The notes under the pieces were generated by a model, which saw only the letters and a list, made by a program, of their open reading frames with translations, was not told the origin of the DNA and did not search any database. From Litchfieldia sinesaloumensis (GTDB taxonomy: Bacteria > Bacillota > Bacilli > Bacillales > Bacillaceae_L), in contig NZ_LT732529.1 of assembly GCF_900156865.1 (NCBI RefSeq), positions 3,398,866 through 3,462,865 on the forward strand: 64,000 nucleotides of DNA, in the 5' to 3' direction. The translations under genes were made by a program, and so were the position numbers. Positions 1 to 64,000 of this stretch are shown one piece after another; the first letter of the stretch is position 1, and every line of letters starts with the position of its first letter.

Positions 1-90
1 GTAGATGATCGTTTGGTTTCGATGGCTTCGATTGAGTTAAATCAATTACTTGCTAGGATTGAAAGAGGAAAAACTAATCAGGGTGAGTAG
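1..90 (+). CDS. 3' end of an unidentified gene (partial)
   Basis: An open frame enters at the left edge and ends at TAG 88-90, giving 29 residues with a hydrophilic helix-like end (ELNQLLARIERGK). The style would fit the last helix of a LacI-type regulator, but the fragment is too short to assign. An IS element begins about 50 bp after its stop, so the gene itself is not interrupted. It runs toward the SAM-riboswitch operon on the opposite strand. Confidence 0.4.
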   Translation, partial: VDDRLVSMASIELNQLLARIERGKTNQGE

Positions 91-230
91 AGACCTTGAT
101 GACGTACCTATATTAAATACAAAAACCACGATGAATATTAGAGTGACCCAGTAAAATGAGACAAGGAAAAAACACCCCCTGTATCGAATTTAGTTAATAA
201 CTAATCGATTTTTATGGAGGGTGTTTTTAT

Positions 231-548
231 ATGGGGAAAAAGGTACATTATCCATCAGAGATTAAAGTAAAAGCAGTAGAAATGAAAAAGAATGGATTTA
301 CAAACTCAGAAATTATGAATGAATTGGGGATAAAGAATGTCTCACAAATAAAGACATGGATGCGCTGGGATCGTAATGGTGAAAGCTATCGTTTTGAACA
401 GCCTATTGGAAAACAGTACAGTTATGGAAAAGGTCCAGGAAGCCAGGATGAACTTGAAATAGAACGCAACAAAAATAAGCATCTTCAGATGCAAATTGAA
501 ATTTTAAAAAAGTACAAAGAACTCGAAAGGAGCTGGTTCCGCAAGTAG
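231..548 (+). CDS. IS3-family transposase OrfA (helix-turn-helix)
   Basis: This 105-residue protein has an N-terminal helix-turn-helix (about residues 8-45, with NSEIMNELGIKNVSQIKTW) that binds the terminal repeats. A C-terminal coiled segment (about 75-100) is typical of OrfA multimerisation. GGAGGG lies just upstream of the ATG. Near its 3' end, bases 506-512 read A AAA AAG in the OrfA frame, the standard -1 slippage heptamer of IS3 elements. The -1 frame stays open from there into OrfB, so a fused OrfAB transposase is the likely active product. OrfA alone would act as a regulator. Confidence 0.9.
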   Translation: MGKKVHYPSEIKVKAVEMKKNGFTNSEIMNELGIKNVSQIKTWMRWDRNGESYRFEQPIGKQYSYGKGPGSQDELEIERNKNKHLQMQIEILKKYKELERSWFRK

Positions 549-556
549 TTATTGAA

Positions 557-1393
557 TTGGTAGAGGAGTTATCAAAAAGATATAAAGTAATTGATATACT
601 CAGTGTTCTAGAAATACCAAAATCTACATTTTATCGTTGGAAAAAGAAATACATTAATCGAGGGCCAAAAAAATTAGAAAAGCTTATAATCGGCCTTTGC
701 GAAGAGACTAAATATCATTATGGACATAGAAAAATTAAAGCTCTTCTAAAACAGCGTTATAACATTAAGGTTAATCGCAAGACTGTACAAGTTATAATGC
801 AAAAGTTCAATCTTCAATGTCAGATTAAAGTAAAAAGACAGAAACATATCAATGGCGAAAGTAATATTATTGTGGACAACATTCTTAACCGGAACTTTAA
901 GGCAGAAAGACCAAATGAAAAGTGGGTAACTGACATTACATACCTACCATATGGCTCTTCTATGCTTTATGTATCAACAATAATGGATTTGTATAATAAC
1001 GAGATAGTCGCTTATACGGTAAGTTCAGTACAAGATACGAATTTTGTATTGAGTACATTGAGAGAGGCCATAAAAAAGCGAAGACCTAAAAAAGTTCTAT
1101 TGCACAGTGATCAAGGATCAGTATATACATCCTATGCATATCAAAATTTCGCAAAAGAAAAAGGCATTATCACAAGCATGTCCCGTAAAGGAAACTGCCA
1201 TGATAACGCCGTAATTGAATCCTTTCACTCCTCGCTAAAGTCGGAAGGATTCAAAGACCATAGAAGATCTTCTATCACTAATATTAAAGTAATTGAGATT
1301 GTGAATCAATATATGTATTACTATAACGAAAAACGAATACAGGCAAAATTAAACTACCTGGCTCCAATTGAATATGGACGCCAGGTAGCATAG
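557..1393 (+). CDS. IS3-family transposase OrfB (DDE integrase core)
   Basis: This is the catalytic half of the transposase. An HTH_21-like segment (about residues 40-95) precedes an rve integrase domain. The DDE triad is visible: D126 in VTDITY, D185 in HSDQGS and E221 in NAVIESF, with the 35-residue D-E spacing of the IS3 family. The listed TTG start has no strong ribosome site. The frame is open upstream to the slippage site at 506-512, so it is more likely made as an OrfAB fusion by -1 frameshifting than translated independently. No internal stop or deletion is visible, so the element could still be active. Confidence 0.9.
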   Translation: MVEELSKRYKVIDILSVLEIPKSTFYRWKKKYINRGPKKLEKLIIGLCEETKYHYGHRKIKALLKQRYNIKVNRKTVQVIMQKFNLQCQIKVKRQKHINGESNIIVDNILNRNFKAERPNEKWVTDITYLPYGSSMLYVSTIMDLYNNEIVAYTVSSVQDTNFVLSTLREAIKKRRPKKVLLHSDQGSVYTSYAYQNFAKEKGIITSMSRKGNCHDNAVIESFHSSLKSEGFKDHRRSSITNIKVIEIVNQYMYYYNEKRIQAKLNYLAPIEYGRQVA

Positions 1394-1462
1394 GTGTTTT
1401 TTCTAATTCCCATTTTGGCGGGTCAGTTCACACCCTTGGTCTCTAAGCTAGCTTTCTTTCTA

Positions 1463-1846
1463 TTACTTTTGAAACAATTCAATCCATTCTCCATCCGGAC
1501 CGGTGAAGAAGATGTATCTTGATCCGCTTGGAAGAGTCGTGATGCTTTCATCAATAAACGTAACACCATGCTCTTTTACGTTCGCAATTTCTTCTTCAAT
1601 ATTTTCGACTGTGAATGCGATGTGGTGGACTTTCCCTTCGGTTGGAAGATTCGGATTGTATCCAGAAATCAACTCGATTACGGTTTCGTCAGAATGACTG
1701 AAGCCCAAGAAGGCTAGCTTTAAATTGGGGTCAACATGTCCCTGTCTTTCTAACAATTCTAGGCCTAAAACGCGCGTATAAAACTCAATCGATGCATCTA
1801 TGTCTTTCACTTGAATTCCAACATGTTCTAATTTTTTAAGCGGCAT
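1463..1846 (-). CDS. VOC-family (glyoxalase-like) metalloenzyme
   Basis: This 127-residue single-domain protein belongs to the vicinal-oxygen-chelate superfamily. Two beta-alpha-beta-beta-beta modules carry candidate metal ligands H8 (EHVGI), E59 (VIEL), H75 (HHIAF) and E123 (WIEL). The start is the ATG at 1846, preceded by AGGAGAG at proper spacing; a longer upstream frame has no ribosome site. It overlaps the 3' end of the permease gene by 11 bp, so it is the last gene of the SAM-riboswitch operon. Family members include glyoxalase I, epimerases and dioxygenases; the sequence does not settle which. Linkage suggests it acts on the imported compound or a product of it. Confidence 0.85.
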   Translation of the reverse strand: MPLKKLEHVGIQVKDIDASIEFYTRVLGLELLERQGHVDPNLKLAFLGFSHSDETVIELISGYNPNLPTEGKVHHIAFTVENIEEEIANVKEHGVTFIDESITTLPSGSRYIFFTGPDGEWIELFQK

Positions 1847-2858
1847 GTTTTTGCTCTCTCCTTTTTCGAATAACCTTTGGTCGATATTTAACTCCAATAT
1901 ATGTCACAGCAAGAGCCAAGACAAGCACGGACCCTTTTACGATTTCAAATGCATAGTATGGTAGATTTAGCATCGTTAGCCCATTTAAAAGTACACCAAT
2001 TAACGCTGCACCAAAGAATGTACCCAGTGCATTTGGTTTGCCTGCACCAAGAACGGAAAAGCCAACAAACACAGCAGCAACAGCTTCCATCAATAACGAA
2101 GCACCAGCATCAATTTGCCCTGAGCCGACGCGGGCTGCAAATAAAATTCCAGCCATCGACGCAAATACACCAGAAACTGTATAGGCAATCAACTTCACCT
2201 TATTTGTATTAATACCTGACAAACGTGCTGCCTCTGCATTACCGCCTGTCATATATAAAATCCGGCCCCATCTCGTATGGTTCAGGATTACATAAGCAAG
2301 GAGGACGAAGAATAGCATAATCCAAACAGGTACGGGTAATCCTAGCATTTCTCCTTGCCCAATCCATAGAAACGCAGAACTGAATTCACCTGGGGCGTTT
2401 CCTCCACTTGTTAGCGGCATATTGTTGTAGATGGAGTACCCTTCCGTATACGTCCGGTGAAGCCCTGAGACGATATACATCATTCCAAGTGTCGCTAGTA
2501 AATCTGGTATCCCTATTTTCACGATTAATAGTGTATTGACTAGCCCGACCGCAATTCCCACTACTAATGGTAAAAGTAGTACAACCCATAGCGGCAGCTC
2601 ATACCAGACCATTAAAGACGATGTAATGACGACTGACAAAGACATTGTCGATCCAACTGATAAATCGAATCCATCAACAACAAGGGTGAAGGTAACCCCT
2701 AACGCCAACAGAGTTACAATCGAAATCGACCTTAATATATCTGATAAATTTCCATATGAGAAAAATGCACTATTAACAAAACTAAAATAGATTAAGATAA
2801 AGCCCATTAATAAAACTGCCCCGTATTTAAACAGGAAGCTGATGATATTCCCTTTCAT
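1836..2858 (-). CDS. Ribose-type ABC transporter permease
   Basis: This is a membrane subunit of a carbohydrate-type importer (BPD_transp_2 / RbsC family), 340 residues with about nine to ten hydrophobic segments. It has the family motif around GDFDLSVGS (here DGFDLSVGS) and a conserved GGN-AA-LSGI loop that contacts the ATPase. The start was set at the ATG at 2858, 7 bp after AGGAAG, because the longer frame begins inside the ATPase gene without a ribosome site. It overlaps the upstream ATPase gene by about 30 bp and the downstream VOC gene by 11 bp, indicating translational coupling. Substrate is not deducible from the permease. Confidence 0.9.
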   Translation of the reverse strand: MKGNIISFLFKYGAVLLMGFILIYFSFVNSAFFSYGNLSDILRSISIVTLLALGVTFTLVVDGFDLSVGSTMSLSVVITSSLMVWYELPLWVVLLLPLVVGIAVGLVNTLLIVKIGIPDLLATLGMMYIVSGLHRTYTEGYSIYNNMPLTSGGNAPGEFSSAFLWIGQGEMLGLPVPVWIMLFFVLLAYVILNHTRWGRILYMTGGNAEAARLSGINTNKVKLIAYTVSGVFASMAGILFAARVGSGQIDAGASLLMEAVAAVFVGFSVLGAGKPNALGTFFGAALIGVLLNGLTMLNLPYYAFEIVKGSVLVLALAVTYIGVKYRPKVIRKRREQKHAA

Positions 2859-4359
2859 GAACGTCTTCCTTTCCACCGCTAGCATACAAGAGGATCTTAT
2901 CCTGTGTTGCCTCTTCTCGTGAAAGTTCTTTCACGATTTCACCGTCATACATAACAAGAATGCGGTCCGATATCCTGATGATTTCATCAATCTCACAGGA
3001 GAAATAGAGGATGCCCTTTCCCTCGTCAGCAAGGGAGTGGATGAGCTTAAAAATATCCTGTTTCGCTCCAACATCTACCCCTTTTGTCGGCTCATCAAAT
3101 AGGTACAGACTCGCATTGCGAGAAACCCATTTACCAATCGCAACCTTCTGCTGATTCCCTCCACTTAAATGCTCGGCCAGCGTTTCGGTGTTATCTGCTT
3201 TTATACCAAGCAACTCAATGATTGATTTGGCGTGACTTTTTTCACCTTTCCGATTCATAAATAAAAGTGGCGAGAATTTTTTCAGGTTTGCAAAGGATAG
3301 ATTTGTAGAGATTGACTCATGAATGAATAAGCCTTCCTTGCGACGCTCTTCAGAAATAAGCGCTAAACCTGCTTCAATCGCCTGTTGAGAATGGGTAAAC
3401 TTTTTTGCATTCCCTTTTACTTTCACTTCACCCTGTTCGTGAGGACGAAGGCCAAATAATGTCTTCGCAAGCTCTGTTTTTCCAGCACCCACTAAACCAA
3501 CTACTCCAACGATTTCTCCTTCAGAAACAGTAAACGATATATCTTTAAGTTTCTCTCCGTCTTCAAGACCGTTCACCTCTAAAAGAAGGTCCCCAACCAC
3601 AGCTTTTTGTTTCACAGATTGTTCGGTGTAGGAGTTACCAAGCATCGTTTCAACAACCGTTTTCTGAGTAACCTCTTTTGTAGACAATGTAGTAATGGTC
3701 TTGCCGTCTCGCATAATGGTTAACCGATCACAGATTTCAAATACTTCCGGTAAGCGGTGTGAGATGAAAATACACCCCACTCCCTTTTCCTTCAACGTTT
3801 CCACAATTTCAAACAGATGCTTCGTTTCTTCAATCGATAAAGGCGCCGTCGGTTCGTCGAATATAATGACCTTTGCTTCATGCGCAAGGGCCCTTGCAAT
3901 TAAGACTAATTGCTTTTCTGCAAGTGATAACTCCAATGCCTGCTTCGTCATTGGTATATCGGTTACATTCAAAAGTTTTAAAATCGAGGCTGCTTTTTCA
4001 CGCAGCTTTCGTTTATTGATAAACAAGCGTTTTTCAGTTGAAAAGGTATCGAGTAATATATTTTCAGCCACGGTCAATTGGGGCACAATCACTGTGTCTA
4101 CTTCTTGATAGACGCAATAAATACCGTGGTTTTTGGCATCTCTTGGAGAACGAATAGCGATGGTTTTCCCTTCAAGAGTGATGTCACCCTCGCTATACTC
4201 GTAAGCACCCGATAAAATTTTAATTAATGTACTTTTTCCAGCGCCATTTGCTCCAAGCAAGGCATGCACTTCACCCTTATCTAGCTCAAAGGATGCCTTT
4301 TCAAGCGCAACCACATTGCCAAAGCTTTTTGTCATTTCCTTCATTTCTAGTAAAGGCAT
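2827..4359 (-). CDS. Ribose-type ABC transporter ATPase (two NBDs)
   Basis: This 510-residue ATPase has the tandem nucleotide-binding layout of RbsA/MglA. The first domain has Walker A GANGAGKST (residues 36-44) and Walker B IIFDEPTAPL. The second has a degenerate Walker A (VGLVGAGKTEL), signature LSGGNQQKV and LYLFDEPTKGV. It energises uptake by the permease encoded next. AAAGGAGGGTG precedes the ATG, and the gene follows the binding protein after 46 bp. Tandem-NBD carbohydrate ATPases serve ribose, galactose, xylose, AI-2 and similar compounds, so the class points to a sugar-like substrate. The SAM riboswitch upstream points to sulfur or methionine salvage. Confidence 0.92.
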   Translation of the reverse strand: MPLLEMKEMTKSFGNVVALEKASFELDKGEVHALLGANGAGKSTLIKILSGAYEYSEGDITLEGKTIAIRSPRDAKNHGIYCVYQEVDTVIVPQLTVAENILLDTFSTEKRLFINKRKLREKAASILKLLNVTDIPMTKQALELSLAEKQLVLIARALAHEAKVIIFDEPTAPLSIEETKHLFEIVETLKEKGVGCIFISHRLPEVFEICDRLTIMRDGKTITTLSTKEVTQKTVVETMLGNSYTEQSVKQKAVVGDLLLEVNGLEDGEKLKDISFTVSEGEIVGVVGLVGAGKTELAKTLFGLRPHEQGEVKVKGNAKKFTHSQQAIEAGLALISEERRKEGLFIHESISTNLSFANLKKFSPLLFMNRKGEKSHAKSIIELLGIKADNTETLAEHLSGGNQQKVAIGKWVSRNASLYLFDEPTKGVDVGAKQDIFKLIHSLADEGKGILYFSCEIDEIIRISDRILVMYDGEIVKELSREEATQDKILLYASGGKEDVHEREYHQLPV

Positions 4360-4405
4360 TTACACACCCTCCTTTACAGAAGGCCTATAAGACCCTCTTT
4401 TTTAT

Positions 4406-5479
4406 CTAGTTCGCTTCAAGTTCTTTCAACCCATCTGTGTAACCTTGTTCGCTCTTACCCCAGCCTTCAATATACTGGTCAAGCTCAGCTGTTGTAATTT
4501 GTTCTGCTGGTAAAGCATCTTTCGTCACAAATACTGGCTCAAGTTTTACACGTTCTGGTGTTTCATCACCGTTTAGTTTCTGGTATGCATAACGAACCTG
4601 AATGCGTCCGATATCTTTTGGATCAACCGCTGCAGATGCAACCCATGGGCTGTTTTCTGCTTGGATCATTTGTAAGTCTTCATCACTCATGTCGATTCCA
4701 TAAACCTTAATATCTGTACGTCCTGCTTGTTGGATTGCACGTACTGCACCTTTTGCAAATTCATCCCATGCTGCCCAAACTGCTGTAATCTGGCCTTCCT
4801 CTGGATATTGCTTGAGTAGAGCCTCCATTTGTGCTTGTGTATCAAGTGCTGTGTTCGCAGTTGCTGCACCAAAGGTTGCGATTTCTTTAATACCCTCGTT
4901 GTTATCAAGGAACTCTTGGTAGGCAATTTGGCGTCTTTCCATCGGTGCAAAACCTGCCACCCAGATTTTAACGATATTTGCCTCACCACCAGCCTCTTCT
5001 GCTAATTTTTCAAGTGTCATTTGTGCCATCTGCTGGTCACCTTGTTCAAGTACCGTAACTCCATCTACTTCTACTTCTGCATCAAAAACGACTACTGGAA
5101 TTCCTTTATCTACTGCTTTTTGAACCGAGCTTTGTAGAGATTCCTTTGTACCATGGTCAATTAAAATAGCGTCAAATCCTTGGTTTACCGCAGCATCAAC
5201 GTTTGAGGCCATTTTTGCTAGGTCTCCGTCAGATGTGAAAACCGTTGTTTCTCCCGCAAACTTTTTCACCTGCTCTTCCACACCGTCAATATACTGTGCT
5301 GAGAACGTACCTAGGTTTTGCTGCATGATTAGAGCTACCTTTTTATTCGCTAATGGATGATCGGAGTTCTTTACTTCTGTACTATCCGTTTTCGTTGTTT
5401 CCTCCGCTACTTTCGGCTGACAGCCCACTAGGACTGCGATAATGAGTAAAGCTGTAAATACTAATTTTGCTAGTTTCAT
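4406..5479 (-). CDS. Sugar-type ABC transporter binding lipoprotein
   Basis: This is the 357-residue extracellular receptor of the importer. A lipoprotein signal peptide ends in the lipobox LVGC, so C20 would be lipidated after signal peptidase II cleavage. The mature part has the type I periplasmic-binding fold of RbsB/LsrB proteins (VALIMQQNLGTFSAQY, later AVNQGFDAILIDHG and VWAAWDEFAKGAVRAI). It is the first gene of the operon, about 95 bp after the riboswitch terminator, with GGGAGAG before the ATG. The ligand is unknown. Methylthioribose or an AI-2-like furanone would fit both the fold and the SAM control, but that is inference. Confidence 0.9.
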   Translation of the reverse strand: MKLAKLVFTALLIIAVLVGCQPKVAEETTKTDSTEVKNSDHPLANKKVALIMQQNLGTFSAQYIDGVEEQVKKFAGETTVFTSDGDLAKMASNVDAAVNQGFDAILIDHGTKESLQSSVQKAVDKGIPVVVFDAEVEVDGVTVLEQGDQQMAQMTLEKLAEEAGGEANIVKIWVAGFAPMERRQIAYQEFLDNNEGIKEIATFGAATANTALDTQAQMEALLKQYPEEGQITAVWAAWDEFAKGAVRAIQQAGRTDIKVYGIDMSDEDLQMIQAENSPWVASAAVDPKDIGRIQVRYAYQKLNGDETPERVKLEPVFVTKDALPAEQITTAELDQYIEGWGKSEQGYTDGLKELEAN

Positions 5480-5573
5480 TGTTTTCTCTCCCTTTTTTGT
5501 ATGTATTCTTATTTTTCACATGCGCTTACTGAGTTTAAAAGCCATCACACTCCCGTTACCTGAGGCTTTTTTT

Positions 5574-5800
5574 TTAAAAAAAGTAAAAGCCTCTTTCTCA
5601 ATCAGAAAGAGGCTTGAAGCATACAAAAGTCTTCGCACCTCTTATCTACCAGAAAGGAAATCCTTTCTGCTGGAATTAGCACCGTGCCTTACGGGTTGAT
5701 TACCCGGCGAAAAAAATCGCCCCATTTCACAATGGTATTACGGTCGGTTGCTGGGCGTCATCGGGCCAAATCCCTCAGCCTACTCTTGATAAGAGAAGAT
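5574..5800 (-). promoter_or_regulatory. SAM-I (S-box) riboswitch with terminator
   Basis: Read on the minus strand, 5795-5639 carries the S-box core: a P1 strand CTCTTATC, then AAGAGTAGGCTGAGGGA, TTGGCCCGATGACGCCCAGCAACC, and the closing P1 strand GATAAGAG. It is followed by an intrinsic terminator with a 12-bp stem (5587-5598 with 5604-5615) and a U-rich tract to 5574. The arrangement is the usual transcription-attenuation type, with the gene on when SAM is low. It controls the binding protein-ATPase-permease-VOC operon directly downstream. Confidence 0.93.
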
Positions 5801-5889
5801 ACAGCAAACTATTCAATTAGCCTTCGCACATCTGTCGGAGGCTACTATTCAATCTAGGTTGAATAGATTCAATTACTTACTTGACGAGA

Positions 5890-5918
5890 ATCATATCACG
5901 CCTAAAAACAAAATTCAA
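5890..5918 (-). promoter_or_regulatory. Sigma-A promoter of the SAM-riboswitch operon
   Basis: On the minus strand a -35 TTGAAT (5918-5913) and a -10 TATGAT (5895-5890) are separated by exactly 17 bp. The site lies about 90 bp upstream of the S-box aptamer, as expected for its transcript. Confidence 0.75.
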
Positions 5919-5958
5919 TATTTTTATTATAAAAAATATTTTAATAGTTAAATTACTA

Positions 5959-5993
5959 AAAAGACCAGATGAACCCCGTAGGTCATCTGGTCA
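5959..5993 (-). terminator. Terminator after lipL
   Basis: A 10-bp perfect stem (GACCAGATGA with TCATCTGGTC) is followed on the minus strand by TTTTT. The first stem strand begins right at the lipL stop codon. Confidence 0.85.
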
Positions 5994-6818
5994 TAGTGCT
6001 TTTTGATTCCGATCAAGCACACGCATATAGTTCTGCTCGAATACTGGCATTTCTTCCTCTGTTAATTGTGAAGCAAAGATATGCTCACTTTTATTTTTCA
6101 ATGTTTGTAGCAGTAACACCATGACTTTCTGTACTGTCAGGTTCGAATCAACCAATTCAGATAAAGAAGCCATTGTATCAGGTTTTACATCCGGATACAC
6201 AAATTTCGTCTGAGCTCCTTGCAACCCAATTTCATAAAAACGGCGAATGAGCTCTGCGCGCTCAGACCCGCTCCCTGTTACGCCTAAATAGATTTGTACA
6301 GCTACCCCTTTGCGAAGACGACGCTGTGAAATCCCAGCAAACTTTTTCCCATCTATACTTAAATCATAACTACCTGGACAGTATGAGCCAACTACTTCCT
6401 GCGCTACGATGTCAACTTCATACGCCTCAAACATTTTTTGAATGAGCTCGAGCATTGTATCATATCCGCGGTTGATATCAATCCCCTTTTCAGTTTCAGG
6501 AAAAATAAGTGATATATTTAAAACACCCTCGTCTAGGACAACTGCTAGTCCACCCGAATTTCGGACAATTACGCGATAGCCCATTGATTCAAGTAGTTCA
6601 ATCCCTTCCTCTAGATAAGGCAATTTTGTATCTTGAATGCCAAGTACAATCGTTTGATGATGAACCCAAGCCCGGCTTGTAGCAGGAGATTCCCCCTTGC
6701 CCACAAACGCACATAGTGTGTCATCTATCGCAAAAGATTGCAAGGCGTCAAATTGATAACCTAGACTAGATTGATCAATAATTCGCCAACTTGGCTGATA
6801 TAAAAGACTCTCAATCAT
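5991..6818 (-). CDS. lipL: Octanoyl-[GcvH]:protein N-octanoyltransferase
   Basis: LipL moves octanoyl or lipoyl groups from GcvH to the E2 subunits of 2-oxoacid dehydrogenases in the cytoplasm. The 275-residue protein has a BPL/LplA/LipB fold. The candidate nucleophile C147 sits in [11 protein letters not shown], corresponding to the LipL active-site cysteine; LplA-type ligases lack it. A conserved lysine follows in [11 protein letters not shown]. The start ATG has GGAGTA 8 bp upstream. In Bacillus subtilis lipL lies next to pta and hemQ, and here the same trio occurs with a CarD-MarR pair inserted between lipL and pta. It would serve OdhB encoded at 58974-60227. The related LipM is the main alternative, but context favours LipL. 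Confidence 0.85.
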
Positions 6819-6910
6819 ACGGCATACTCCTATATTCTAAAAGTAAAAGTACTTTATTATAGCATATTTCCTAGACTGACCTTAAGTGGTTCAAATCTAT
6901 TAGGAGAATC

Positions 6911-6943
6911 AAAAAATACACACTGCAGATAGCCCGTGTGCAT
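6911..6943 (-). terminator. Terminator after the CarD-like gene
   Basis: An 8-bp stem (6916-6923 with 6936-6943, one G-U pair) is followed on the minus strand by six T. It lies 22 bp past the stop of the CarD-like gene. Confidence 0.7.
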
Positions 6944-6964
6944 TTTATTTGAAGTCTCGTTTAT

Positions 6965-7504
6965 TTAATTAATATACTTCGCTATTTCAAGTGGCGAGGA
7001 CTTTGTCATCCTGTAACTTATCATACGGTCTACCTGTTTTGCTATCGCCTCTACTGTTGTATCCAATGTAATGGCTAGCTCTTTAAACAACACCTTTTGT
7101 ATATAAAGAAGGAGTTTACGATCCTGTTCGCTTATCTTCTTGTCAGCCAATTCAAGTTTGTATTTTTTACACAATAATGTATTGATAATGCTAGAAATAC
7201 CTTTTCTGTCACCCGATGAAACAATACCAGAATAAGCTCTATTTCGCTCATTTCCGTTATCAATCCACTGAATACCTGGTAATTTAAAGGATTCTAAGAC
7301 CTCTTCAGCCTCGCTTTGGCCAATGATTTTTTTCATCATAACCTTTTTATTATCGACTGGGTTTTGGATAGTTAAAGTATCATCTTCAATCGGGTGCATC
7401 ACATAATACTCTCGTGTCGTACCTGCATATGTTTTCTCGCATATGTCATTTATTCGGCAAATTCCCATCGTTGAATAAATAACTAAATCCCCTATATTAA
7501 ACAT
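6965..7504 (-). CDS. CarD/CdnL-family transcription regulator
   Basis: This 179-residue protein has an N-terminal CarD_TRCF Tudor-like domain (about residues 1-60, MFNIGDLVIYSTMGICRI, later YYVMHP) and a helical C-terminal domain. CarD/CdnL proteins bind the RNA polymerase beta subunit and affect open complex formation. The B. subtilis counterpart is YdeB. The start was placed at the ATG at 7504 behind AGGGG; the longer frame would begin inside the operator. Its promoter (7552-7580) is divergent from that of the MarR gene and flanked by two identical palindromes, so it is likely MarR-repressed. Confidence 0.85.
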   Translation of the reverse strand: MFNIGDLVIYSTMGICRINDICEKTYAGTTREYYVMHPIEDDTLTIQNPVDNKKVMMKKIIGQSEAEEVLESFKLPGIQWIDNGNERNRAYSGIVSSGDRKGISSIINTLLCKKYKLELADKKISEQDRKLLLYIQKVLFKELAITLDTTVEAIAKQVDRMISYRMTKSSPLEIAKYIN

Positions 7505-7529
7505 GTACCATACCCCTATCCATTCAATT

Positions 7530-7544
7530 GTCAACTAAGTTGAC
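7530..7544. promoter_or_regulatory. MarR-type operator, copy 1
   Basis: GTCAACTAAGTTGAC is a perfect 7-1-7 palindrome. It lies just downstream of the carD-like -10 box, so a bound dimer would block transcript start. Confidence 0.75.
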
Positions 7545-7551
7545 TATACTT

Positions 7552-7580
7552 ATCATACACCAACTTTTGGTAGATGTCAA
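7552..7580 (-). promoter_or_regulatory. Sigma-A promoter of the CarD-like gene
   Basis: Minus-strand -35 TTGACA (7580-7575) and -10 TATGAT (7557-7552) have 17 bp between them. The -35 box overlaps operator copy 2. Confidence 0.75.
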
Positions 7581-7590
7581 CTTAGTTGAC
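7576..7590. promoter_or_regulatory. MarR-type operator, copy 2
   Basis: GTCAACTTAGTTGAC is a perfect 7-1-7 palindrome, the same sequence as copy 1 read on the other strand. It overlaps the -35 boxes of both divergent promoters. Confidence 0.78.
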
Positions 7591-7614
7591 AATTAACTTT
7601 CCCTTATGTATAGT
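7586..7614 (+). promoter_or_regulatory. Sigma-A promoter of the MarR gene
   Basis: A perfect -35 TTGACA (7586-7591), a 17-bp spacer and -10 TATAGT (7609-7614). The -35 box lies in operator copy 2, indicating autorepression. Confidence 0.75.
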
Positions 7615-7645
7615 TATACCGATTAAAAACACGGAAGTGAGATTT

Positions 7646-8074
7646 ATGGACCCTAAATTAGAACACTTAGATTTACTTGATTCATTGAGCGAACGACATA
7701 ACCAACTGCGCAGTTTGGCCGAAAAATTATGGAACGATACGAGTGACATCACCATTTCAAATTCAGAATGGTATATCATGTCACGAATCTATAAAAAACA
7801 GCCTACCATTGCAGATGTGTCAAAAAATGTAGACATTTCAAGACAAGCCACACATAAATTCATAAAAAACTTACAAGCAAAAGGTCTAGTCAATGTTATG
7901 AATGCTGAAAACAATAAAAAGCTAAAGTGTATTGAGCTAACCCCGCTTGGCGAAGAATGCTACGAAAATAATGAGGATTTAAAAGCAACGATTGAACAGA
8001 AGATCACCAAAAAAATTGGGGAAGAACAGGTAGAATTGCTAAAAAGGGTCTTAAAAATAGATTGGGGAATCTAA
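7646..8074 (+). CDS. MarR-family transcription regulator
   Basis: This 142-residue protein has a MarR-type winged helix domain. The DNA-reading helix lies around residues 55-80 (TIADVSKNVDISRQATHKFIKNL) and the wing around 85-98. Dimerisation helices occupy both ends. The ATG at 7646 was preferred over an upstream in-frame start that lies in the promoter; GGAAGTGAG precedes it. The two perfect palindromes in the 140-bp divergent gap are its natural targets, so it probably represses itself and the CarD-like gene. The inducing ligand is not evident. Confidence 0.85.
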   Translation: MDPKLEHLDLLDSLSERHNQLRSLAEKLWNDTSDITISNSEWYIMSRIYKKQPTIADVSKNVDISRQATHKFIKNLQAKGLVNVMNAENNKKLKCIELTPLGEECYENNEDLKATIEQKITKKIGEEQVELLKRVLKIDWGI

Positions 8075-8122
8075 TACAGGATTGTTGTAAGTGTGGTCGT
8101 TTCGATTATAGCTGCTAGTACT

Positions 8123-8190
8123 GAAATACTGACACTAATCTAGAAATACTGGCACTAAATGAAAAATACTGTTGCTAGCAAAAAAATACC
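8123..8190. repeat. Imperfect 20-bp tandem repeats
   Basis: Units start AAATACTG at 8124, 8144 and 8164, with AAATACC at 8184, an exact 20-bp period. The first two units share GAAATACTG.CACTAA. The period is not a multiple of three, so the array is non-coding. It lies between the convergent MarR and pta genes, next to the pta terminator. Confidence 0.65.
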
Positions 8191-8226
8191 TAAAAAACGG
8201 CCATGTCCCCCAACGACATGGCCATT
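8191..8226 (-). terminator. Terminator after pta
   Basis: A 9-bp GC-rich stem (GGCCATGTC 8199-8207 with GACATGGCC 8215-8223) is followed on the minus strand by TTTTTT. Confidence 0.9.
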
Positions 8227-8234
8227 TCTCCTAG

Positions 8235-9206
8235 TTATAAGCTTTGAGCTGCTGTTATCAATGCGAGTTTATAAACATCCTCTTCATTACAACCGCGTGA
8301 TAAGTCATTAACCGGTTGGTTTAAGCCCTGTAAAATAGGACCTACCGCTTCAAAGTTTCCTAAACGCTGTGCGATTTTATAACCGATATTACCTGCTTCA
8401 AGGCTTGGGAATACAAAAACATTTGCGTCTCCCTTAATCACAGAGTCTGGCGCTTTTTTCTTAGCAACAGATGGAACAAACGCCGCATCAAATTGGAATT
8501 CCCCGTCTAACACTAAAGCAGGATTCATTTCTTTTGCTAATTTAACCGCTTCTACTACCTTTTCCGTTTCAGGAGACTTTGCAGATCCCTTTGTTGAAAA
8601 ACTAAGCATTGCTACTCGCGGCTCAATGTCGAACATTTCTGCTGTGTTTGCACTCTCAATCGCAATCTCCGCTAAATCTTGGCTGTCCGGTGAAATATTG
8701 ATCGCACAATCAGCAAATACATATTTCTCATCGTCACGTACCATAATGAAAACACCTGAAGTCTTTTTAACGCCTTGCTTTGTTTTAATGATTTGAAGTG
8801 CAGGACGGACCGTATCCGCTGTAGAATGGGCTGCGCCACTTACAAGACCTTGTGCTTTACCTGTGTACACAAGCATTGTCCCGAAATAGTTTTCATCTTT
8901 AAGAATTTTTCGTGCATCCTCTTCAGTTGCTTTTCCTTTACGTCTTTCTACAAATGAAGCAACAAGCTGTTCAAACTCAGGGTAGGAATCAGCATCATAG
9001 ATTTCCACGCCTTCAAGTGAAACGCCTAGGTCCTTCGCTTTGCTCTCAACCGCAGACTTCTCACCAACCACGATTGGTACTAGTACCTTCTCACTTGCCA
9101 AACGGCTAACTGCTTGTAATATACGTTCGTCTAGTCCTTCAGGAAATACAATTCTCAATTCCTTACCAGACACTTTTTCTTTTAACTGAGTAAATAAATC
9201 GCTCAC
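8235..9206 (-). CDS. pta: Phosphate acetyltransferase
   Basis: Pta converts acetyl-CoA and phosphate to acetyl phosphate for overflow acetate formation. The 323-residue length matches B. subtilis Pta when the start is taken as GTG at 9206, preceded by GGAGGAGT; the longer frame runs over this ribosome site. The PTA_PTB domain spans the whole protein, with family stretches such as LVSGAAHSTADTVRPALQ (about residues 120-140) and LEAGNIGYKIAQRLG near the C-terminus that bind phosphate and CoA. It is divergent from hemQ as in B. subtilis, with its own terminator. Confidence 0.96.
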   Translation of the reverse strand: MSDLFTQLKEKVSGKELRIVFPEGLDERILQAVSRLASEKVLVPIVVGEKSAVESKAKDLGVSLEGVEIYDADSYPEFEQLVASFVERRKGKATEEDARKILKDENYFGTMLVYTGKAQGLVSGAAHSTADTVRPALQIIKTKQGVKKTSGVFIMVRDDEKYVFADCAINISPDSQDLAEIAIESANTAEMFDIEPRVAMLSFSTKGSAKSPETEKVVEAVKLAKEMNPALVLDGEFQFDAAFVPSVAKKKAPDSVIKGDANVFVFPSLEAGNIGYKIAQRLGNFEAVGPILQGLNQPVNDLSRGCNEEDVYKLALITAAQSL

Positions 9207-9498
9207 GTTTACTCCTCCTTGGATAATAAATTCCATATGTAAATTTGGCTATTGAGTAGCCCTGCAAAACTGCCAACCATAAGAATACGGCTTTTTTTCA
9301 TAAAATAAAACCAATAAGCCTCAAAAAAACTGTGACAGTATTATGTCACTATCTTCAATTTTCCCAACTACCAGACAAATTACTCACACTCTCTTACGTT
9401 CACAAAATTGTCTTAGGTTTATTCACTTGGCTATAGGAGAAACTATGATATAGTATTTGTGAATACATATTCTATGCGAAATACAAGGAGTGATAGCA

Positions 9499-10251
9499 AT
9501 GGCTGAAGCAGCACAAACGCTTGATGGCTGGTATTGCCTACATGATTTCCGTTCAATCGATTGGACATCTTGGAAAACTCTTTCAAGTGAGGAGCGGCAA
9601 TCAGCAATTCAAGAATTTCTTGGTTTAGTTGACAAATGGAACAAAACACAAAGCGAAAACCAAGGAAGTCATGCATTATACACAATCGTTGGACAAAAGG
9701 CTGATTTCATGATGATGGTCCTTCGCCCAACAATGGAAGAACTAAATGAAATCGAAACAGAGTTTAACAAAACAAAACTAGCTGAATACACAATTCCTAC
9801 ATATTCGTATGTTTCTGTTGTTGAATTAAGTAATTACTTAGCAGGCGATAGCAACGAGGATCCTTATCAAAATCCTTATGTACGCGGACGTTTATATCCA
9901 ATCCTACCAAAGAACAAATATGTATGCTTCTATCCAATGGATAAGCGCCGTGACGGAAACGACAACTGGTATATGCTTTCTATGGAAGAGCGTAAAGAGC
10001 TTATGCGTAGCCACGGTATGATTGGTCGCCAATATGCCGGAATCGTAAAACAAATCATTTCGGGTTCAGTCGGATTTGATGATTACGAGTGGGGAGTAAC
10101 CTTATTCTCAGACGATGTACTTCAATTCAAAAAGCTTGTTTATGAAATGCGCTTTGACGAAGTAAGTGCACGTTATGGTGAATTCGGAGCATTCTTCGTA
10201 GGAAACATTTTAACTGAAGAAAAAGTTACACACTTTTTACATGTCGACTAA
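9499..10251 (+). CDS. hemQ: Coproheme decarboxylase HemQ
   Basis: HemQ performs the last step of the coproporphyrin-dependent heme pathway of Gram-positives, oxidatively decarboxylating coproheme III to heme b. The 250-residue protein has the chlorite dismutase-like fold. Candidate catalytic residues are Y145 and K149 (CFYPMDK) and heme-ligand H172 (SHGMIG), the same numbering as in Staphylococcus HemQ. The ATG at 9499 has AAGGAG 8 bp upstream; an earlier GTG lies inside that site. A TTGGCT / TATAGT pair with 16-bp spacing around 9428-9455 could be the promoter. True chlorite dismutase is unlikely given lineage and context. Confidence 0.95.
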
Positions 10252-10280
10252 AAAAGAGAGGGGCCTCCCTCTCTTTTTTC
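10250..10280 (+). terminator. Terminator after hemQ
   Basis: A-rich/T-rich stem AAAAAGAGAGGG ... CCCTCTCTTTTT directly at the hemQ stop, ending in a T run. It is nearly symmetrical and could work both ways. Confidence 0.85.
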
Positions 10281-10459
10281 TATCTGCAATCATATTCCCA
10301 AACAAACCCTCATACAATTCAATGATGAAACCGCAAAAATAATTCTAGTCAAAAATCCCAAAAAATACGCAAAAAGTAGTAACCCATCTCTCACCTAAAC
10401 AATACGTTAGTAAAGAGACTTTTTTCATTCAGTCTTCTTTTGGTAAGTGAGGTGGAAAG

Positions 10460-10882
10460 ATGGCGGTAGTAGCGCATACGGAAGCAGATGTAAAACTGTT
10501 GGCAAGGTTGTTGCGTGCAGAGGCTGAAAGTGAAGGTAAGTTAGGTATGCTTTTAGTAGGTAATGTCGGAGTAAACCGTGCGAGGTCTCGTTGTCTAGAT
10601 TTTAAAGATATTACAACCATTCGAAAGATGGTTTTTCAAAGTCCAGGAGGCTTTGAAGCAACACAAAAGGGCTACTTTTATCAAGCAGCAAGACCATCGG
10701 AAATTGCTCTTGCACGAAGGGTACTAAAAGGGGAGCGATTCCATCCTGCTGAATTTTCACTGTGGTTTTTTGAACCACCAGGGACCTGTCCAGCCCAATG
10801 GTTTAACCAGTGGAACGTAGGACGTTTTAAAGCACACTGCTTCTACCAACCAACCCGGGAGGATTGTCCTGATGTTTTCTAA
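10460..10882 (+). CDS. cwlJ: Spore cortex-lytic hydrolase CwlJ
   Basis: CwlJ degrades the modified cortex peptidoglycan during germination and responds to Ca-DPA. The 140-residue protein is a single Hydrolase_2 (SleB/CwlJ) domain without signal peptide, as usual for CwlJ. The candidate catalytic glutamate is E21 in LLRAEAESEG, followed by the family stretch LLVGNVGVNRAR and a C-terminal WFFEPPG and WF-QWNVGR-K-HCFY pattern. GTGAGGTGG precedes the ATG. It is followed 57 bp later by gerQ, whose product is needed to place CwlJ in the coat. Confidence 0.95.
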   Translation: MAVVAHTEADVKLLARLLRAEAESEGKLGMLLVGNVGVNRARSRCLDFKDITTIRKMVFQSPGGFEATQKGYFYQAARPSEIALARRVLKGERFHPAEFSLWFFEPPGTCPAQWFNQWNVGRFKAHCFYQPTREDCPDVF

Positions 10883-10939
10883 GGCACTTTGCCTTTTATT
10901 AAAAAGAGAAAAACTTTTACATTCTGAGGAGGGCTTACA

Positions 10940-11440
10940 TTGAGTAAAGATAATAATCAAAGAGAAGCTGCACAAAATCCATATGCTGCTTACGGGTATA
11001 ACCCTCAAAGCTATGGTCAGTTTGGAGGTTATATGGATCCAAACCAGTTTGCTGCATATGGCTATCCATACCAGCAACAGCAGCAACAACCGGCAATGCA
11101 GGTACCTGCAATGCCAACACAATTCCCTACGGGGGGCACTACAAACCAAGTTCCAGGAATGCTTCCACTAGAAGAATCCTATATTGAAAACATTCTCCGC
11201 TTAAATAGAGGGAAGTTAGCTACTGTATACATGGGCTTTGATAATACAAACGAAGCGAAAGTATTCAAAGGTGTGGTAGAAGCTGCTGGTCGTGATCACA
11301 TTGTTTTAAGTGACCCACAAACAGGCATGCGCTATCTACTGTTAATGGTCTACTTACAATATGTCACATTCGACGAAGAAATCGAATATGATTATCCATT
11401 CGGCGCCGGAGCTGGCCTCGTAAATTATCCACCACGGTAA
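10940..11440 (+). CDS. gerQ: Spore coat protein GerQ
   Basis: GerQ is a coat protein crosslinked by transglutaminase and required for CwlJ localisation. The 166-residue protein has a low-complexity N-terminal half rich in Tyr, Gln, Gly and Pro (about residues 10-65, including a run of glutamines). A conserved C-terminal domain follows (about 75-150, EESYIENILRLNRGK, later VYMGFDN and HIVLSDPQTG). The start codon is TTG at 10940, chosen because GAGGAGGG lies 8 bp upstream. It is co-directional with cwlJ, presumably one mother-cell transcript, with a terminator right after the stop. Confidence 0.95.
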   Translation: MSKDNNQREAAQNPYAAYGYNPQSYGQFGGYMDPNQFAAYGYPYQQQQQQPAMQVPAMPTQFPTGGTTNQVPGMLPLEESYIENILRLNRGKLATVYMGFDNTNEAKVFKGVVEAAGRDHIVLSDPQTGMRYLLLMVYLQYVTFDEEIEYDYPFGAGAGLVNYPPR

Positions 11441-11445
11441 ATAAT

Positions 11446-11474
11446 AAGGAGTGTCCATGAGACACTCCTTTTCC
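11446..11474 (+). terminator. Terminator after gerQ
   Basis: Perfect 10-bp stem AAGGAGTGTC / GACACTCCTT with a 5-base loop, then TTTTCC. It may also serve the convergent YwdK-like gene. Confidence 0.85.
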
Positions 11475-11477
11475 TTG

Positions 11478-11849
11478 TTACATATGTTTAGCTGCAGCTA
11501 CAATTAATAAGGTCCAACCTATTAAAAAAGCGACTCCACCAAGCGGTGTAATGGCACCGAGGACCTTAATTCCAGAAATACTTAGAACATATAAACTTCC
11601 TGAGAACAAGATAATTCCGACAAACAAGCTCCATCCTGCCGTTGTAATTAGACTTACGTGTGAAAACTTGTCCGCCAAAAACGCAACCACAAACAACCCA
11701 ATTGCATGAAACATTTGATACTGAACCGCTGTATTCCACGTTTTTAAATACTTTTCTGAAATTTTCCCTTCTAATCCATGCGCACCAAAGGCACCAAGCG
11801 CAACCGCAAGAAATGCATTGATTGCTCCTACTATTAAAAATAACTTCAT
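11478..11849 (-). CDS. ywdK: DUF423 membrane protein (YwdK-like)
   Basis: This 123-residue integral membrane protein has four predicted helices (about residues 3-22, 45-62, 68-88 and 97-118). It shows the DUF423 signature LGAFGAHGLEGKISEKYLKTWNTAVQYQ after the first helix and a loop FSGSLYVL before the last ones. Function of the family is unknown. AAGGTGGAG precedes the ATG. In B. subtilis ywdK lies beside gerQ and cwlJ, the same context as here, which supports orthology. It is convergent with gerQ and divergent from pxpB. Confidence 0.85.
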   Translation of the reverse strand: MKLFLIVGAINAFLAVALGAFGAHGLEGKISEKYLKTWNTAVQYQMFHAIGLFVVAFLADKFSHVSLITTAGWSLFVGIILFSGSLYVLSISGIKVLGAITPLGGVAFLIGWTLLIVAAAKHM

Positions 11850-11944
11850 ACTTATTCTCCACCTTTTTTCAAAAATCCATTTTTTATATTATCATATTCA
11901 TTATAAGATAGTAGTAGGACTCTATACCACAAAGGAGTTTTAAT

Positions 11945-12667
11945 ATGGACTATGAGATTTTACCTGTTGGAGATATGGCCATGCAGATTGTATTCAGGGC
12001 TGAGCCATCAGAGAGTTTACAGAGTACAATCCAACACATCACCAAACATATTGAAAAAGCAGATATACAAGGGGTTATTGAACTAGTCCCAGCTCTACAA
12101 TCCATCACCGTTTATTTTAATCCAATTCTCACAACCTATCAAAACCTTGCTGCACACCTATCCGAGATTTGTAGAGGGAGCCATACTGAAGAAAGATCCT
12201 TTTATAAGAGAACAATTATTCTACCCACGTGTTACGATGGTGAGGATCTTGAGGTTGTTGCAAGTAGGCATGGACTATCGACCGAGGACGTCATTTCCAT
12301 ACATAGCACTGTTGATTATCTTGTCTATATGCTTGGATTTCTACCTGGCTTCCCTTATTTAAAGGGACTTCCAAGCGTACTCACGACACCACGTCTTGCC
12401 AATCCGCGACTAAAAGTTCCAAAAGGAGCAGTCGGCATTGGTGGTGACCAAACAGGGGTGTACCCGCTCGAATCACCGGGAGGATGGAACCTCATCGGAA
12501 GAACCCCAGTTCCTTTATTTGACCCAGAAAAAACGAATCCTTTTTTACTTAAAGCAGGGGACTATCTTCGCTTTAAACCTATTTCAACTGGGGAATACAA
12601 GGAAATTGAAAATCTAGTAAAAGAAAATACTTACAAGGTCGAGGTGATATCTATTGAAAACGATTGA
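11945..12667 (+). CDS. pxpB: 5-oxoprolinase subunit PxpB
   Basis: PxpB is one subunit of the ATP-dependent bacterial 5-oxoprolinase PxpABC, which opens pyroglutamate to glutamate. The 240-residue protein matches the KipI/AHS1 domain: an N-terminal part (residues 1-85) and a cyclophilin-like C-terminal part with [16 protein letters not shown] (about 127-142), [14 protein letters not shown] and [25 protein letters not shown] precedes the ATG. It is the first gene of a three-gene operon and overlaps pxpA by 14 bp. In B. subtilis the same proteins were described as kinA regulators KipI/KipA; the oxoprolinase role is now better supported. Confidence 0.93.
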
Positions 12668-13415
12668 TTTGAACTGTGACTTAGGGGAAAGCTTTGGTGC
12701 CTACAAAATCGGGAATGATGAACAAATTCTCTCTTTTATTTCAAGCGCAAACATCGCTTGTGGCTTTCACGCAGGCGATCCATACGTTATGAATCAAACG
12801 GTTGGATTAGCAAAAAAATTTAATGTTGCTGTCGGGGCCCACCCTGGTTTCCAGGACCTTGTTGGCTTCGGTAGGAGAGCGATGTCTATTTCACCCCATG
12901 ATGTCTACAATCTCGTTCTCTACCAAATTGGCGCACTTGCTGCCTTTTGTCAGGCACATGATGTACAACTCACACACGTAAAGCCACATGGCGCCCTTTA
13001 TAATATGGCTGCTGTCGATACTAGCCTGGCTGAGTCCATTGCTAAAGCTGTTTTAGCGTTTGACTCATCACTTGCACTCTATGGACTTGCTGGTAGTAAG
13101 CTAATAGAAGCAGGAGAAAAATATGGCCTCAAAACCGTATCTGAAGTGTTTGCTGACAGGACCTATCAGCCCGACGGAACCTTAACACCTAGGGCTGAAC
13201 CAAATGCAGTTATACATGACTCGCATGAATCCATCAAACAAGTTTTGCAAATGGTAAAAGAACAAACCGTCCAAACAGTTTGTGGCGAAACCATTCCCAT
13301 TAAAGCTGACTCAATCTGTGTACACGGTGATAATAGCCATGCACTTCAATTTGTACAAGAATTACGACATGCACTCAACTTAGAAGGCATTACAATAAAG
13401 TGCGTCAGGGGGTGA
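12654..13415 (+). CDS. pxpA: 5-oxoprolinase subunit PxpA
   Basis: PxpA is the LamB/YcsF-family subunit of 5-oxoprolinase, 253 residues with a TIM-barrel-like fold. Family hallmarks are the N-terminal [27 protein letters not shown] (about 31-43), [24 protein letters not shown] (about 106-115) and the C-terminal SICVHGDN. It starts with TTG at 12654 behind GAGGTGA within the end of pxpB, giving a 14-bp overlap and probable coupling. The acidic and histidine residues in the listed motifs form the likely substrate and metal site. Gene order here is pxpB-pxpA-pxpC. Confidence 0.93.
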
Positions 13416-13422
13416 AATTGAT

Positions 13423-14349
13423 TTGGGACAACCGCTTTTTACCGTTCTAAAAAAGGGGCTTTATACCACCTTTCAAGATTTAGGTCGTTATGGGTATCAG
13501 CAATTCGGAGTCGTTACAAGTGGGGCAATGGATTCCTATTCAAGCCAACTTGCAAACCTACTTGTCGGCAATCCAAGAGGGGAGGCTGTGCTTGAAATTA
13601 CCATGCTCGGCCCAACACTTCGGGTAGAGGCTGACAGGGCGACTATCGTAGTAAGTGGAGCAAATTTAAGTATGACTGTAAACGATAACAAAGCCCCGTT
13701 ATGGAAGTCCTTTGATGTGAAAAAGGGAGATATCATTAAGTTTGGTAAACCCATTTCTGGGACCCGTTCCTATTTAGCTGTTGCTGGTGGTTTTAAGGCA
13801 GAAAAGGTACTTGGGAGCAAATCCTATTATGCGAAGGCAATGCTCGGAACTGAAATAAAAGACGGAGACATTTTATATGGACAAGTTAGTAGAATTCAGC
13901 AAAATAGGGGACTAGCGCGCCACCTTATTCCAAAATTTGAAAAGGAGATTACCGTTCGATCAATTCCTGGTCCACACGAGAACTATTTTACAGACGATGC
14001 GATTCAGCAGTTTTTTTCAGAGACTTTTATAGCTGTACAGGGGGATAGAATGGGCTACCGACTAAAAGGGGAAAAACCACTGCAACATAAACAGCAATTA
14101 GAAATTCCATCTGACGCAATCCCGCTTGGCGGCATTCAGGTGCCTAGTAGTGGCGAACCAATCATTTTGTTAGCAGACCGCCAAACTACAGGTGGATACC
14201 CGCGAGTTGCCACTGTCATTTCAGTTGATATGTATAAAATTGCGCAACTCGCAACAGGGGGGAAAGTTCGATTTATGCGCAGTAGTATCGAGCAAGCACA
14301 TGAGCTTTATAAAAAAAGAGAAAAATTTCTTCAACACCTCCAAGGGTAA
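13423..14349 (+). CDS. pxpC: 5-oxoprolinase subunit PxpC
   Basis: PxpC is the third subunit of 5-oxoprolinase (KipA/AHS2 domain), 308 residues and full length. Recognisable parts are LYTTFQDLGRYGYQQFGV near the start (about 12-29), GAMDSYSSQLANLLVGN, and LPSGEP-like SSGEPIILLADRQTTGGYPRVATV near residue 245. It begins with TTG at 13423, 8 bp after AGGGGGTG, only 7 bp beyond the pxpA stop. A strong terminator overlaps its 3' end. Together the three genes let the cell recycle pyroglutamate formed from glutamine or peptides. Confidence 0.93.
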   Translation: MGQPLFTVLKKGLYTTFQDLGRYGYQQFGVVTSGAMDSYSSQLANLLVGNPRGEAVLEITMLGPTLRVEADRATIVVSGANLSMTVNDNKAPLWKSFDVKKGDIIKFGKPISGTRSYLAVAGGFKAEKVLGSKSYYAKAMLGTEIKDGDILYGQVSRIQQNRGLARHLIPKFEKEITVRSIPGPHENYFTDDAIQQFFSETFIAVQGDRMGYRLKGEKPLQHKQQLEIPSDAIPLGGIQVPSSGEPIILLADRQTTGGYPRVATVISVDMYKIAQLATGGKVRFMRSSIEQAHELYKKREKFLQHLQG

Positions 14350-14371
14350 TTGCCCTGTGGAGGTGTTTTTA
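14335..14371 (+). terminator. Terminator of the pxp operon
   Basis: Stem CACCTCC-A-AGGG / CCCT-G-TGGAGGTG followed by TTTTT. The first stem strand overlaps the pxpC stop region. Confidence 0.88.
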
Positions 14372-14397
14372 TTGCTAAAACTAGCCTTGTGGAACTT

Positions 14398-14511
14398 TAT
14401 GGGACATAACTCAGATTATATGGGACACAGGAGTCGGGATATGGGACACAAACCTAATTATATGGGACACACCGTCCACTTTATGGGACATTGCACTCTA
14501 TATAAGGGACA
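14398..14511. repeat. Six-unit array with exact 21-bp period
   Basis: TATGGGACA occurs at 14398, 14419, 14440, 14461 and 14482, with TAAGGGACA at 14503, so every step is exactly 21 bp. The 12 bp between cores vary freely. In one frame each core reads Met-Gly-His, giving a seven-residue periodicity, but there is no convincing ribosome site. The array lies between the convergent pxpC and ywdI-like genes, downstream of the pxp terminator. Confidence 0.8.
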
Positions 14512-14520
14512 AACCCCTAA

Positions 14521-14573
14521 ATACAAAAAAAGACCCTCTATTCGATTCGGTTAAAAATCGAATAGGGAGTCTC
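14521..14573 (-). terminator. Terminator of the ywdI-like gene
   Basis: A long stem (AGACTCCCTATTCGAT with ATCGAATAGAGGGTCT on the minus strand, a mismatch near the base) ends in seven T. Part of the stem is inside the gene's last codons. Confidence 0.85.
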
Positions 14574-14853
14574 CGTTTGCATCGTCTTCTTCTAATTTTG
14601 TTGATTGTTGAACCGTTGTCGGTTGTTGCACCGATATCGGCTGCACAAACGGCTGCACTTGCTGCATTGGTTGCGTAGGTACTCGCACCGCCTCAAACGG
14701 CTTCACTTCAGCAGGTGCCTCATCTAACACGAGGTCACATAATGTTCGAATCGCCATTAACCGCTCTCTGATTTTCTGTTCATTTCTTTCATTTTTTGCG
14801 GTTTGCAGTTCAAGCTGCATTTTATCTAAAATCTTAGCAACAGATATATTCAC
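14551..14853 (-). CDS. ywdI: YwdI-like small protein (DUF5327)
   Basis: This is a 100-residue cytoplasmic protein of unknown function. The first 45 residues form amphipathic helices (ISVAKILDKMQLELQTAK), followed by a Gln/Pro/Val-rich linker (about 65-88) and an acidic tail ending SLFDF. The GTG at 14853 is the better start, with AGGAG 8 bp upstream; an earlier GTG falls in that site. In B. subtilis ywdI is in the same neighbourhood as ywdK, gerQ and cwlJ, and the N-terminal pattern fits. The identification rests on N-terminal resemblance plus position. Confidence 0.65.
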   Translation of the reverse strand: MNISVAKILDKMQLELQTAKNERNEQKIRERLMAIRTLCDLVLDEAPAEVKPFEAVRVPTQPMQQVQPFVQPISVQQPTTVQQSTKLEEDDANGDSLFDF

Positions 14854-14864
14854 AATTGTCACTC

Positions 14865-15077
14865 CTATGCCTGGATGTCTATGTTGTAGGAAGGTTTTTG
14901 CTCAGTCTTCAACTGTTTTTCCTCAAACTTCATACAATGAGCCCCAGAGGATCTAAAAACAGTAATTGATGGCATTGCCTGCGTCTTAAAATTAAATGCG
15001 CGGCATCCCCTTGGAAACTTCGGATCCCATGTCGTATAAAAATGTTTGCATTTTAAGCAATTGACTCTCTTTTGCAT
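14865..15077 (-). CDS. Small Cys-rich, zinc-ribbon-like protein
   Basis: This 70-residue protein has C7 and C10 (CLKC), C25 (RGCRAF) and C48 (GAHCMKFE), four cysteines that could hold one zinc. Similar short Bacillus proteins are sometimes labelled uracil-DNA glycosylase, but no glycosylase motif is present and I do not accept that name. The start was placed at the ATG at 15077, with an AGG-rich stretch just upstream; an ATG at 15098 in the same frame is possible. It lies 11 bp before the ywdI-like gene, probably in one operon. Function unknown. Confidence 0.6.
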   Translation of the reverse strand: MQKRVNCLKCKHFYTTWDPKFPRGCRAFNFKTQAMPSITVFRSSGAHCMKFEEKQLKTEQKPSYNIDIQA

Positions 15078-15220
15078 CCCTACACTACCTTTATCCATTA
15101 CGATATTCGATACTCCTATTTTCCCACGGACAAAGAGCAACGTCAAACTCACATTTTGACAATCTAGCATTCCCTGTGAGGGCTTTTATACAACCGATTG
15201 CACAAAGAGTCTCAGGGTAA

Positions 15221-15252
15221 TAAAAAACCCCTCAGATCGTCTCTAAGGGGTA
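15221..15252 (-). terminator. Terminator after the HU gene
   Basis: On the minus strand ACCCCTTAGA / TCTGAGGGGT with a 5-base loop (one G-U pair), then TTTTTTA. It lies about 20 bp past the hup stop. Confidence 0.88.
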
Positions 15253-15272
15253 TTAACGCAGGTTATGTAATA

Positions 15273-15551
15273 TTACTTACCAGCAACTGCGTCTTTAAGA
15301 GCCTTACCTGGTTTGAAAGCAGGTACTTTGCTAGCTGCGATTTCGATTTCTTCACCTGTTTGTGGGTTACGGCCTTTACGAGCAGCACGCTCACGAACTT
15401 CGAAGTTACCGAATCCGATTAATTGTACTTTATCTCCGCTACTTAATGCATTTTGAACTGCTTCAAATACTGCGTCAACAGCTTTTGTTGCATCTTTTTT
15501 AGATAGTTCTGCACTTTCAGCAACTGCACTGACTAATTCTGTTTTGTTCAT
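15273..15551 (-). CDS. hup: HU-type DNA-binding protein
   Basis: HU is the abundant nucleoid protein that bends and wraps DNA. The 92-residue length matches Bacillus HBsu. The N-terminal helices ([19 protein letters not shown]) form the dimer body. The beta-arm region (about 53-76) carries RNPQTG at 61-66, whose proline intercalates into DNA. GGAGAGGAG precedes the ATG. Base use is that of a highly expressed gene. It is a single gene with its own terminator. A genome of this type may hold other HU copies, so hbs orthology is likely but not certain. Confidence 0.96.
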
Positions 15552-16035
15552 TGTTCAATTCTCCTCTCCAAATAAGCACATATTCTTTTTACCACTTTTT
15601 TCATAGGTTCGCAAGAATTAAGGTAAAATTCTTCCTATTAAACTAATGGTATAAGTAATTACATCACTAGATTAGCCAAAAAACAAGCTTTTCAAACTAA
15701 AAAATCATGATTTACTTAAAAAATTTGGCTGTTTTCGCAAATATTTTGTAATTGATATAATTGATTTCCGCTCCAGGTGGACGCTTTCCGCGGGCGTGGC
15801 TTGAGCCTCCTCGTCGCTAACCGCTCCTGTGGGGTCTCAAGTCTCACGCTTTTCCCGCTGGAGTCGCCACCTTCTGCTATAATCAATAGGTTTGTTTATT
15901 CAAAAAAGCAACAATCTTTTAGATAATAGCCAGCCAAAATTTTATAAAGATTCGTTACTACCAAGTTTTACCGAAATTCTAGTATTTATACTTGGAAATA
16001 CTAGAAAAAAGGTAAATCGAAAGGAGAGTTCAAAA
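15552..16035. other. Intergenic stretch, 484 bp
   Basis: It holds the AT-rich promoter region of the HU gene (15552-15760), a GC-rich intergenic repeat (15768-15877) and the leader of the alpha/beta SASP gene. I see no further gene in it. Confidence 0.6.
15768..15877. repeat. GC-rich Bacillaceae intergenic repeat
   Basis: A block of clearly higher GC than its surroundings contains CTCCAGGTGGACGC near one end and the related GCTGGAGTCGCCACC near the other, inverted. Inner inverted pieces are GGCGTGGCTTGAG and CTCAAGTCTCACGC. I recognise this as the kind of element scattered through intergenic regions of many Bacillus genomes, but I cannot confirm copy number here. Confidence 0.6.
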
Positions 16036-16314
16036 ATGGCCCGTAAAAAACGCCGCCCACTTGTTCCGGAAGCACGACCAGAACTTGACCAATTTAAAGC
16101 AACCGTAATGAGAAATCAAGGTTATAAAACAGACCCTGCCAACCCTGATCATGTGAAGTATGAAGTAGCAAAGGAATTAGGAATCCCTCTAAACACTCGG
16201 TACAACGGTAGTTTAACCTCCCAGCAAGCTGGTAAAGTGGGGGGGAATATTGGTGGTAACATGGTTAAAGAAATGGTTCGTATGGCGCAGGAAAACTTAA
16301 ACAAACGTCAATAA
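16036..16314 (+). CDS. Alpha/beta-type small acid-soluble spore protein
   Basis: SASPs of this type coat spore DNA in the forespore and are degraded by the GPR protease on germination. The 92-residue protein has the two conserved regions of the family: KYEVAKELGIPL (about 46-57), which includes the GPR cleavage context, and the C-terminal SLTSQQAGKVGGNIGG-MVKEMVRMAQ. An unusually basic N-terminus (ARKKRRPLVPE) precedes them, so this is a minor SASP rather than a SspA/B ortholog. The start is ATG 16036 behind AAAGGAGAG. A second small ORF follows after 14 bp. Confidence 0.85.
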   Translation: MARKKRRPLVPEARPELDQFKATVMRNQGYKTDPANPDHVKYEVAKELGIPLNTRYNGSLTSQQAGKVGGNIGGNMVKEMVRMAQENLNKRQ

Positions 16315-16328
16315 GAGGGGATGTAAAC

Positions 16329-16478
16329 ATGATTAATAAAAAAAATCGCGAAGGCCAATCCAACCATAGTCAGTATAAAGTTGCGAAAGGTCCAAAGGCT
16401 AGGGAGTCTGGCTATGAAGCAAGTTATGAATACACATCAGGAAATGAAGTAGGGGAGCCCGGCCAACACCATAAATAA
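16329..16478 (+). CDS. Small hydrophilic protein downstream of SASP
   Basis: This is a 49-residue ORF starting ATG 16329 behind GAGGGGATG, only 14 bp after the SASP stop, so probably on the same forespore transcript. It is very hydrophilic, with Lys, Glu, Gly and aromatic Tyr in a YKVAKGPKARESGYEASYEY pattern and a His-rich C-terminus (GQHHK). It has no transmembrane segment or cysteine. I do not recognise the family. A spore-associated role is inferred only from position and composition. Confidence 0.6.
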   Translation: MINKKNREGQSNHSQYKVAKGPKARESGYEASYEYTSGNEVGEPGQHHK

Positions 16479-16482
16479 CTCA

Positions 16483-16514
16483 AAGACCCCTAAACCTTAT
16501 CTGAGGTAGGGGTC
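16483..16514. terminator. Bidirectional terminator, SASP / glucosidase
   Basis: Stem AGACCCCTA-aa-CC / GG-TAGGGGTCT between convergent genes. T-rich flank is better on the minus strand (TCTTTGAG), but it can serve both. Confidence 0.7.
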
Positions 16515-16521
16515 TCAATCA

Positions 16522-18183
16522 TTATGCTAAACGATATATCCTTGTTTCATACGGCTTTAGTTCTATTGATTCCGTAGCCTGATGTGCCTCAACACTGTAA
16601 TTTGATAGCATTAAAGCACCGTGCTTAAATTCAACCTCTGGCACATGACAAACAGCATGTACCTCAGATAAATTAGTTACGACAATCACTTTCTCCTCGC
16701 CGAGGGTACGTGTATAAACATACAATTGAGAATCTTCCTCTAACAACAAATCGTACGTACCATACGTGAACAAGTTATTCGATTTTTTTAGCATGATCAT
16801 TTTTTTATAAAAATGCAGTACAGAATCTTCATCTGCCAACTGTTGTTCAACATTGATGTCTACATAATTTGGATTTACACCCATCCATGGCTGACCTGTT
16901 GTGAAACCAGCATTATCAGAGTTTGACCAATGCATTGGAGTTCGTGAATTATCCCGACTTGTCGCCCAAATGGTCTCCATAACTTCCTGATGCGAGACTC
17001 CTTCTGCTCGTTTTTCGTGATATAAATTCCTAGTCGCTACATCGTCATATTCTTCAATGGATTGGAACTGAACATTTGTCATACCTATTTCTTGTCCCTG
17101 GTAAATAAACGGAGTTCCTTGCATGAAAAAGTACATTGCACCTAGCGCCGTTGCACTTTCCTTCCAATACTCCTGATCATTTCCCCAATTGGAAACAACG
17201 CGTGGTTGGTCATGATTTTCAATAAATAATGCGTTCCAGCCCATATTTTCTAACCCTTTTTGCCATCTTGTTAATACCTTTTTGAGTCCAACCACATCTA
17301 GTTCTTGTTTCTCGTCATCCCAAAGACCTAAATGCTCGAACTGGAACACCATATCGAACTTTCCTTTTTCTTCTCCAACCCATTCTTCTGCTCCTTCAAC
17401 ACTAACACCATTCGCTTCACCAACGGTCATAATGTCATATTTTGCAAAAGTTTCTTCCTTCAATTCGCGTAAAAACTCTTGAATCCCTGGACGATTCATA
17501 TGACCATCAAACGAAGAAACATATTTTAGGCCATTTGGATTCGGCATATCTGGAAAACCTGGAACTTTTTTAATATGGCTGATTGCATCGACGCGGAAGC
17601 CATCTATTCCTTTATCAAGCCACCAATTAATCATATTATAAAGCTCTTTTCGAACCTCTTTGTTCTCCCAATTCAGGTCTGGTTGTTTAGTGGAGAAAAT
17701 ATGCATGTAGTATTGATTTGTTGCCTCATCAAACTCCCATGCTGGTCCACCAAAGATACTTTCCCAGTTATTCGGCTCTTTCCCGTCTTTACTATCGCGC
17801 CAAATGTACCAATCTCTCTTTGGGTTCTCTTTTGAAGAACGAGATTCAATAAACCACGGGTGTTCATCACTCGTGTGGTTAATAACTAGATCGATGATTA
17901 GCTTCATTCCACGTTTATGGGTCTCCTCTAATAGCTCATCAAAATCCGCCATATTTCCAAAGTCCTCCATAATATCCTGGTAATCACTAATATCATATCC
18001 ATTGTCGTCATTTGGTGATTTATAAACAGGACAAATCCAAATAACATCAATTCCTAAATCTTTTAGATAATCTAGTTTGGTAATGATCCCTTGTATATCT
18101 CCGATACCGTCACCATTCGAATCCATAAAGCTTCTTGGATAAACCTGATAAGCAACAGCTTCTTTCCACCATGCTTGTTTCAT
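16522..18183 (-). CDS. GH13 alpha-glucosidase (probable alpha-1,4 type)
   Basis: This is a cytoplasmic exo-alpha-glucosidase of the oligo-1,6-glucosidase/maltase group (GH13_31), 553 residues with no signal peptide. The catalytic residues are visible: nucleophile D199 (GFRVDA), acid/base E256 (TVGEANG) and D325 (ENHDQPR). Residue 200, after the nucleophile, is Ala. In this subfamily Val there marks alpha-1,6 and Ala/Thr alpha-1,4 preference, so maltose and maltodextrin ends are the likely substrate. It is the last gene of the locus, 46 bp after its paralogue. No ribosome site of unusual kind is seen. Confidence 0.9.
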   Translation of the reverse strand: MKQAWWKEAVAYQVYPRSFMDSNGDGIGDIQGIITKLDYLKDLGIDVIWICPVYKSPNDDNGYDISDYQDIMEDFGNMADFDELLEETHKRGMKLIIDLVINHTSDEHPWFIESRSSKENPKRDWYIWRDSKDGKEPNNWESIFGGPAWEFDEATNQYYMHIFSTKQPDLNWENKEVRKELYNMINWWLDKGIDGFRVDAISHIKKVPGFPDMPNPNGLKYVSSFDGHMNRPGIQEFLRELKEETFAKYDIMTVGEANGVSVEGAEEWVGEEKGKFDMVFQFEHLGLWDDEKQELDVVGLKKVLTRWQKGLENMGWNALFIENHDQPRVVSNWGNDQEYWKESATALGAMYFFMQGTPFIYQGQEIGMTNVQFQSIEEYDDVATRNLYHEKRAEGVSHQEVMETIWATSRDNSRTPMHWSNSDNAGFTTGQPWMGVNPNYVDINVEQQLADEDSVLHFYKKMIMLKKSNNLFTYGTYDLLLEEDSQLYVYTRTLGEEKVIVVTNLSEVHAVCHVPEVEFKHGALMLSNYSVEAHQATESIELKPYETRIYRLA

Positions 18184-18229
18184 CTTTGTGTCCTCACTTC
18201 CTGTTTTTACAAGTGGTTCTCTTCCTCCA

Positions 18230-19915
18230 TCAAGTCGTTAATCGATATACTCGTGCCTCATATGGCTTTAGCTCGATTTCTTTGATTGAATCATTTTGGT
18301 CCACATCATAATTACTAATCAATAATTCTTGTGTTTTATAGCTACAATCTTTAGGCAGCGTAAATAAAGAATATTCTTTTGCGAAGTTTAGTACAACGAG
18401 TACCTTTTCGTCAACTAGTGTTCTAGTATATGAGTAAATCGTTGGATGATCTGGTAACAACAAATCATAAGAGCCATAGACAATAATCTCGTGCTGTTTT
18501 CTTAATTCAATCAATCTTTTATAGTAGTGAAAAACTGAATTTGGGTCTCCAATTTGATTTGCTGCATTAATTTCACTGTAGTTTGGATTCACCGAAAGCC
18601 AAGGTGTGCCTGTTGTAAAACCAGCGTTCTCACTTTCATCCCATTGCATCGGTGTTCGTGCATTGTCTCTACCTTTCGCATAGATTGACTGCATTACCCG
18701 CTCTGGGTCAACACCCGCTTCCACTTTTTCCTTAAACATATTAAGGGTTTCAATGTCTTTGTATTCATCAATAGATTCAAACTGAACATTGGTCATTCCA
18801 AGTTCTTCACCTTGGTATATATATGGAGTTCCTTGCAACATATGCAAGAATGTTGCGAGCATCTTTGCAGATTCAACTCTATATTCACCATCATCCGCGA
18901 ATCTTGACACCATTCTTGGCTGATCATGATTGTTCAAATACAAGCTATTCCAGCCTGTTCCTTCCAGACCCTTTTGCCATTTCGTAAAGGTCTGTTTTAA
19001 ATCTTGTAACTTAAACGGGCGTACATCCCATTTTTCATTCGGGCCTGAGTCCAAATCCATATGCTCGAATTGGAAAACCATGTTGAGTTCATTACGGTCA
19101 GCCCCTGTATATGCTTGGGCTTCAATCGTATCAACTCCAGGCATTTCACCAACGGTCATAATATCGTACTTAGAAAGTACCTGTTGGTTCATTTCCTGTA
19201 AAAATTCATGAATTCGAGGTCCATTCATATAAAATGGTGCACCAGAGACATATTTTTTCCCTTCCCGTAGTTCACCGTCTGGTAATCCCGGAACCTTTGA
19301 AATCATATTTATAACATCCATACGGAAGCCATCGATTCCTTTTTCAAGCCAAAAGGTCATAAGGTCATAGACTTCCTCACGCACTTTGGGATTCTCCCAA
19401 TTCAAATCAGGCTGCTTTTTACTGAATAGATGTAAATAATACTCCTCGGTTTGATCGTCATATTGCCATGCTGAACCACTGAAGATTGACTCCCAATTAT
19501 TTGGCTCCTTGCCATCTCTTGCATGACGCCAAATATAGTAATCCCGGTACGGATTATCCTTTGACTCTCTAGACTTTTGGAACCATTCATGTTCATCCGA
19601 AGAATGATTTACAACCAAGTCCATCATGAGCTTCATCCCGCGATTATGTATGTGCGAAAGGAGCTCTTCCCAATCGCCCATAGTCCCGAATTCCGCCATA
19701 ATTTCGCGGTAGTTGCTGATGTCATATCCATTGTCGTCATTAGGCGATTGATAGACAGGGGAGAGCCAGATTACATCAACACCTAGGTCCTTTAAATAAT
19801 CCAGCTTTTCCGTTATCCCCTTTAAATCTCCAATTCCATCACCATTTGTATCCTTAAAGCTTCTTGGGTAAATTTGATACACGACACTTTCTTTCCACCA
19901 TGTTTTGTTTTCCAT
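18230..19915 (-). CDS. malL: GH13 oligo-1,6-glucosidase
   Basis: This paralogue of the next gene is 561 residues from the ATG at 19915, the length of B. subtilis MalL. Nucleophile D200 is followed by Val201 (GFRMDVINMI), the residue associated with alpha-1,6 linkage (isomaltose, panose). The acid/base is E257 (TVGEMPG), and D331 lies in NNHDQPR. An upstream in-frame GTG (19930) is less likely, because the purine-rich GTGAGTGAATGGGG reads better as ribosome site. It lies about 100 bp after the LacI gene, so it is probably co-regulated by it. Together the pair can handle both linkages of starch-derived oligosaccharides. Confidence 0.9.
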   Translation of the reverse strand: MENKTWWKESVVYQIYPRSFKDTNGDGIGDLKGITEKLDYLKDLGVDVIWLSPVYQSPNDDNGYDISNYREIMAEFGTMGDWEELLSHIHNRGMKLMMDLVVNHSSDEHEWFQKSRESKDNPYRDYYIWRHARDGKEPNNWESIFSGSAWQYDDQTEEYYLHLFSKKQPDLNWENPKVREEVYDLMTFWLEKGIDGFRMDVINMISKVPGLPDGELREGKKYVSGAPFYMNGPRIHEFLQEMNQQVLSKYDIMTVGEMPGVDTIEAQAYTGADRNELNMVFQFEHMDLDSGPNEKWDVRPFKLQDLKQTFTKWQKGLEGTGWNSLYLNNHDQPRMVSRFADDGEYRVESAKMLATFLHMLQGTPYIYQGEELGMTNVQFESIDEYKDIETLNMFKEKVEAGVDPERVMQSIYAKGRDNARTPMQWDESENAGFTTGTPWLSVNPNYSEINAANQIGDPNSVFHYYKRLIELRKQHEIIVYGSYDLLLPDHPTIYSYTRTLVDEKVLVVLNFAKEYSLFTLPKDCSYKTQELLISNYDVDQNDSIKEIELKPYEARVYRLTT

Positions 19916-20017
19916 TCCCCATTCACTCACTTTCTAGCGAATGTTAAAAAATCCGGTAAAACTGTCACAATGAATAATACTTTGACTGATTACCGACACC
20001 TTTTTAAACATTCAGTT

Positions 20018-21037
20018 CTACTTAATCCGCGCACACGACTTCCGCTCGATTAATTTCGCTGGTATTGTAATCCGTTTCGGTAAAACACTCGGATTTTTAA
20101 TTTTTTCTATCAAACAGCTTGAGCCTTCAACTCCAAGCTGAAAAATGTCAATATCCACTGAGGTGAGGGGAGGCTTCGAATATTGAGCAAGTAGCACATT
20201 GTTGAAACTTGCTATGGAAACATCCTCTGGTACGCGAATCTTCATCTCTTCTAGATGACTCATTAACTCAATCGCAATGAAATCATCTGTGCAAACTAGC
20301 GCTGTAGGAGGCTCTACTAATTGCAGAAAAGATTGAATAGCCTTTTTCCCTTCACTTAATGTACTTTTATGAATGACATAGTCTTCATTAAATGGGAGTC
20401 CAGCCCCACTAAGAGCTTGTTTATAACCTTCTAAACGATCGACCATCACAACAAAGTCTTGATTAAAGCCGACAAACGCAATTTTTGTATGTCCTAATTC
20501 AAGTAAATGGTCTGTTACGACCTTCGTTATATATATATTATCGTTGTCCACATGCGTAATGCGTTCCGCGCCAAAAACAGGGCGACCAATCACTACAAAT
20601 GGGAAATCAATTTCCTGTAAATATTGAATTAAACGATCATCAGTCCGGGAATAGAGTAGGATCAAACCATCCACACGGCGGCCTTGTACCATTCCTACTA
20701 CTTCCTCAAAGATTTCATCCTCTGTTCCGGCTGTTGAAAGATAGATTCCATACTTATGCTCACGTGCTTGTACGCTGATTCCTCTTATGACTTCTGGGAA
20801 GAAAGGATCTTGAAGCACATGGGATGCGGAAAATGGCATTACAATTCCAATTGTTGCCGTGCTTTTCACCGCTAAACTTCGAGCTGTAAAGTTTGGATGA
20901 TACCCTAGCTTTTCCATCGCTTCTCGTACACGTTTTTTCGTTTCTTCACTAATTCGAGGGTTATTGGCAATGACCCTTGAGACAGTGGAAGGCGATACAT
21001 TTGCCTCTTTTGCAACATCTTTTATTGTAATAGCCAT
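20018..21037 (-). CDS. LacI-family regulator of the alpha-glucoside locus
   Basis: This 339-residue protein has an N-terminal LacI helix-turn-helix (residues 3-25, ITIKDVAKEANVSPSTVSRV) and hinge helix (about 45-58), then a type I periplasmic-binding-like sugar domain (about 60-335). The ATG at 21037 has GGAGGGTG upstream. It lies between the transporter genes and the two glucosidases, all on one strand, so it should sense a maltose/isomaltose-like inducer. Its likely targets are the GCAA-nCGn-TTGC sites upstream of the binding protein gene. Confidence 0.9.
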   Translation of the reverse strand: MAITIKDVAKEANVSPSTVSRVIANNPRISEETKKRVREAMEKLGYHPNFTARSLAVKSTATIGIVMPFSASHVLQDPFFPEVIRGISVQAREHKYGIYLSTAGTEDEIFEEVVGMVQGRRVDGLILLYSRTDDRLIQYLQEIDFPFVVIGRPVFGAERITHVDNDNIYITKVVTDHLLELGHTKIAFVGFNQDFVVMVDRLEGYKQALSGAGLPFNEDYVIHKSTLSEGKKAIQSFLQLVEPPTALVCTDDFIAIELMSHLEEMKIRVPEDVSIASFNNVLLAQYSKPPLTSVDIDIFQLGVEGSSCLIEKIKNPSVLPKRITIPAKLIERKSCARIK

Positions 21038-21053
21038 AAACACCCTCCGTTTA

Positions 21054-21085
21054 TATAAAAAGTACCCGAGTCTATCGGACTTTGA
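21054..21085 (-). terminator. Possible weak terminator between malG-like and lacI
   Basis: On the minus strand AAGTCCGATAGACTCGGGTACTT folds into an imperfect stem followed by TTTTTATAT. It could reduce read-through into the regulator gene. Confidence 0.4.
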
Positions 21086-21096
21086 TTATTCAAATC

Positions 21097-21918
21097 TTAT
21101 TTTACAGAACCCTCTGCAACTCCCTTAATAATGTGTTTTTGCATGATGAAATACACAAGAATTACTGGGATAATCGCAATCGTTAATCCTGCAAGAGCTA
21201 AATGCCATTGTTTCGTATATTGACCGAAGAAGAAGAACATCTTCAATGGAATGGTGTGCATTCCTTCTTGGTTAATAACAAGGGAAGGTAATAGATAGTC
21301 ATTCCAAATCCAGATAATATTTAAAATGGCTACTGTTACTGAAATTGGCTTTAACATCGGAAAAATGATGTGCCAAAAAATCTGCCATCTGTTCGCTCCA
21401 TCAATTGTGGCTGCTTCATCTAACGACTTAGGTATTCCTTGTAACGATCCATGATATAAGAAAATCGATAAACTACTACCAAACCCGAGATACATTAAGA
21501 TAATTCCAAAACGATTTAATAGTTCTATTTTACCAAATAATGATACTAGCGGAATCATAACTGATTGAAACGGAATTAACATGGCTGCGATAAAAAGGAA
21601 GAAAATCAATCCACTTATTTTTCCTTTTCGACGGTTTAAGGCATAAGCTGCCATCGATGAGAAGAAGATGATGACCACAACACCTAATACCGTAATCAGT
21701 ACAGAGTTAAAGAAAGTACGGATAAAATCAAGCTCTTCAAATGCTTGAATATAATTATCAAATGTAAATACATCTGGTAACTTTAGCGTATCAGTAAAAA
21801 TCTCACGTTTTGTCTTAAAAGAGTTTACTATCATTAAGTAGAAAGGGGAGAGCCAGAGTAGGCCAAGGACAACACCTACAATTTCAAGTAAATATAATTT
21901 TCTTTTTTTACTTTTCAT
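21097..21918 (-). CDS. MalG-like ABC sugar permease
   Basis: This is the second membrane subunit of the CUT1-type oligosaccharide importer, 273 residues with six predicted transmembrane helices. The EAA loop that docks the ATPase is seen as SLDEAATIDGANRWQIFWHIIFP (about 165-187). Its start overlaps the stop of the upstream permease gene (TAATG), a coupled arrangement. It forms a heterodimer with the MalF-like protein. The locus has no ATPase gene, so a shared MsmX-type ATPase encoded elsewhere must power it. Confidence 0.92.
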   Translation of the reverse strand: MKSKKRKLYLLEIVGVVLGLLWLSPFYLMIVNSFKTKREIFTDTLKLPDVFTFDNYIQAFEELDFIRTFFNSVLITVLGVVVIIFFSSMAAYALNRRKGKISGLIFFLFIAAMLIPFQSVMIPLVSLFGKIELLNRFGIILMYLGFGSSLSIFLYHGSLQGIPKSLDEAATIDGANRWQIFWHIIFPMLKPISVTVAILNIIWIWNDYLLPSLVINQEGMHTIPLKMFFFFGQYTKQWHLALAGLTIAIIPVILVYFIMQKHIIKGVAEGSVK

Positions 21919-22778
21919 TACATCTCGACCTCCCGTTTCTTATTAATGTAAACCTGTGTTAAAGAGATAGCGGCTACGATTAAGAAGAAAATAATCGCTT
22001 TTGCCTGTCCGTATGCATAGTTGTTCTCTGAGAACGCCGTTTTAAAAATTTCCATCGCTACCATTTGTGTTGAATTATAGGGACCACCGCCTGTTAAGCT
22101 TAAGTTTTGGTCATATAATTTAAATGTATTTGATAGAGTTAAAAACAAACTTACTGTAAATGCTGGTGCAACAAGAGGGAATGTAACATTTTTAAAACGT
22201 TGGAAGCTGTTTGCTCCATCGATCTCTGCTGCTTCTAGCAATTCTTGCGGTACACTTTCCAAATAGGAAATGTAAATGATCATGATATAACCTGCCATTT
22301 GCCAACTCATTAGAATAACCAATGCCCAAAAACCAGTAGTATCCGTAGATAACCAGCCTTTAAATGCCGCAATACCCGTTATATCTCCGATGCTTGCAAA
22401 TACCTTCATGAAAATAAACTGCCAGATGAACCCAAGGATGAGTCCTCCAATTAGGTTCGGCATAAAGAAGATTGTTCGTAAAATTTTGTTAGTTTTCAGC
22501 TTTTGCGTTACGAGCAATGCTAGTGAAAGTCCAAATAGATTAATCAAAAAGATGGACACTACTGAAAATTTCACTGTAAACCATAGAGAGTTCAAAAATT
22601 CTTTATCCTGGATAAGCTTTTGATAATGTTCAACTCCTACAAACTCGGTGATCTTGATTCCGTTCCAGTTTGTAAACGAGTAATAGGTTCCAAAAATTAA
22701 TGGTACGACTACAACAACACCAAGTGCCACAAGTGTAGGTGCTAAGAATAACCAATACCACAGATTCCGGTTTCGCAT
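21918..22778 (-). CDS. MalF-like ABC sugar permease
   Basis: This is the first membrane subunit of the CUT1 importer, 286 residues with six predicted helices. Its EAA loop is VPQELLEAAEIDGANSFQRFKNVTFP (about 184-209). It lacks the long periplasmic loop of the E. coli MalF, as usual for Gram-positive versions. GGAGG lies 8 bp before the ATG. A hairpin between it and the binding protein gene probably lowers its expression relative to the binding protein. Confidence 0.92.
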   Translation of the reverse strand: MRNRNLWYWLFLAPTLVALGVVVVVPLIFGTYYSFTNWNGIKITEFVGVEHYQKLIQDKEFLNSLWFTVKFSVVSIFLINLFGLSLALLVTQKLKTNKILRTIFFMPNLIGGLILGFIWQFIFMKVFASIGDITGIAAFKGWLSTDTTGFWALVILMSWQMAGYIMIIYISYLESVPQELLEAAEIDGANSFQRFKNVTFPLVAPAFTVSLFLTLSNTFKLYDQNLSLTGGGPYNSTQMVAMEIFKTAFSENNYAYGQAKAIIFFLIVAAISLTQVYINKKREVEM

Positions 22779-22831
22779 AGTATAATTCCTCCAATTGCTC
22801 GAAGTCCGAAAAATTTTTATTTACGTTCTTC

Positions 22832-22873
22832 TAAAAATAGAAAACAAAGCAACCCCATGCTGCCTTGTTTTCT
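22832..22873 (-). terminator. Attenuating hairpin between binding protein and permeases
   Basis: On the minus strand AGAAAACAAGGCAGC / GTTGCTTTGTTTTCT (small mismatches) with a short loop, then TATTTTTAG. Such hairpins commonly let the binding protein be made in excess over the permeases. Confidence 0.75.
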
Positions 22874-22891
22874 ATTGTAAGGTCTGATCTA

Positions 22892-24193
22892 TTATTTTCT
22901 AGAGTCTTCCCAAGCTTTTTGAGATTCCTTCACAAGGTCATCCCAGCTCATTTCGTCACTGATGTATTTTTGAATATTAACACCAAGCTGTTGCTCTCCC
23001 CAACCAGTAGGGTAGCCCATGAATACCCAAGGAATGGTTCTTCCTTCAGTTGCATATTCATATACTGCTTTTCCTAGTGGATCAGATACTTTTGAAGCGT
23101 CAAAGCCATCGTACGCAGGGATAAATTTGAAGTCCTCTAGTACAGCTGTTTTTCCTTCTTCAGATGTATATAACCAATCTAGGAAATCTTTTGCTGCCTT
23201 TACTTCGGCATCATCTTTTTGACTATTTACAGCCCAGTACATTGGGATACCAACTGGGATTGAGTCTTCTTTGTAGCCTTCAACAGGAATTGGCAGGATG
23301 CTAACGCCACTGTTTGCAAGCTCTTCATCAATACCTGCGATTGAACCATATACCCAGTTACCTTGTTGAATCATTGCCACACGTCCAGTAGAGAATAACT
23401 CTTCTACTTGCATTGCATAATCTAAGCTTACTGTCGGTTGAACAGAATACTCATTTTGTAAATCTAATACTTTCTTAAATGCATCACCATATTTAAAGTC
23501 TACAGATTTAGCATCAAATGTTCCTAATACATTTCCTTCAAATTCAGGTGATAAGAATGCATTTGATAAATGTAAGCCTGTCACCCATTTTTCTTTACCA
23601 GGTAAGGCAAACACAGCATCTAAACCTAGTTCATCTTTCTTGCTATCTAATGTTTTAACCGCTTCTTCTAAAGCAGCGTAAGTTGTAATTTCTTCTGGAT
23701 TGATTCCAGCTTTTTCAAATACTGCGGTATTGTAAATTAAGCCATAGCCTTCTTGGTTAAAAGGAAGTCCTAAGACTTTGTTATCTTGTGTAACACCTTC
23801 TAGTGTTCCTTCTAATGCTACTTTAGCTGCTGCTGTATCAGAAAGATCTGCTAAGTTATCAGTCCAGTCTGCAACGTCTTGAGGTCCGCCAATATTATAA
23901 ATAGTTGGTTCTTCACCAGAAGCAAACTTTGAACGAAGTGCTGCTCCGTAATCTTCCCCGCCACCAACAGTTGTGATGTTGATCTTTACACCCTCATGTG
24001 ATTCTTCATATTGCTTTGCAACTGCTTCAAATTGATCTTTAAACTCTACTTTGAATTGGAAGATATCCACTGTTGTTTTTGAACCGCTTTCACCTTTACT
24101 TGAGCCTTCTTCTTTTGAAGAACATCCTACTAAAGCAACACTTAATAGCAATAAGAGTGTCATTACTGTAGGAATCAGTTTCTTTGCTTTCAT
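22892..24193 (-). CDS. Oligosaccharide ABC binding lipoprotein (MalE-like)
   Basis: This is the 433-residue extracellular receptor of the alpha-glucoside importer. A hydrophobic signal peptide ends in lipobox LVGC at about residue 24, then a Ser/Gly/Lys-rich linker to about 38. The mature protein is an SBP_bac_1 (extracellular solute-binding family 1) domain. It is the first gene of the operon, with GGGGGT before the ATG. Neighbouring glucosidases suggest maltodextrin or isomaltooligosaccharide ligands; raffinose-type ligands cannot be excluded from sequence alone. Confidence 0.9.
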   Translation of the reverse strand: MKAKKLIPTVMTLLLLLSVALVGCSSKEEGSSKGESGSKTTVDIFQFKVEFKDQFEAVAKQYEESHEGVKINITTVGGGEDYGAALRSKFASGEEPTIYNIGGPQDVADWTDNLADLSDTAAAKVALEGTLEGVTQDNKVLGLPFNQEGYGLIYNTAVFEKAGINPEEITTYAALEEAVKTLDSKKDELGLDAVFALPGKEKWVTGLHLSNAFLSPEFEGNVLGTFDAKSVDFKYGDAFKKVLDLQNEYSVQPTVSLDYAMQVEELFSTGRVAMIQQGNWVYGSIAGIDEELANSGVSILPIPVEGYKEDSIPVGIPMYWAVNSQKDDAEVKAAKDFLDWLYTSEEGKTAVLEDFKFIPAYDGFDASKVSDPLGKAVYEYATEGRTIPWVFMGYPTGWGEQQLGVNIQKYISDEMSWDDLVKESQKAWEDSRK

Positions 24194-24250
24194 GGTAAAA
24201 CCCCCATTTATTCATTTTTTAAAAGGAAGGAACCGTTGCACCGGATTTTG

Positions 24251-24262
24251 GCAATCGTTTGC
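24251..24262. promoter_or_regulatory. LacI-type operator 1 of the alpha-glucoside operon
   Basis: GCAATCGTTTGC has the central CG and GCAA/TTGC arms of LacI/CcpA sites, one mismatch in the palindrome. It lies 58 bp upstream of the binding protein start and may also act as a cre site. Confidence 0.55.
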
Positions 24263-24394
24263 ATAATTTTAGACAATTTTGTCGAAATTAAGATTATTAC
24301 CCTCTACTCTCTACACATTACCATTAAGTTATAAAAGTAGATTTCATTGAATATACTGCGTTTTACATCATTTTATTTCTTTGCACAACTTTGC

Positions 24395-24406
24395 GCAAGC
24401 GGTTGC
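24395..24406. promoter_or_regulatory. LacI-type operator 2 of the alpha-glucoside operon
   Basis: GCAAGCGGTTGC matches the same GCAA-nCGn-TTGC pattern as operator 1, 144 bp away, a spacing that would allow looping. Confidence 0.55.
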
Positions 24407-24554
24407 ATTCCTCTTACAAGATTTATATTAGCATGGGGCAAATTGAATTACAACAAAAAAGTTTAATCGTTTTCATAATTTCCATGATCTCTCCTTTTGA
24501 ATGGATACTTGCAATATAGTTTTTGTTGTGATATATTTTTCGTTATAAACCAAA

Positions 24555-24577
24555 TGACCAATTTCCTCATTTGGTCA
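24555..24577. promoter_or_regulatory. Candidate TetR (YhgD-like) operator at its own gene
   Basis: TGACCAA and TTGGTCA lie inverted 9 bp apart just upstream of the TetR gene. The same TGGTCA/TGACCA word recurs at 25214-25229 before the YhgE-like gene. Confidence 0.6.
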
Positions 24578-24603
24578 AATTACTAAGAATGGGGTGATCT
24601 ACG

Positions 24604-25176
24604 TTGGCGATTGATAGAAAACAACTCATCATTGAAGCTGCTACAAAATCATTCTCTTTATTCGGGTACAAGGCAACGACAATGGATCAAGTTGCAAAGC
24701 TTGCAAATGTCGGAAAAGGCACAATCTATAGCTTTTTTAAAAATAAGGAGGAATTATTCGACGAGATCACCAGTACGCTCATTCAGGACATGAAGATCGT
24801 AGCCGAGGAAGCGATGGATAAAAACAGTACCTTTTATGATAATGCACACCGGGTGCTCTTTCGATTGCTCGAATTTCGAAAATCCCATCAGTTAACAATT
24901 AAGCTTTTTCAAGAGGAAAGGGATATCGGGACGCAAGCTGTTGTTGAAGTCGTACAACGTGTTGAGGAAGCAATCATCAACTATATGAAGGGCATCATTC
25001 AAGAAGCGATCGACCGTGATGAGATTAAGCCATGCAACCCTGAAATCACTGCTTTTGTCATGTTAAAGCTGTATGTTTCGTTAATTTTTGACTGGGAACG
25101 AAATCACAAACCGCTTGAAAAAGAAGAAATATCACATTTATTTAAGCTGTATTTCTTCAATGGATTAGAAAAATAG
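24604..25176 (+). CDS. yhgD: TetR-family regulator (YhgD-like)
   Basis: This 190-residue protein has an N-terminal TetR helix-turn-helix (about residues 8-52: AATKSFSLFGYKATTMDQVAKLANVGKGTIYSFFKNKEEL, cited in part) and an all-helical ligand/dimer domain. The start codon is TTG behind GGGGTGAT. It precedes a YhgE-like gene by 91 bp, the same pairing as yhgD-yhgE in B. subtilis. Shared TGGTCA/TGACCA repeats before both genes indicate that it controls itself and the membrane protein. Ligand unknown. Confidence 0.8.
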   Translation: MAIDRKQLIIEAATKSFSLFGYKATTMDQVAKLANVGKGTIYSFFKNKEELFDEITSTLIQDMKIVAEEAMDKNSTFYDNAHRVLFRLLEFRKSHQLTIKLFQEERDIGTQAVVEVVQRVEEAIINYMKGIIQEAIDRDEIKPCNPEITAFVMLKLYVSLIFDWERNHKPLEKEEISHLFKLYFFNGLEK

Positions 25177-25213
25177 CCATATCAAGGGTACTCAATTTGA
25201 GGACCCATTTATT

Positions 25214-25229
25214 TGGTCAAAAATGACCA
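25214..25229. promoter_or_regulatory. Candidate TetR operator before the YhgE-like gene
   Basis: TGGTCA-AAAA-TGACCA, perfect 6-bp arms, 39 bp upstream of the YhgE-like start. Same half-sites as at 24555-24577, in the opposite arrangement. Confidence 0.62.
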
Positions 25230-25267
25230 TTCGAACAAAACAGTCAATTATTTAGGAGGAATTTTAT

Positions 25268-27490
25268 ATGAAGGGATCATCCTTTTTTGCTGAATTAAAA
25301 AACATCCTTTCCAATCGAAAAATCCTTATTCCGATTTTAGCAGTGGCCTTTGTACCGGTCCTATATGCCGGAATGTTCCTTTGGGCCTTTTGGGATCCGT
25401 ATGACCATATGAAGGATTTACCGGTTGCGATTGTAAATCAGGATGCTGGAGCTGATTTTGAAGGGGACGAATTACAGCTTGGACAAGAGCTGACCGATAA
25501 GCTTTCTGATAATGCCACCTTTGATTTTCATATGGTATCAAAGGAAGAAGGTTATAAAGGGCTTGAAAACAGAGATTATTATTTGCTCGTTGAGATTCCT
25601 GAAGACTTTTCAATGAATGCAACGACTTTGTTAGATAGCCAACCGCAAAAATTAGAACTTAAATATGTGCCAAACGAAAGCACAAACTTTTTATCTTCAC
25701 AAATTGGAGAAACAGCGATTGAAAAAATCAAAGCTGAAATTTCAAAGAATGTCACAGCTACCTATGCTGAGACAATGTTTGATAAGGTTCAAGTTTTAGC
25801 AGACGGGTTAACTCAAGCAAGTGATGGGTCCGAGCAACTTGCTGAAGGTATAGCAAAAGTAAATGACGGCTCGAAAACATTGGAAGAAAATTTAGCCTTA
25901 TTAGCTTCAAAATCTATTGAATTCACTGACGGTGTGGAAAAGGCCTCTTCCGGCGCAACCGACCTTGCTTCTGGAACAGATCAAGTAAAAGCTGGGCTTG
26001 AGGAAATCAACGGGAAACTTCCAACTTTAGTAGATGGTACAAACCAAGTTCAAGACGGAGTTGCCCTTATGAAGGAAGAACTTCCCAAACAAATTGCTGC
26101 GGGTGTTTCTGCCCAGCTTAACGAAAGTGTTAACCAAGTTGACGTTGGTCTTGATGAGCTAGAAACAAAGCTTGGCACTGGACTATCCGAACAGCTTACA
26201 AATGGAATTGCAGCTAGCTTGTCTGAAAAGTTGGCCGGTCAAATGATTGCTTCACAAACACAGCAATTGGGTCAGCTAAAAGCTGCACTTGAAAGTTCAT
26301 TAGGCAGCGAGCAGGCTTCTGCAATTATTGCGCAAATGGCTCAAGGACAGCCGACGAAAGAACAATTGCAACAACAACTGGAACAACAATTAGCGGGGCA
26401 ACTTAAACCAGGCATCTCATCTGGAATTGCAAGTGGATTAGATCAAGGTTTTAGCCAATTCAAAACGGGTCTTCATCAACAATTAGGTGCAGCAACAGCT
26501 GGTTTAGAAGACCAATTAAAAACACAAACAAGTCCTTCTTTTAACCAGTTATTAGCCGGACTTCAACAGGTGAATAATGGTCAAATCAGTTTACAACAAG
26601 GAATTAGCCAACTGTATAATGGCTCTGTTGCACTTAATAACGGTGCCCATGATTTAACAACTGGTATGGGCCAATTAACAAACGGCGCTGGTCAATTACA
26701 AAATGGTGCCGGACAGCTTGCAGACGGATCGAAGCAATTAGAAGAAGGTACCGTTCAACTAGCTGATGGTTCGACTGAACTTGCTGAAAAATTGTCAGAA
26801 GGTGCAGAGCAGGCAAATTCGGTTGAAGCTAACGACGAAACGTATGACATGATGGGTGATCCTGTTACGGTTAAAAAGCAGGAAATTAACACCGTGCCTA
26901 ACTATGGAACAGGATTCGCACCTTATTTTATCTCACTTGGTTTATTTGTTGGCGCATTGCTAATGTCTATTGTGTTCAAACTTAAAGAACCTGTGATTCA
27001 ACCTAAAAATGCATTCCGCTGGTTCTTTAGTAAATTTGGTGTATTGGCCATTATCGGGGTCGTTCAAGCAGCACTTGTCGATGTCATTTTACTAACAGGT
27101 TTAAAAATTGAGGTCGCAAGTTTGCCATTATTCTTTGTCACATCCGTGATCACAAGCTTTGTTTTCTTAACGTTAGTGCAAATGCTTGTTTCCATGATGG
27201 GTGACCCTGGACGCTTCATTGCAATTGTGGTCTTAATTTTACAATTAACAACAAGTGCTGGAACCTTCCCGCTTGAGTTAATTCCAAATGTATTACAACC
27301 ACTCAACGCATTGTTGCCAATGACCTATTCCGTTCAGTCCTTTAAGGCGGTAATATCAAGCGGTGATTTTGCCTACATGTGGCATAACAACTTGATTCTC
27401 TTAACCTATACGGTAGCATTCATGGCCGTTACTATTGGGTATTTTGCTATTCAGATGAAAAAGGAAAATGTTCAGGTTGAAATGAATTAA
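25268..27490 (+). CDS. yhgE: YhgE/Pip-family membrane protein
   Basis: This 740-residue protein has the YhgE/Pip layout: one N-terminal membrane helix (about 19-39), a large extracellular region and five or six C-terminal helices (about 550-735) like ABC-2 permeases. The extracellular part has an N-terminal globular section (residues 45-160, LPVAIVNQDAGADFEG) and a long stalk (about 170-520). The stalk is rich in repeats of the QLxxGxxxLxxG type (for example GAGQLQNGAGQLADGSKQL). Related proteins are the lactococcal phage infection protein and type VII secretion subunit EsaA. The exact role is unknown. GGAGGA precedes the ATG. Confidence 0.88.
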   Translation: MKGSSFFAELKNILSNRKILIPILAVAFVPVLYAGMFLWAFWDPYDHMKDLPVAIVNQDAGADFEGDELQLGQELTDKLSDNATFDFHMVSKEEGYKGLENRDYYLLVEIPEDFSMNATTLLDSQPQKLELKYVPNESTNFLSSQIGETAIEKIKAEISKNVTATYAETMFDKVQVLADGLTQASDGSEQLAEGIAKVNDGSKTLEENLALLASKSIEFTDGVEKASSGATDLASGTDQVKAGLEEINGKLPTLVDGTNQVQDGVALMKEELPKQIAAGVSAQLNESVNQVDVGLDELETKLGTGLSEQLTNGIAASLSEKLAGQMIASQTQQLGQLKAALESSLGSEQASAIIAQMAQGQPTKEQLQQQLEQQLAGQLKPGISSGIASGLDQGFSQFKTGLHQQLGAATAGLEDQLKTQTSPSFNQLLAGLQQVNNGQISLQQGISQLYNGSVALNNGAHDLTTGMGQLTNGAGQLQNGAGQLADGSKQLEEGTVQLADGSTELAEKLSEGAEQANSVEANDETYDMMGDPVTVKKQEINTVPNYGTGFAPYFISLGLFVGALLMSIVFKLKEPVIQPKNAFRWFFSKFGVLAIIGVVQAALVDVILLTGLKIEVASLPLFFVTSVITSFVFLTLVQMLVSMMGDPGRFIAIVVLILQLTTSAGTFPLELIPNVLQPLNALLPMTYSVQSFKAVISSGDFAYMWHNNLILLTYTVAFMAVTIGYFAIQMKKENVQVEMN

Positions 27491-27500
27491 AGGGTATGCG

Positions 27501-27534
27501 AAAAGCTAGGGATGCTGGTCCCTAGCTTTTCTTT
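27501..27534 (+). terminator. Terminator after the YhgE-like gene
   Basis: Perfect 12-bp stem AAAAGCTAGGGA / TCCCTAGCTTTT with a 6-base loop, then CTTT. Confidence 0.9.
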
Positions 27535-27584
27535 GTATTATTATCAGATTTTATTTTCCTAACCTTCTCAGGTGTTAATCCAAC

Positions 27585-28388
27585 CTACCCCTTATAAAAA
27601 TTGCTAGTGTCAATACTTTCCAAGTCCTTCCCTTTAACTAGTTTTAACGTCGCAACGATCAGAAAGCTTACAATTACTAACAGAAGCCACGAACTCACTT
27701 TTCCTAGATGAACCAGACTCCAGGCTTGGGCTTGGGTTTGATTTGGATACTGCCATGCCCCAAAGAAAGTTGCGATATTTTCAGCTACCCAAATAAAAAA
27801 TCCAATGAGTACAAAAGATAGCGCAAGTGGCATTCGATAACAAGTACCACCTACCTTGTATGTGACCCATGATTTCCAAAAAACAATAATAACTAAAGCT
27901 GATAACCACCAGCGTACATCAATCCAAAAATGATGGGTGAAAAAGTTTAAATATATCGCAGCTGCAAGAGGTACCACGATCAAAAATGGTGGCACTTAAC
28001 TAGCTCGACATCAAGCCTCCTCCACGCCTGACAGAGATAACTTGCTACACTCGCGTACATAAATCCACTATACAAAGGCACTCCAAACACTTTGAAAAAT
28101 CCTTCCTCTGGATATGACCAGGACCCCATATGTGTCTTGAAGATCTCTAAAGCCAGACCAATTAAGTGAAACAATGTTATGACTTTCAATTCATCCCGTG
28201 TTTCAAGTCCAGATCGCACCATCGCCCACTGCATCAGAAGACAGATGATAAGCAGCCAATCATACCTTGGTAGGAAAGAAGTGGGATTATTTGAGTTAAG
28301 GCCAAGGAGGCAAAAATAACAACAGGAAACAAACAAGATAGGGTCGCTCCCAACCAAACCGAATTAACTGTTTTACTGCTTTAATCAT
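27585..28388 (-). pseudogene. DUF817 membrane protein gene with three frameshifts
   Basis: Reading from the ATG at 28388 (behind AAGGAGACGC), the protein pattern of the DUF817 family (YoaT in B. subtilis, about 266 residues) continues through three frames. It begins as IKAVKQLIRFGWE, changes frame near 28350 to LSCLFPVVIFASLALTQIIP, and again near 28288 to SFLPRYDWLLIICLLMQW. A third change near 27997 leads into PPFLIVVPLAAAIYL. Each change is explained by one missing base, so the frame is restored overall. The hydrophobic segments otherwise look intact, so the decay is recent, or these are sequencing errors in GC runs. Family function is unknown. Confidence 0.8.
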
Positions 28389-28481
28389 TTGCGTCTCCTT
28401 TTTTGTGGTTTAATGATCATTTCATATTGATTTTAATATAAAATTTATCGTTTTGTAATAAAATAATATTGATATGAAACA

Positions 28482-28517
28482 AATAAGCATTTCTCATTAG
28501 AGAAATGCTTATTTTCG
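28482..28517. terminator. Strong hairpin upstream of small ORF
   Basis: Perfect 14-bp stem AATAAGCATTTCTC / GAGAAATGCTTATT with a 4-base loop, then TTCGC. It has no adjacent upstream plus-strand gene to terminate and may shield the following spore-type gene from read-through. Confidence 0.6.
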
Positions 28518-28593
28518 CAAACTATTTAACTGAATCTTACGGGACATTTTGTAAATAATAAGAATGTAAAAATTGATATGGAGGAGGATCCTT

Positions 28594-28740
28594 ATGCCTA
28601 AAAACCAACCTAATAAGAACACAACGCAGACAAATGTCGCGGGGACTGATCCACAAAAAGTGAAACAAGAAATTCAAAATGATGTAAGCCAAGGACAAGG
28701 TGACATCACTTCCCGCGAAGCTGGAGCATTGCGCGATTAA
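28594..28740 (+). CDS. Small hydrophilic, probable spore protein
   Basis: This is a 48-residue ORF with a very strong ribosome site (GGAGGAGG) and its own terminator, so it is a real gene. The composition is rich in Asn, Gln, Thr and charged residues with no hydrophobic stretch. The middle (AGTDPQKVKQEIQNDVSQGQGD) resembles gamma-type SASP segments, and the end (ITSREAGALRD) recalls alpha/beta SASPs. I infer a spore protein, but the family is not settled. Confidence 0.65.
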   Translation: MPKNQPNKNTTQTNVAGTDPQKVKQEIQNDVSQGQGDITSREAGALRD

Positions 28741-28765
28741 AAAACCACTTAAAGTGGTTTTTTCT
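28738..28765 (+). terminator. Terminator after the small spore-type ORF
   Basis: ACCACT-TAA-AGTGGT stem flanked by A and T runs, beginning at the stop codon. Confidence 0.82.
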
Positions 28766-28774
28766 TTCTTAGTA

Positions 28775-28888
28775 CTATTTTACAGGCATGAACAATGACA
28801 GATATAGTTCTTCACTTTCAACGACAATTGCTGTTAATCCAGTCTTCGTTTTTGTTTCGTGCCATTCATCCTTTTCCCAAAAAGATTC
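28775..28888 (-). pseudogene. Possible gene remnant without start codon
   Basis: An open minus-strand frame of about 38 codons reads protein-like (ESFWEKDEWHETKTKTG, then LTAIVVESEELYLSLFMPVK) and ends at TAG 28777-28775. It is preceded in frame by TAA TAG with no start between, so it looks like the 3' fragment of a lost gene. It begins just after the tdh stop. I do not recognise the family. Confidence 0.35.
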
Positions 28889-28901
28889 ATACCCCTATTA
28901 A

Positions 28902-29861
28902 TCATCCTGCGTTTTTTATAAGTTTCATATTTAATTGATCAAGCATATCTTTTGTCATTGTTTCAAGATTGTACTGTGCCTTAAAACCCCATTCTTCCTT
29001 TGCAGCTGTGGCATCGATTGAATTTGGCCAACTCTCGGCGATAGCTTGGCGAACTGGGTCAACCTTATACTTCATCGTAAATTCAGGAATATGCTTTTTG
29101 ATTTCTGCCGCAATTTGCTCAGGCGCGAAGCTCATCGCTGTTACATTGAAAGCATTCCGGTGTTTCAACTTGCACTCATCTGCCTCCATCAAATCAATGA
29201 TGGCTTGAAGCGCGTCTGGCATATACATCATATCCATATACGTTCCTTCTGCGATATAAGATGTATAGCTTTTATTTTTAATTGCTTCATAGAAGATCTC
29301 CACTGCATAATCCGTCGTACCACCACCAGGTGGTGTCACATACGAAATAAGTCCTGGAAAACGTAACCCTCTTGTATCAACACCAAATTTATGGTTGTAA
29401 TAATCACAGAGTAGTTCACCGGAAACCTTATTCACGCCATACATCGTGGTCGGGCGTTGAATGGTGTCCTGTGGTGTTCCGTCCTTTGGTGTTGACGGAC
29501 CAAATGCACCAATAGAGCTTGGCGTAAAGAATTGGCAACGTAGTTCACGCGCAACCTCTAATGCATTCACGAGACCGCCCATATTTAAGTTCCATGCCAA
29601 TAGCGGCTTTGCCTCAGCTGTTGCAGACAGCAATGCGGCCAAGTGAATTAATGTATCTGCGTCGTATTTTTTCGTAATGTCATACATGGCTTTACCGTCT
29701 GTTACATCTAGGAGTTCAAATGGACCTGAGTGAACAACATCGCAATCCACTTTCCGAATATCTGTAGCGACAACATTTCCAGCACCATACACATGACGGA
29801 GCTTTGTAACAAGCTCTGACCCAATTTGGCCAAGGGCTCCTGTAACAATAATTTTTTCCAT
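28902..29861 (-). CDS. tdh: L-threonine 3-dehydrogenase (SDR type)
   Basis: This enzyme oxidises L-threonine to 2-amino-3-ketobutyrate with NAD+. The 319-residue protein belongs to the extended SDR/epimerase type of threonine dehydrogenase, not the zinc MDR type of E. coli. It has the Rossmann motif GALGQIGS (8-15), S115/S116 in [10 protein letters not shown] and the catalytic YxxxK at Y141/K145 (YGVNK). The ATG at 29861 has GGGGGA 8 bp upstream; the longer frame starts within the gap to kbl. It follows kbl by 35 bp in one operon, which makes threonine-to-glycine conversion the clear pathway. Confidence 0.92.
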
Positions 29862-29896
29862 TACGCATTCCCCCAAGATGATCATTTGATCAGCTT

Positions 29897-31084
29897 TTAG
29901 ATAATGTTCATTTCCTTGCCTACTTTTACATAGATTGCAACCGCTTGATCTAGCATTTCCTTCGTATGTGCAGCAGTTGGCATATTACGAACCCTACCCG
30001 TTCCTTTAGGGACAGTTGGGAAGACAATCGATTTTGCATAGACGCCTTCTTCAATTAATCTCTTACTAAATTCCTGCGTTTTTACTTCATCACCAACAAT
30101 AACTGGTGTAATCGGTGTTTCACTTTGGCCAATATCAAAGCCTTTTTCCTTTAACTGCTCCTTGAAGTAGTTTGCGTTATCCCATAATTTGTCGTGTAGC
30201 TCCGTACTATCCATTAAAATCTCGATTGCTTTTGTTGCAGCAACCGCATCAGCTGGTGTCACAGCAGTCGAGAATAAGAACGGTCTGCTTCGTACCTTGA
30301 GCCAATCGATTAATGCCTTCTTACCCGCTACATATCCACCAACAACCCCAATGGCTTTTGAAAGTGTACCAATTTGGAAATCTACTTTATCAGAAAGGCC
30401 GAAATGCTTAACTGTTCCAGCACCTTTTCCTAATACACCCGAACCGTGAGCATCGTCTACATATGTAATGAGATCGAACTCTTCAGCAATTTGTACGATT
30501 TCAGGTAGTTTCGCAATATCACCGTCCATGGAAAATACACCATCAGTGATAACCATTACTTTGTTATATAAGCCTGATTCTTTTGCTTCTTTAGCCTTTG
30601 CACGTAAATCATCCATATCTGAATGCTTAACACGGATAATTTTCGCCTTTGAAAGACGGCATCCATCGATGATTGATGCATGGTTAAGTTCATCAGAAAG
30701 GATCGCATCATTTTTATCCATAACAGCAGAGATTGCTGCCATATTACAGTTAAAACCAGATTGATAAGAAATGGCTGCTTCAGTATGCTTGAACTTCGCA
30801 AGTGTTTCTTCTAGCTTTATATGAAGGTCAAGAGTCCCGTTGATTGTACGAACTGCACCTGCTCCAACCCCATACTTATCGACAGCTTCTTGTGCAACTT
30901 CCTTTAGGCGCTCATCCGTAGCTAATCCTAAATAGTTGTTAGAGGAAAGGTTAATAAGCTCTTTCCCGTTAATTGTAATGATGGGTCCGTTTGCCCCTTG
31001 AAGAGGATCGATTACATTATAGAGACCTTTTTCCTTTAATTCCTCCAGATTTTCATGCAAAAATGAATCTAACACCTTCGACAT
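29897..31084 (-). CDS. kbl: Glycine C-acetyltransferase (KBL)
   Basis: Kbl cleaves 2-amino-3-ketobutyrate with CoA to glycine and acetyl-CoA. The 395-residue protein is an alpha-oxoamine synthase of PLP fold type I. The Schiff-base lysine is K243 in GTLSKAIG, with [10 protein letters not shown] (211-220) and HASIIDG upstream as cofactor-binding parts. The ATG at 31084 is behind AAAGGAGG. Related enzymes (BioF, HemA) share the fold, but the N-terminal PLQGANGP and pairing with tdh support Kbl. Two palindromic motifs lie within 60 bp upstream of the start. Confidence 0.93.
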
Positions 31085-31104
31085 GTGAATCCTCCTTTGT
31101 ATGT

Positions 31105-31144
31105 TTAAAAAACACAAGTGTTTTTCTGAGAAACACAATATTGT
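31105..31144. promoter_or_regulatory. Paired palindromes upstream of kbl
   Basis: AAAACACAAGTGTTTTT and GAAACACAATATTGTTTTT share AAACACAA and sit about 25 bp apart, just before the kbl ribosome site. They could be operators for an unidentified regulator of threonine catabolism. Confidence 0.45.
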
Positions 31145-31349
31145 TTTTATAAATCCTTTTATAACAACATTTACACTACATACTTTATCACATTATTCTT
31201 CAAATGTTTATACCCAGAGGACACTTTTTCTTACTATTATTATATTATTTGTTTGTTTTGGATTTGTGATTCAAATATATTAGAATATAATTTGCGGCAC
31301 ATGTGCCCGAAGTAAGAGTTTGAAACGATTGACTAACCCTCTGACTCAA

Positions 31350-31408
31350 ACACAAAAAAAACAGAGACCACAACATGCCCCTCACAAACCGGGACTATAG
31401 ATCTCTGC
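31350..31408 (-). terminator. Terminator or leader hairpin with U8 tract
   Basis: On the minus strand CAGAGA ... TCTCTG closes a region containing CCCGG and GGGGC, followed directly by TTTTTTTT. It lies 104 bp after the mupG stop and 266 bp before kbl, so it could end the mur operon or attenuate kbl-tdh. Confidence 0.55.
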
Positions 31409-31511
31409 ATTTGGCTTTAATTATTTTGAAGAAATATAAACTAGATGATTATTTTTCAAGAACAAACCATTTAAAATTTCGACTCATAACAGGAAACTGA
31501 CCCTACTCTAC

Positions 31512-32585
31512 TTAATCTTCAACCCAATGCAACCTAAACTTAGTACCACCACTTATATTCGCTAATAGCGGCAAGTCTTCATCAATTACTTTTCCTATCA
31601 CATTTACTTTTGTATCTATTGGTAAGTTACGTTTTGTAATTTGAACTTCCCCTTGATATCTACCATAATCACTGTTATCCACGGTAATGGATCCCGTTGG
31701 ACGTTCAACAGTGTTTTCCGCCTTTACTGGAAAATCCCCTATTAATCCATATAATCGAGACTCCGCAGCTCTAATTACATCCCTTGCAGCATCTTGCCTA
31801 TTGGACAGAACACAATTAATCCGCTCTAGGATTTTTTTATCTGTTGTTACACTTTTCGCTCTAAGTTCAATCACACCTTCTTTGAGGCTTTCAAATTGTT
31901 TCTCCGACCATTCACTTATTGTCGGGTCACCAATTAGGACTTTATCGACAAATGGATTTTTCAGAAAATCCAGGTATGCTGCAAAGGCCGATAATTCTCT
32001 ATGGTCCTCAATCGTTGGTAGCCCTTTGAAAAGTGGCCCTCTTTTTTCGCCGTCACCTGGAATAAAAGCCATTACCTTTATCCCTTCAGCTTTCAGCCAT
32101 TGATTCCTTAAGTTGAATTCCTCTAAATCCAAGCCCGTTTCAGGACGTGGGTAAAAATTATGCCAAGCTTCAACAGAAGATAGTTGGATCCCGTATTCTT
32201 TTAATTTACTAATACCTTCAATTGTAAGGGTACTTGCATTTAAAGCAATCTTCATTTTTTTTGAAAGATTTGCAATCACTTCCTCAGAAACTCCATAATC
32301 AACCCTTACACCTGATAAACCCCAATCTTGTAAATACTCTGCATTTTCCCATGTGTACCCCAAATATTGCAGTGACTTAGGAGAAATATCGGCAAACAAT
32401 TCCATATTATATTTTCTTGCCAATGAACCAAGTACTTTTAAACGGTCCGTATACAGACTAGGATCGTCCTCTGGAATATGAAGCGATGTAAAAATACTTT
32501 TAAAACCAATTTCACTCATTTTTTTAATGTATAACTCTCTTTGTTCCGTAATTTCTTCGTTTAAATACATTGATATTCCAAGCAT
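31512..32585 (-). CDS. mupG: 6-phospho-N-acetylmuramidase MupG (DUF871)
   Basis: MupG splits MurNAc-6P-GlcNAc taken up from peptidoglycan turnover. The 357-residue protein has an N-terminal TIM-barrel (about 1-240, from MLGISMYLNEE to VLIGDPTISEW) and a C-terminal beta domain (about 245-357), the DUF871/MupG layout of Gram-positives. It is encoded with MurNAc-PTS, MurQ and MurR genes, the same set as in the Staphylococcus and Bacillus mupG operons. It lies 114 bp after murP. No signal peptide is seen, which fits a cytoplasmic 6-phospho substrate. Confidence 0.9.
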   Translation of the reverse strand: MLGISMYLNEEITEQRELYIKKMSEIGFKSIFTSLHIPEDDPSLYTDRLKVLGSLARKYNMELFADISPKSLQYLGYTWENAEYLQDWGLSGVRVDYGVSEEVIANLSKKMKIALNASTLTIEGISKLKEYGIQLSSVEAWHNFYPRPETGLDLEEFNLRNQWLKAEGIKVMAFIPGDGEKRGPLFKGLPTIEDHRELSAFAAYLDFLKNPFVDKVLIGDPTISEWSEKQFESLKEGVIELRAKSVTTDKKILERINCVLSNRQDAARDVIRAAESRLYGLIGDFPVKAENTVERPTGSITVDNSDYGRYQGEVQITKRNLPIDTKVNVIGKVIDEDLPLLANISGGTKFRLHWVED

Positions 32586-32699
32586 TTGTTATCTCCTTTC
32601 GACCATCATTAATCGTGTAAATCTACTCAGAATTTAAAAAGGGGAGAAATGATGCTTCCCCCCTTAATTGATTCATTAAAACTATGACACTACCAATTC

Positions 32700-34064
32700 T
32701 TAAAAGTTATCATCCATTTCTTTCTTGTATCCAAAGAAGTAAGTGAATAAGAATCCTGCAGAATATGTGATTACTAGTCCCAAAAAGTAAATAAAGTATT
32801 TGTTATCAACAATTAATGGGATTAATGGTATACCCGATACTCCAATACCACCTGCCGCTGTATGCATAACCGCTTGGAATGCTCCACCGACCGCAGCACC
32901 TAAACATGCTGTAATGAATGGACGACCTAATGGTAAGGTAACACCATATAATAACGGTTCACCGATACCTAAGAAACCTGTAGGAAGACCACCTTTGATT
33001 ACGTTTTTAATGCGCTTATTTTTTGTCTTTACTAAAATTGCAATGGAAGCACCAACCTGACCTGCTCCGGCCATCGCTAGAATCGGAAGTAAAGCAGTTG
33101 ATCCAACAGTGTTAATTAGCTCCATATGAATTGGTGTTAAACCGTGGTGAAGACCTAGCATAACTAGAGGTAGGAAGAAACCTGCCAATAATCCACCAGC
33201 TACCACTCCTCCAACATCTAAGACTACATGAATTCCGCTTGTGATAAGATCTGAAAGTAGTCCTGCGAATGGTTGAACAGCAGCAATCGTTAAAATACCA
33301 ACTGTTAAAACTGTTAATAATGGCGTTATAATAATGTCAACTGAATTCGGAACAAACCTTCTGTACCTTTTCTCGAAAAATACCATCAACCAAGCTGCAA
33401 ACATCGCTCCAAACAATCCACCCCGTCCTGGAGTTAAGTTTTGTCCAAATAGAACAATTTCTGCTAAACCAGGGTGCATGGTAATGATACCAGCGATAGC
33501 TCCTAGAACAGGAGTGCCGCCAAATTCTTTAGCTGTATTCCAACCAACGACGATTGCTAAATATCCGAAAATACTTCCACCAAGAACCGTTAAAATTTGC
33601 ATCCAAGTTAATGTTGGATCGACACCTGCGTTTTTAGCAAAACCGGCAATCCCGTTAATAATACCAGATGCAACCAGTCCAGGAATAAGCGGTATGAAAA
33701 TGCTTCCAATTTTTCTTAACAAGTTTTTAACTGGGGTGTTATTTTTCTTTTTAAGTTCACTCTTTTTCAAACCAACAACATCATCATTATTAGCATCTAT
33801 GGTTTCGCCCATCCTAATACCTGTAATTGAAGTAATGTGGTCAGAAACTTTATTTACAGTACCTGGTCCCACTACAATTTGTAGTGTGTCATCTTCAATG
33901 ACTCCCATTACACCATTTAACTCTTTTAATTCTTTAATACTCGCCTTGCTATCATCCTTTAAATTAAGACGAACCCTAGTCATACAATGGGTGAAGGAAC
34001 TGATATTTTCTCCACCGCCAATATGATCTAATATACCTCTTGCTAGTAACTCTTCCTTTTTCAT
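32700..34064 (-). CDS. murP: MurNAc-type PTS transporter EIIBC
   Basis: This permease imports and phosphorylates N-acetylmuramic acid or MurNAc-GlcNAc. The 454-residue protein has an EIIB domain (1-85) with phosphocysteine C27 in SFTHCMTRVRL, then an EIIC domain (about 105-450) with around ten helices and the sugar-site GEPLLYG (GIGEPLLYGV). It lacks an EIIA domain, so it relies on an EIIA-Glc encoded elsewhere, as MurP does. The assignment over sucrose/trehalose EIIBC relatives rests on linkage to murQ, murR and mupG. GGGGGAG precedes the ATG, 27 bp after murQ. Confidence 0.88.
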   Translation of the reverse strand: MKKEELLARGILDHIGGGENISSFTHCMTRVRLNLKDDSKASIKELKELNGVMGVIEDDTLQIVVGPGTVNKVSDHITSITGIRMGETIDANNDDVVGLKKSELKKKNNTPVKNLLRKIGSIFIPLIPGLVASGIINGIAGFAKNAGVDPTLTWMQILTVLGGSIFGYLAIVVGWNTAKEFGGTPVLGAIAGIITMHPGLAEIVLFGQNLTPGRGGLFGAMFAAWLMVFFEKRYRRFVPNSVDIIITPLLTVLTVGILTIAAVQPFAGLLSDLITSGIHVVLDVGGVVAGGLLAGFFLPLVMLGLHHGLTPIHMELINTVGSTALLPILAMAGAGQVGASIAILVKTKNKRIKNVIKGGLPTGFLGIGEPLLYGVTLPLGRPFITACLGAAVGGAFQAVMHTAAGGIGVSGIPLIPLIVDNKYFIYFLGLVITYSAGFLFTYFFGYKKEMDDNF

Positions 34065-34091
34065 TGTATCTCCCCCTAACTATTTTTGTAT

Positions 34092-34976
34092 CTATTTTGT
34101 ATATCTAATAAAGCCTTTTGATACGTCCAATCTGACTAAAGCTTCTTCATATGAACAATTTAATAAAATCATTACAATTGCTGGCTTCACTTGCTGATGT
34201 GCTTCTTCGAAATAGGATTGAGCTGCTTCATAATCAACACCAGTTGCTTCCATTATGATTTTCTTAGCGCGCTCTACTAATTTTTTGTTTGTCGGTTGGA
34301 CATCCACCATTAAGTTTTCATATACTTTTCCAATCCCTATCATCGATGCAGTTGTAATCATATTCAATACAAGTTTTTGAGCCGTTCCAGCCTTCAACCT
34401 AGTTGAACCGGTTACAATTTCCGGACCAGATACTACTTCAATTGCTACATCTGCGATTTTACCTATTACTGAATGTTTATTATTGCTTACGCTTGCAGTT
34501 GCAGCCCCGACTTGTTTCGCATAGTTTAGAGCACCTATGACATAAGGAGTTCTTCCACTCGCTGCTATCCCAACAACTACATCCTTTTCAGTTAACGATA
34601 TAGCTTTTAAATCATCGCCTCCTAAAATATCATCATCCTCTGCACCCTCAATTGCGGTTGTAATCGCTTTCTCCCCACCCGCAATAACACCACGTACTAA
34701 ACCTGCATCCACCCCAAAAGTTGGCGGACATTCTGAGGCATCCAATACACCAAGACGACCACTTGTCCCTGCCCCAACATAGATTAGTCTGCCGCCATTT
34801 CTAAATGCTTCAATAGTTAAGTTGACAACGGTTTCAATTTTATCAATTTCTTGCTTGATAGCTAATGGAACCTTCTGATCCTCTTCATTCATCAACATTA
34901 ATATTTCTTTAACGGACTTTTTATCTAAATCCGTGCTATTAGGGTTTCTCATTTCTGTAGTTAATTTATCTAGCAT
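34092..34976 (-). CDS. murQ: MurNAc-6-phosphate etherase
   Basis: MurQ removes the D-lactyl ether from MurNAc-6P, giving GlcNAc-6P and lactate. The 294-residue protein is one SIS-domain chain. The phosphosugar loop is IYVGAGTSGRLGVLDASECPP (66-86, cited in part); candidate catalytic residues are E82 and E113, and helix KLVERAKKII-EATG is near the C-terminus. GAGGGTGAG precedes the ATG. It is the first gene of the structural operon; its promoter region contains two MurR-type boxes. Confidence 0.93.
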   Translation of the reverse strand: MLDKLTTEMRNPNSTDLDKKSVKEILMLMNEEDQKVPLAIKQEIDKIETVVNLTIEAFRNGGRLIYVGAGTSGRLGVLDASECPPTFGVDAGLVRGVIAGGEKAITTAIEGAEDDDILGGDDLKAISLTEKDVVVGIAASGRTPYVIGALNYAKQVGAATASVSNNKHSVIGKIADVAIEVVSGPEIVTGSTRLKAGTAQKLVLNMITTASMIGIGKVYENLMVDVQPTNKKLVERAKKIIMEATGVDYEAAQSYFEEAHQQVKPAIVMILLNCSYEEALVRLDVSKGFIRYTK

Positions 34977-34992
34977 TATCTCACCCTCGTTT

Positions 34993-35005
34993 GAAATTTT
35001 ATTTC
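34993..35005. promoter_or_regulatory. Candidate MurR box, copy 1
   Basis: GAAATTTTATTTC, 5-3-5 palindrome, 17 bp before the murQ start. Confidence 0.6.
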
Positions 35006-35060
35006 TTGATTATATTATAACTCGGAGAAATTAAAAGTCAACATAGTTGTATATATGTGC

Positions 35061-35073
35061 GAAGTAAAATTTC
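35061..35073. promoter_or_regulatory. Candidate MurR box, copy 2
   Basis: GAAGTAAAATTTC, one mismatch from the GAAAT-nnn-ATTTC pattern, 68 bp from copy 1. Confidence 0.5.
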
Positions 35074-35125
35074 ATAAAGTGGTCACTTTTATTATGAACT
35101 TTGATCATATAAAGAAAGAGCCCTC

Positions 35126-35974
35126 TTACCTACGTAAGCGGACTACTTCATCTCTTGCCTCTCGATATTGATTAATCACACTTTCTCCTTTTGAATGGAA
35201 AACACTTAAATATAATGCATCAATTATTGTCAACTGTGTCATCCTAGAAGGTATGCTACCAATTCTATAATCATGCTCTACCTTAGGAGTACATAGAATA
35301 ATATCCGCTTCTTTATAAAGAGGCGATTTATCTATATTCGTAATTGCAATAACTGTTGCCCCTTTTGATTTTGCAAACCTGGATAATTCCAAGACATCCT
35401 TTGTTTTCCCAGACATACTAACAGCAATAAATACAGACTCAGAGTTTAAATACGGGATTGCTGACAGCAAGTAGTGAAAATCATGTTGGTTGACACATTG
35501 ATAGCCGAGTTTTGTGAACTTATAATACCCATCTAAGGCAGCAGTCGCAGAACCACCTACCCCATAAAACACCAGTTTATTCGCATTAGCTAATACGTCC
35601 ACGGCCTTTTCAAATTCCTTTCGATCTAGCGAAGCTGGTGTTGCTTCAATAGCAGCCTTATTTACATAAGTTACCTTTTGAAATAAGTCATACGGTTCAT
35701 CTTTTTTATGCAATATATTAAAATCAGTCAAGTTCATATCTGTTAGCGTAATATCTTTTACAAGCTCAAGTTTAAAGGATTTGAAACTTCCAATTCCGAT
35801 AGATTTACAAAACCTTATGACAGTCGACTCACCAACTCCACTATTCTTTGACAAATCCTTCGTTGTCATATTAGGCACCATTTCAGGTTGTTTCAAAATA
35901 TATTCGCCTATTTTTCTTTCCGCTTCTGATAATCTGCTCAAATGTTGCTCAATTCTTAACAGTAATGAACTCAT
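35126..35974 (-). CDS. murR: RpiR-family regulator MurR
   Basis: This 282-residue regulator has an N-terminal HTH_6 domain (about 1-75, including TTKDLSKNSGVGESTVIRFCKSIG) and a C-terminal SIS domain (about 115-250, VFYGVGGSATAALDGYYKF) that binds a sugar phosphate. In this context MurNAc-6P is the probable effector. GAGGTG precedes the ATG. It is separated from murQ by 149 bp, a gap that carries its own candidate boxes, while a third box lies before murR itself. This suggests control of two promoters plus autoregulation. Confidence 0.88.
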   Translation of the reverse strand: MSSLLLRIEQHLSRLSEAERKIGEYILKQPEMVPNMTTKDLSKNSGVGESTVIRFCKSIGIGSFKSFKLELVKDITLTDMNLTDFNILHKKDEPYDLFQKVTYVNKAAIEATPASLDRKEFEKAVDVLANANKLVFYGVGGSATAALDGYYKFTKLGYQCVNQHDFHYLLSAIPYLNSESVFIAVSMSGKTKDVLELSRFAKSKGATVIAITNIDKSPLYKEADIILCTPKVEHDYRIGSIPSRMTQLTIIDALYLSVFHSKGESVINQYREARDEVVRLRR

Positions 35975-36024
35975 TTCTGATTACACCTCTACTTAATACA
36001 ATATTTTAGACAAATATAATTTGT

Positions 36025-36037
36025 GAAATTAAATTTC
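36025..36037. promoter_or_regulatory. Candidate MurR box, copy 3
   Basis: GAAATTAAATTTC, a 5-3-5 palindrome matching copies 1 and 2, about 50 bp upstream of murR. Confidence 0.58.
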
Positions 36038-36179
36038 ATGATCTATTCTTTTATTATAGCCGAAAAACTCTAATTTTGAATAGGACTGTCAATTAAGAAT
36101 GGATTTCCCTTTAAATTTAGAGGATTTTTTAGAGCAAGTCCAGAATAATTATTGTATTCAACATAAGGAGGAACTTACC

Positions 36180-37553
36180 TTGAATCAAAATATTCAGAGC
36201 TACTTAGCCGAAAATAGAGAATCTCATCTGCAAGAACTCTTTGACTTACTTAAAATCCCAAGCATTAGTGCACTACCTGAACACAAAGAAGATGTTAAGC
36301 GTAATGCTGAATGGATTGCTGAGGCATTACGAAGAATTGGTATGGAAAACGTTAGTATTCATCCGACAAAGGGGCACCCCGTTGTCTATGCTGATTGGCT
36401 TCATGCAGAAGGAAAACCAACGGTATTGATTTATGGGCATTATGATGTTCAACCAGTGGACCCGCTTCATTTATGGGACAGCCCTCCGTTTGAGGCAGAA
36501 ATCCGTGATGATAAAATTTTCGCCCGTGGAGCAAGTGATGACAAAGGACAAACGTTCATGCACCTTAAGGCATTAGAGACCATTCTAAAAACGGAAGGCA
36601 CATTGCCACTAAACTTCAAATTCTGTATAGAAGGTGAAGAAGAAATTGGAAGCCCGAACCTTCCAGCTTTCGTTGAGGAAAATAAAGAATTGCTTGCTGC
36701 TGATGTAATTGTTATTTCAGATACAAGCATGAACGAACGTGGTAAACCAACGATTTGTTATGGAGTACGTGGACTGGCTGGCCTTCAAATTGACGTAAAA
36801 GGCTCAACTAGTGATCTACACTCCGGGCTATATGGCGGTGGTGTACATAATCCAATTAATGCGCTTGTTCAATTATTAAATTCCTTCCATAGTGAAGATG
36901 GAAAAGTAACGGTTGAAGGCTTCTATGATGATGTACTACCATTAACTGACGAAGAAAAACAAGCATATGAGGCACTTAATTTCGATGAAGAAAAACAACG
37001 TCAAGAGCTAGGTGTTCCAGCACTTTACGGGGAAAAAGGGTACAGCTACCTCGAGCGTACATGGGTCCGCCCAACCCTTGATATCAACGGAATTTATGGT
37101 GGGTTTCAGGGTGACGGCATCAAAACGGTTATTCCTTCTGAGGCACATGCAAAAATCACATGTCGTCTCGTGCCAAATCAAGACCCTGATGTTATCGTTG
37201 AACAACTGAAACAACATATTGAAAAAAATAAACCAGTGGGCGTTGAAGTCAGCTTGCAGCTTTTCGACAAAGGTGCGCCATATGTAACACCATTTGACCA
37301 TCCGGCAATACAAGCAGCGAGTCGTGCTTATGAAGAGGTGTACAAGGTACCAACATCATTTACACGAGGCGGTGGATCCCTGCCAATCATCGCTACGCTA
37401 GATGAAGTTCTTCATGCGCCAATCGTGTTAATGGGCTTTGGACTTCCAACTGAGAACTTCCATGCACCAAATGAGCATTTCCACCTTGAAAACTTTGATA
37501 AAGGGTTGGAAACTCTTTGCACATACTGGTTTGAACTAGAGAAATCATTGTAA
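36180..37553 (+). CDS. M20-family metallopeptidase (dipeptidase)
   Basis: This 457-residue zinc peptidase is of the carnosinase-like M20 group. Metal ligands are recognisable: His in YGHYDVQPVDP, bridging Asp in GASDDKGQ, catalytic/ligand Glu in EGEEEIGSP and Asp in VISDTS, with a lid domain inserted in the middle. TTG at 36180 is the chosen start because AAGGAGG lies 8 bp upstream. The frame is open further up to an ATG at 36099, but that has no ribosome site. It has no signal peptide, so it acts on cytoplasmic di- or tripeptides. It is a single-gene unit ending at a terminator. Confidence 0.88.
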   Translation: MNQNIQSYLAENRESHLQELFDLLKIPSISALPEHKEDVKRNAEWIAEALRRIGMENVSIHPTKGHPVVYADWLHAEGKPTVLIYGHYDVQPVDPLHLWDSPPFEAEIRDDKIFARGASDDKGQTFMHLKALETILKTEGTLPLNFKFCIEGEEEIGSPNLPAFVEENKELLAADVIVISDTSMNERGKPTICYGVRGLAGLQIDVKGSTSDLHSGLYGGGVHNPINALVQLLNSFHSEDGKVTVEGFYDDVLPLTDEEKQAYEALNFDEEKQRQELGVPALYGEKGYSYLERTWVRPTLDINGIYGGFQGDGIKTVIPSEAHAKITCRLVPNQDPDVIVEQLKQHIEKNKPVGVEVSLQLFDKGAPYVTPFDHPAIQAASRAYEEVYKVPTSFTRGGGSLPIIATLDEVLHAPIVLMGFGLPTENFHAPNEHFHLENFDKGLETLCTYWFELEKSL

Positions 37554-37557
37554 GTGA

Positions 37558-37590
37558 AAAGGAGGATTCCCGTTTCGGGGATCCTCCTTA
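37558..37590. terminator. Bidirectional terminator, M20 peptidase / scrK
   Basis: Stem AAGGAGGAT ... ATCCTCCTT with inner CCCG/CGGG pairing, between convergent genes. Confidence 0.85.
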
Positions 37591-38538
37591 TTCTGTACCT
37601 AAAAACGCATGGACTTGTTTAATGCTTGGCAATGCGGTCATTGCTCCTTTTTGTGATACCGCAAGCGCTCCAGATACACTAGCAAAAGTTGCAATTTCCT
37701 TTATTTCGTCAAGAGTATAGTCTGTAATCCTTTTATCTCGTTTGCTGAACTGATAGAGCAGACCAGATACAAATGCATCTCCTGCCCCTGTTGTATCAAC
37801 ACTTTGCACTTTTCTTGCTTCTACAAAAGTGGACTCCCCATTGTAGAAAGCATGTACTCCATCCTTACCAAGTGTGATAAATAGTAACGGAATATTGAAC
37901 TGTGCTAACTTTTCAACTCCACGTTCGATATCCGTTTCACCTGTAATGAACTCTAATTCGACTTCAGATATCTTGACAATATCCGCCTTACTTAACATCG
38001 AAGTGATTTTTTGTTTCGCTGTGTCTAAATTTTTCCAAAGCATTGTTCGTAGATTCGGATCATACGATACGATTAAGCCCTTTTCCTTGGCTAGTTGGAT
38101 GGCCTTTTTTGTTGCTGATTCTACTGGGTCCTCTATTAATGAAATAGAACCGAAGTGAAACACATTATGCTCATCAAACAGAGATTCCGGTATCTCTTCT
38201 GGGGTTAAGAACCGATCTGCGCTCTTTTCAATATAGAACGAAAATTCACGTTCTCCGTCTTCGCCCAATGTGACAAATACAAGCCCGGTGCGGACTTCCT
38301 TTGAGAGGTACATCGCCCCTGTTTGGACATTGTAATTTTCCAGTGTTTGTTTTAAAAAGTTGCCAAGAACATCATCTCCGACTTTTCCGACGAACGAAGA
38401 TTTCAGACCCAGTCTAGCTGCTCCCACTGCCACATTTGCTGGCGCTCCACCAGGACTCTTTAAAAACTGCATATTGTCTTGGTCAAGCGGAATAAAGTCA
38501 ATCAATGCTTCACCTAAACATATAACTCCCTGCTTCAT
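37588..38538 (-). CDS. scrK: Fructokinase (PfkB family)
   Basis: This enzyme phosphorylates the fructose set free by sucrose-6-phosphate hydrolase. The 316-residue protein is a ribokinase/PfkB-family kinase. The N-terminal GG pair is in SPGGAPANVAVG (28-39). The C-terminal catalytic motif DTTGAGDAFVSG (about 249-260) holds the general-base Asp and anion hole. It is the last gene of the sucrose operon, overlapping or abutting scrB. PfkB kinases are hard to tell apart; the fructose assignment comes mainly from the operon. Confidence 0.88.
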   Translation of the reverse strand: MKQGVICLGEALIDFIPLDQDNMQFLKSPGGAPANVAVGAARLGLKSSFVGKVGDDVLGNFLKQTLENYNVQTGAMYLSKEVRTGLVFVTLGEDGEREFSFYIEKSADRFLTPEEIPESLFDEHNVFHFGSISLIEDPVESATKKAIQLAKEKGLIVSYDPNLRTMLWKNLDTAKQKITSMLSKADIVKISEVELEFITGETDIERGVEKLAQFNIPLLFITLGKDGVHAFYNGESTFVEARKVQSVDTTGAGDAFVSGLLYQFSKRDKRITDYTLDEIKEIATFASVSGALAVSQKGAMTALPSIKQVHAFLGTE

Positions 38539-38542
38539 TGCT

Positions 38543-40006
38543 TCACTTTCCTTTGTTTAGTTTCGAATGCTCTAAATTCCATTTTTTCAACTGGAAGTGT
38601 ACCATCGTATCCGCAGAAAATGTAATGGATTCATTCTCTACTTCCGGGTAGTAGCGTGCTGTAAATACTTCCGCTCCATCATTTACAAAAATCTCAACCG
38701 ACGAAGTATCCAGAAAGATCTGTAGTTTGTTTATTTCGTCGATCTGACAATGGCGTGACTCAAGACTTCCATCCTTAAAGCTTTTGCGGTAGAGACTCAT
38801 CTTTTGTTCTTTTTCAGAAAATATAAATCTTGCATCCCCACGAAAACGGATTTCAAAAGAACCATTCTCACACTGAATCTCTTCAAGAAGGAGTTCAAGT
38901 GAAGTCCCTTCTATCCCTTTAAGAGTTACATCAATTGTCCTTATTTGAACATCATCGTAAGATACTTCGTCTTTTCGCATTTGTTGTAATTCTTCCACTG
39001 GCTGCTGGTAAACTTGTTCACCTTTTAATGAAAGTACTCGTGGTAATGTCATCGCATGAATCCAGCCCTTTTTAATAGTCGGCTGATATTTTTCATTCTC
39101 GTCTGTAATCCCCATCCATGCAAATAACAATCTTCTTCCTTTTTCATCGACAGTCGTTTGTGGCGCGTAGAAATCAAAACCGCGGTCTAATTCTGTAAAA
39201 GTGCCATGTTTGTAGAACGGGGTGTCGTAACTTAGCTTACCTACGAAATAGCCCGCTTGGAATAGATTTTGATACAAATCGCCCTCAGGTTCAAGTCCTT
39301 GAGGAGAAACAAGCATAACATCCTTCCCATCTAACTCAAACATATCAGGACACTCCCACATATAACCAAACGACCCTAGCCCGTTCATTTCTGACCCTGT
39401 AATATCACCGTGAAAATTCCATGTTTTGAGGTCAGATGATGAATAAAGAACAACCTTTCCCTGTTCATCTACACTCTGGGCACCTAGTACCATATACCAC
39501 GTATCATCTTTTTTCCATACCTTTGGGTCACGAAAATGTGCCGTATACCCTTCGGGGAGATGTATGACCGGCCCTTTTTTCTCAAATGTTATGCCGTCAT
39601 CGGAGATTGCCATACATTGATATGTTTCACGGTTGTCATTCTCATCCTTTACATTACCTGTATAAAATAACACCATTTTTCCTTCGTGCTCCACAGCACT
39701 TCCTGAATAACACCCATTTTTTTCGAACCATTCACTTGGAGCAAGCGCAATGGGCTTCATCTCCCAGTTTATAAGGTCGGTAGAGGTATAATGTCCCCAG
39801 AATTTGGAACCATGGCTAGTTTCAAAAGGATTCCACTGGTAAAAAAGATGGTACACTCCTTCAAATTGAATAAACCCATTGGGATCATTTAAAAGTCCTA
39901 CGGGTGGCATAATGTGAAACTGAAGACGGTACGGGTCACTTTCAACAGTATTCTTATTTTGAGCAACTTCACGACTTGCTTTTTCAATTAATTCATGCTG
40001 ATTCAT
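38543..40006 (-). CDS. scrB: Sucrose-6-phosphate hydrolase (GH32)
   Basis: This enzyme hydrolyses sucrose-6-phosphate to glucose-6-phosphate and fructose. The 487-residue GH32 enzyme has the nucleophile D41 in LLNDPNGF, transition-state Asp in FRDPKVW and acid/base Glu in WECPDMF, followed by a C-terminal beta-sandwich. No signal peptide is seen, so it is the intracellular form and not a levanase. The start is ATG 40006 behind AAGGAG; the longer frame runs into scrA. B. subtilis SacA is the counterpart. Confidence 0.93.
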   Translation of the reverse strand: MNQHELIEKASREVAQNKNTVESDPYRLQFHIMPPVGLLNDPNGFIQFEGVYHLFYQWNPFETSHGSKFWGHYTSTDLINWEMKPIALAPSEWFEKNGCYSGSAVEHEGKMVLFYTGNVKDENDNRETYQCMAISDDGITFEKKGPVIHLPEGYTAHFRDPKVWKKDDTWYMVLGAQSVDEQGKVVLYSSSDLKTWNFHGDITGSEMNGLGSFGYMWECPDMFELDGKDVMLVSPQGLEPEGDLYQNLFQAGYFVGKLSYDTPFYKHGTFTELDRGFDFYAPQTTVDEKGRRLLFAWMGITDENEKYQPTIKKGWIHAMTLPRVLSLKGEQVYQQPVEELQQMRKDEVSYDDVQIRTIDVTLKGIEGTSLELLLEEIQCENGSFEIRFRGDARFIFSEKEQKMSLYRKSFKDGSLESRHCQIDEINKLQIFLDTSSVEIFVNDGAEVFTARYYPEVENESITFSADTMVHFQLKKWNLEHSKLNKGK

Positions 40007-40023
40007 GATGGACTCCTTACGTA

Positions 40024-40050
40024 AAGAAGGCAAGTAATTACTTGCCTTCC
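40024..40050 (-). terminator. Hairpin at the scrA stop codon
   Basis: Perfect stem GAAGGCAAGTA / TACTTGCCTTC with loop over the scrA stop, no strong T tract (TTTACG). More likely an mRNA-stabilising or attenuating hairpin inside the operon than a full terminator. Confidence 0.5.
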
Positions 40051-41435
40051 TGCATTTTATCTGAGTAACCGAACATCCAAGTAAGTGCGAATGCAACTGC
40101 TAATGCAACCACGTTCACTAAAATATACATTAAGATTTGTCCGTTTAAATAGAGTAACGTTCCTGGAATAACGGTGATCGCCATTCCTGTAGCTTTAAGC
40201 CCGAAGATTGAAGCTAAGAAACCACCTACTCCACCACCGATAAGTCCCATAAGAAATGGTTTTCCGTAACGTAAGTTAACCCCAAAAATAGCAGGCTCTG
40301 TAATACCTAACAAAGCAGATAATGTTGACGGTAATGCTAAAGCCTTCAATTTTGTTGATCTAGTCTTTAACCCAACCGCTAATGCTGCACCAGCTTGTGC
40401 TGCTGTTGAACACGTTACAATTGCGTTGTACGGGTTAAATCCAAAGTTTTCAAGCAATTGTATTTCTAATAAGTTAAATACATGGTGAACCCCTGTAATA
40501 ACGATGACCTGATTTAGCGATCCAATAATAATTCCAGCTAAACCAAACGGCCATTCAAGAACTGCAACAGTAGCATCCAATATGAGATTTTCTACTGTAT
40601 GGAAAACTGGGCCAATTGCAAATAGCGCTAATGCAATCATAATTAACAGTGTCAAAAATGGAGTAACAATTAAATCTAGCGCTTCTGGAACACGCTTGCG
40701 GATCCATTTTTCTAGTTTTGCACCAACTAAACCTGCAATAAAGGCTGGTATTACGGATCCTTGGTAACCAACAACTGGAATAAACCCAAAGAACATTATT
40801 GGGTCAACTTCACCACCAGCTACACCCCAGGCATTAGGAAGTGATGGACTTACCAGCATTAACCCAAGGATAAGTCCAATTGTTGGGTTTCCACCAAATA
40901 CACGGAATGTTGACCATGCAACTAGCGCTGGTAAGAAAATAAACGCTGTATCTGTTAAAATTTGTGTAAACAATATGAAGTTTTCAGAGATATCAGCCGG
41001 AGTTAGTCCAAACCATGAAAGGATTTGTTCCTGCATTACTAAGCCTCGAAGACCCATAAATAAACCAGTTGCGACTAACGCTGGAATGATTGGAACAAAC
41101 ACATCACCGAAGGCACGAATAGCTCGTTGTAAAGCATTTCCGCTTTTCGCAGCCTCTGTTGCTTGATCTCCTTTTGTTGTTGTTTCAATTCCAAGCTTTT
41201 CAACTTCTTCATAAATACGGTTGACGGTTCCAGTACCGAGAATGACTTGAAATTGCCCTGAATTAAAGAATGCTCCTTTAACCTTCTCGATGTTTTCAAC
41301 TTTTTCTTGATTTATTTTTTCTTTATCTTGAACCATAATGCGTAATCTTGTTGCACAGTGTGCGGCAGATGCGATGTTTTCTTTTCCACCGACTGCTTCA
41401 ATAATTTCCTCAGCAATCCGACGATTTTCTGACAT
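40038..41435 (-). CDS. scrA: Sucrose-specific PTS EIIBC
   Basis: This permease imports sucrose with phosphorylation. The 465-residue protein has an EIIB domain (1-85, phosphocysteine C27 in SAAHCATRLRI) and a ten-helix EIIC domain with the substrate motif GITEPAIFGV (near residue 385). There is no EIIA domain. The ATG at 41435 has AGAGGTGA upstream. It is the first structural gene of the sucrose operon, and the ScrR operators lie directly upstream. It is related to murP in this window; operon partners distinguish the two. Confidence 0.92.
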   Translation of the reverse strand: MSENRRIAEEIIEAVGGKENIASAAHCATRLRIMVQDKEKINQEKVENIEKVKGAFFNSGQFQVILGTGTVNRIYEEVEKLGIETTTKGDQATEAAKSGNALQRAIRAFGDVFVPIIPALVATGLFMGLRGLVMQEQILSWFGLTPADISENFILFTQILTDTAFIFLPALVAWSTFRVFGGNPTIGLILGLMLVSPSLPNAWGVAGGEVDPIMFFGFIPVVGYQGSVIPAFIAGLVGAKLEKWIRKRVPEALDLIVTPFLTLLIMIALALFAIGPVFHTVENLILDATVAVLEWPFGLAGIIIGSLNQVIVITGVHHVFNLLEIQLLENFGFNPYNAIVTCSTAAQAGAALAVGLKTRSTKLKALALPSTLSALLGITEPAIFGVNLRYGKPFLMGLIGGGVGGFLASIFGLKATGMAITVIPGTLLYLNGQILMYILVNVVALAVAFALTWMFGYSDKMQEGK

Positions 41436-41465
41436 TACAATCACCTCTAAAATGTAGTGTTTGTA

Positions 41466-41480
41466 TGGAATCGATTACAT
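41466..41480. promoter_or_regulatory. ScrR operator 1
   Basis: GGAATCGATTACAT, AATCGATT core, 31-45 bp before the scrA start. Confidence 0.72.
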
Positions 41481-41545
41481 ATACATTAAAATCTTATAGC
41501 CTTTTTCGACTTCAATTTAATAATTTTATGATAATAACGGAGGTA

Positions 41546-41559
41546 GGTAATCGATTACA
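41546..41559. promoter_or_regulatory. ScrR operator 2
   Basis: GTAATCGATTAC palindrome, centre 80 bp from operator 1. Confidence 0.78.
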
Positions 41560-41585
41560 TATTGTTTTAAAAAAATGTAACGAGG

Positions 41586-41603
41586 TGTGTAATCGATTAC
41601 ACA
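41586..41603. promoter_or_regulatory. ScrR operator 3
   Basis: TGTGTAATCGATTACACA, a perfect 18-bp palindrome, centre 42 bp from operator 2 (four helical turns). Confidence 0.82.
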
Positions 41604-41619
41604 CTCATTACGAGATTGA

Positions 41620-42606
41620 TTATATACTATCTCTAATTATTAGTCTATAGTCAATTTGTTTTTTTTCAGAGGAAGTGCCTTCCTGTAAAATCTGCAACAA
41701 TGTTTTAGCTGCTTCTGCTCCAGTATATTCACTTAGTAAATCAACAGTAGTTAAAGTTGGCACGACATACTTAGATAAGTCAGACGCACCCATCCCTGTA
41801 ATAGCCACATCATTTGGAATATGCAATCCTTGTTCCTTTAGGTATTCCATTGCTCCGATCGCCAAACGATCTGTGACTGCCACAATAGCAGTCGGTTTTT
41901 CTGACGACTGTTCAAAGACCTCTTTTGCCATTTGATATCCTGATTCGATGGAAAACTCACCTTTTTGAATCCATTGGTCCACAACATCAATTGCATTTTC
42001 CTCTAATGCATCCAAGTATCCTGCTTTGCGCTTATAGCCAACCTCATAATCGGCCTCGTCAACACCGATAAAAGCGACTTTTTGATGGCCCTTATCGATT
42101 AATAATTGCGTGATATCCTTCGCAGCTTGAAAATTATTATTAATTACCGAAGGAACACCCTGCAGTTCTTGTCCGGTTGCGACGAAAGGTATACGTAATT
42201 TTTTAATTTCGTCTTGTAACTCCTCGCCCCTATTTGTTGCAAGAAGAATAATACCGTCCACTTGTTTACTTTTTAACAGCTTAAGATATTCAATCTCTTT
42301 CTTTGGATCAAGATTAGTATTGGTTAACAGGATTTGATAGCCATGTTCTGCAAGTTCCTCACTGATTCCATTCACTAATCGACTCGCAGTCTCTGTGCTC
42401 AGTTTTGGCAGGATGACCCCAATGACATTTGACTGCTTTGTCCGTAATGCTTTAGCGTGCTCACTTGGAATATAGCCTGTTTCGTCAATTATTTTTAAGA
42501 TGCGTTTTCGAACGTCATCACTCACATACCCTGAATTGTTCAATACGCGTGAAACAGTTGCACTAGACACGTTAGCCAGCCTCGCAATTTCTTTCATTGT
42601 CACCAT
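41620..42606 (-). CDS. scrR: LacI-family sucrose operon repressor
   Basis: This 328-residue LacI-type protein has an N-terminal helix-turn-helix (residues 4-25, MKEIARLANVSSATVSRVL) and a sugar-binding core (about 60-325). GGAGGATA precedes the ATG. It lies upstream of scrA on the same strand, and the gap of 184 bp carries three copies of an ATCGAT-centred palindrome, its probable operators. Fructose or a phosphorylated sugar derived from sucrose is the likely inducer. Other LacI regulators are the only alternative. Confidence 0.88.
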   Translation of the reverse strand: MVTMKEIARLANVSSATVSRVLNNSGYVSDDVRKRILKIIDETGYIPSEHAKALRTKQSNVIGVILPKLSTETASRLVNGISEELAEHGYQILLTNTNLDPKKEIEYLKLLKSKQVDGIILLATNRGEELQDEIKKLRIPFVATGQELQGVPSVINNNFQAAKDITQLLIDKGHQKVAFIGVDEADYEVGYKRKAGYLDALEENAIDVVDQWIQKGEFSIESGYQMAKEVFEQSSEKPTAIVAVTDRLAIGAMEYLKEQGLHIPNDVAITGMGASDLSKYVVPTLTTVDLLSEYTGAEAAKTLLQILQEGTSSEKKQIDYRLIIRDSI

Positions 42607-42757
42607 GACATATCCTCCATTACATTTCGTTTCCTCTCTATTTTACACAATTCTTACTAAGTCTAAAGAAATTTATGCTTTAATAAAAGTGTTTGTATGC
42701 TAAGTGTTCAAAATCCATTATAATAAATTCAAAAAACTGGTAAAGGTTGCGGGGAAC

Positions 42758-43585
42758 ATGATATGTAAGCTTGAGCAAGTTGAATACACTAGTATAAAAC
42801 CACTCCTGAATGATTTAGCAAACCATCCTGTGATTAACGGTGTCATCGAGGGTAATAATTTAGGGGAGATTTACGTGGACCTTCGTGATTACCCCCAAAC
42901 TGCACTCATTTGGGCGAAAAATGAAATGTTTTACTTATGTGGAAGAGTTGATAATCGAGAGTTTAACCTCGAACTAGAGGAATATATTGCCTCAGTGATA
43001 AGATTGGAAGCACTTTTCGATGAGGACACGTTAAATCTGGAGGTTTATCCAACTCATGAATGGGATGCACCGATAGAGTCTATTTTTACACGAGTTGCAC
43101 TTCTGAAAGGAGAACGAGTTCCGTTTGTTTTTCAGAAGGATCGGTTTGCCTTTGATGATTACGAGGTATCGTCGGGTTACGAAATTAAAAAAGTTGATCA
43201 AACTCTCGTAGAACTCGATTCACAGCAAGTGATTAAACAGGAGATTACGAAGTTTTGGGACCTTGATTTATTTTTTCAAAAAGGAATTGGATATGCTGTT
43301 ATGCAAGGCTCCACTGTTATCGGGACATGTCTATCTGTGTTTGTCTCAGGGAACGAATACGAGATTGGAATTAATACATATGATAAAAGCCACCGCGGCA
43401 AAGGCCTGGCTACGGCAATGGCGATAGCCTTTATCAAGGAATGCTTGCGACGAGGTGGCACTCCTCATTGGACAACAGAATCTTTTCGCAAGGATTCCAT
43501 CGTGATCGCGAATAAACTTGGCTTCAAACAACTCGAGAATTATCCTGTTTATTACCTACCGTTTAAACAATTCGTGATTAAGTAA
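42758..43585 (+). CDS. GNAT-family N-acetyltransferase
   Basis: This 275-residue protein has a GNAT domain in its C-terminal half (about 140-270). The acetyl-CoA loop is SHRGKGLATAMAIAFIKECL, followed by the W-TTESFRKDSIVIANKLGF strand-helix typical of the Bacillus GNAT_acetyltran group. The N-terminal half (1-130) has no motif I recognise. The ATG at 42758 has GCGGGG upstream; an earlier in-frame start at 42704 has no ribosome site. Substrate unknown. It is a single gene, divergent from scrR. Confidence 0.82.
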   Translation: MICKLEQVEYTSIKPLLNDLANHPVINGVIEGNNLGEIYVDLRDYPQTALIWAKNEMFYLCGRVDNREFNLELEEYIASVIRLEALFDEDTLNLEVYPTHEWDAPIESIFTRVALLKGERVPFVFQKDRFAFDDYEVSSGYEIKKVDQTLVELDSQQVIKQEITKFWDLDLFFQKGIGYAVMQGSTVIGTCLSVFVSGNEYEIGINTYDKSHRGKGLATAMAIAFIKECLRRGGTPHWTTESFRKDSIVIANKLGFKQLENYPVYYLPFKQFVIK

Positions 43586-43960
43586 GAGGTACATTCGATT
43601 TGCGCATGGTTTTTTAAGGTTGGGTGTTAAAAACCATGCGTATCTTCCGTTTGCGCATGCTTTTGTCGATGACAGCTAAAACACCTCACGCGCAACTGCC
43701 ATCTTCTGGGGAAAACCGCATCAAAAGTAGCTAAAAATTCCATTTTCTACTACTTGCGCATCTTTTCTACGGAATAGCACGGTAAAACCATTCGTATATT
43801 CGGTTACCCCGTGCTTTTATCTGTAATCGCTACTCAAAAACAAGCGCATCTTACAATAGGAGGATAATGCAACCTTAATAGCGACTGAAACTGTAACATT
43901 CTTCCACCTTCGCATCATAACTAAGTAAAACGCACCGTAAAACCATGAGTATGTCCAAAT
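43586..43960. repeat. Degenerate GCGCAT / ACCATnCGTAT repeat region
   Basis: This 375-bp gap lies between convergent genes. TTGCGCAT occurs near 43600, 43650 and 43754, with GCGCATCTT near 43844 and TTCGCATC near 43908. ACCATGCGTATCTTCC, ACCATTCGTATATTCG and ACCATGAGTATGTCC lie near 43633, 43787 and 43941. Two hairpins are clear: CGCATGGTTTTTT / AAAAACCATGCG (43603-43640) and AGCACGG / CCGTGCT (43776-43815). No gene is seen. Confidence 0.6.
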
Positions 43961-44392
43961 CTAATGCTTCGGCTTTTTTCTAATTATTAACTGGTTGAGC
44001 ACCTCTGAAAGTACGAGTCCGAATGCAATAGAGCCTGAGATCATAAAAGCTCTCGCTGCCAATGGTAAGGCAGTGGAATAGTCATTCTCAACAAAATTAC
44101 GCATTGCGTCGTACGCTATCCCACCTGGCACCAACGGAATAATTCCAACAATACTATAGATAATAACAGGGTTTTTGTACGTCTTTGCTAAAACATGACT
44201 GATGATTGCGACTAAAAAAGAAGCAGCTAGTGTCGCATATACGGCATCAACGCCATTTAAAAACAGATAAATATATACCATCCATCCAATCATTCCAACA
44301 AGCCCACATTTTAAAAGGGACCTTTTCGGGACATTGAAGATGATTCCAAATGTACTTGATGCAACAAAGCTTGTAATTAAATGGGAAAGCAT
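43961..44392 (-). CDS. ThrE-type exporter, C-terminal half protein
   Basis: This 143-residue membrane protein has four or five helices and matches the YjjB/DUF3815 half of the threonine/serine exporter family, with VGIIPLVPGGIAYDAMRNF (about 82-100). In actinobacteria both halves form one ThrE protein; here they are two genes 15 bp apart. It is the second gene of the pair. It exports small amino acids or, as in E. coli YjjPB, possibly succinate; the sequence does not decide. Confidence 0.85.
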   Translation of the reverse strand: MLSHLITSFVASSTFGIIFNVPKRSLLKCGLVGMIGWMVYIYLFLNGVDAVYATLAASFLVAIISHVLAKTYKNPVIIYSIVGIIPLVPGGIAYDAMRNFVENDYSTALPLAARAFMISGSIAFGLVLSEVLNQLIIRKKPKH

Positions 44393-44407
44393 TTTAAACT
44401 CCTTTCT

Positions 44408-45151
44408 TTAGAAAATCGATAGTACAACAGCGATTCCCGTACCAATCGCAAAGGCTGTTAAAAACGCTTCGGCACCCTTTGCAATTCCTGACATTAGGTG
44501 TCCTGCAATTAAATCACGTACTGCATTTGTTATTAACAATCCCGGTACTAGTGGCATAACAGAACCGATAACGATTTTATCAAGCTCCAATCCAATCCCT
44601 GTGACGATAAAAATATAAGCGACGATTCCGATTACAAAAGACGCGATAAATTCAGCGAAAAATTTAATGCGAACAATATGATGAATATACACAAAAAAAG
44701 CAAAGCCTACTCCTCCAGCGACACACGCAGGTAAGAAGTCAACCCAACTCCCTAGAAACATAATCGTAAAACATCCACTAGCTAGTGCAGACGCTAAAAT
44801 TTGAATCCAGACCGGATATAATAGATCCTTTTGACTCAGATCTCGAAGTTGTTTCCTAGCCTCCGCTAATGACAGCTCGCCACCGCTGATCTTGCGGGAA
44901 ATGCTATTAACAAGCACGACCTTCTCCAAATCCGTTGTTCGAGTTGAAATACGTACTAAATTGGTTTTTTCTGTCTCGCTCGTTGAAAAAATAATCCCCG
45001 TTGGCGTTACATAGCTATGAGACGTGGAAATCCCAAAGGCGGCGGCCATTCTGTTCATCGTATCCTCCACTCGATACGTTTCGGCCCCGCTCTCAAGCAT
45101 AATTTTGCCTGCCAATAAGCAAACTTCAACAATTCTACTCTTCTTATCCAT
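44408..45151 (-). CDS. ThrE-type exporter, N-terminal half protein
   Basis: This 247-residue protein is of the YjjP/DUF1212 family. A soluble N-terminal part (1-105, LLAGKIMLESGAETYRVEDTMNRMA) is followed by five helices, with the conserved GSVMPLVPGLLITNAVRDLIAGHLMSG segment (about 192-218). It works with the next gene's product as a two-component exporter. No nearby regulator is seen. The gap upstream carries a structured repeat and then glnS on the other strand. Confidence 0.87.
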   Translation of the reverse strand: MDKKSRIVEVCLLAGKIMLESGAETYRVEDTMNRMAAAFGISTSHSYVTPTGIIFSTSETEKTNLVRISTRTTDLEKVVLVNSISRKISGGELSLAEARKQLRDLSQKDLLYPVWIQILASALASGCFTIMFLGSWVDFLPACVAGGVGFAFFVYIHHIVRIKFFAEFIASFVIGIVAYIFIVTGIGLELDKIVIGSVMPLVPGLLITNAVRDLIAGHLMSGIAKGAEAFLTAFAIGTGIAVVLSIF

Positions 45152-45597
45152 TTATCACCGCTCCGATGTTAATTAAGTACACCTTGGCGTATTTGCGCCC
45201 AGATTTAGGACCACAGGAAGTGGGTCTTAAAGACGTTGCCACAGGATGTGGCGTTTTTAGTCTTTGTTCTTAATGTCGAAAAGCCTCCTCTAAAAATCTG
45301 TGGCATCCGCCGGGCTTAACTTTATTCAGTAGTCTTAGGTCATCAAAACAATACCTTATACATTTATCCTTTAGAATAATGATGAAATTGTCTTTTTTTG
45401 AATAAAGTTATTTTCATATTGTAAAGCTTAAATGAAAGATACCCTCATAATCAACATTATCTTTGGTAAACATGAGATTAATGGCATTTATTCTGGTTTT
45501 ATGATATATTCATCAATTATAGTACCGTTCAAAAAGAAACGAAAGAAACGCCTTTCTGATACTTTTTGAATGCTAGTAAAGGCTAACGAAAGAGGTT
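45152..45597. other. Intergenic stretch upstream of glnS, 446 bp
   Basis: It contains a structured repeat (45200-45300) and an AT-rich tract to the glnS start. I searched by eye for T-box features (AGGGTGGNACCGCG) and found none. No gene is seen. Confidence 0.55.
45200..45300. repeat. Structured element with paired CCACAGGAnGTGG hairpins
   Basis: CCACAGGAAGTGG (45211-45223) and CCACAGGATGTGG (45239-45251) are near-identical hairpins 28 bp apart. They are enclosed by AAAGAC/GTCTTT and by CAGATTTAGGA / TCCTCTAAAAATCTG inverted pieces. The compact nested fold suggests a mobile palindromic repeat or a structured RNA. Confidence 0.55.
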
Positions 45598-47262
45598 ATG
45601 GACGTGGATAATAATAACGTTTCAAATTTCATTAGGAATATCATAATCGACGATTTAGAAACTGGGAAGCGCGACCATGTCGTGACTCGCTTTCCTCCAG
45701 AACCAAATGGGTACCTACATATCGGACACGCTAAATCAATCGTGCTAAATTTTGACTTAGCCGATGAGTTTAAGGGTAAAACAAACCTTCGTTTCGATGA
45801 TACGAATCCATTAAAGGAAGATATTGAGTTTGTAAACTCCATTAAAGAAGATGTAAAATGGCTCGGCTATGACTGGGACGGTTTATTTTTTGCATCGAAT
45901 TACTTTGAAGAAATGTATGACCGAGCTGTCTTATTGATTAAAAAGGGACTAGCGTATGTGGACGATTTAAGTGCTGATGAAATCCGTGAATATCGTGGGA
46001 CCTTGACAGAGCCTGGAAAAGAGAGTCCATACCGTGAGCGTACAATTGAGGAAAACCTCAATTTATTTGAAAATATGCGTGCTGGAAAGTATGGAAACGG
46101 TGAAAAAGTGTTACGTGCAAAAATTGATATGAAATCACCTAACATCAATTTACGTGACCCTGTTATTTACCGAATTTCTCATACATCACATCATAATACA
46201 GGTGATCAATGGTGCATCTATCCATTGTACGCTTTTGCACATCCAATTGAAGACGCCATTGAAGGTGTGACTCACTCTATTTGTACAATCGAGTTTGAAG
46301 ATCAACGACCTTTTTACAATTGGGTTGTTGAACATTGTGAAATGGAAAGTAAGCCACAACAAATCGAGTTCGGCCGTATTAATTTAACAAATACAGTGAT
46401 GAGTAAGCGTAAGCTAAAACAACTAGTTGAAGAAGGCTATGTAGATGGATGGGATGACCCACGCATGCCTACAATTTCAGGGCTACGTCGAAAAGGATAT
46501 ACACCGGAAGCCATTCGTACCTTCTGCCGTGAGCTAGGGGTAGCAAAAAATAACGGAACAGTCGATACTCAAATGCTTGAGCACTTTGTTCGTGAGGATT
46601 TAAAACTAAAAGCACCACGTACAATGGGTATCATTAATCCGCTTAAAGTAGTCATCACTAACTATCCAGAAGGACAAGTGGAGATGCTAGATGCGGAGAT
46701 TAATCCAGAGAATCCGGAAATGGGCATCAGACAAATTCCATTCTCACGCGAAATTTATATTGAGCAAGAGGATTTCATGGAAGACCCACCGAAGAAATAC
46801 TTCCGTCTGTTCCCTGGTAATGAGGTGCGTTTAAAGCATGCGTACTTTATTAAATGTGAAGAGGTTATTAAGGATGAGGAAGGTAAAGTAATTGAACTTC
46901 GTTGTACGTATGACCCTGAAACAAAGAGTGGTACCGGCTTTACAGGTCGTAAGGTAAAAGGAACCATTCATTGGGTTGAAGCTACTCAAGCCGTGCCTGC
47001 AGAATTTCGTCTGTACGAGCCATTGATTCTAGATTCAGATGAGAATGCGGAAGACGCGGATAAAACGTTCCTGGATTATGTCAATCCAAACTCTCTTGAG
47101 ATTTTAAATGGATTTGTTGAGCCGAACATGAAAGATGTGAAACCTCAGGATAAGTTCCAATTCTTTAGACATGGTTATTTTAATGTGGATCCAAAACACA
47201 CTACAGAAGAACAAATCGTCTTTAACCGAATTGTATCCTTAAAAAGTTCGTTTAAATTATAA
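45598..47262 (+). CDS. glnS: Glutamine--tRNA ligase
   Basis: This class I synthetase attaches glutamine to tRNA-Gln. The 554-residue protein has the HIGH motif ([10 protein letters not shown], residues 39-48), the KMSKS-equivalent VMSKRK (about 267-272), the GlnRS-specific [13 protein letters not shown] context and a complete C-terminal anticodon-binding beta-barrel. That makes it GlnRS and not GltX. The ATG at 45598 is only 2 bp after AGAGG, so GTG 45604 (8 bp) may be the true start. Most Bacillaceae make Gln-tRNA by GatCAB, so this gene is probably acquired. The terminator follows directly. Confidence 0.94.
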
Positions 47263-47268
47263 AAAATA

Positions 47269-47304
47269 AAGACTCGTGCTGCGAAAATTGCACGAGTCTT
47301 TTTT
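47269..47304 (+). terminator. Terminator after glnS
   Basis: Perfect 11-bp stem AAGACTCGTGC / GCACGAGTCTT with T6. Confidence 0.9.
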
Positions 47305-47313
47305 CATTATTAT

Positions 47314-49032
47314 TTATGATTGGTACTGTACCTGATGAAGATTAGCAAAGATGCCGCCTTTTTCAAGTAACTCATCATGACCACCTTGTTCTGCAATTCC
47401 ATCCTCAGTGACAACAACAATGCGATCCGCATTACGAATCGTTGCAAGTCGATGGGCAATCACAAGTGTTGTACGATTCTTGGACAGCTCTGTTAAGGCT
47501 TTTTGAATAATTTTCTCCGTTTCCGTATCTAGGGCAGATGTTGCCTCATCTAAAATTAAGATTGGTGGATTTTTCAAAAACATCCTTGCAATTGCAATCC
47601 GTTGTTTTTGGCCGCCTGAGAGCTTAAGTCCTCTTTCCCCAACCTGGGTTTCATATCCATCCGGAAGGCCTGCAATAAACTCTTCTAAATGAGCACGTTT
47701 TGCGGCTTCCTCTATTTGCTCATCCGTTGCTCCAAGCATTCCATAGGCAATATTTTCACGAAGAGTTCCAGTGAACAAGAAAACATCCTGTTGGACGATT
47801 CCAATCTGTGATCGTAATGATTGCTTTGTCATTTTCCGAATATCCATTCCGTCAATTGAAATCAATCCGCTATCAACATCATAAAAGCGCGGAATCAATG
47901 AACATATCGTAGTCTTACCGGCTCCTGATGGACCAACGAACGCCACTGTCTCACCAGCATGGATTTTGAGATCGATATTCTTTAGGACTGGTCCCTGCTT
48001 TTCATCATAACCAAAGGTTACTTGATTAAAAACAATATCACCTCGAAGCGAAGAAACGGAAACCGCATCCTTTGCATCTACAACTTCCGGCTCCATATCG
48101 AGCAACTCCGTAAATCGCTTGAAACCAGCCATGCCTTTTGGATACAACTCCAGTAAGGCACTAATTTTATCAATAGGCTTAAACAAAACATTTACATACA
48201 GCACAAAACCAACTAGTTCACCGTAAGATAGTTGACCATTAAAGCTTAGCCACGCACCAACAACTAACACGATTAACACAAATAGACGTGTCATTAGATA
48301 AATACCTGCAGACGTTGAGCCCATCACTTTGTATGCACTAAGTTTTGAGCGACGAAACTTGCGATTATCTACAGTGAAACGAGAGATTTCAAATTCCTCA
48401 TTTGTAAAAGATTGAACAACTCGTGCTCCAGCAACACTGTCCTCGACTCGTGCATTAACGTCAGCAATATTCGTATACATGGACTTCCACGCGCGATTCA
48501 TTCGAACGTTAGAAAAAGCTATGAGCCAAATCAAAAACGGTACAACAATAATGGCAATTAGCGCAAGCTTCACATTAATCGTAAGCATAATCCAAAATGC
48601 CCCAACAAATGTCATAACTGCAATAAATAAATCCTCAGGACCATGATGGGCTAACTCACCAATATCAAACAAGTCATTTGTGATTCGACTCATAATATGG
48701 CCTGTTTTTGTGTTATCAAAAAAACGAAACGATTGCCTTTGTACGTGTTGAAATAACTGCTGCCTCATGTCCGTTTCAATATTAATTCCAAGCTTATGTC
48801 CCCAATACCCTACAATAAATTGAAGTCCCGAACTGAGTAGATATAAAATCAATAGCCCAATACTTATCCATATAATCGCCGACCAGTTTTTCGTAGGTAG
48901 CATGGTATCGATTAAATATTGAACCGCAAGCGGAAAGGCCAGTTCTAGAATTGCAACCACAACCGCACAACTGAAATCGATTATAAACAGTTTGCGGTGC
49001 GGCTGATAATATGTAAAAAAACGCCGAATCAT
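47314..49032 (-). CDS. ABC exporter, fused permease-ATPase
   Basis: This 572-residue half-transporter has a six-helix type I exporter domain (about 10-305) followed by an ATPase. Walker A is GPSGAGKTT (about 366-374), the signature LSGGQKQRIAIAR (about 474-486), Walker B ILILDEATSALD and the H-loop VIAHRLATI. Such proteins act as dimers exporting lipids, drugs or peptides. It is a single gene and so probably a homodimer. The start has GGAGAGAG upstream. The substrate is not deducible. Confidence 0.9.
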   Translation of the reverse strand: MIRRFFTYYQPHRKLFIIDFSCAVVVAILELAFPLAVQYLIDTMLPTKNWSAIIWISIGLLILYLLSSGLQFIVGYWGHKLGINIETDMRQQLFQHVQRQSFRFFDNTKTGHIMSRITNDLFDIGELAHHGPEDLFIAVMTFVGAFWIMLTINVKLALIAIIVVPFLIWLIAFSNVRMNRAWKSMYTNIADVNARVEDSVAGARVVQSFTNEEFEISRFTVDNRKFRRSKLSAYKVMGSTSAGIYLMTRLFVLIVLVVGAWLSFNGQLSYGELVGFVLYVNVLFKPIDKISALLELYPKGMAGFKRFTELLDMEPEVVDAKDAVSVSSLRGDIVFNQVTFGYDEKQGPVLKNIDLKIHAGETVAFVGPSGAGKTTICSLIPRFYDVDSGLISIDGMDIRKMTKQSLRSQIGIVQQDVFLFTGTLRENIAYGMLGATDEQIEEAAKRAHLEEFIAGLPDGYETQVGERGLKLSGGQKQRIAIARMFLKNPPILILDEATSALDTETEKIIQKALTELSKNRTTLVIAHRLATIRNADRIVVVTEDGIAEQGGHDELLEKGGIFANLHQVQYQS

Positions 49033-49218
49033 TCTTTCTCTCTCCTTCTATTCTCTTATGCCTACTCGAATTATAAGCCTCTTCACCTAAATTTGCCAAA
49101 CTATTTTGTTACTCGAAATAGTGATCAACGTACGATTTGAATACTTACAACAGGCGAACCGTCCCACAGGTCCTTGAATAGGATATAGAAAAACGAACAT
49201 GGGATGGTGATGAACTTA

Positions 49219-51300
49219 ATGGACCTACCAACAATATTGTCTGGACCAATTCTACGTCGCGTTGAGCCTTCTCACATCTATATTTGGATTGCACTGAGCA
49301 ATCGACACAAGCTTAGTGCCAAGCTTTATCATATTGAAAGTACTGAGGGTACAGAACACGAGTACCATGAGATAGATTGCGATTCTGAAACGACGACCTT
49401 TCGCGCCGGAAAACAGCTATATATTAGTCTAATTAAACTAACACCAAATGGGAGCACATTCCCGGTCAACACACTCCTTGGCTATAATCTTCATTTTCAA
49501 AAAAACGCTAAGGTTCTAGATCTTCAAGATTTCGGATTACTTGGTCATAACCTACCCCACTCCATCACTTATGGTGACCTCCGTTTTCCAAGTTTCTATA
49601 TTCGAGATCCTAAACAACAACAGACCAATATTCTTTATGGTTCATGCCGAAAGCTACATGGGAAAGGAGAAGATACCCTTAGCCAAGGTGATGTAGCGGT
49701 TGAAAATAACTACCTAGACCTTGAAAATCGACCTGGCACTTTATTTCTATTAGGGGACCAAATTTATGCTGATGATGTGCCAGATCCGGTATTTCCTATT
49801 ATGACTGACGCTGGTAAAAGGCTGATTGGAAAAGAGGAAAATCTTGCAGAGATCGAGCCTCGTCTCAATGAAAAACCTTTTCATACATCACTCAGCCAAA
49901 CCCGCGGTAGACAATATATTATGGAACGCTTTTGTAAGTTTACCTCCTCGCATTGTCGGAATCATGCTATGACACATGGAGAATATGCCGCTCTCTATCT
50001 ATTATCCTGGTCACCTGAGCTTTGGGATTCATATACAGACAATTGTACCTTCCCTACATTTAATGAAAGCAATAAGAAGAACCAGATTTATTTTATCTAC
50101 GAAAACAATGAACGTAACAAAGAAGAAAATGTGTACAAAAAGGAATATGAAGAACAAGTGGAAGATGTGAAGGAGACCTATAAAACACTGTCCAAGATAC
50201 GTAGGTTACTTGCAAACATTCCAACTTATATGATTTTTGATGACCATGATATAACAGATGATTGGAATATTAGTCATCACTGGAAAAATAACGTCTTTCA
50301 ATCAAATCTTGGCCGACATGTTGTTGCCAATGGATTAGCGGCATACTGGTTATTCCAAGGGTGGGGCAATGACCCGGACCAATTTAATGATTCATTTTTA
50401 AAGACGATGTGGAAATATTGCAGAAGCTATGATGCCCGTTCAGCGGCACATGGTGCATGGGAGGAAATGCTTTGGAATTTTGATCAATGGAATTTCGTTG
50501 CACCAACAAATCCTACTTCTATTTTTCTCGATACACGAACACAGCGAAAGTATGATCATTCTCCCCTTCCCGTTTCCCTTGGACGTACCATCGAGGAAAA
50601 GGATCGGCCTCCACAACTTATAGGTGAGCGTGGGTGGCAGACCATCACAGACTGTTTATACACGAGTGGATGGAAAAGCGGAGAGGCACTCCTTATTATC
50701 TCCCCTGCTCCTGTCTATGGAATCGGCCTAATCGAGTCATTTCTAAATCAATATATTTACCCATTAAAAACGATTGGAGTACCTGTGACAACAGCTTTTG
50801 ATTTCGAATCTTGGAAATATAACGGAGAGGGCTTTAGTGAACTCCTGTATCAGATCAAAGAGTGGAACCCGAGTCACTGCTTCATTTTATCGGGTGATGT
50901 TCACTATGCTTCTGCAGTAACTACAAATGTTGAATTTCCTGATCATGATAAACTATGCATCTACCAATTTACCAGTAGCCCGATGAACAATATGAGTTTT
51001 TCCGGAGTTCAAGGAGGGTTAATGAAGGCGATTGTAACGATTAATGCAGCAAAACGGAGGAATAAAGAGATTAACAGATATTGTGATGCGAGTTACGATA
51101 TTGTTAAACAAAAAAGAAATACTCCATGTCCTGACGATTTTACTTGGAAAGAAAAAATACGATACCTCTCTTCAAACCGAGGTCCGATTATTGAAACTGA
51201 TAATAATCTCGGCCATCTCGTCATCACACCTACTTTTGTCCAAAATTCCCTATTACAGGCAAAAAAAGAAATCACCTATGCACCTATCACACTGTCATAA
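49219..51300 (+). CDS. PhoD-like metallophosphatase
   Basis: This protein of about 693 residues has the PhoD-like phosphatase core. Metal-site motifs are YGSCRK (about 145), FLLGDQIYADDVPDP (about 177-191), YMIFDDHDITDDWN (about 338-351) and FILSGDVHYA (about 556-565). Unlike secreted PhoD it has no Tat or Sec signal, so it is cytoplasmic or exported otherwise. A charged, helix-forming insertion (about 285-330, rich in Lys/Glu) lies between the metal motifs. The ATG at 49219 with GGTGAT upstream is preferred over ATGs at 49204 and 49210. Substrate unknown. Confidence 0.82.
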   Translation: MDLPTILSGPILRRVEPSHIYIWIALSNRHKLSAKLYHIESTEGTEHEYHEIDCDSETTTFRAGKQLYISLIKLTPNGSTFPVNTLLGYNLHFQKNAKVLDLQDFGLLGHNLPHSITYGDLRFPSFYIRDPKQQQTNILYGSCRKLHGKGEDTLSQGDVAVENNYLDLENRPGTLFLLGDQIYADDVPDPVFPIMTDAGKRLIGKEENLAEIEPRLNEKPFHTSLSQTRGRQYIMERFCKFTSSHCRNHAMTHGEYAALYLLSWSPELWDSYTDNCTFPTFNESNKKNQIYFIYENNERNKEENVYKKEYEEQVEDVKETYKTLSKIRRLLANIPTYMIFDDHDITDDWNISHHWKNNVFQSNLGRHVVANGLAAYWLFQGWGNDPDQFNDSFLKTMWKYCRSYDARSAAHGAWEEMLWNFDQWNFVAPTNPTSIFLDTRTQRKYDHSPLPVSLGRTIEEKDRPPQLIGERGWQTITDCLYTSGWKSGEALLIISPAPVYGIGLIESFLNQYIYPLKTIGVPVTTAFDFESWKYNGEGFSELLYQIKEWNPSHCFILSGDVHYASAVTTNVEFPDHDKLCIYQFTSSPMNNMSFSGVQGGLMKAIVTINAAKRRNKEINRYCDASYDIVKQKRNTPCPDDFTWKEKIRYLSSNRGPIIETDNNLGHLVITPTFVQNSLLQAKKEITYAPITLS

Positions 51301-51301
51301 A

Positions 51302-51332
51302 AATACCCCGTGCTTTTATGTAGCACGGGGTC
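51302..51332 (-). terminator. Terminator after fruA
   Basis: Stem ACCCCGTGC / GCACGGGGT, with TATTTTTATG on the minus strand, between convergent phosphatase and fruA genes. Confidence 0.85.
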
Positions 51333-51338
51333 TATTCA

Positions 51339-53204
51339 TTATTTAACAGGTTTTTTCAAGAATCCAACTAATAAGGCTGTTATCACTGTTCCAATAATAA
51401 TTGAAAGTACATATAATGCCCAGTTACCCGTTACAAACGGAATAACAAAGATTCCACCATGTGGTGCCGGAAGGCCAATACCAAACGCAAGCGTTAATGC
51501 ACCTGTAATCGCAGACCCAATCACCGCAGATGGTATAACACGACCAGGGTCAGCAGCTGCAAACGGTATCGCCCCTTCTGTTATGAAGGATGCACCCATG
51601 AAATAAGCTGTTTTACCTGCCTCACGTTCTTGCTTTGTAAACTTATGTTTAAACAGTGTAGTGGCTAAGGCTAGTCCTAGTGGTGGGGTCATTCCACCCG
51701 CCATAATTGCTGCATGTGGTGCATAGTTTCCAGCATCAATCATCGCAATTCCAAAGGTAAATGCTGCCTTATTGATCGGGCCACCCATATCAATTGACAT
51801 CATTCCACCTAAAATTAACCCTAGAACGACTAAATTCCCTGTACCTAATCCTTCAAGCCAGCCAGTCAATCCGTCCATTACAGATTTTAACGGGCCAACG
51901 AGTACATACATAATGGCACCTGTAATCAAGATTCCAAAGAACGGATATATTAGCACTGGTTTCAGTCCCTCAAAAGAGGATGGTAAACTTGAAAATGCTT
52001 TTTTAATTAAGAGCACAACATATCCGGCTAAGAATCCAGCAATTAATCCTCCTAAAAATCCAGCATCGCCAGTTGTCGCCATATATCCACCGATCATACC
52101 TGGAGCTAAACCTGGTCGGTCGGCAATACTCATCGCAATAAATCCAGCCAACACAGGGATCATTAATTTGAATGCATTGGCACTACCAATCGTCATCAAT
52201 GCTCCTGCGATTGGATTATAAGATGGATCATTAGGGTCAGATGCATTTATTCCAAAGATAAATGAAATGGCAATTAGTAGCCCGCCTCCCACAACAAATG
52301 GAAGCATATTAGAAACACCATTCATTAAGTGCTTATAAAAACCACTTTTTTCTCCATCTTCTGTTTTTTCCTTTTTAGTCTGTTCCGCTTTGTAGATTGG
52401 CGCATCCTGGTTTACCGCTCTAGTTAATAATTCCTCTGGTTTACGAATTCCTTGAGCCACTGGTACCTGAATCACCTTCTTGCCATTAAAACGAGCCATC
52501 TCTACTTGTTTATCCGCGGCAACAATAATCACTAAAGCTCCATCAATTTCTTCCTGGGTTAACTTATTCTTCACCCCAGTAGAGCCATTTGTTTCAACTT
52601 TTAAATCAATGTTCATTTCTTTCGCTTTTGCTTTCAAAGCATCCGCAGCCATATACGTATGAGCAATACCTGTTGGACATGCAGTTACGGCAAGAACCTT
52701 TTGTTGACCTTCCGTTTTCACCTCAACCGGTGCCTCGTCTTCTTCCGACTCACTTTGCTTGTCATCAATAGCTCGAATAAGTTCCTCTGGACTTTTAACT
52801 TGCATTAACTTCTCTCGGAAACCAACATCCATTAATAGCGAAGACAAATTTGATAATGTTTCAAGATGTTCATTATTCGCCCCTTCACTCGCGGCAATCA
52901 TGAAAAATAAATGACTTGGTTGTCCATCTAAGGATTCATAATCGATTCCCTTTGTAGAGCGACCAAACGCGATTGCTGGTGTTTTCACGGCAGCCGTTTT
53001 TGCATGTGGAATTGCAATCCCTTCGCCAATTCCAGTTGTACTTTGGCCTTCCCTTGTTAATATAGCTTGTTTATATTGCTCTTTATCTTGAAGCCGTCCA
53101 GCTTCATCAAGTTTTGAGACCAACTCATCAATAACATCAAGCTTTGACGTAGAAGAAAGTTCAATAATGACCGTTTCTTTCTTCAACAATTCTGTAATTC
53201 TCAT
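51339..53204 (-). CDS. fruA: Fructose-specific PTS EIIABC
   Basis: This permease imports fructose as fructose-1-phosphate. The 621-residue chain has EIIA (1-145, phosphohistidine H67 in AIPHAKT), EIIB (about 168-265, phosphocysteine C176 in VTACPTGIAHTYMAA) and EIIC (about 290-615, with eight or so helices and GGPINKAAFTFG). All three domains are complete. It is the last gene of the fruR-fruK-fruA operon, 15 bp after fruK, as in B. subtilis. AAGGAAC precedes the ATG. Confidence 0.95.
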   Translation of the reverse strand: MRITELLKKETVIIELSSTSKLDVIDELVSKLDEAGRLQDKEQYKQAILTREGQSTTGIGEGIAIPHAKTAAVKTPAIAFGRSTKGIDYESLDGQPSHLFFMIAASEGANNEHLETLSNLSSLLMDVGFREKLMQVKSPEELIRAIDDKQSESEEDEAPVEVKTEGQQKVLAVTACPTGIAHTYMAADALKAKAKEMNIDLKVETNGSTGVKNKLTQEEIDGALVIIVAADKQVEMARFNGKKVIQVPVAQGIRKPEELLTRAVNQDAPIYKAEQTKKEKTEDGEKSGFYKHLMNGVSNMLPFVVGGGLLIAISFIFGINASDPNDPSYNPIAGALMTIGSANAFKLMIPVLAGFIAMSIADRPGLAPGMIGGYMATTGDAGFLGGLIAGFLAGYVVLLIKKAFSSLPSSFEGLKPVLIYPFFGILITGAIMYVLVGPLKSVMDGLTGWLEGLGTGNLVVLGLILGGMMSIDMGGPINKAAFTFGIAMIDAGNYAPHAAIMAGGMTPPLGLALATTLFKHKFTKQEREAGKTAYFMGASFITEGAIPFAAADPGRVIPSAVIGSAITGALTLAFGIGLPAPHGGIFVIPFVTGNWALYVLSIIIGTVITALLVGFLKKPVK

Positions 53205-53219
53205 ACTGCATGTTCCTTT

Positions 53220-54131
53220 CTATAATTCATTCACTTGTACTTGTGAAATCAATTCATTAATTTTCTCTGCTGTCGCTAAACCCTCCGAATAGGCTGTAGC
53301 ACTGCCAGCCGTCGCCCCAAACCGGAATGCTTTAATTACATCCTGAGTTTTCAAATATGATGCTATAAAACCAGCAACCACAGAATCTCCAGCTCCAACC
53401 GAATTAACAAGTTTTCCTTCTGGAATTGACGCATAATATACCTTTTCATTTACAAACAGCAAGCTACCCTTATCGGCCATTGAGACGATTACATGCTGTG
53501 CTCCCATTTCAATCAACTTTTTACCGTAAGGAATTGCTTCTTCGGCATTGTTTATCTCAACACCAAAAATTTCTCCTAATTCATGATGATTTGGTTTAAT
53601 TAAAAACGGCTTATAAGGAAGTACCTCGACTAATAAATCCTTGGTCGCGTCCACAACAACCTTTACTTCCTTGTCTTGTAATTTCATAGTTATTTGTTGA
53701 TACAATGTAGAGGGTAACGAAGAGGGAATACTTCCTGCGAGTACTAGAACGTCCCCTTTTTGTAGTTGATTAATCTTCTCTACTAGTTGCTCAAGCTTAA
53801 AAGTGGTAATGTTCGGACCAGCCCCATTTATTTCGGTTTCAATAGTTGAATGTAGTTTTACATTAATTCTTGTATCACCTTCAACGTTGACAAAATCCGT
53901 CTTGATATTCTTTTCAGTTAAGCTATCAATAATAAACTTGCCCGTAAAACCTCCAATAAACCCTAATGCAACACTGTCTAGCCCGACATTTTGCAGAACT
54001 GTGGAAACATTAATACCCTTTCCACCAGGTCTTTTCCGTTCAGTTTTAATTCGATTCAGACCTCCCACCTCAAAATCATCTAACTCGATAAAATAATCGA
54101 TGGAAGGATTTAACGTAACTGTATAAATCAT
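53220..54131 (-). CDS. fruK: 1-phosphofructokinase
   Basis: FruK phosphorylates fructose-1-phosphate to fructose-1,6-bisphosphate. The 303-residue protein is of the LacC/FruK branch of PfkB kinases: N-terminal TLNPSIDYFIELDDF, substrate loop RPGGKGINVS (33-42) and catalytic NSVGAGDSVVAGF (about 246-258). Tagatose-6-phosphate kinase is the closest alternative, excluded by fruR and fruA on either side. Its start overlaps the fruR stop by 4 bp (ATGA). Confidence 0.94.
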   Translation of the reverse strand: MIYTVTLNPSIDYFIELDDFEVGGLNRIKTERKRPGGKGINVSTVLQNVGLDSVALGFIGGFTGKFIIDSLTEKNIKTDFVNVEGDTRINVKLHSTIETEINGAGPNITTFKLEQLVEKINQLQKGDVLVLAGSIPSSLPSTLYQQITMKLQDKEVKVVVDATKDLLVEVLPYKPFLIKPNHHELGEIFGVEINNAEEAIPYGKKLIEMGAQHVIVSMADKGSLLFVNEKVYYASIPEGKLVNSVGAGDSVVAGFIASYLKTQDVIKAFRFGATAGSATAYSEGLATAEKINELISQVQVNEL

Positions 54132-54883
54132 GTTGTCACGACCTTTATGTTGATATGTCCCTGATAGGATTCTAGTTCGCTCTTTGTTAATCCATTATCA
54201 GTTATTAACACAGCGTCCTTTAATGAAGAAACTTTAGAAAAAGAAACTTCATTAAATTTCGTGTGATCTGCTAGAATATAACATTCACTAGCTAAGCCCA
54301 TTGCAGTTTGCTTAATCAATGCCTCTTCTGGGTCTGGTGTTGTATACCCATACTTTAAGTCAATCCCATTCACTCCTAAAAAGCACTTATCAAATCGATA
54401 TAAGTTCAAACTTTCTAGAGCTCGGCTCCCGATTAAGGCTTTCGTTTGTGGCTTCACCACTCCACCTGTTAGGTAGGTAGTAATTCCTTTTTCAAGCAAA
54501 GGCTCAATTAAATTGACAGCGTTTGTCACAACTGTAATACCCTCATGATTAAGAAAAGGAATCAGTTCCTGAGAGGTTGTCCCCGCATCCAAATAGATTG
54601 AATCACCTTCATGAATAAGTTGTGAAGCATACTGAGCAATTGCTCGTTTTTCCTTTATGTTCTTTGATGATTTTTCTATATAACTCGGCTCCACTCGATT
54701 TCCTTGTACGAGGGAAGCACCACCATGAATCCGTTTTAATATATTCTTATCCTCAAGTTGAACTAAATCACGGCGAATTGTCGATTCAGATGAGTTCGTT
54801 CTTTCAACTAACTCTTGAAGTTTTACGACTCCATTTTCCTTAAGCAAGGAGATGATAAGCTGATGTCTTTCTGGAGTTAACAT
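54128..54883 (-). CDS. fruR: DeoR-family regulator of the fructose operon
   Basis: This 251-residue protein has a DeoR helix-turn-helix (residues 6-57, ERHQLIISLLKENGVVKLQELVE and STIRRDLVQLE) and a DeoRC sugar-phosphate sensor domain (about 75-230, IYLDAGTTSQEL). Fructose-1-phosphate is the probable effector. It is the first gene of the operon and so controls itself with fruKA. AAGTGACAGG precedes the ATG. The promoter lies at 54917-54945. Confidence 0.92.
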   Translation of the reverse strand: MLTPERHQLIISLLKENGVVKLQELVERTNSSESTIRRDLVQLEDKNILKRIHGGASLVQGNRVEPSYIEKSSKNIKEKRAIAQYASQLIHEGDSIYLDAGTTSQELIPFLNHEGITVVTNAVNLIEPLLEKGITTYLTGGVVKPQTKALIGSRALESLNLYRFDKCFLGVNGIDLKYGYTTPDPEEALIKQTAMGLASECYILADHTKFNEVSFSKVSSLKDAVLITDNGLTKSELESYQGHINIKVVTT

Positions 54884-54916
54884 CCTGTCACTTCCTTAGT
54901 GATAGATTGTACTCTC

Positions 54917-54945
54917 ATTATATTGAAGCCTCTTTCATAAATCAA
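54917..54945 (-). promoter_or_regulatory. Sigma-A promoter of fruRKA
   Basis: Minus-strand -35 TTGATT and -10 TATAAT with a 17-bp spacer. Directly upstream (54950-54975) TGAACGAAAATGAATG suggests tandem DeoR-type half-sites. Confidence 0.72.
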
Positions 54946-55018
54946 TCAAAAACATTCATTTTCGTTCACAAACAGTCACAAGTAAATTTTCCCTCTTCAA
55001 TAGAAAATCCTCATGTTG

Positions 55019-55024
55019 TATAAT
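55019..55024 (+). promoter_or_regulatory. -10 box upstream of the guanidine riboswitch
   Basis: Perfect TATAAT; a weak -35 TTCAAT lies 17 bp before it (54996-55001). It is about 25 bp before the aptamer. Confidence 0.6.
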
Positions 55025-55046
55025 AAAGACAATCGAATAAAAGGTT

Positions 55047-55207
55047 TTCTAGGGTTCCGTAGCATTTGCTAGTCTGGTCCGAGAGAAAACTCATAGCTAT
55101 AGAGTATGTTCAATAGTTCGGTGAACCTACCAAACTTGCTATGCCACGGAGGGACAAAAGCCTGGGAGATTATACATTGTTATAATCTCTTAGGCTTTTC
55201 TTTTTTA
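55047..55207 (+). promoter_or_regulatory. Guanidine-I (ykkC) riboswitch with terminator
   Basis: The conserved words of the ykkC class occur in order: CTAGGGTTCCG, CTGGTCCGAGAG, then ACGGAGGGACAAAAGCCTGGGAGA. An intrinsic terminator follows (about 55158-55207: AAGCCT-GGGAGATTATA paired with TATAATCTC-T-TAGGCTT, then TTTCTTTTTT). Guanidine binding would prevent the terminator and switch on the SMR genes downstream. Confidence 0.93.
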
Positions 55208-55234
55208 TCCGGAAACCTCAAGGAGGAGAAAAAA

Positions 55235-55576
55235 ATGAATTTAGATTGGGTAAAGGTCTTTTTTGCGGCCTTTTTTGAAGTATTTTGGGTAATTGGATTA
55301 AAGCATGCGGATAGCTTTTGGACATGGGCGGGTACAGCGGTTGCGATTTACGTTAGTTTTTACGCTTTAATTGCTGCTGGAAAGAAATTACCTGTTGGAA
55401 CGGTTTATGCGGTCTTTGTTGGACTTGGAACTGCAGGAACCGTATTATCCGAGATTTTATTTTTTAATGAACCAGTCAAAATTACAAAGCTTGTATTAAT
55501 CGGGCTGCTACTTATCGGAGTTATCGGCCTTAAGCTTGTTACAAAGGAAAAAGAATCAGAAGGAGTTGAGGGATAA
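55235..55576 (+). CDS. gdnC: Guanidinium exporter subunit GdnC (SMR)
   Basis: This 113-residue small multidrug resistance protein has four helices (about 4-22, 30-48, 58-78 and 87-104). The membrane-embedded glutamate of the family is in [13 protein letters not shown] (E15), and the third helix carries [24 protein letters not shown] lies just before the ATG; a longer frame overlaps the riboswitch. It pairs with gdnD, overlapping by one base (TAATG), as in B. subtilis ykkCD. The guanidine-I riboswitch identifies guanidinium as the substrate. Confidence 0.94.
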
Positions 55577-55890
55577 TGGCATGGTTCTTACTAATACTTG
55601 CTGGCATTTTTGAAATGTTAGGGGTTGTGATGATTAATCGACTTCACGCTAAGAAGGATTGGCAATCTCTTGTGCTCCTTCTCGTCACATTTGGTGGTAG
55701 CTTTTTGTTCCTAAGTATGGCAATGAAAACTTTACCCATGGGAACTGCATATGCTGTATGGACTGGAATTGGTGCATCAGGTGGAGCCATTTTAGGGATG
55801 ATTTTTTATGGAGAGCCAAGGGACTGGAAACGTTTCGTGTTCATTGCACTAATTATTAGCTCTGCTGTTGGACTAAAGCTTGTAGGATAA
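55576..55890 (+). CDS. gdnD: Guanidinium exporter subunit GdnD (SMR)
   Basis: This 104-residue SMR protein is the second subunit of the heterodimer. It has four helices with membrane glutamate E13 in AGIFEMLGVV and the GTAYAVWTGIGASGG motif in helix 3. Its start overlaps the gdnC stop, so translation is coupled. It mirrors gdnC in charge distribution, as expected for a dual-topology pair. No terminator of note is seen in the 53 bp before the convergent gene. Confidence 0.93.
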   Translation: MAWFLLILAGIFEMLGVVMINRLHAKKDWQSLVLLLVTFGGSFLFLSMAMKTLPMGTAYAVWTGIGASGGAILGMIFYGEPRDWKRFVFIALIISSAVGLKLVG

Positions 55891-55943
55891 AAAGGATAAA
55901 AAGGGGCTGTTTTGTACAATTCAGCCCTAGAGTTATGAGTATA

Positions 55944-56252
55944 TTAGTATGATCTATTTGAAGCTACATCTACTTTATTTGCATCAATCATTAAGAAAAT
56001 GGCAGAAAGAATATGCATGGTCATACCAACAAATGGTATCCACCCAATGCACGATGTTATTATGCCTAGAATACTTCCTACATATGAGCCTCCGTCCTTC
56101 TTAGTAAGTACTAGGGTAATAATGTGGAGAATCAACATGATACCTAGCGGCGCCCAGAAAAAACCTATGATAATTGAAGCCCCTAAAAATGGTATTCCTA
56201 AAATTGCCTCAAGACCACCTGTCACCCACTTAAGTATTCTCGAAACAGACAT
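55944..56252 (-). CDS. Small membrane protein of unknown function
   Basis: This 102-residue protein has three or four hydrophobic segments (about 10-32, 34-48, 57-74 and 76-90) joined by short loops, one positively charged (LTKKDGG). The C-terminus is hydrophilic (DANKVDVASNRSY). AGGAGGTGA upstream of the ATG shows that it is expressed. It resembles small Gram-positive proteins with a TM2-like or DUF-type fold, but I cannot name the family. It is monocistronic, between the SMR pair and the GltC-like gene. Confidence 0.65.
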   Translation of the reverse strand: MSVSRILKWVTGGLEAILGIPFLGASIIIGFFWAPLGIMLILHIITLVLTKKDGGSYVGSILGIITSCIGWIPFVGMTMHILSAIFLMIDANKVDVASNRSY

Positions 56253-56361
56253 CTGTTCACCTCCTACTGTTAGTATTCATTTCTATTACTAAATTAACCG
56301 TTCATGCTGTTTGCTATATGCTCGACATAATACTTCCATTTCCGAGGAAATACAACAACAG

Positions 56362-57267
56362 TTAATATTGAAACTTGTCTAAAAATGAGAAATAATCCTT
56401 TAAAAAATCATAAAAAAGTTGTTCTGTTGGTAGCAATTTTCTCTCTTTGGGGATAATAATCCCAACGGAACGTGTTACTTCAGGATGAACCACCGAAACT
56501 TTAACAGTAGAATGAGGTACATTTTCAATTAATGTCACTTCAGGTATAATTGTTACTCCAAGTCCTGCTGAAACCAGACCTTTTATTGCATCAATATCTT
56601 CTCCTTCAAAAGAAACTCTCGGTTGAAATCCAAGTTGATTACACGCTTTTACAATAATGTCTCGTAGAACATATCCGTTTGGAAATAATACAAATTGTTC
56701 TTCTTTTAATTGACTTAAGTTTAATGACTTATTTTTTGCTAATGGGTGGGAACGAGGTAACAATGCCACCATTTTATCAGTAAAGAGAGTGGTACCCGTT
56801 ATCTTTTTTTCTTGGTTCGGCACTGGTCCTAGAAGTGCCATATCTATTTCTCCTGTTTTCACTCGCTCAACCAAAGAATAATAATTTCCCTGGGACAACG
56901 AAAACTTTACTTGCGGATGGGCATCACGAAAAGCCGATACGACTGTTGGAAGAGTATGTGCCGCTAAGCTACTTGGAAATCCTATTCGAATGGTTCCTCG
57001 TTCTGGGTCTAAATATTCTTCAATTTCTCGTTTAGCATTATCCAGGACATTTAACGCCTGCTCAACATGGTCTAAGAATACCCTTCCGATGGGAGTCAGT
57101 TTTACATTTCTTCCATCTCTTATAAATAAATCTACGCCTAGTTCGGCTTCTAAATTGAATAACTGTCTACTTACAGCGGATTGTGCTATATGCATCGAAT
57201 TTGCTGCTTCTGTGACATGTTCACGTTTCGCAACTTCGATAAAATAGGTCAGTTGTCTAAGTTCCAA
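56362..57267 (-). CDS. gltC: LysR-family regulator, GltC-like
   Basis: This 301-residue LysR regulator has an N-terminal HTH (2-60, ELRQLTYFIEVAKREHVTEAA) and an effector domain (about 88-295). It resembles B. subtilis GltC throughout: the EYLDPERGTIRIGFPSSLA junction, ALLGPVP and GEDIDAIKGLVSAGLGVT. Start TTG at 57267 (9 bp after GGAGG) gives nearly the GltC length of 300; an upstream ATG has no ribosome site. GltC activates gltAB and responds to 2-oxoglutarate and glutamate. Here it is divergent from an NADP glutamate dehydrogenase, which suggests that gdhA is its target. Confidence 0.85.
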   Translation of the reverse strand: MELRQLTYFIEVAKREHVTEAANSMHIAQSAVSRQLFNLEAELGVDLFIRDGRNVKLTPIGRVFLDHVEQALNVLDNAKREIEEYLDPERGTIRIGFPSSLAAHTLPTVVSAFRDAHPQVKFSLSQGNYYSLVERVKTGEIDMALLGPVPNQEKKITGTTLFTDKMVALLPRSHPLAKNKSLNLSQLKEEQFVLFPNGYVLRDIIVKACNQLGFQPRVSFEGEDIDAIKGLVSAGLGVTIIPEVTLIENVPHSTVKVSVVHPEVTRSVGIIIPKERKLLPTEQLFYDFLKDYFSFLDKFQY

Positions 57268-57426
57268 CGGGCTTTTCCTCCATTCATCTATTTTTGGCAT
57301 TAATTATATCTTTTATTAATATTGTTTAGATTAATTATTCATTATAAAATGATAAATATCAAGAATTTACAGATAAAAACCGTCCGGAGATTTTGACAAA
57401 CAAAATATATAGCAAAGAAAGGGTGA

Positions 57427-58821
<1,395 letters not shown>

Positions 58822-58836
58822 TATAATACAACTTTT

Positions 58837-58868
58837 ACGCTGTTTTCCTTGTGAAAACAGCGTTTTTT
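58837..58868 (+). terminator. Terminator after gdhA
   Basis: Perfect 11-bp stem ACGCTGTTTTC / GAAAACAGCGT with T6. Confidence 0.9.
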
Positions 58869-58886
58869 CATACCTTTACACAAAAG

Positions 58887-58925
58887 AAAGGCACATGCTC
58901 CTTAATTGGAACATGTGCCTTTTTA
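58887..58925 (-). terminator. Terminator after odhB
   Basis: Stem AAAGGCACATG / CATGTGCCTTT extended by pairing TTCC/GGAG, with flanking T-rich sequence on both strands. Confidence 0.85.
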
Positions 58926-58929
58926 CTTC

Positions 58930-58966
58930 TATGTCTAGCTCCAGCCTTACAAGGGCTTGCGCTTTT
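58930..58966. repeat. Fragment of a TCTAGCTCCAGC-type intergenic repeat
   Basis: TGTCTAGCTCCAGCCTTACA followed by AGGGCTTGCGCTTTT resembles the TCTAGCTCCAGCGCC... element common between Bacillus genes. Only one truncated copy is in the window. Confidence 0.5.
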
Positions 58967-58973
58967 CTTATAA

Positions 58974-60227
58974 TCAACCTTCTAATAATAGGTCTTCTGG
59001 GTCTTCTAATAATTCTTTTACTTTTACAAGGAATCCGACAGCGTCTTTTCCATCAATGATTCTGTGGTCATAGGATAATGCCACGTACATCATTGGACGT
59101 ACTTCAACTGTGTCATTGTTGTCTACAACGACAGGACGTCTTTGGATTTTATGCATTCCTAAAATACCAACCTGCGGTGCATTGATAATCGGCGTTGAGT
59201 TCAAGGAACCAAATGTACCACCGTTTGTGATGGTGAATGTGCCACCTTGAAGATCACTTAAACCTAATTGGTTGTCTCTTGCTTTTACAGCTAAGCGTCC
59301 AATTTCAGCTTCAATTCCCGCAAAGCTTAATGTATCAGCATTGCGTACAACTGGTACAACTAAGCCTTCATCTGTGGAAACAGCTACGCCGATATCATAG
59401 AAATTCTTAAGTAGAATTTCGTTTCCTTGGATTTCAGCATTTACGTATGGGTAAGCCTTTAACGCTCCGATAACAGCCTTTGTAAAGAATGACATGAAGC
59501 CAAGCTTTACACCATGTTTTTTATAGAAAGCATCCTTACGACGAGCTCTTACATCCATAACAGCCGTCATATCGACCTCGTTGAACGTTGTAAGCATAGC
59601 AGCGGTTTGCTGAGCTTCAACAAGACGTTTTGCGATTGTTTGACGACGTCTAGACATTTTAATTCGTTCTACTCGCGGATCATCATTTACCACTGGAGCT
59701 GCCGCAGGTTGCTTTGCAGAAGGAACTGGTGTTGGTGTCGCTTGTGCTTGCTTATATGCTTCCACTCCCTCAACACGTACACGTCCTAGTGGATCCTTAT
59801 ATGGAACTTCACTTAAATCAATGCCAAGTTCTCTTGCTCTTTTTCGAGCTGCAGGAGAAGCAATAGCTGGCTTACCTTTTTCTGCAGATTCAACAGCAAC
59901 TGTCTCTTCTTTAGCTTCTGGAGCTGGCGCCGCTTTAGGCTCTTCTGAAGGCGCAGCATCTGGAGCTGGTGCTGCCGCGCTTGATTCAGAACCATTTTCA
60001 TCAAGTTTTGCGATGACTTGACCTACTTCAACATTATCGCCGGGTTGAAATAAAAATTCTTTAATAACACCTGTATGCTCACTATTAATTTCAACATTTA
60101 CTTTATCTGTTTCTAATTCAGCGATTGACTCACCTTTGGTAACGAGTTCGCCTTCTTTTTTTAACCATTCAACAATTGTTCCTTCTGTTATGGACTCAGC
60201 TAATTCCGGTACTTTAATTTCGATCAT
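58974..60227 (-). CDS. odhB: 2-oxoglutarate dehydrogenase E2 subunit
   Basis: OdhB is the dihydrolipoyl succinyltransferase of the TCA-cycle complex. The 417-residue protein has a lipoyl domain (1-77, lipoyl-lysine K42 in ETDKVNVEI), an Ala/Pro/Glu-rich linker, a peripheral subunit-binding domain (about 126-162, [20 protein letters not shown]) and a catalytic domain (about 190-415). The catalytic domain ends with [17 protein letters not shown], whose His is catalytic. ATG 60227 is behind AAAGGAGG and overlaps the odhA stop by 4 bp. K42 is a substrate for LipL. Confidence 0.95.
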
Positions 60228-63064
60228 TGCTGATTCCCTCCTTTGTCTGTAAGCAATGCATCTTGCATAATCCAAGCTTGTTCTTGTTTATGAATGTCTG
60301 GGTCACCTGTAGCAGGACTAGATCGCTTTGGTCTTCCCACATAATCTAATGTAATTTTTTCAGATAGAATATCCATTAGTACTGACTGAAGTGCCGGCCA
60401 TGCCCCCATGTTCTTAGGCTCTTCCTGAACCCAAACTACCTCTTGTAGATTTGGATATTGGCTTACTAATTCTTCAAGTTCTTTCTTAGGGAATGGATAC
60501 ATTTGCTCCACTCTTGCTATATGCAACGTATCAACGTGTTCTTCAGGTAAATTTGTAACCTCGTTCGCTAAATCAATTGCTACTTTACCAGTACAAAGAA
60601 GTAAGCGTGTTACTTTGTCTTTGTTCGTTCCCATTCCTGGTTGCTCAAGTAATGGCTTAAAGCTTCCATTTGTTAAATCCTCTAATGATGAAGCTGTTTG
60701 TGGATGACGTAGTAGACTCTTTGGAGTCATTACGATCAACGGTCTTGCTTCATCCGTAGAAGCTAGTAATGATTGACGTCTTAATAAATGGAAGTATTGA
60801 GATGCACTAGTTACATTCGCAACAATCCAGTTATATTCTCCAGCACCGTTTAAGAATCGCTCAACTCTTCCGCTTGAGTGTTCTGGACCTTGTCCTTCAT
60901 ACCCATGAGGTAATAGCATCACAAGTCCCGACTTTTGACCCCATTTTGCATGACCAGAAGAGATGAATTGATCAATAATTGGCTGTGCTACGTTTACGAA
61001 GTCGCCGAATTGAGCTTCCCAAATGACAAGAGCATTCTCATCTTGGACACTATAGCCATATTCGAAACCGAGAACAGCCGTCTCAGAAAGTGGGCTGTTA
61101 TAAATAGAGAATGATGCCTTCGCTTCTGGGATATTGTGTAATGGAATATATTTTTCATTTGTTTCAAAGTCATTTAGGGCAACATGACGATGAGCAAATG
61201 TTCCTCTTTCACTATCTTGGCCTGTTAAGCGAACCGTTTTTCCTTCCGCAAGCACAGATCCAAATGCGAGTGTTTCAGCTAATGCCCAGTCTACTTTATT
61301 CGCCTCATCTAATGCTGTTTCACGTCTTTTTAGAATACGCTCAAGCTTTGGATAAACCGATAGTGAATCAGGCCATTGTAACAGCCCCCTGTTGATGCTT
61401 CTTAATAGGTCAGCAGGTACTGTTGTATCGAATTCTGGAATAGCAGATAATGCTTTAGGCTTTTTCGGCTTGACACGCTCTTCGTTTTCCGCAAAGTCAT
61501 CAAAAATGGATTGAAGACCTTGCATAAACTCATCACGCTTTTGCGTTAATTCCTCTTCTGTCAATACGTTTTCAGCTACAAGCTTATAACCGTATTTATC
61601 TGCAATCACAGGATGGTTTGCAACTTTTTTATATAATAATGGTTGTGTTACGCTTGGGTCATCCATTTCGTTATGACCAAAACGTCTATAACCAATTAAG
61701 TCAATTAAAATATCTTTTTCAAAACGCTTACGATACTCATATGCAAAGTGAATGGCTGCAAGACATGCCTCAGGATCATCTGCATTAACTCGTATGATTG
61801 GGATTTCATACCCCTTCGCAAGATCACTTGAATAACGAGTTGAACGAGAATCAGTGTTATTTGTTGTAAATCCAACCATATTGTTCGCAATAATATGAAC
61901 CGTTCCACCAGTTTCGTAACCTTTTAATCTGCTTAAGTTTAATGTTTCAGCCACTACACCTTCACCAGGGAATGCAGCATCACCATGGATTAGAACACTG
62001 ATTGCACTTTGCTTGTCCTGAACTGGATAACCAGCTTTTCTTGTGTTGTCTTGTGCTGCTCTAGTAATCCCCAAAACAACTGGGTTTACAAATTCCAAGT
62101 GACTTGGGTTGTTTGCGAGATTTATATGTGTTACATGCTCCTTAGGACCTTTATACGTACGATCTGCTCCTAAGTGGTACTTCACATCTCCAGACCAACC
62201 ATAGTTAATTCCTCTAGAACCTTCTGAAGGAATTAAATCTTTATTTGGTGAATGGTGGAATTCAGAGAAAATGAGTTCATATGGCTTATGCAGAACATGT
62301 GCTAACACATTTAAACGGCCGCGGTGAGCCATACCGATCATAATATTGTCGGTACCATCACTACTGCCTTCTTGTATTAATCGTTCTAGCATTGGTACAA
62401 GCATATCTAACCCTTCGATTGAGAATCGCTTTTGACCGACAAATGTTTTGTGTAAAAATTTCTCAAAACCATCAACATTCATGAGTCTTTCTGCGAGTTG
62501 TTTCTTTTCCTCTGCAGTAAGCTTTAAGTCAATGCCATTTACCTCAACTTGCTGTCTCAACCACTGTCTCTCATCTTCCAGGTCAACATGCGCAAATTCA
62601 AACGCAATTGTTTGAGTATAAACAGATTTTAATTGTTCATATGCATCCCAACCATTTTTAACAGTTGGAGGTGCTTCCTCCCAAATATACGATGCTGGGA
62701 TGTCCATTAAATCTTCTTTTGTTAAACCGTAGTAACCAGGTTCTAAAATGCTGGTATCTGGCATCGGTCTAGTGCGAATCGGGTATATATCTGCAGCTAG
62801 ATGTCCGTATGCACGAATGTTTTTTATTAGTTTTGCTCCTGATGTAATCGTCTTGATAGTCTTCGGTGAGATACCCCCACTTACTACCTCTGCTGTTGCC
62901 GCCTGCTCGTCTGCTGGTGGTGGCCCAAGTTCCTCAAAAAGCGCTTTCACAGAAGGGTCGACTGAACTCGGATCATTCTTGTAATTTTCATACATGTCAA
63001 AGACATAACCCATATTCGGGCCATAGAATGATTCCCACACATTTTTCCTTTGTTGGTTATCCAT
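60224..63064 (-). CDS. odhA: 2-oxoglutarate dehydrogenase E1 subunit
   Basis: OdhA is the thiamine-diphosphate decarboxylase of the 2-oxoglutarate dehydrogenase complex. The 946-residue length matches B. subtilis OdhA. It has an N-terminal segment [20 protein letters not shown], then [26 protein letters not shown], then the ThDP/Mg motif [19 protein letters not shown] and [11 protein letters not shown]. The C-terminal transketolase-like part has FEYGYSVQ and [23 protein letters not shown] lies before the ATG. It is first in the odhAB operon; a palindrome lies directly in its leader. Confidence 0.96.
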
Positions 63065-63079
63065 TTTTGATTAGCCTCC

Positions 63080-63098
63080 ATATTACATGTTGTAATAT
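63080..63098. promoter_or_regulatory. Perfect inverted repeat before odhA
   Basis: ATATTACA-TGT-TGTAATAT lies 16-34 bp upstream of the odhA start, overlapping the leader next to the ribosome site. A bound repressor could block odhAB transcription or initiation. Confidence 0.5.
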
Positions 63099-63300
63099 TT
63101 ACATAGACAATATTGATGTTTCATAGGATTATGATGTCTACCCCTACTATACCTTATTTTCCACTGATTTCTAGTAAAATGCTTACATTGGAAAATACTC
63201 AAAAAAATACCGAAAAAACAGGCAAAATAAGAGTTTTTTAATAGTCAAAATCCTTACTAAATATGTTATTCTTATCTTATAGTCGAAATCAGAAAGTTTC

Positions 63301-63316
63301 CTTGATTTAAATCAAG
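63301..63316. promoter_or_regulatory. FNR-like palindrome
   Basis: CTTGATTTAAATCAAG is a perfect 16-bp palindrome matching the TTGAT-n4-ATCAA consensus of FNR proteins. It lies 237 bp before the GTG start of the Crp/Fnr gene, so it could be an autoregulatory site. Confidence 0.55.
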
Positions 63317-63537
63317 TTTTAAAAGGAATTTTACTGTAAACAAAATATCATTAGATTTGGAATAACATAAAGTGAAACTCTATTGTAGTACATCATTCCT
63401 CTTGAAGTAAAGGAATGTAAAAAGGAATTCATTACCCTTACACTTTTGAAAAGAAAAGTCCGTTTAGACTTCGGCAAGGTAGGTAAAAAATAGTACAACA
63501 GGAGTCCGCATTTTATGGGCATTTGAAAGGAGAAAAA

Positions 63538-64000
63538 GTGTTCTGTATGATCAGCAGTCCACATGATCCAAGCTTTATACGTCTAGTACCTATTTTTCAA
63601 GGTTTAAATGAGGAGGAATTGGGCCTTTTACAAAAGGTTACTCAAGTCCGTGATTACCGTAAAGGGGATGTGATTTTTCGAGAAGGAGACCCTTCCGACA
63701 CTCTTTATATCATTGGTGAAGGCATTATAAAAATTACAAAAGTCGCAGAGGACGGAAAGGAACAAATAGTTCGTCTTTTATTCCCAGATGATTTTTTCGG
63801 CCAATCCGCCATGCTACAATCGGAAAATCATTACGCGAATGCGGTAGCAATTAATGATACCGTTATCTATATTATTCAAAAGCAGGACTTTTTTAATACA
63901 TTAGAGCGAAATCATAAAATGGCCCTTCGCTTTATGAGAGCGTTAAATGAGCGAATTTATCAGGCCGACGAGTGGATGAGCCTACTAAGCCTAATGGAAG
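63538..64000 (+). CDS. Crp/Fnr-family regulator (5' part only)
   Basis: The gene runs off the right edge after 154 codons. The visible part is a cyclic-nucleotide-binding-like sensor domain: LVPIFQGLNEEELGLL, the YRKGDVIFREGDPSDTLYIIGEGIIKI barrel (cited in part) and FPDDFFGQSAMLQ, then the start of the dimer helix (MALRFMRALNERIYQ). The DNA-binding HTH is beyond the window. GTG 63538 is chosen because AAAGGAG lies 5 bp upstream; the next ATG at 63547 is too far from it. Only one cysteine is near the N-terminus, so an FNR-type cluster at that end is not evident. Confidence 0.85.
   Translation, partial: MFCMISSPHDPSFIRLVPIFQGLNEEELGLLQKVTQVRDYRKGDVIFREGDPSDTLYIIGEGIIKITKVAEDGKEQIVRLLFPDDFFGQSAMLQSENHYANAVAINDTVIYIIQKQDFFNTLERNHKMALRFMRALNERIYQADEWMSLLSLME

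Follow-up and report, generated by a model that had tools for sequence, protein, structure and literature searches.

The window analysed here, a stretch of 64,000 nt from Litchfieldia sinesaloumensis (GCF_900156865.1, contig NZ_LT732529.1, 3,398,866-3,462,865 of the forward strand), contains an S-box leader followed by four genes on the minus strand (Table 1). The preliminary description had read these as a lipoprotein, a double ATPase, a permease and a VOC gene, overlapping or closely spaced, and the open reading frames bear this out. A lipobox (LVGC, by eye) is present in the binding lipoprotein, and two ABC stretches were detected in the ATPase. The binding-protein gene is followed by a 46-nt gap, with a permease start at 2858 the ATPase and permease genes share 32 nt, and the permease and VOC genes overlap by 11 nt. 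The permease frame is open to 2885, and the start at 2858 is favoured by its better ribosome site; the VOC frame as listed would give 144 aa from a TTG, and 127 aa from the ATG. By eye, ribosome-site-like sequences lie 5' of all four starts. Truncation of the operon by an IS copy at the start of the window was considered and is unsupported, because the genes following the VOC gene are unrelated to the operon in the two other genomes whose downstream frames were inspected: a regulator comes next in one and, in the other, the same opp-like permeases that are found here.

Table 1. Features of the S-box-controlled transporter locus, in window coordinates.
Feature	Position	Strand	Remarks
Sigma-70/A-type promoter-like site, TTGAAT-17-TATGAT	5890..5918	-	weak alone
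SAM-I (S-box) riboswitch aptamer	5639..5795	-	RF00162, 77.2 bits, E 2.2e-16
Three-hairpin insertion in P3 of the aptamer	5693..5735	-	ends taken from alignment
Intrinsic terminator; competes with an antiterminator that uses the 3' strand of P1	5587..5615	-	
mtrB-like substrate-binding lipoprotein, predicted 5-methylthioribose binder	4406..5479	-	357 aa
mtrA-like ATPase, two ABC domains, CUT2 type	2827..4359	-	510 aa
mtrC-like permease (BPD_transp_2)	1836..2858	-	
VOC-fold protein, glyoxalase-I-like metal ligands	1463..1846	-	127 aa from ATG

The leader is a complete SAM-I riboswitch, as had been proposed. The Rfam match covers the full model (positions 1-108) and is well over the gathering score of 44.4. 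Downstream lies a 12-pair terminator with a T tail, of which shuffled sequence would yield 0.5, and the 3' strand of P1 together with downstream sequence can pair with the terminator's 5' arm (-16.8 kcal/mol for segment 5655-5600), giving the expression platform of this class: a terminator and a competing antiterminator that draws on P1. The promoter with a 17-bp spacer that had been described was also found as a promoter-like site, and on its own it is no evidence, since shuffles of the stretch average 1.3 such sites. When SAM is plentiful, the aptamer would bind it, P1 would form and the terminator would fold, ending transcription before the binding-protein gene; when SAM is low, the 3' strand of P1 would join the antiterminator and the four genes would be transcribed.

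What the transporter carries is best approached through its binding protein. Two PDB chains stand out by sequence, 5ulb_A (3.3e-65) and 4ry8_A (2.2e-63), with the next match at 8.4e-26. The AlphaFold model (mean pLDDT 89.8) leads to these two entries again in Foldseek, where three chains of 4ry8 come first (E 2.0e-30, TM by target 0.92-0.94), followed by 5ulb (3.0e-30). The protein is thus nearest to a structure that by its title binds 5-methylthioribose (MTR): 4RY8 is TLET_1677 of Thermotoga lettingae, '5-methylthioribose transporter solute binding protein', which matches best in fold across the folded portion of the chain, with 36-37% identity, although it comes from a different phylum.

Gene context points the same way. 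We found 155 named relatives of the binding protein and kept 80 for locus analysis. An mtn gene lies in the fetched flank of 32 of these loci, and in 26 of the 32 the transporter is 3' of mtnK-mtnA on the same strand; relatives in Priestia megaterium (49% identity) and Klebsiella (39%) each share one cluster with mtnK and mtnA. The linked clusters include mtnW, mtnX, mtnB and mtnD, whose products lead on to methionine. The remaining 48 of the 80 loci have no mtn gene in the flank, and neither does the locus of the present genome. Co-occurrence was assessed in the order sample of 199 genomes, with the binding protein called at 1e-50 and mtnK over its cut-off. In total 101 of the 199 have mtnK, including all carriers of the binding protein (64/64) compared with 37/135 non-carriers (Fisher 4.7e-26); at genus level the counts are 33/33 and 14/64 (P 3.9e-15). 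The 37 of 101 mtnK genomes that lack the binding protein at this threshold indicate that MTR salvage does not need the importer.

The preliminary description had noted that neither mtnK nor mtnA was in view. This is correct within the window, but the genome carries both: mtnK scores 534.9 bits, and mtnA, mtnW, mtnX and mtnB exceed their NCBIfam cut-offs, with the mtn genes about 2.9 Mb from the importer (contig coordinates) and preceded by their own S-boxes. The suggestion made on that basis, that salvage here might begin with a different step, is not supported, because these five genes are present.

S-box control also extends to relatives of the importer. In one set of loci (L041-L076) all 36 have a same-strand S-box upstream, as do all four Aneurinibacillus loci. 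In the order sample, 11 binding-protein genes with 45% identity or more have no mtnK within 10 kb on their contig; 10 of them carry an S-box no more than 1.5 kb upstream, and the start of the remaining one is 195 bases from the end of its contig. Not every importer of this kind is under such control: no S-box was seen in the fetched flank, in some cases a short one, of 40 among the 80 named loci (36 from Paenibacillus, 1 from Gordonibacillus and 3 from metagenome bins), and Rfam found none in the six of these 40 that were searched.

Rodionov and colleagues reportedly predicted an S-box-controlled MTR transporter in B. cereus in 2004. The predicted MTR transporter of the S-box and MetJ regulons was named mtrACB in 2011 (PMC3228920). 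Since such a transporter had thus been both predicted and named, the importer here is a member of an already predicted kind. It shares with mtrACB a single binding protein, ATPase and permease, an S-box upstream in Bacillus, and co-occurrence with mtn genes. S-box (Bacillus) or metbox control and an association with mtn genes, by linkage or co-occurrence, mark this class; here an S-box is present, and the mtn genes are in the genome though unlinked. It differs in lying far from mtnKA, in its order of binding protein, ATPase and permease, and in its terminal VOC gene; no mtrY-like frame was noticed in the operon.

Taken together, we consider it very probable that the operon is an S-box-controlled importer for MTR. 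A sulfur- or SAM-derived sugar had been anticipated, and within that class MTR is clearly ahead as the most likely substrate, judging by the nearest structures in sequence and predicted fold (4RY8 and 5ULB), the linkage to mtn genes and the invariable company of mtnK. The lipoprotein would capture MTR released by other cells, the permease and double ATPase would import it, and MtnK and MtnA, then MtnW, MtnX, MtnB and the last steps, would convert it to methionine. Many Bacillales annotations reading 'sugar ABC transporter' would thereby gain a likely substrate, and MTR scavenging would become part of a SAM-controlled methionine economy, in which the MTR that one species releases may feed another.

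The strongest competing substrate, though an unlikely one, is 5-deoxyribose: this sugar, or a number of 5-modified riboses, MTR included, might be what is mainly imported, for MtnK and MtnA then to phosphorylate and isomerise. According to PMC12632272, E. coli mtnK and mtnA act on both MTR and 5-deoxyribose and adjoin a putative transporter gene. As 5-deoxyribose is also an MtnK substrate, its importer should have similar gene neighbours. However, the nearest structure is titled for MTR, mtnW, mtnX, mtnB and mtnD in the linked clusters lead to methionine, and S-box control would suit a need for methionine better than a need for carbon.

An ordinary RbsABC-type ribose importer that happens to sit under an S-box is very improbable. 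The subunits share the CUT2 fold and subunit plan, and the RbsA, RbsB and RbsC models do match, but all three fall far below the curated NCBIfam cut-offs (RbsB 70.3 of 337 bits, RbsA 454.5 of 745, RbsC 211.1 of 398); Foldseek entries titled ribose-binding begin only at 1.3e-20, some ten orders of magnitude weaker than the leading matches, and every carrier has mtnK. Most ribose contacts are also changed. Using 14 positions that we take to be the ribose contacts of E. coli RbsB, the alignment, on which these counts depend, shows D89, R141 and D215 kept in 33/33 family members and F15 in 27/33, and the other ten, including R90, N190 and Q235, in 0/33. An Lsr-like importer for AI-2/DPD tied to LuxS, a substrate that had also been suggested, is the least credible: it too is CUT2, its models match and luxS is in the genome, but LsrB (27.5 of 384 bits), LsrA (399.6 of 586) and LsrC (128.9 of 388) are far under their curated cut-offs, there is a single permease gene rather than two, no lsr genes, lsrK-like frames included, were seen by eye in the operon, and luxS, present in 192 of 199 genomes, has no discriminating power and says nothing about substrate. 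Cut-offs, fold ranks and co-occurrence thus put both ribose and AI-2 out as substrates.

Beside the predicted MTR importer itself, the less ordinary features of the locus look to be the attached glyoxalase-like VOC gene and the insertion in P3. Among the loci examined, a VOC gene belongs to the operon in Fredinandcohnia-type genomes alone, and it is absent from the flank in 75 of the 80 named loci. H8, E58, H74/H75 and E123 are invariant in 18/18 VOC sequences and correspond to the H/E/H/E metal ligands of glyoxalase I, for which we take E. coli GloA as the reference. The protein falls short of the NCBIfam cut-offs for glyoxalase I (TIGR00068, 66.7 of 120) and methylmalonyl-CoA epimerase (TIGR03081, 56.6 of 114.95), the latter being passed by another gene of the genome (154.7 bits at C3:1953696). 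The preliminary description had given it a part in processing the substrate; it may play a minor accessory one, such as removal of a reactive carbonyl by-product. That it is instead a dedicated methionine-salvage enzyme and no passenger, acting for example on an MTR product in its 2-oxo or aldehyde state, is conceivable but doubtful. Within the genus it accompanies the transporter (both in 6/9 genomes, neither in 3/9), one orthologue adjoins an MtnU-like gene (locus L153), and in the order sample mtnK is present in 41/48 genomes with a VOC orthologue compared with 60/151 without (Fisher 1.4e-8), or 19/23 and 28/74 at genus level (P 1.6e-4), which only partly removes clustering on the tree. Against this, the other 13 of 14 orthologue neighbourhoods hold no binding-protein, permease or mtn gene (tblastn, 1e-8), the flanks of most transporter loci lack it, and the control gene, methylmalonyl-CoA epimerase, occurs in 176/199 genomes and so has no power as a control for the co-occurrence. 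Seven genomes have a VOC orthologue and no mtnK; the gene can therefore live without the pathway.

The P3 insertion sets this leader apart from the usual RF00162 riboswitch, which it otherwise resembles in its full aptamer and terminator, and looks like an ornate version of the S-box. It is conserved and consists of three covarying hairpins, the first with a GUGA, GNRA-type loop, and it marks the S-boxes of salvage genes, being present also in 68 of the 103 mtnK leaders of the order sample. A literature search returned nothing in point on P3 insertions, an absence that is unproven as most subscription papers lay outside the search; PMC7657543 describes extra covarying pairs extending P3 in Rfam's alignment, and neither the passages on this in that paper nor those in PMC8250186 mention such an insertion. 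We think it improbable that the insertion, rather than being decoration, is a second sensory or docking module through which salvage S-boxes sense something besides SAM (MTR, MTA or a protein, for example), or that it retunes the SAM threshold and so lets salvage genes respond independently of other genes in the S-box regulon. A salvage-specific P3 module would offer a ready way to ask whether gene-specific tuning domains occur within a single riboswitch class. Within the genome, the transporter leader is one of 17 S-boxes and is 83% identical to that of mtnK, compared with 59% for the best of the other 15.

An S-box-controlled importer of 5-methylthioribose (MTR) is already known in kind, because PMC3228920 credits Rodionov et al. 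2004 with the first identification, in Bacillus cereus, of a probable MTR transporter; it places this transporter under S-box control in B. cereus and under metboxes in gammaproteobacteria, and names it mtrACB, uncharacterised at that time. Methionine salvage has been reviewed (PMC6302742), and SAM elements are described upstream of mtnK and mtnWXBD in B. methanolicus (PMC4342826). What the present operon adds is a structure-backed prediction of MTR as substrate, a transporter operon that lies apart from the mtn cluster and carries a VOC gene, and a salvage-specific module in P3 of the aptamer.

The SAM-I aptamer scores 77.2 bits (E 2.2e-16), and the 5' arm of the terminator can pair with the 3' strand of P1, the usual S-box switch arrangement. 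Chance can be set aside as an explanation of the riboswitch, though it would be a serious one for the promoter match taken alone. Each of the four starts is preceded by a sequence resembling a ribosome site, and the last three genes overlap. The proteins nearest to the binding protein, 94-96% identical to it, come from Fredinandcohnia onubensis and the 'Bacillus' strains HNG and REN16, where the operon is the same; this assigns the window to Fredinandcohnia or a genus close to it. A Guanidine-I riboswitch and a Bacillaceae-1 RNA also lie in the window, and a Bacillaceae-1 RNA stands immediately upstream of the transporter S-box in one relative's locus (L042).

Features of the operon and other elements, with positions in the window unless a locus is named
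Feature	Family or content	Position	Strand
Operon	promoter-like site, SAM-I aptamer, terminator, four genes	5918-1463	minus
Binding lipoprotein	Peripla_BP_4 family	within 5918-1463	minus
ATPase	two ABC stretches	within 5918-1463	minus
Permease	BPD_transp_2	within 5918-1463	minus
Last operon gene	VOC-family protein	within 5918-1463	minus
P3 insertion of the leader	three hairpins, covarying	5693-5735	
Guanidine-I riboswitch	78.5 bits	55038-55170	
Bacillaceae-1 RNA		45210-45276	
Bacillaceae-1 RNA, relative's locus		L042 7565-7631	
Insertion element, first copy	rve-type transposase	139-1424	
Insertion element, second copy	rve-type transposase	L020 5580-6865	

Structure points to MTR as the substrate. 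A sequence search of the PDB with the binding protein returned 5ULB and 4RY8 as nearest, some 37 orders of magnitude in E-value before the next entry, and 4RY8, titled '5-methylthioribose transporter solute binding protein TLET_1677', was also the first structural match to the predicted model. The best rival substrate is 5-deoxyribose, on which MtnK and MtnA are described as acting as well (PMC12632272). Gene neighbourhoods join the predicted MTR importer to salvage. Among 80 named relatives kept out of 155 found, mtnK-mtnA is followed on the same strand by the binding-protein gene in 26 loci (L049, L050, L052-L073, L075, L076), and 6 further loci have another mtn gene in the flank (L086, L087, L090, L108, L110, L113); tblastn above 60 bits found no mtn gene in the flanks, some of them short, of the other 48. 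In Priestia and Klebsiella, whose binding proteins are remoter relatives (49% and 39%), the gene is again clustered with mtnK and mtnA.

The co-occurrence with mtn genes to which the preliminary description had looked is borne out across the order sample. The binding protein is found at 1e-50 in 64 of 199 genomes (65 places, 32-100% identity), and mtnK exceeds its curated cut-off in 64/64 of these genomes vs 37/135 others; with one genome per genus, the worst P in 500 draws was 1.2e-9. The parallel comparison with luxS has no power, since luxS is found in 192/199 genomes and cannot discriminate. At 45% identity or more, 23 of 34 places have mtnK within 10 kb, and the remaining 11 comprise 10 with an S-box at most 1.5 kb upstream and one at a contig end; below 45%, mtnK is within 10 kb in 13 of 31. 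The 65 places include four with an in-frame stop inside the match (G059, G097, G177 and G202), all of one genus, where the importer may be decaying. The order also has another group of importers (L037-L040, L234, L235), with a binding protein 38-42% identical, likewise under S-boxes.

The preliminary description, which saw no mtnK or mtnA in the window, had raised the possibility of salvage by a different first step. No such step is needed, because the genome encodes mtnK (534.9 bits) and, near it, mtnA (462.5 bits), mtnW (716), mtnX (350.3) and mtnB (208.8), the last four above NCBIfam cut-offs of 279, 513.6, 303.2 and 137.05, respectively. The mtnK side and the mtnW side have one S-box each. 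Three further genes may be called mtnU, mtnE and mtnD, by position and similarity only, as they occupy the places of these genes in Bacillus, and a comparable gene order is present in Priestia: an amidohydrolase (169.1 bits, under the cut-off of 249), a transaminase of subfamily PRK08068 (699.5 bits vs 494), and an ORF of 183 aa that matches no family at 1e-40.

S-box control extends to many relatives. A model built from the source genome's 17 S-boxes (R1) and run on the named loci places an S-box ahead of the transporter, and on its strand, in 36/36 loci L041-L076 and 4/4 Aneurinibacillus loci; it finds none within the fetched flanks of the other 40, 36 of them from Paenibacillus. Rfam agrees, with an S-box in L037, L042, L046, L049, L086 and L166 and none in L165 or in 6/6 Paenibacillus loci tested.

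The mtnK leader of the source genome matches the transporter leader at 83% identity (the other 15 leaders reach at most 59%), and both carry a three-hairpin P3 insertion, of 43 nt in the transporter leader; the metK leader (L017) has a different kind of P3 insertion. Across 37 leaders (35 distinct), the 14 insertion pairs show standard pairing in 99.6% of cells, and both sides are changed in 42 cells, where shuffles average 7.9 and slid controls never exceed 8. Further pair types show no excess in these leaders (15 vs 14.6 in shuffles), and the third hairpin is missing or misaligned in L067. The set was picked as preceding mtnK or the transporter with long P3 arms in common, and so shows no specificity by itself.

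A model of these leaders (R2), in a trial on 27 loci, gave at least 124.6 bits with the insertion and at most 81.2 without, one 133-nt leader being intermediate (96.3). At E 1e-18 it marks 83 places in 74 of the 199 genomes; with up to 18 candidates scored per genome, the 199 hold at least 1778 S-boxes. One place is just 106 nt, without the insertion, and the other 82 measure 128-191 nt, presence being judged by score; those near 100 bits may have a partial insertion. Of the 83, 79 stand before salvage genes or their remnants: 68 lie no more than 1 kb ahead of mtnK and share its strand, 5 precede mtnW, 3 an MTR-type transporter (the present operon among them), and 3 fragments resembling the beginning of mtnA, of which two have a Pfam IF-2B match and the third 31% identity only. 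These short ORFs (L237, L238, L226) are perhaps preceded by leaders left after mtnKA was lost or moved. Two places precede metE, and one (L230, G041:C7, 193-357) is directed off a contig end; a binding-protein gene begins at a different contig end of that genome (G041:C16:195), and the two may belong together, which would complete the S-box count.

The insertion is primarily a mark of mtnK leaders, because 9 of the 10 lone transporters with an S-box in the order sample are preceded by a plain leader 106-110 nt long, the tenth being that of the source genome. Among 103 mtnK genes, 68 have an R2-type leader and 35 do not. In a class-wide sample R2 matches 39 places in 30/299 genomes, 5 of these places being short and near 95 bits. 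Other types of P3 insertion would escape R2, since it was trained on salvage leaders. A literature search, with most subscription papers beyond its reach, found no description of the insertion.

The VOC protein has all four glyoxalase-type metal ligands, invariant in 18/18 sequences, at positions we take to correspond to those of GloA. It scores under both the glyoxalase I and the methylmalonyl-CoA epimerase cut-offs, its structure model is closest to epimerases and BH1468, and a distinct epimerase gene lies elsewhere in the genome. The gene adjoins the transporter in 5/80 named loci, every one Fredinandcohnia-like, and tracks it within the genus (both in 6/9 genomes, neither in 3/9). Orthologues at 1e-20 occur in 48/199 genomes of the order, and mtnK in 41/48 of these vs 60/151 others (P 1.4e-8 over genomes and 1.6e-4 at genus level; in draws of one genome per genus, median 8e-4 and worst 0.015), a lead rather than a result. 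By tblastn, the 14 orthologue neighbourhoods fetched contain no binding-protein or permease gene of the transporter type; ORFs were read in six, and an MtnU-like amidohydrolase gene adjoins the orthologue in one of the 14 (L153 132-1358). Two tandem copies of an IS3-like insertion element, identical over 1286 bases, separate the VOC gene from an opp-like permease gene.
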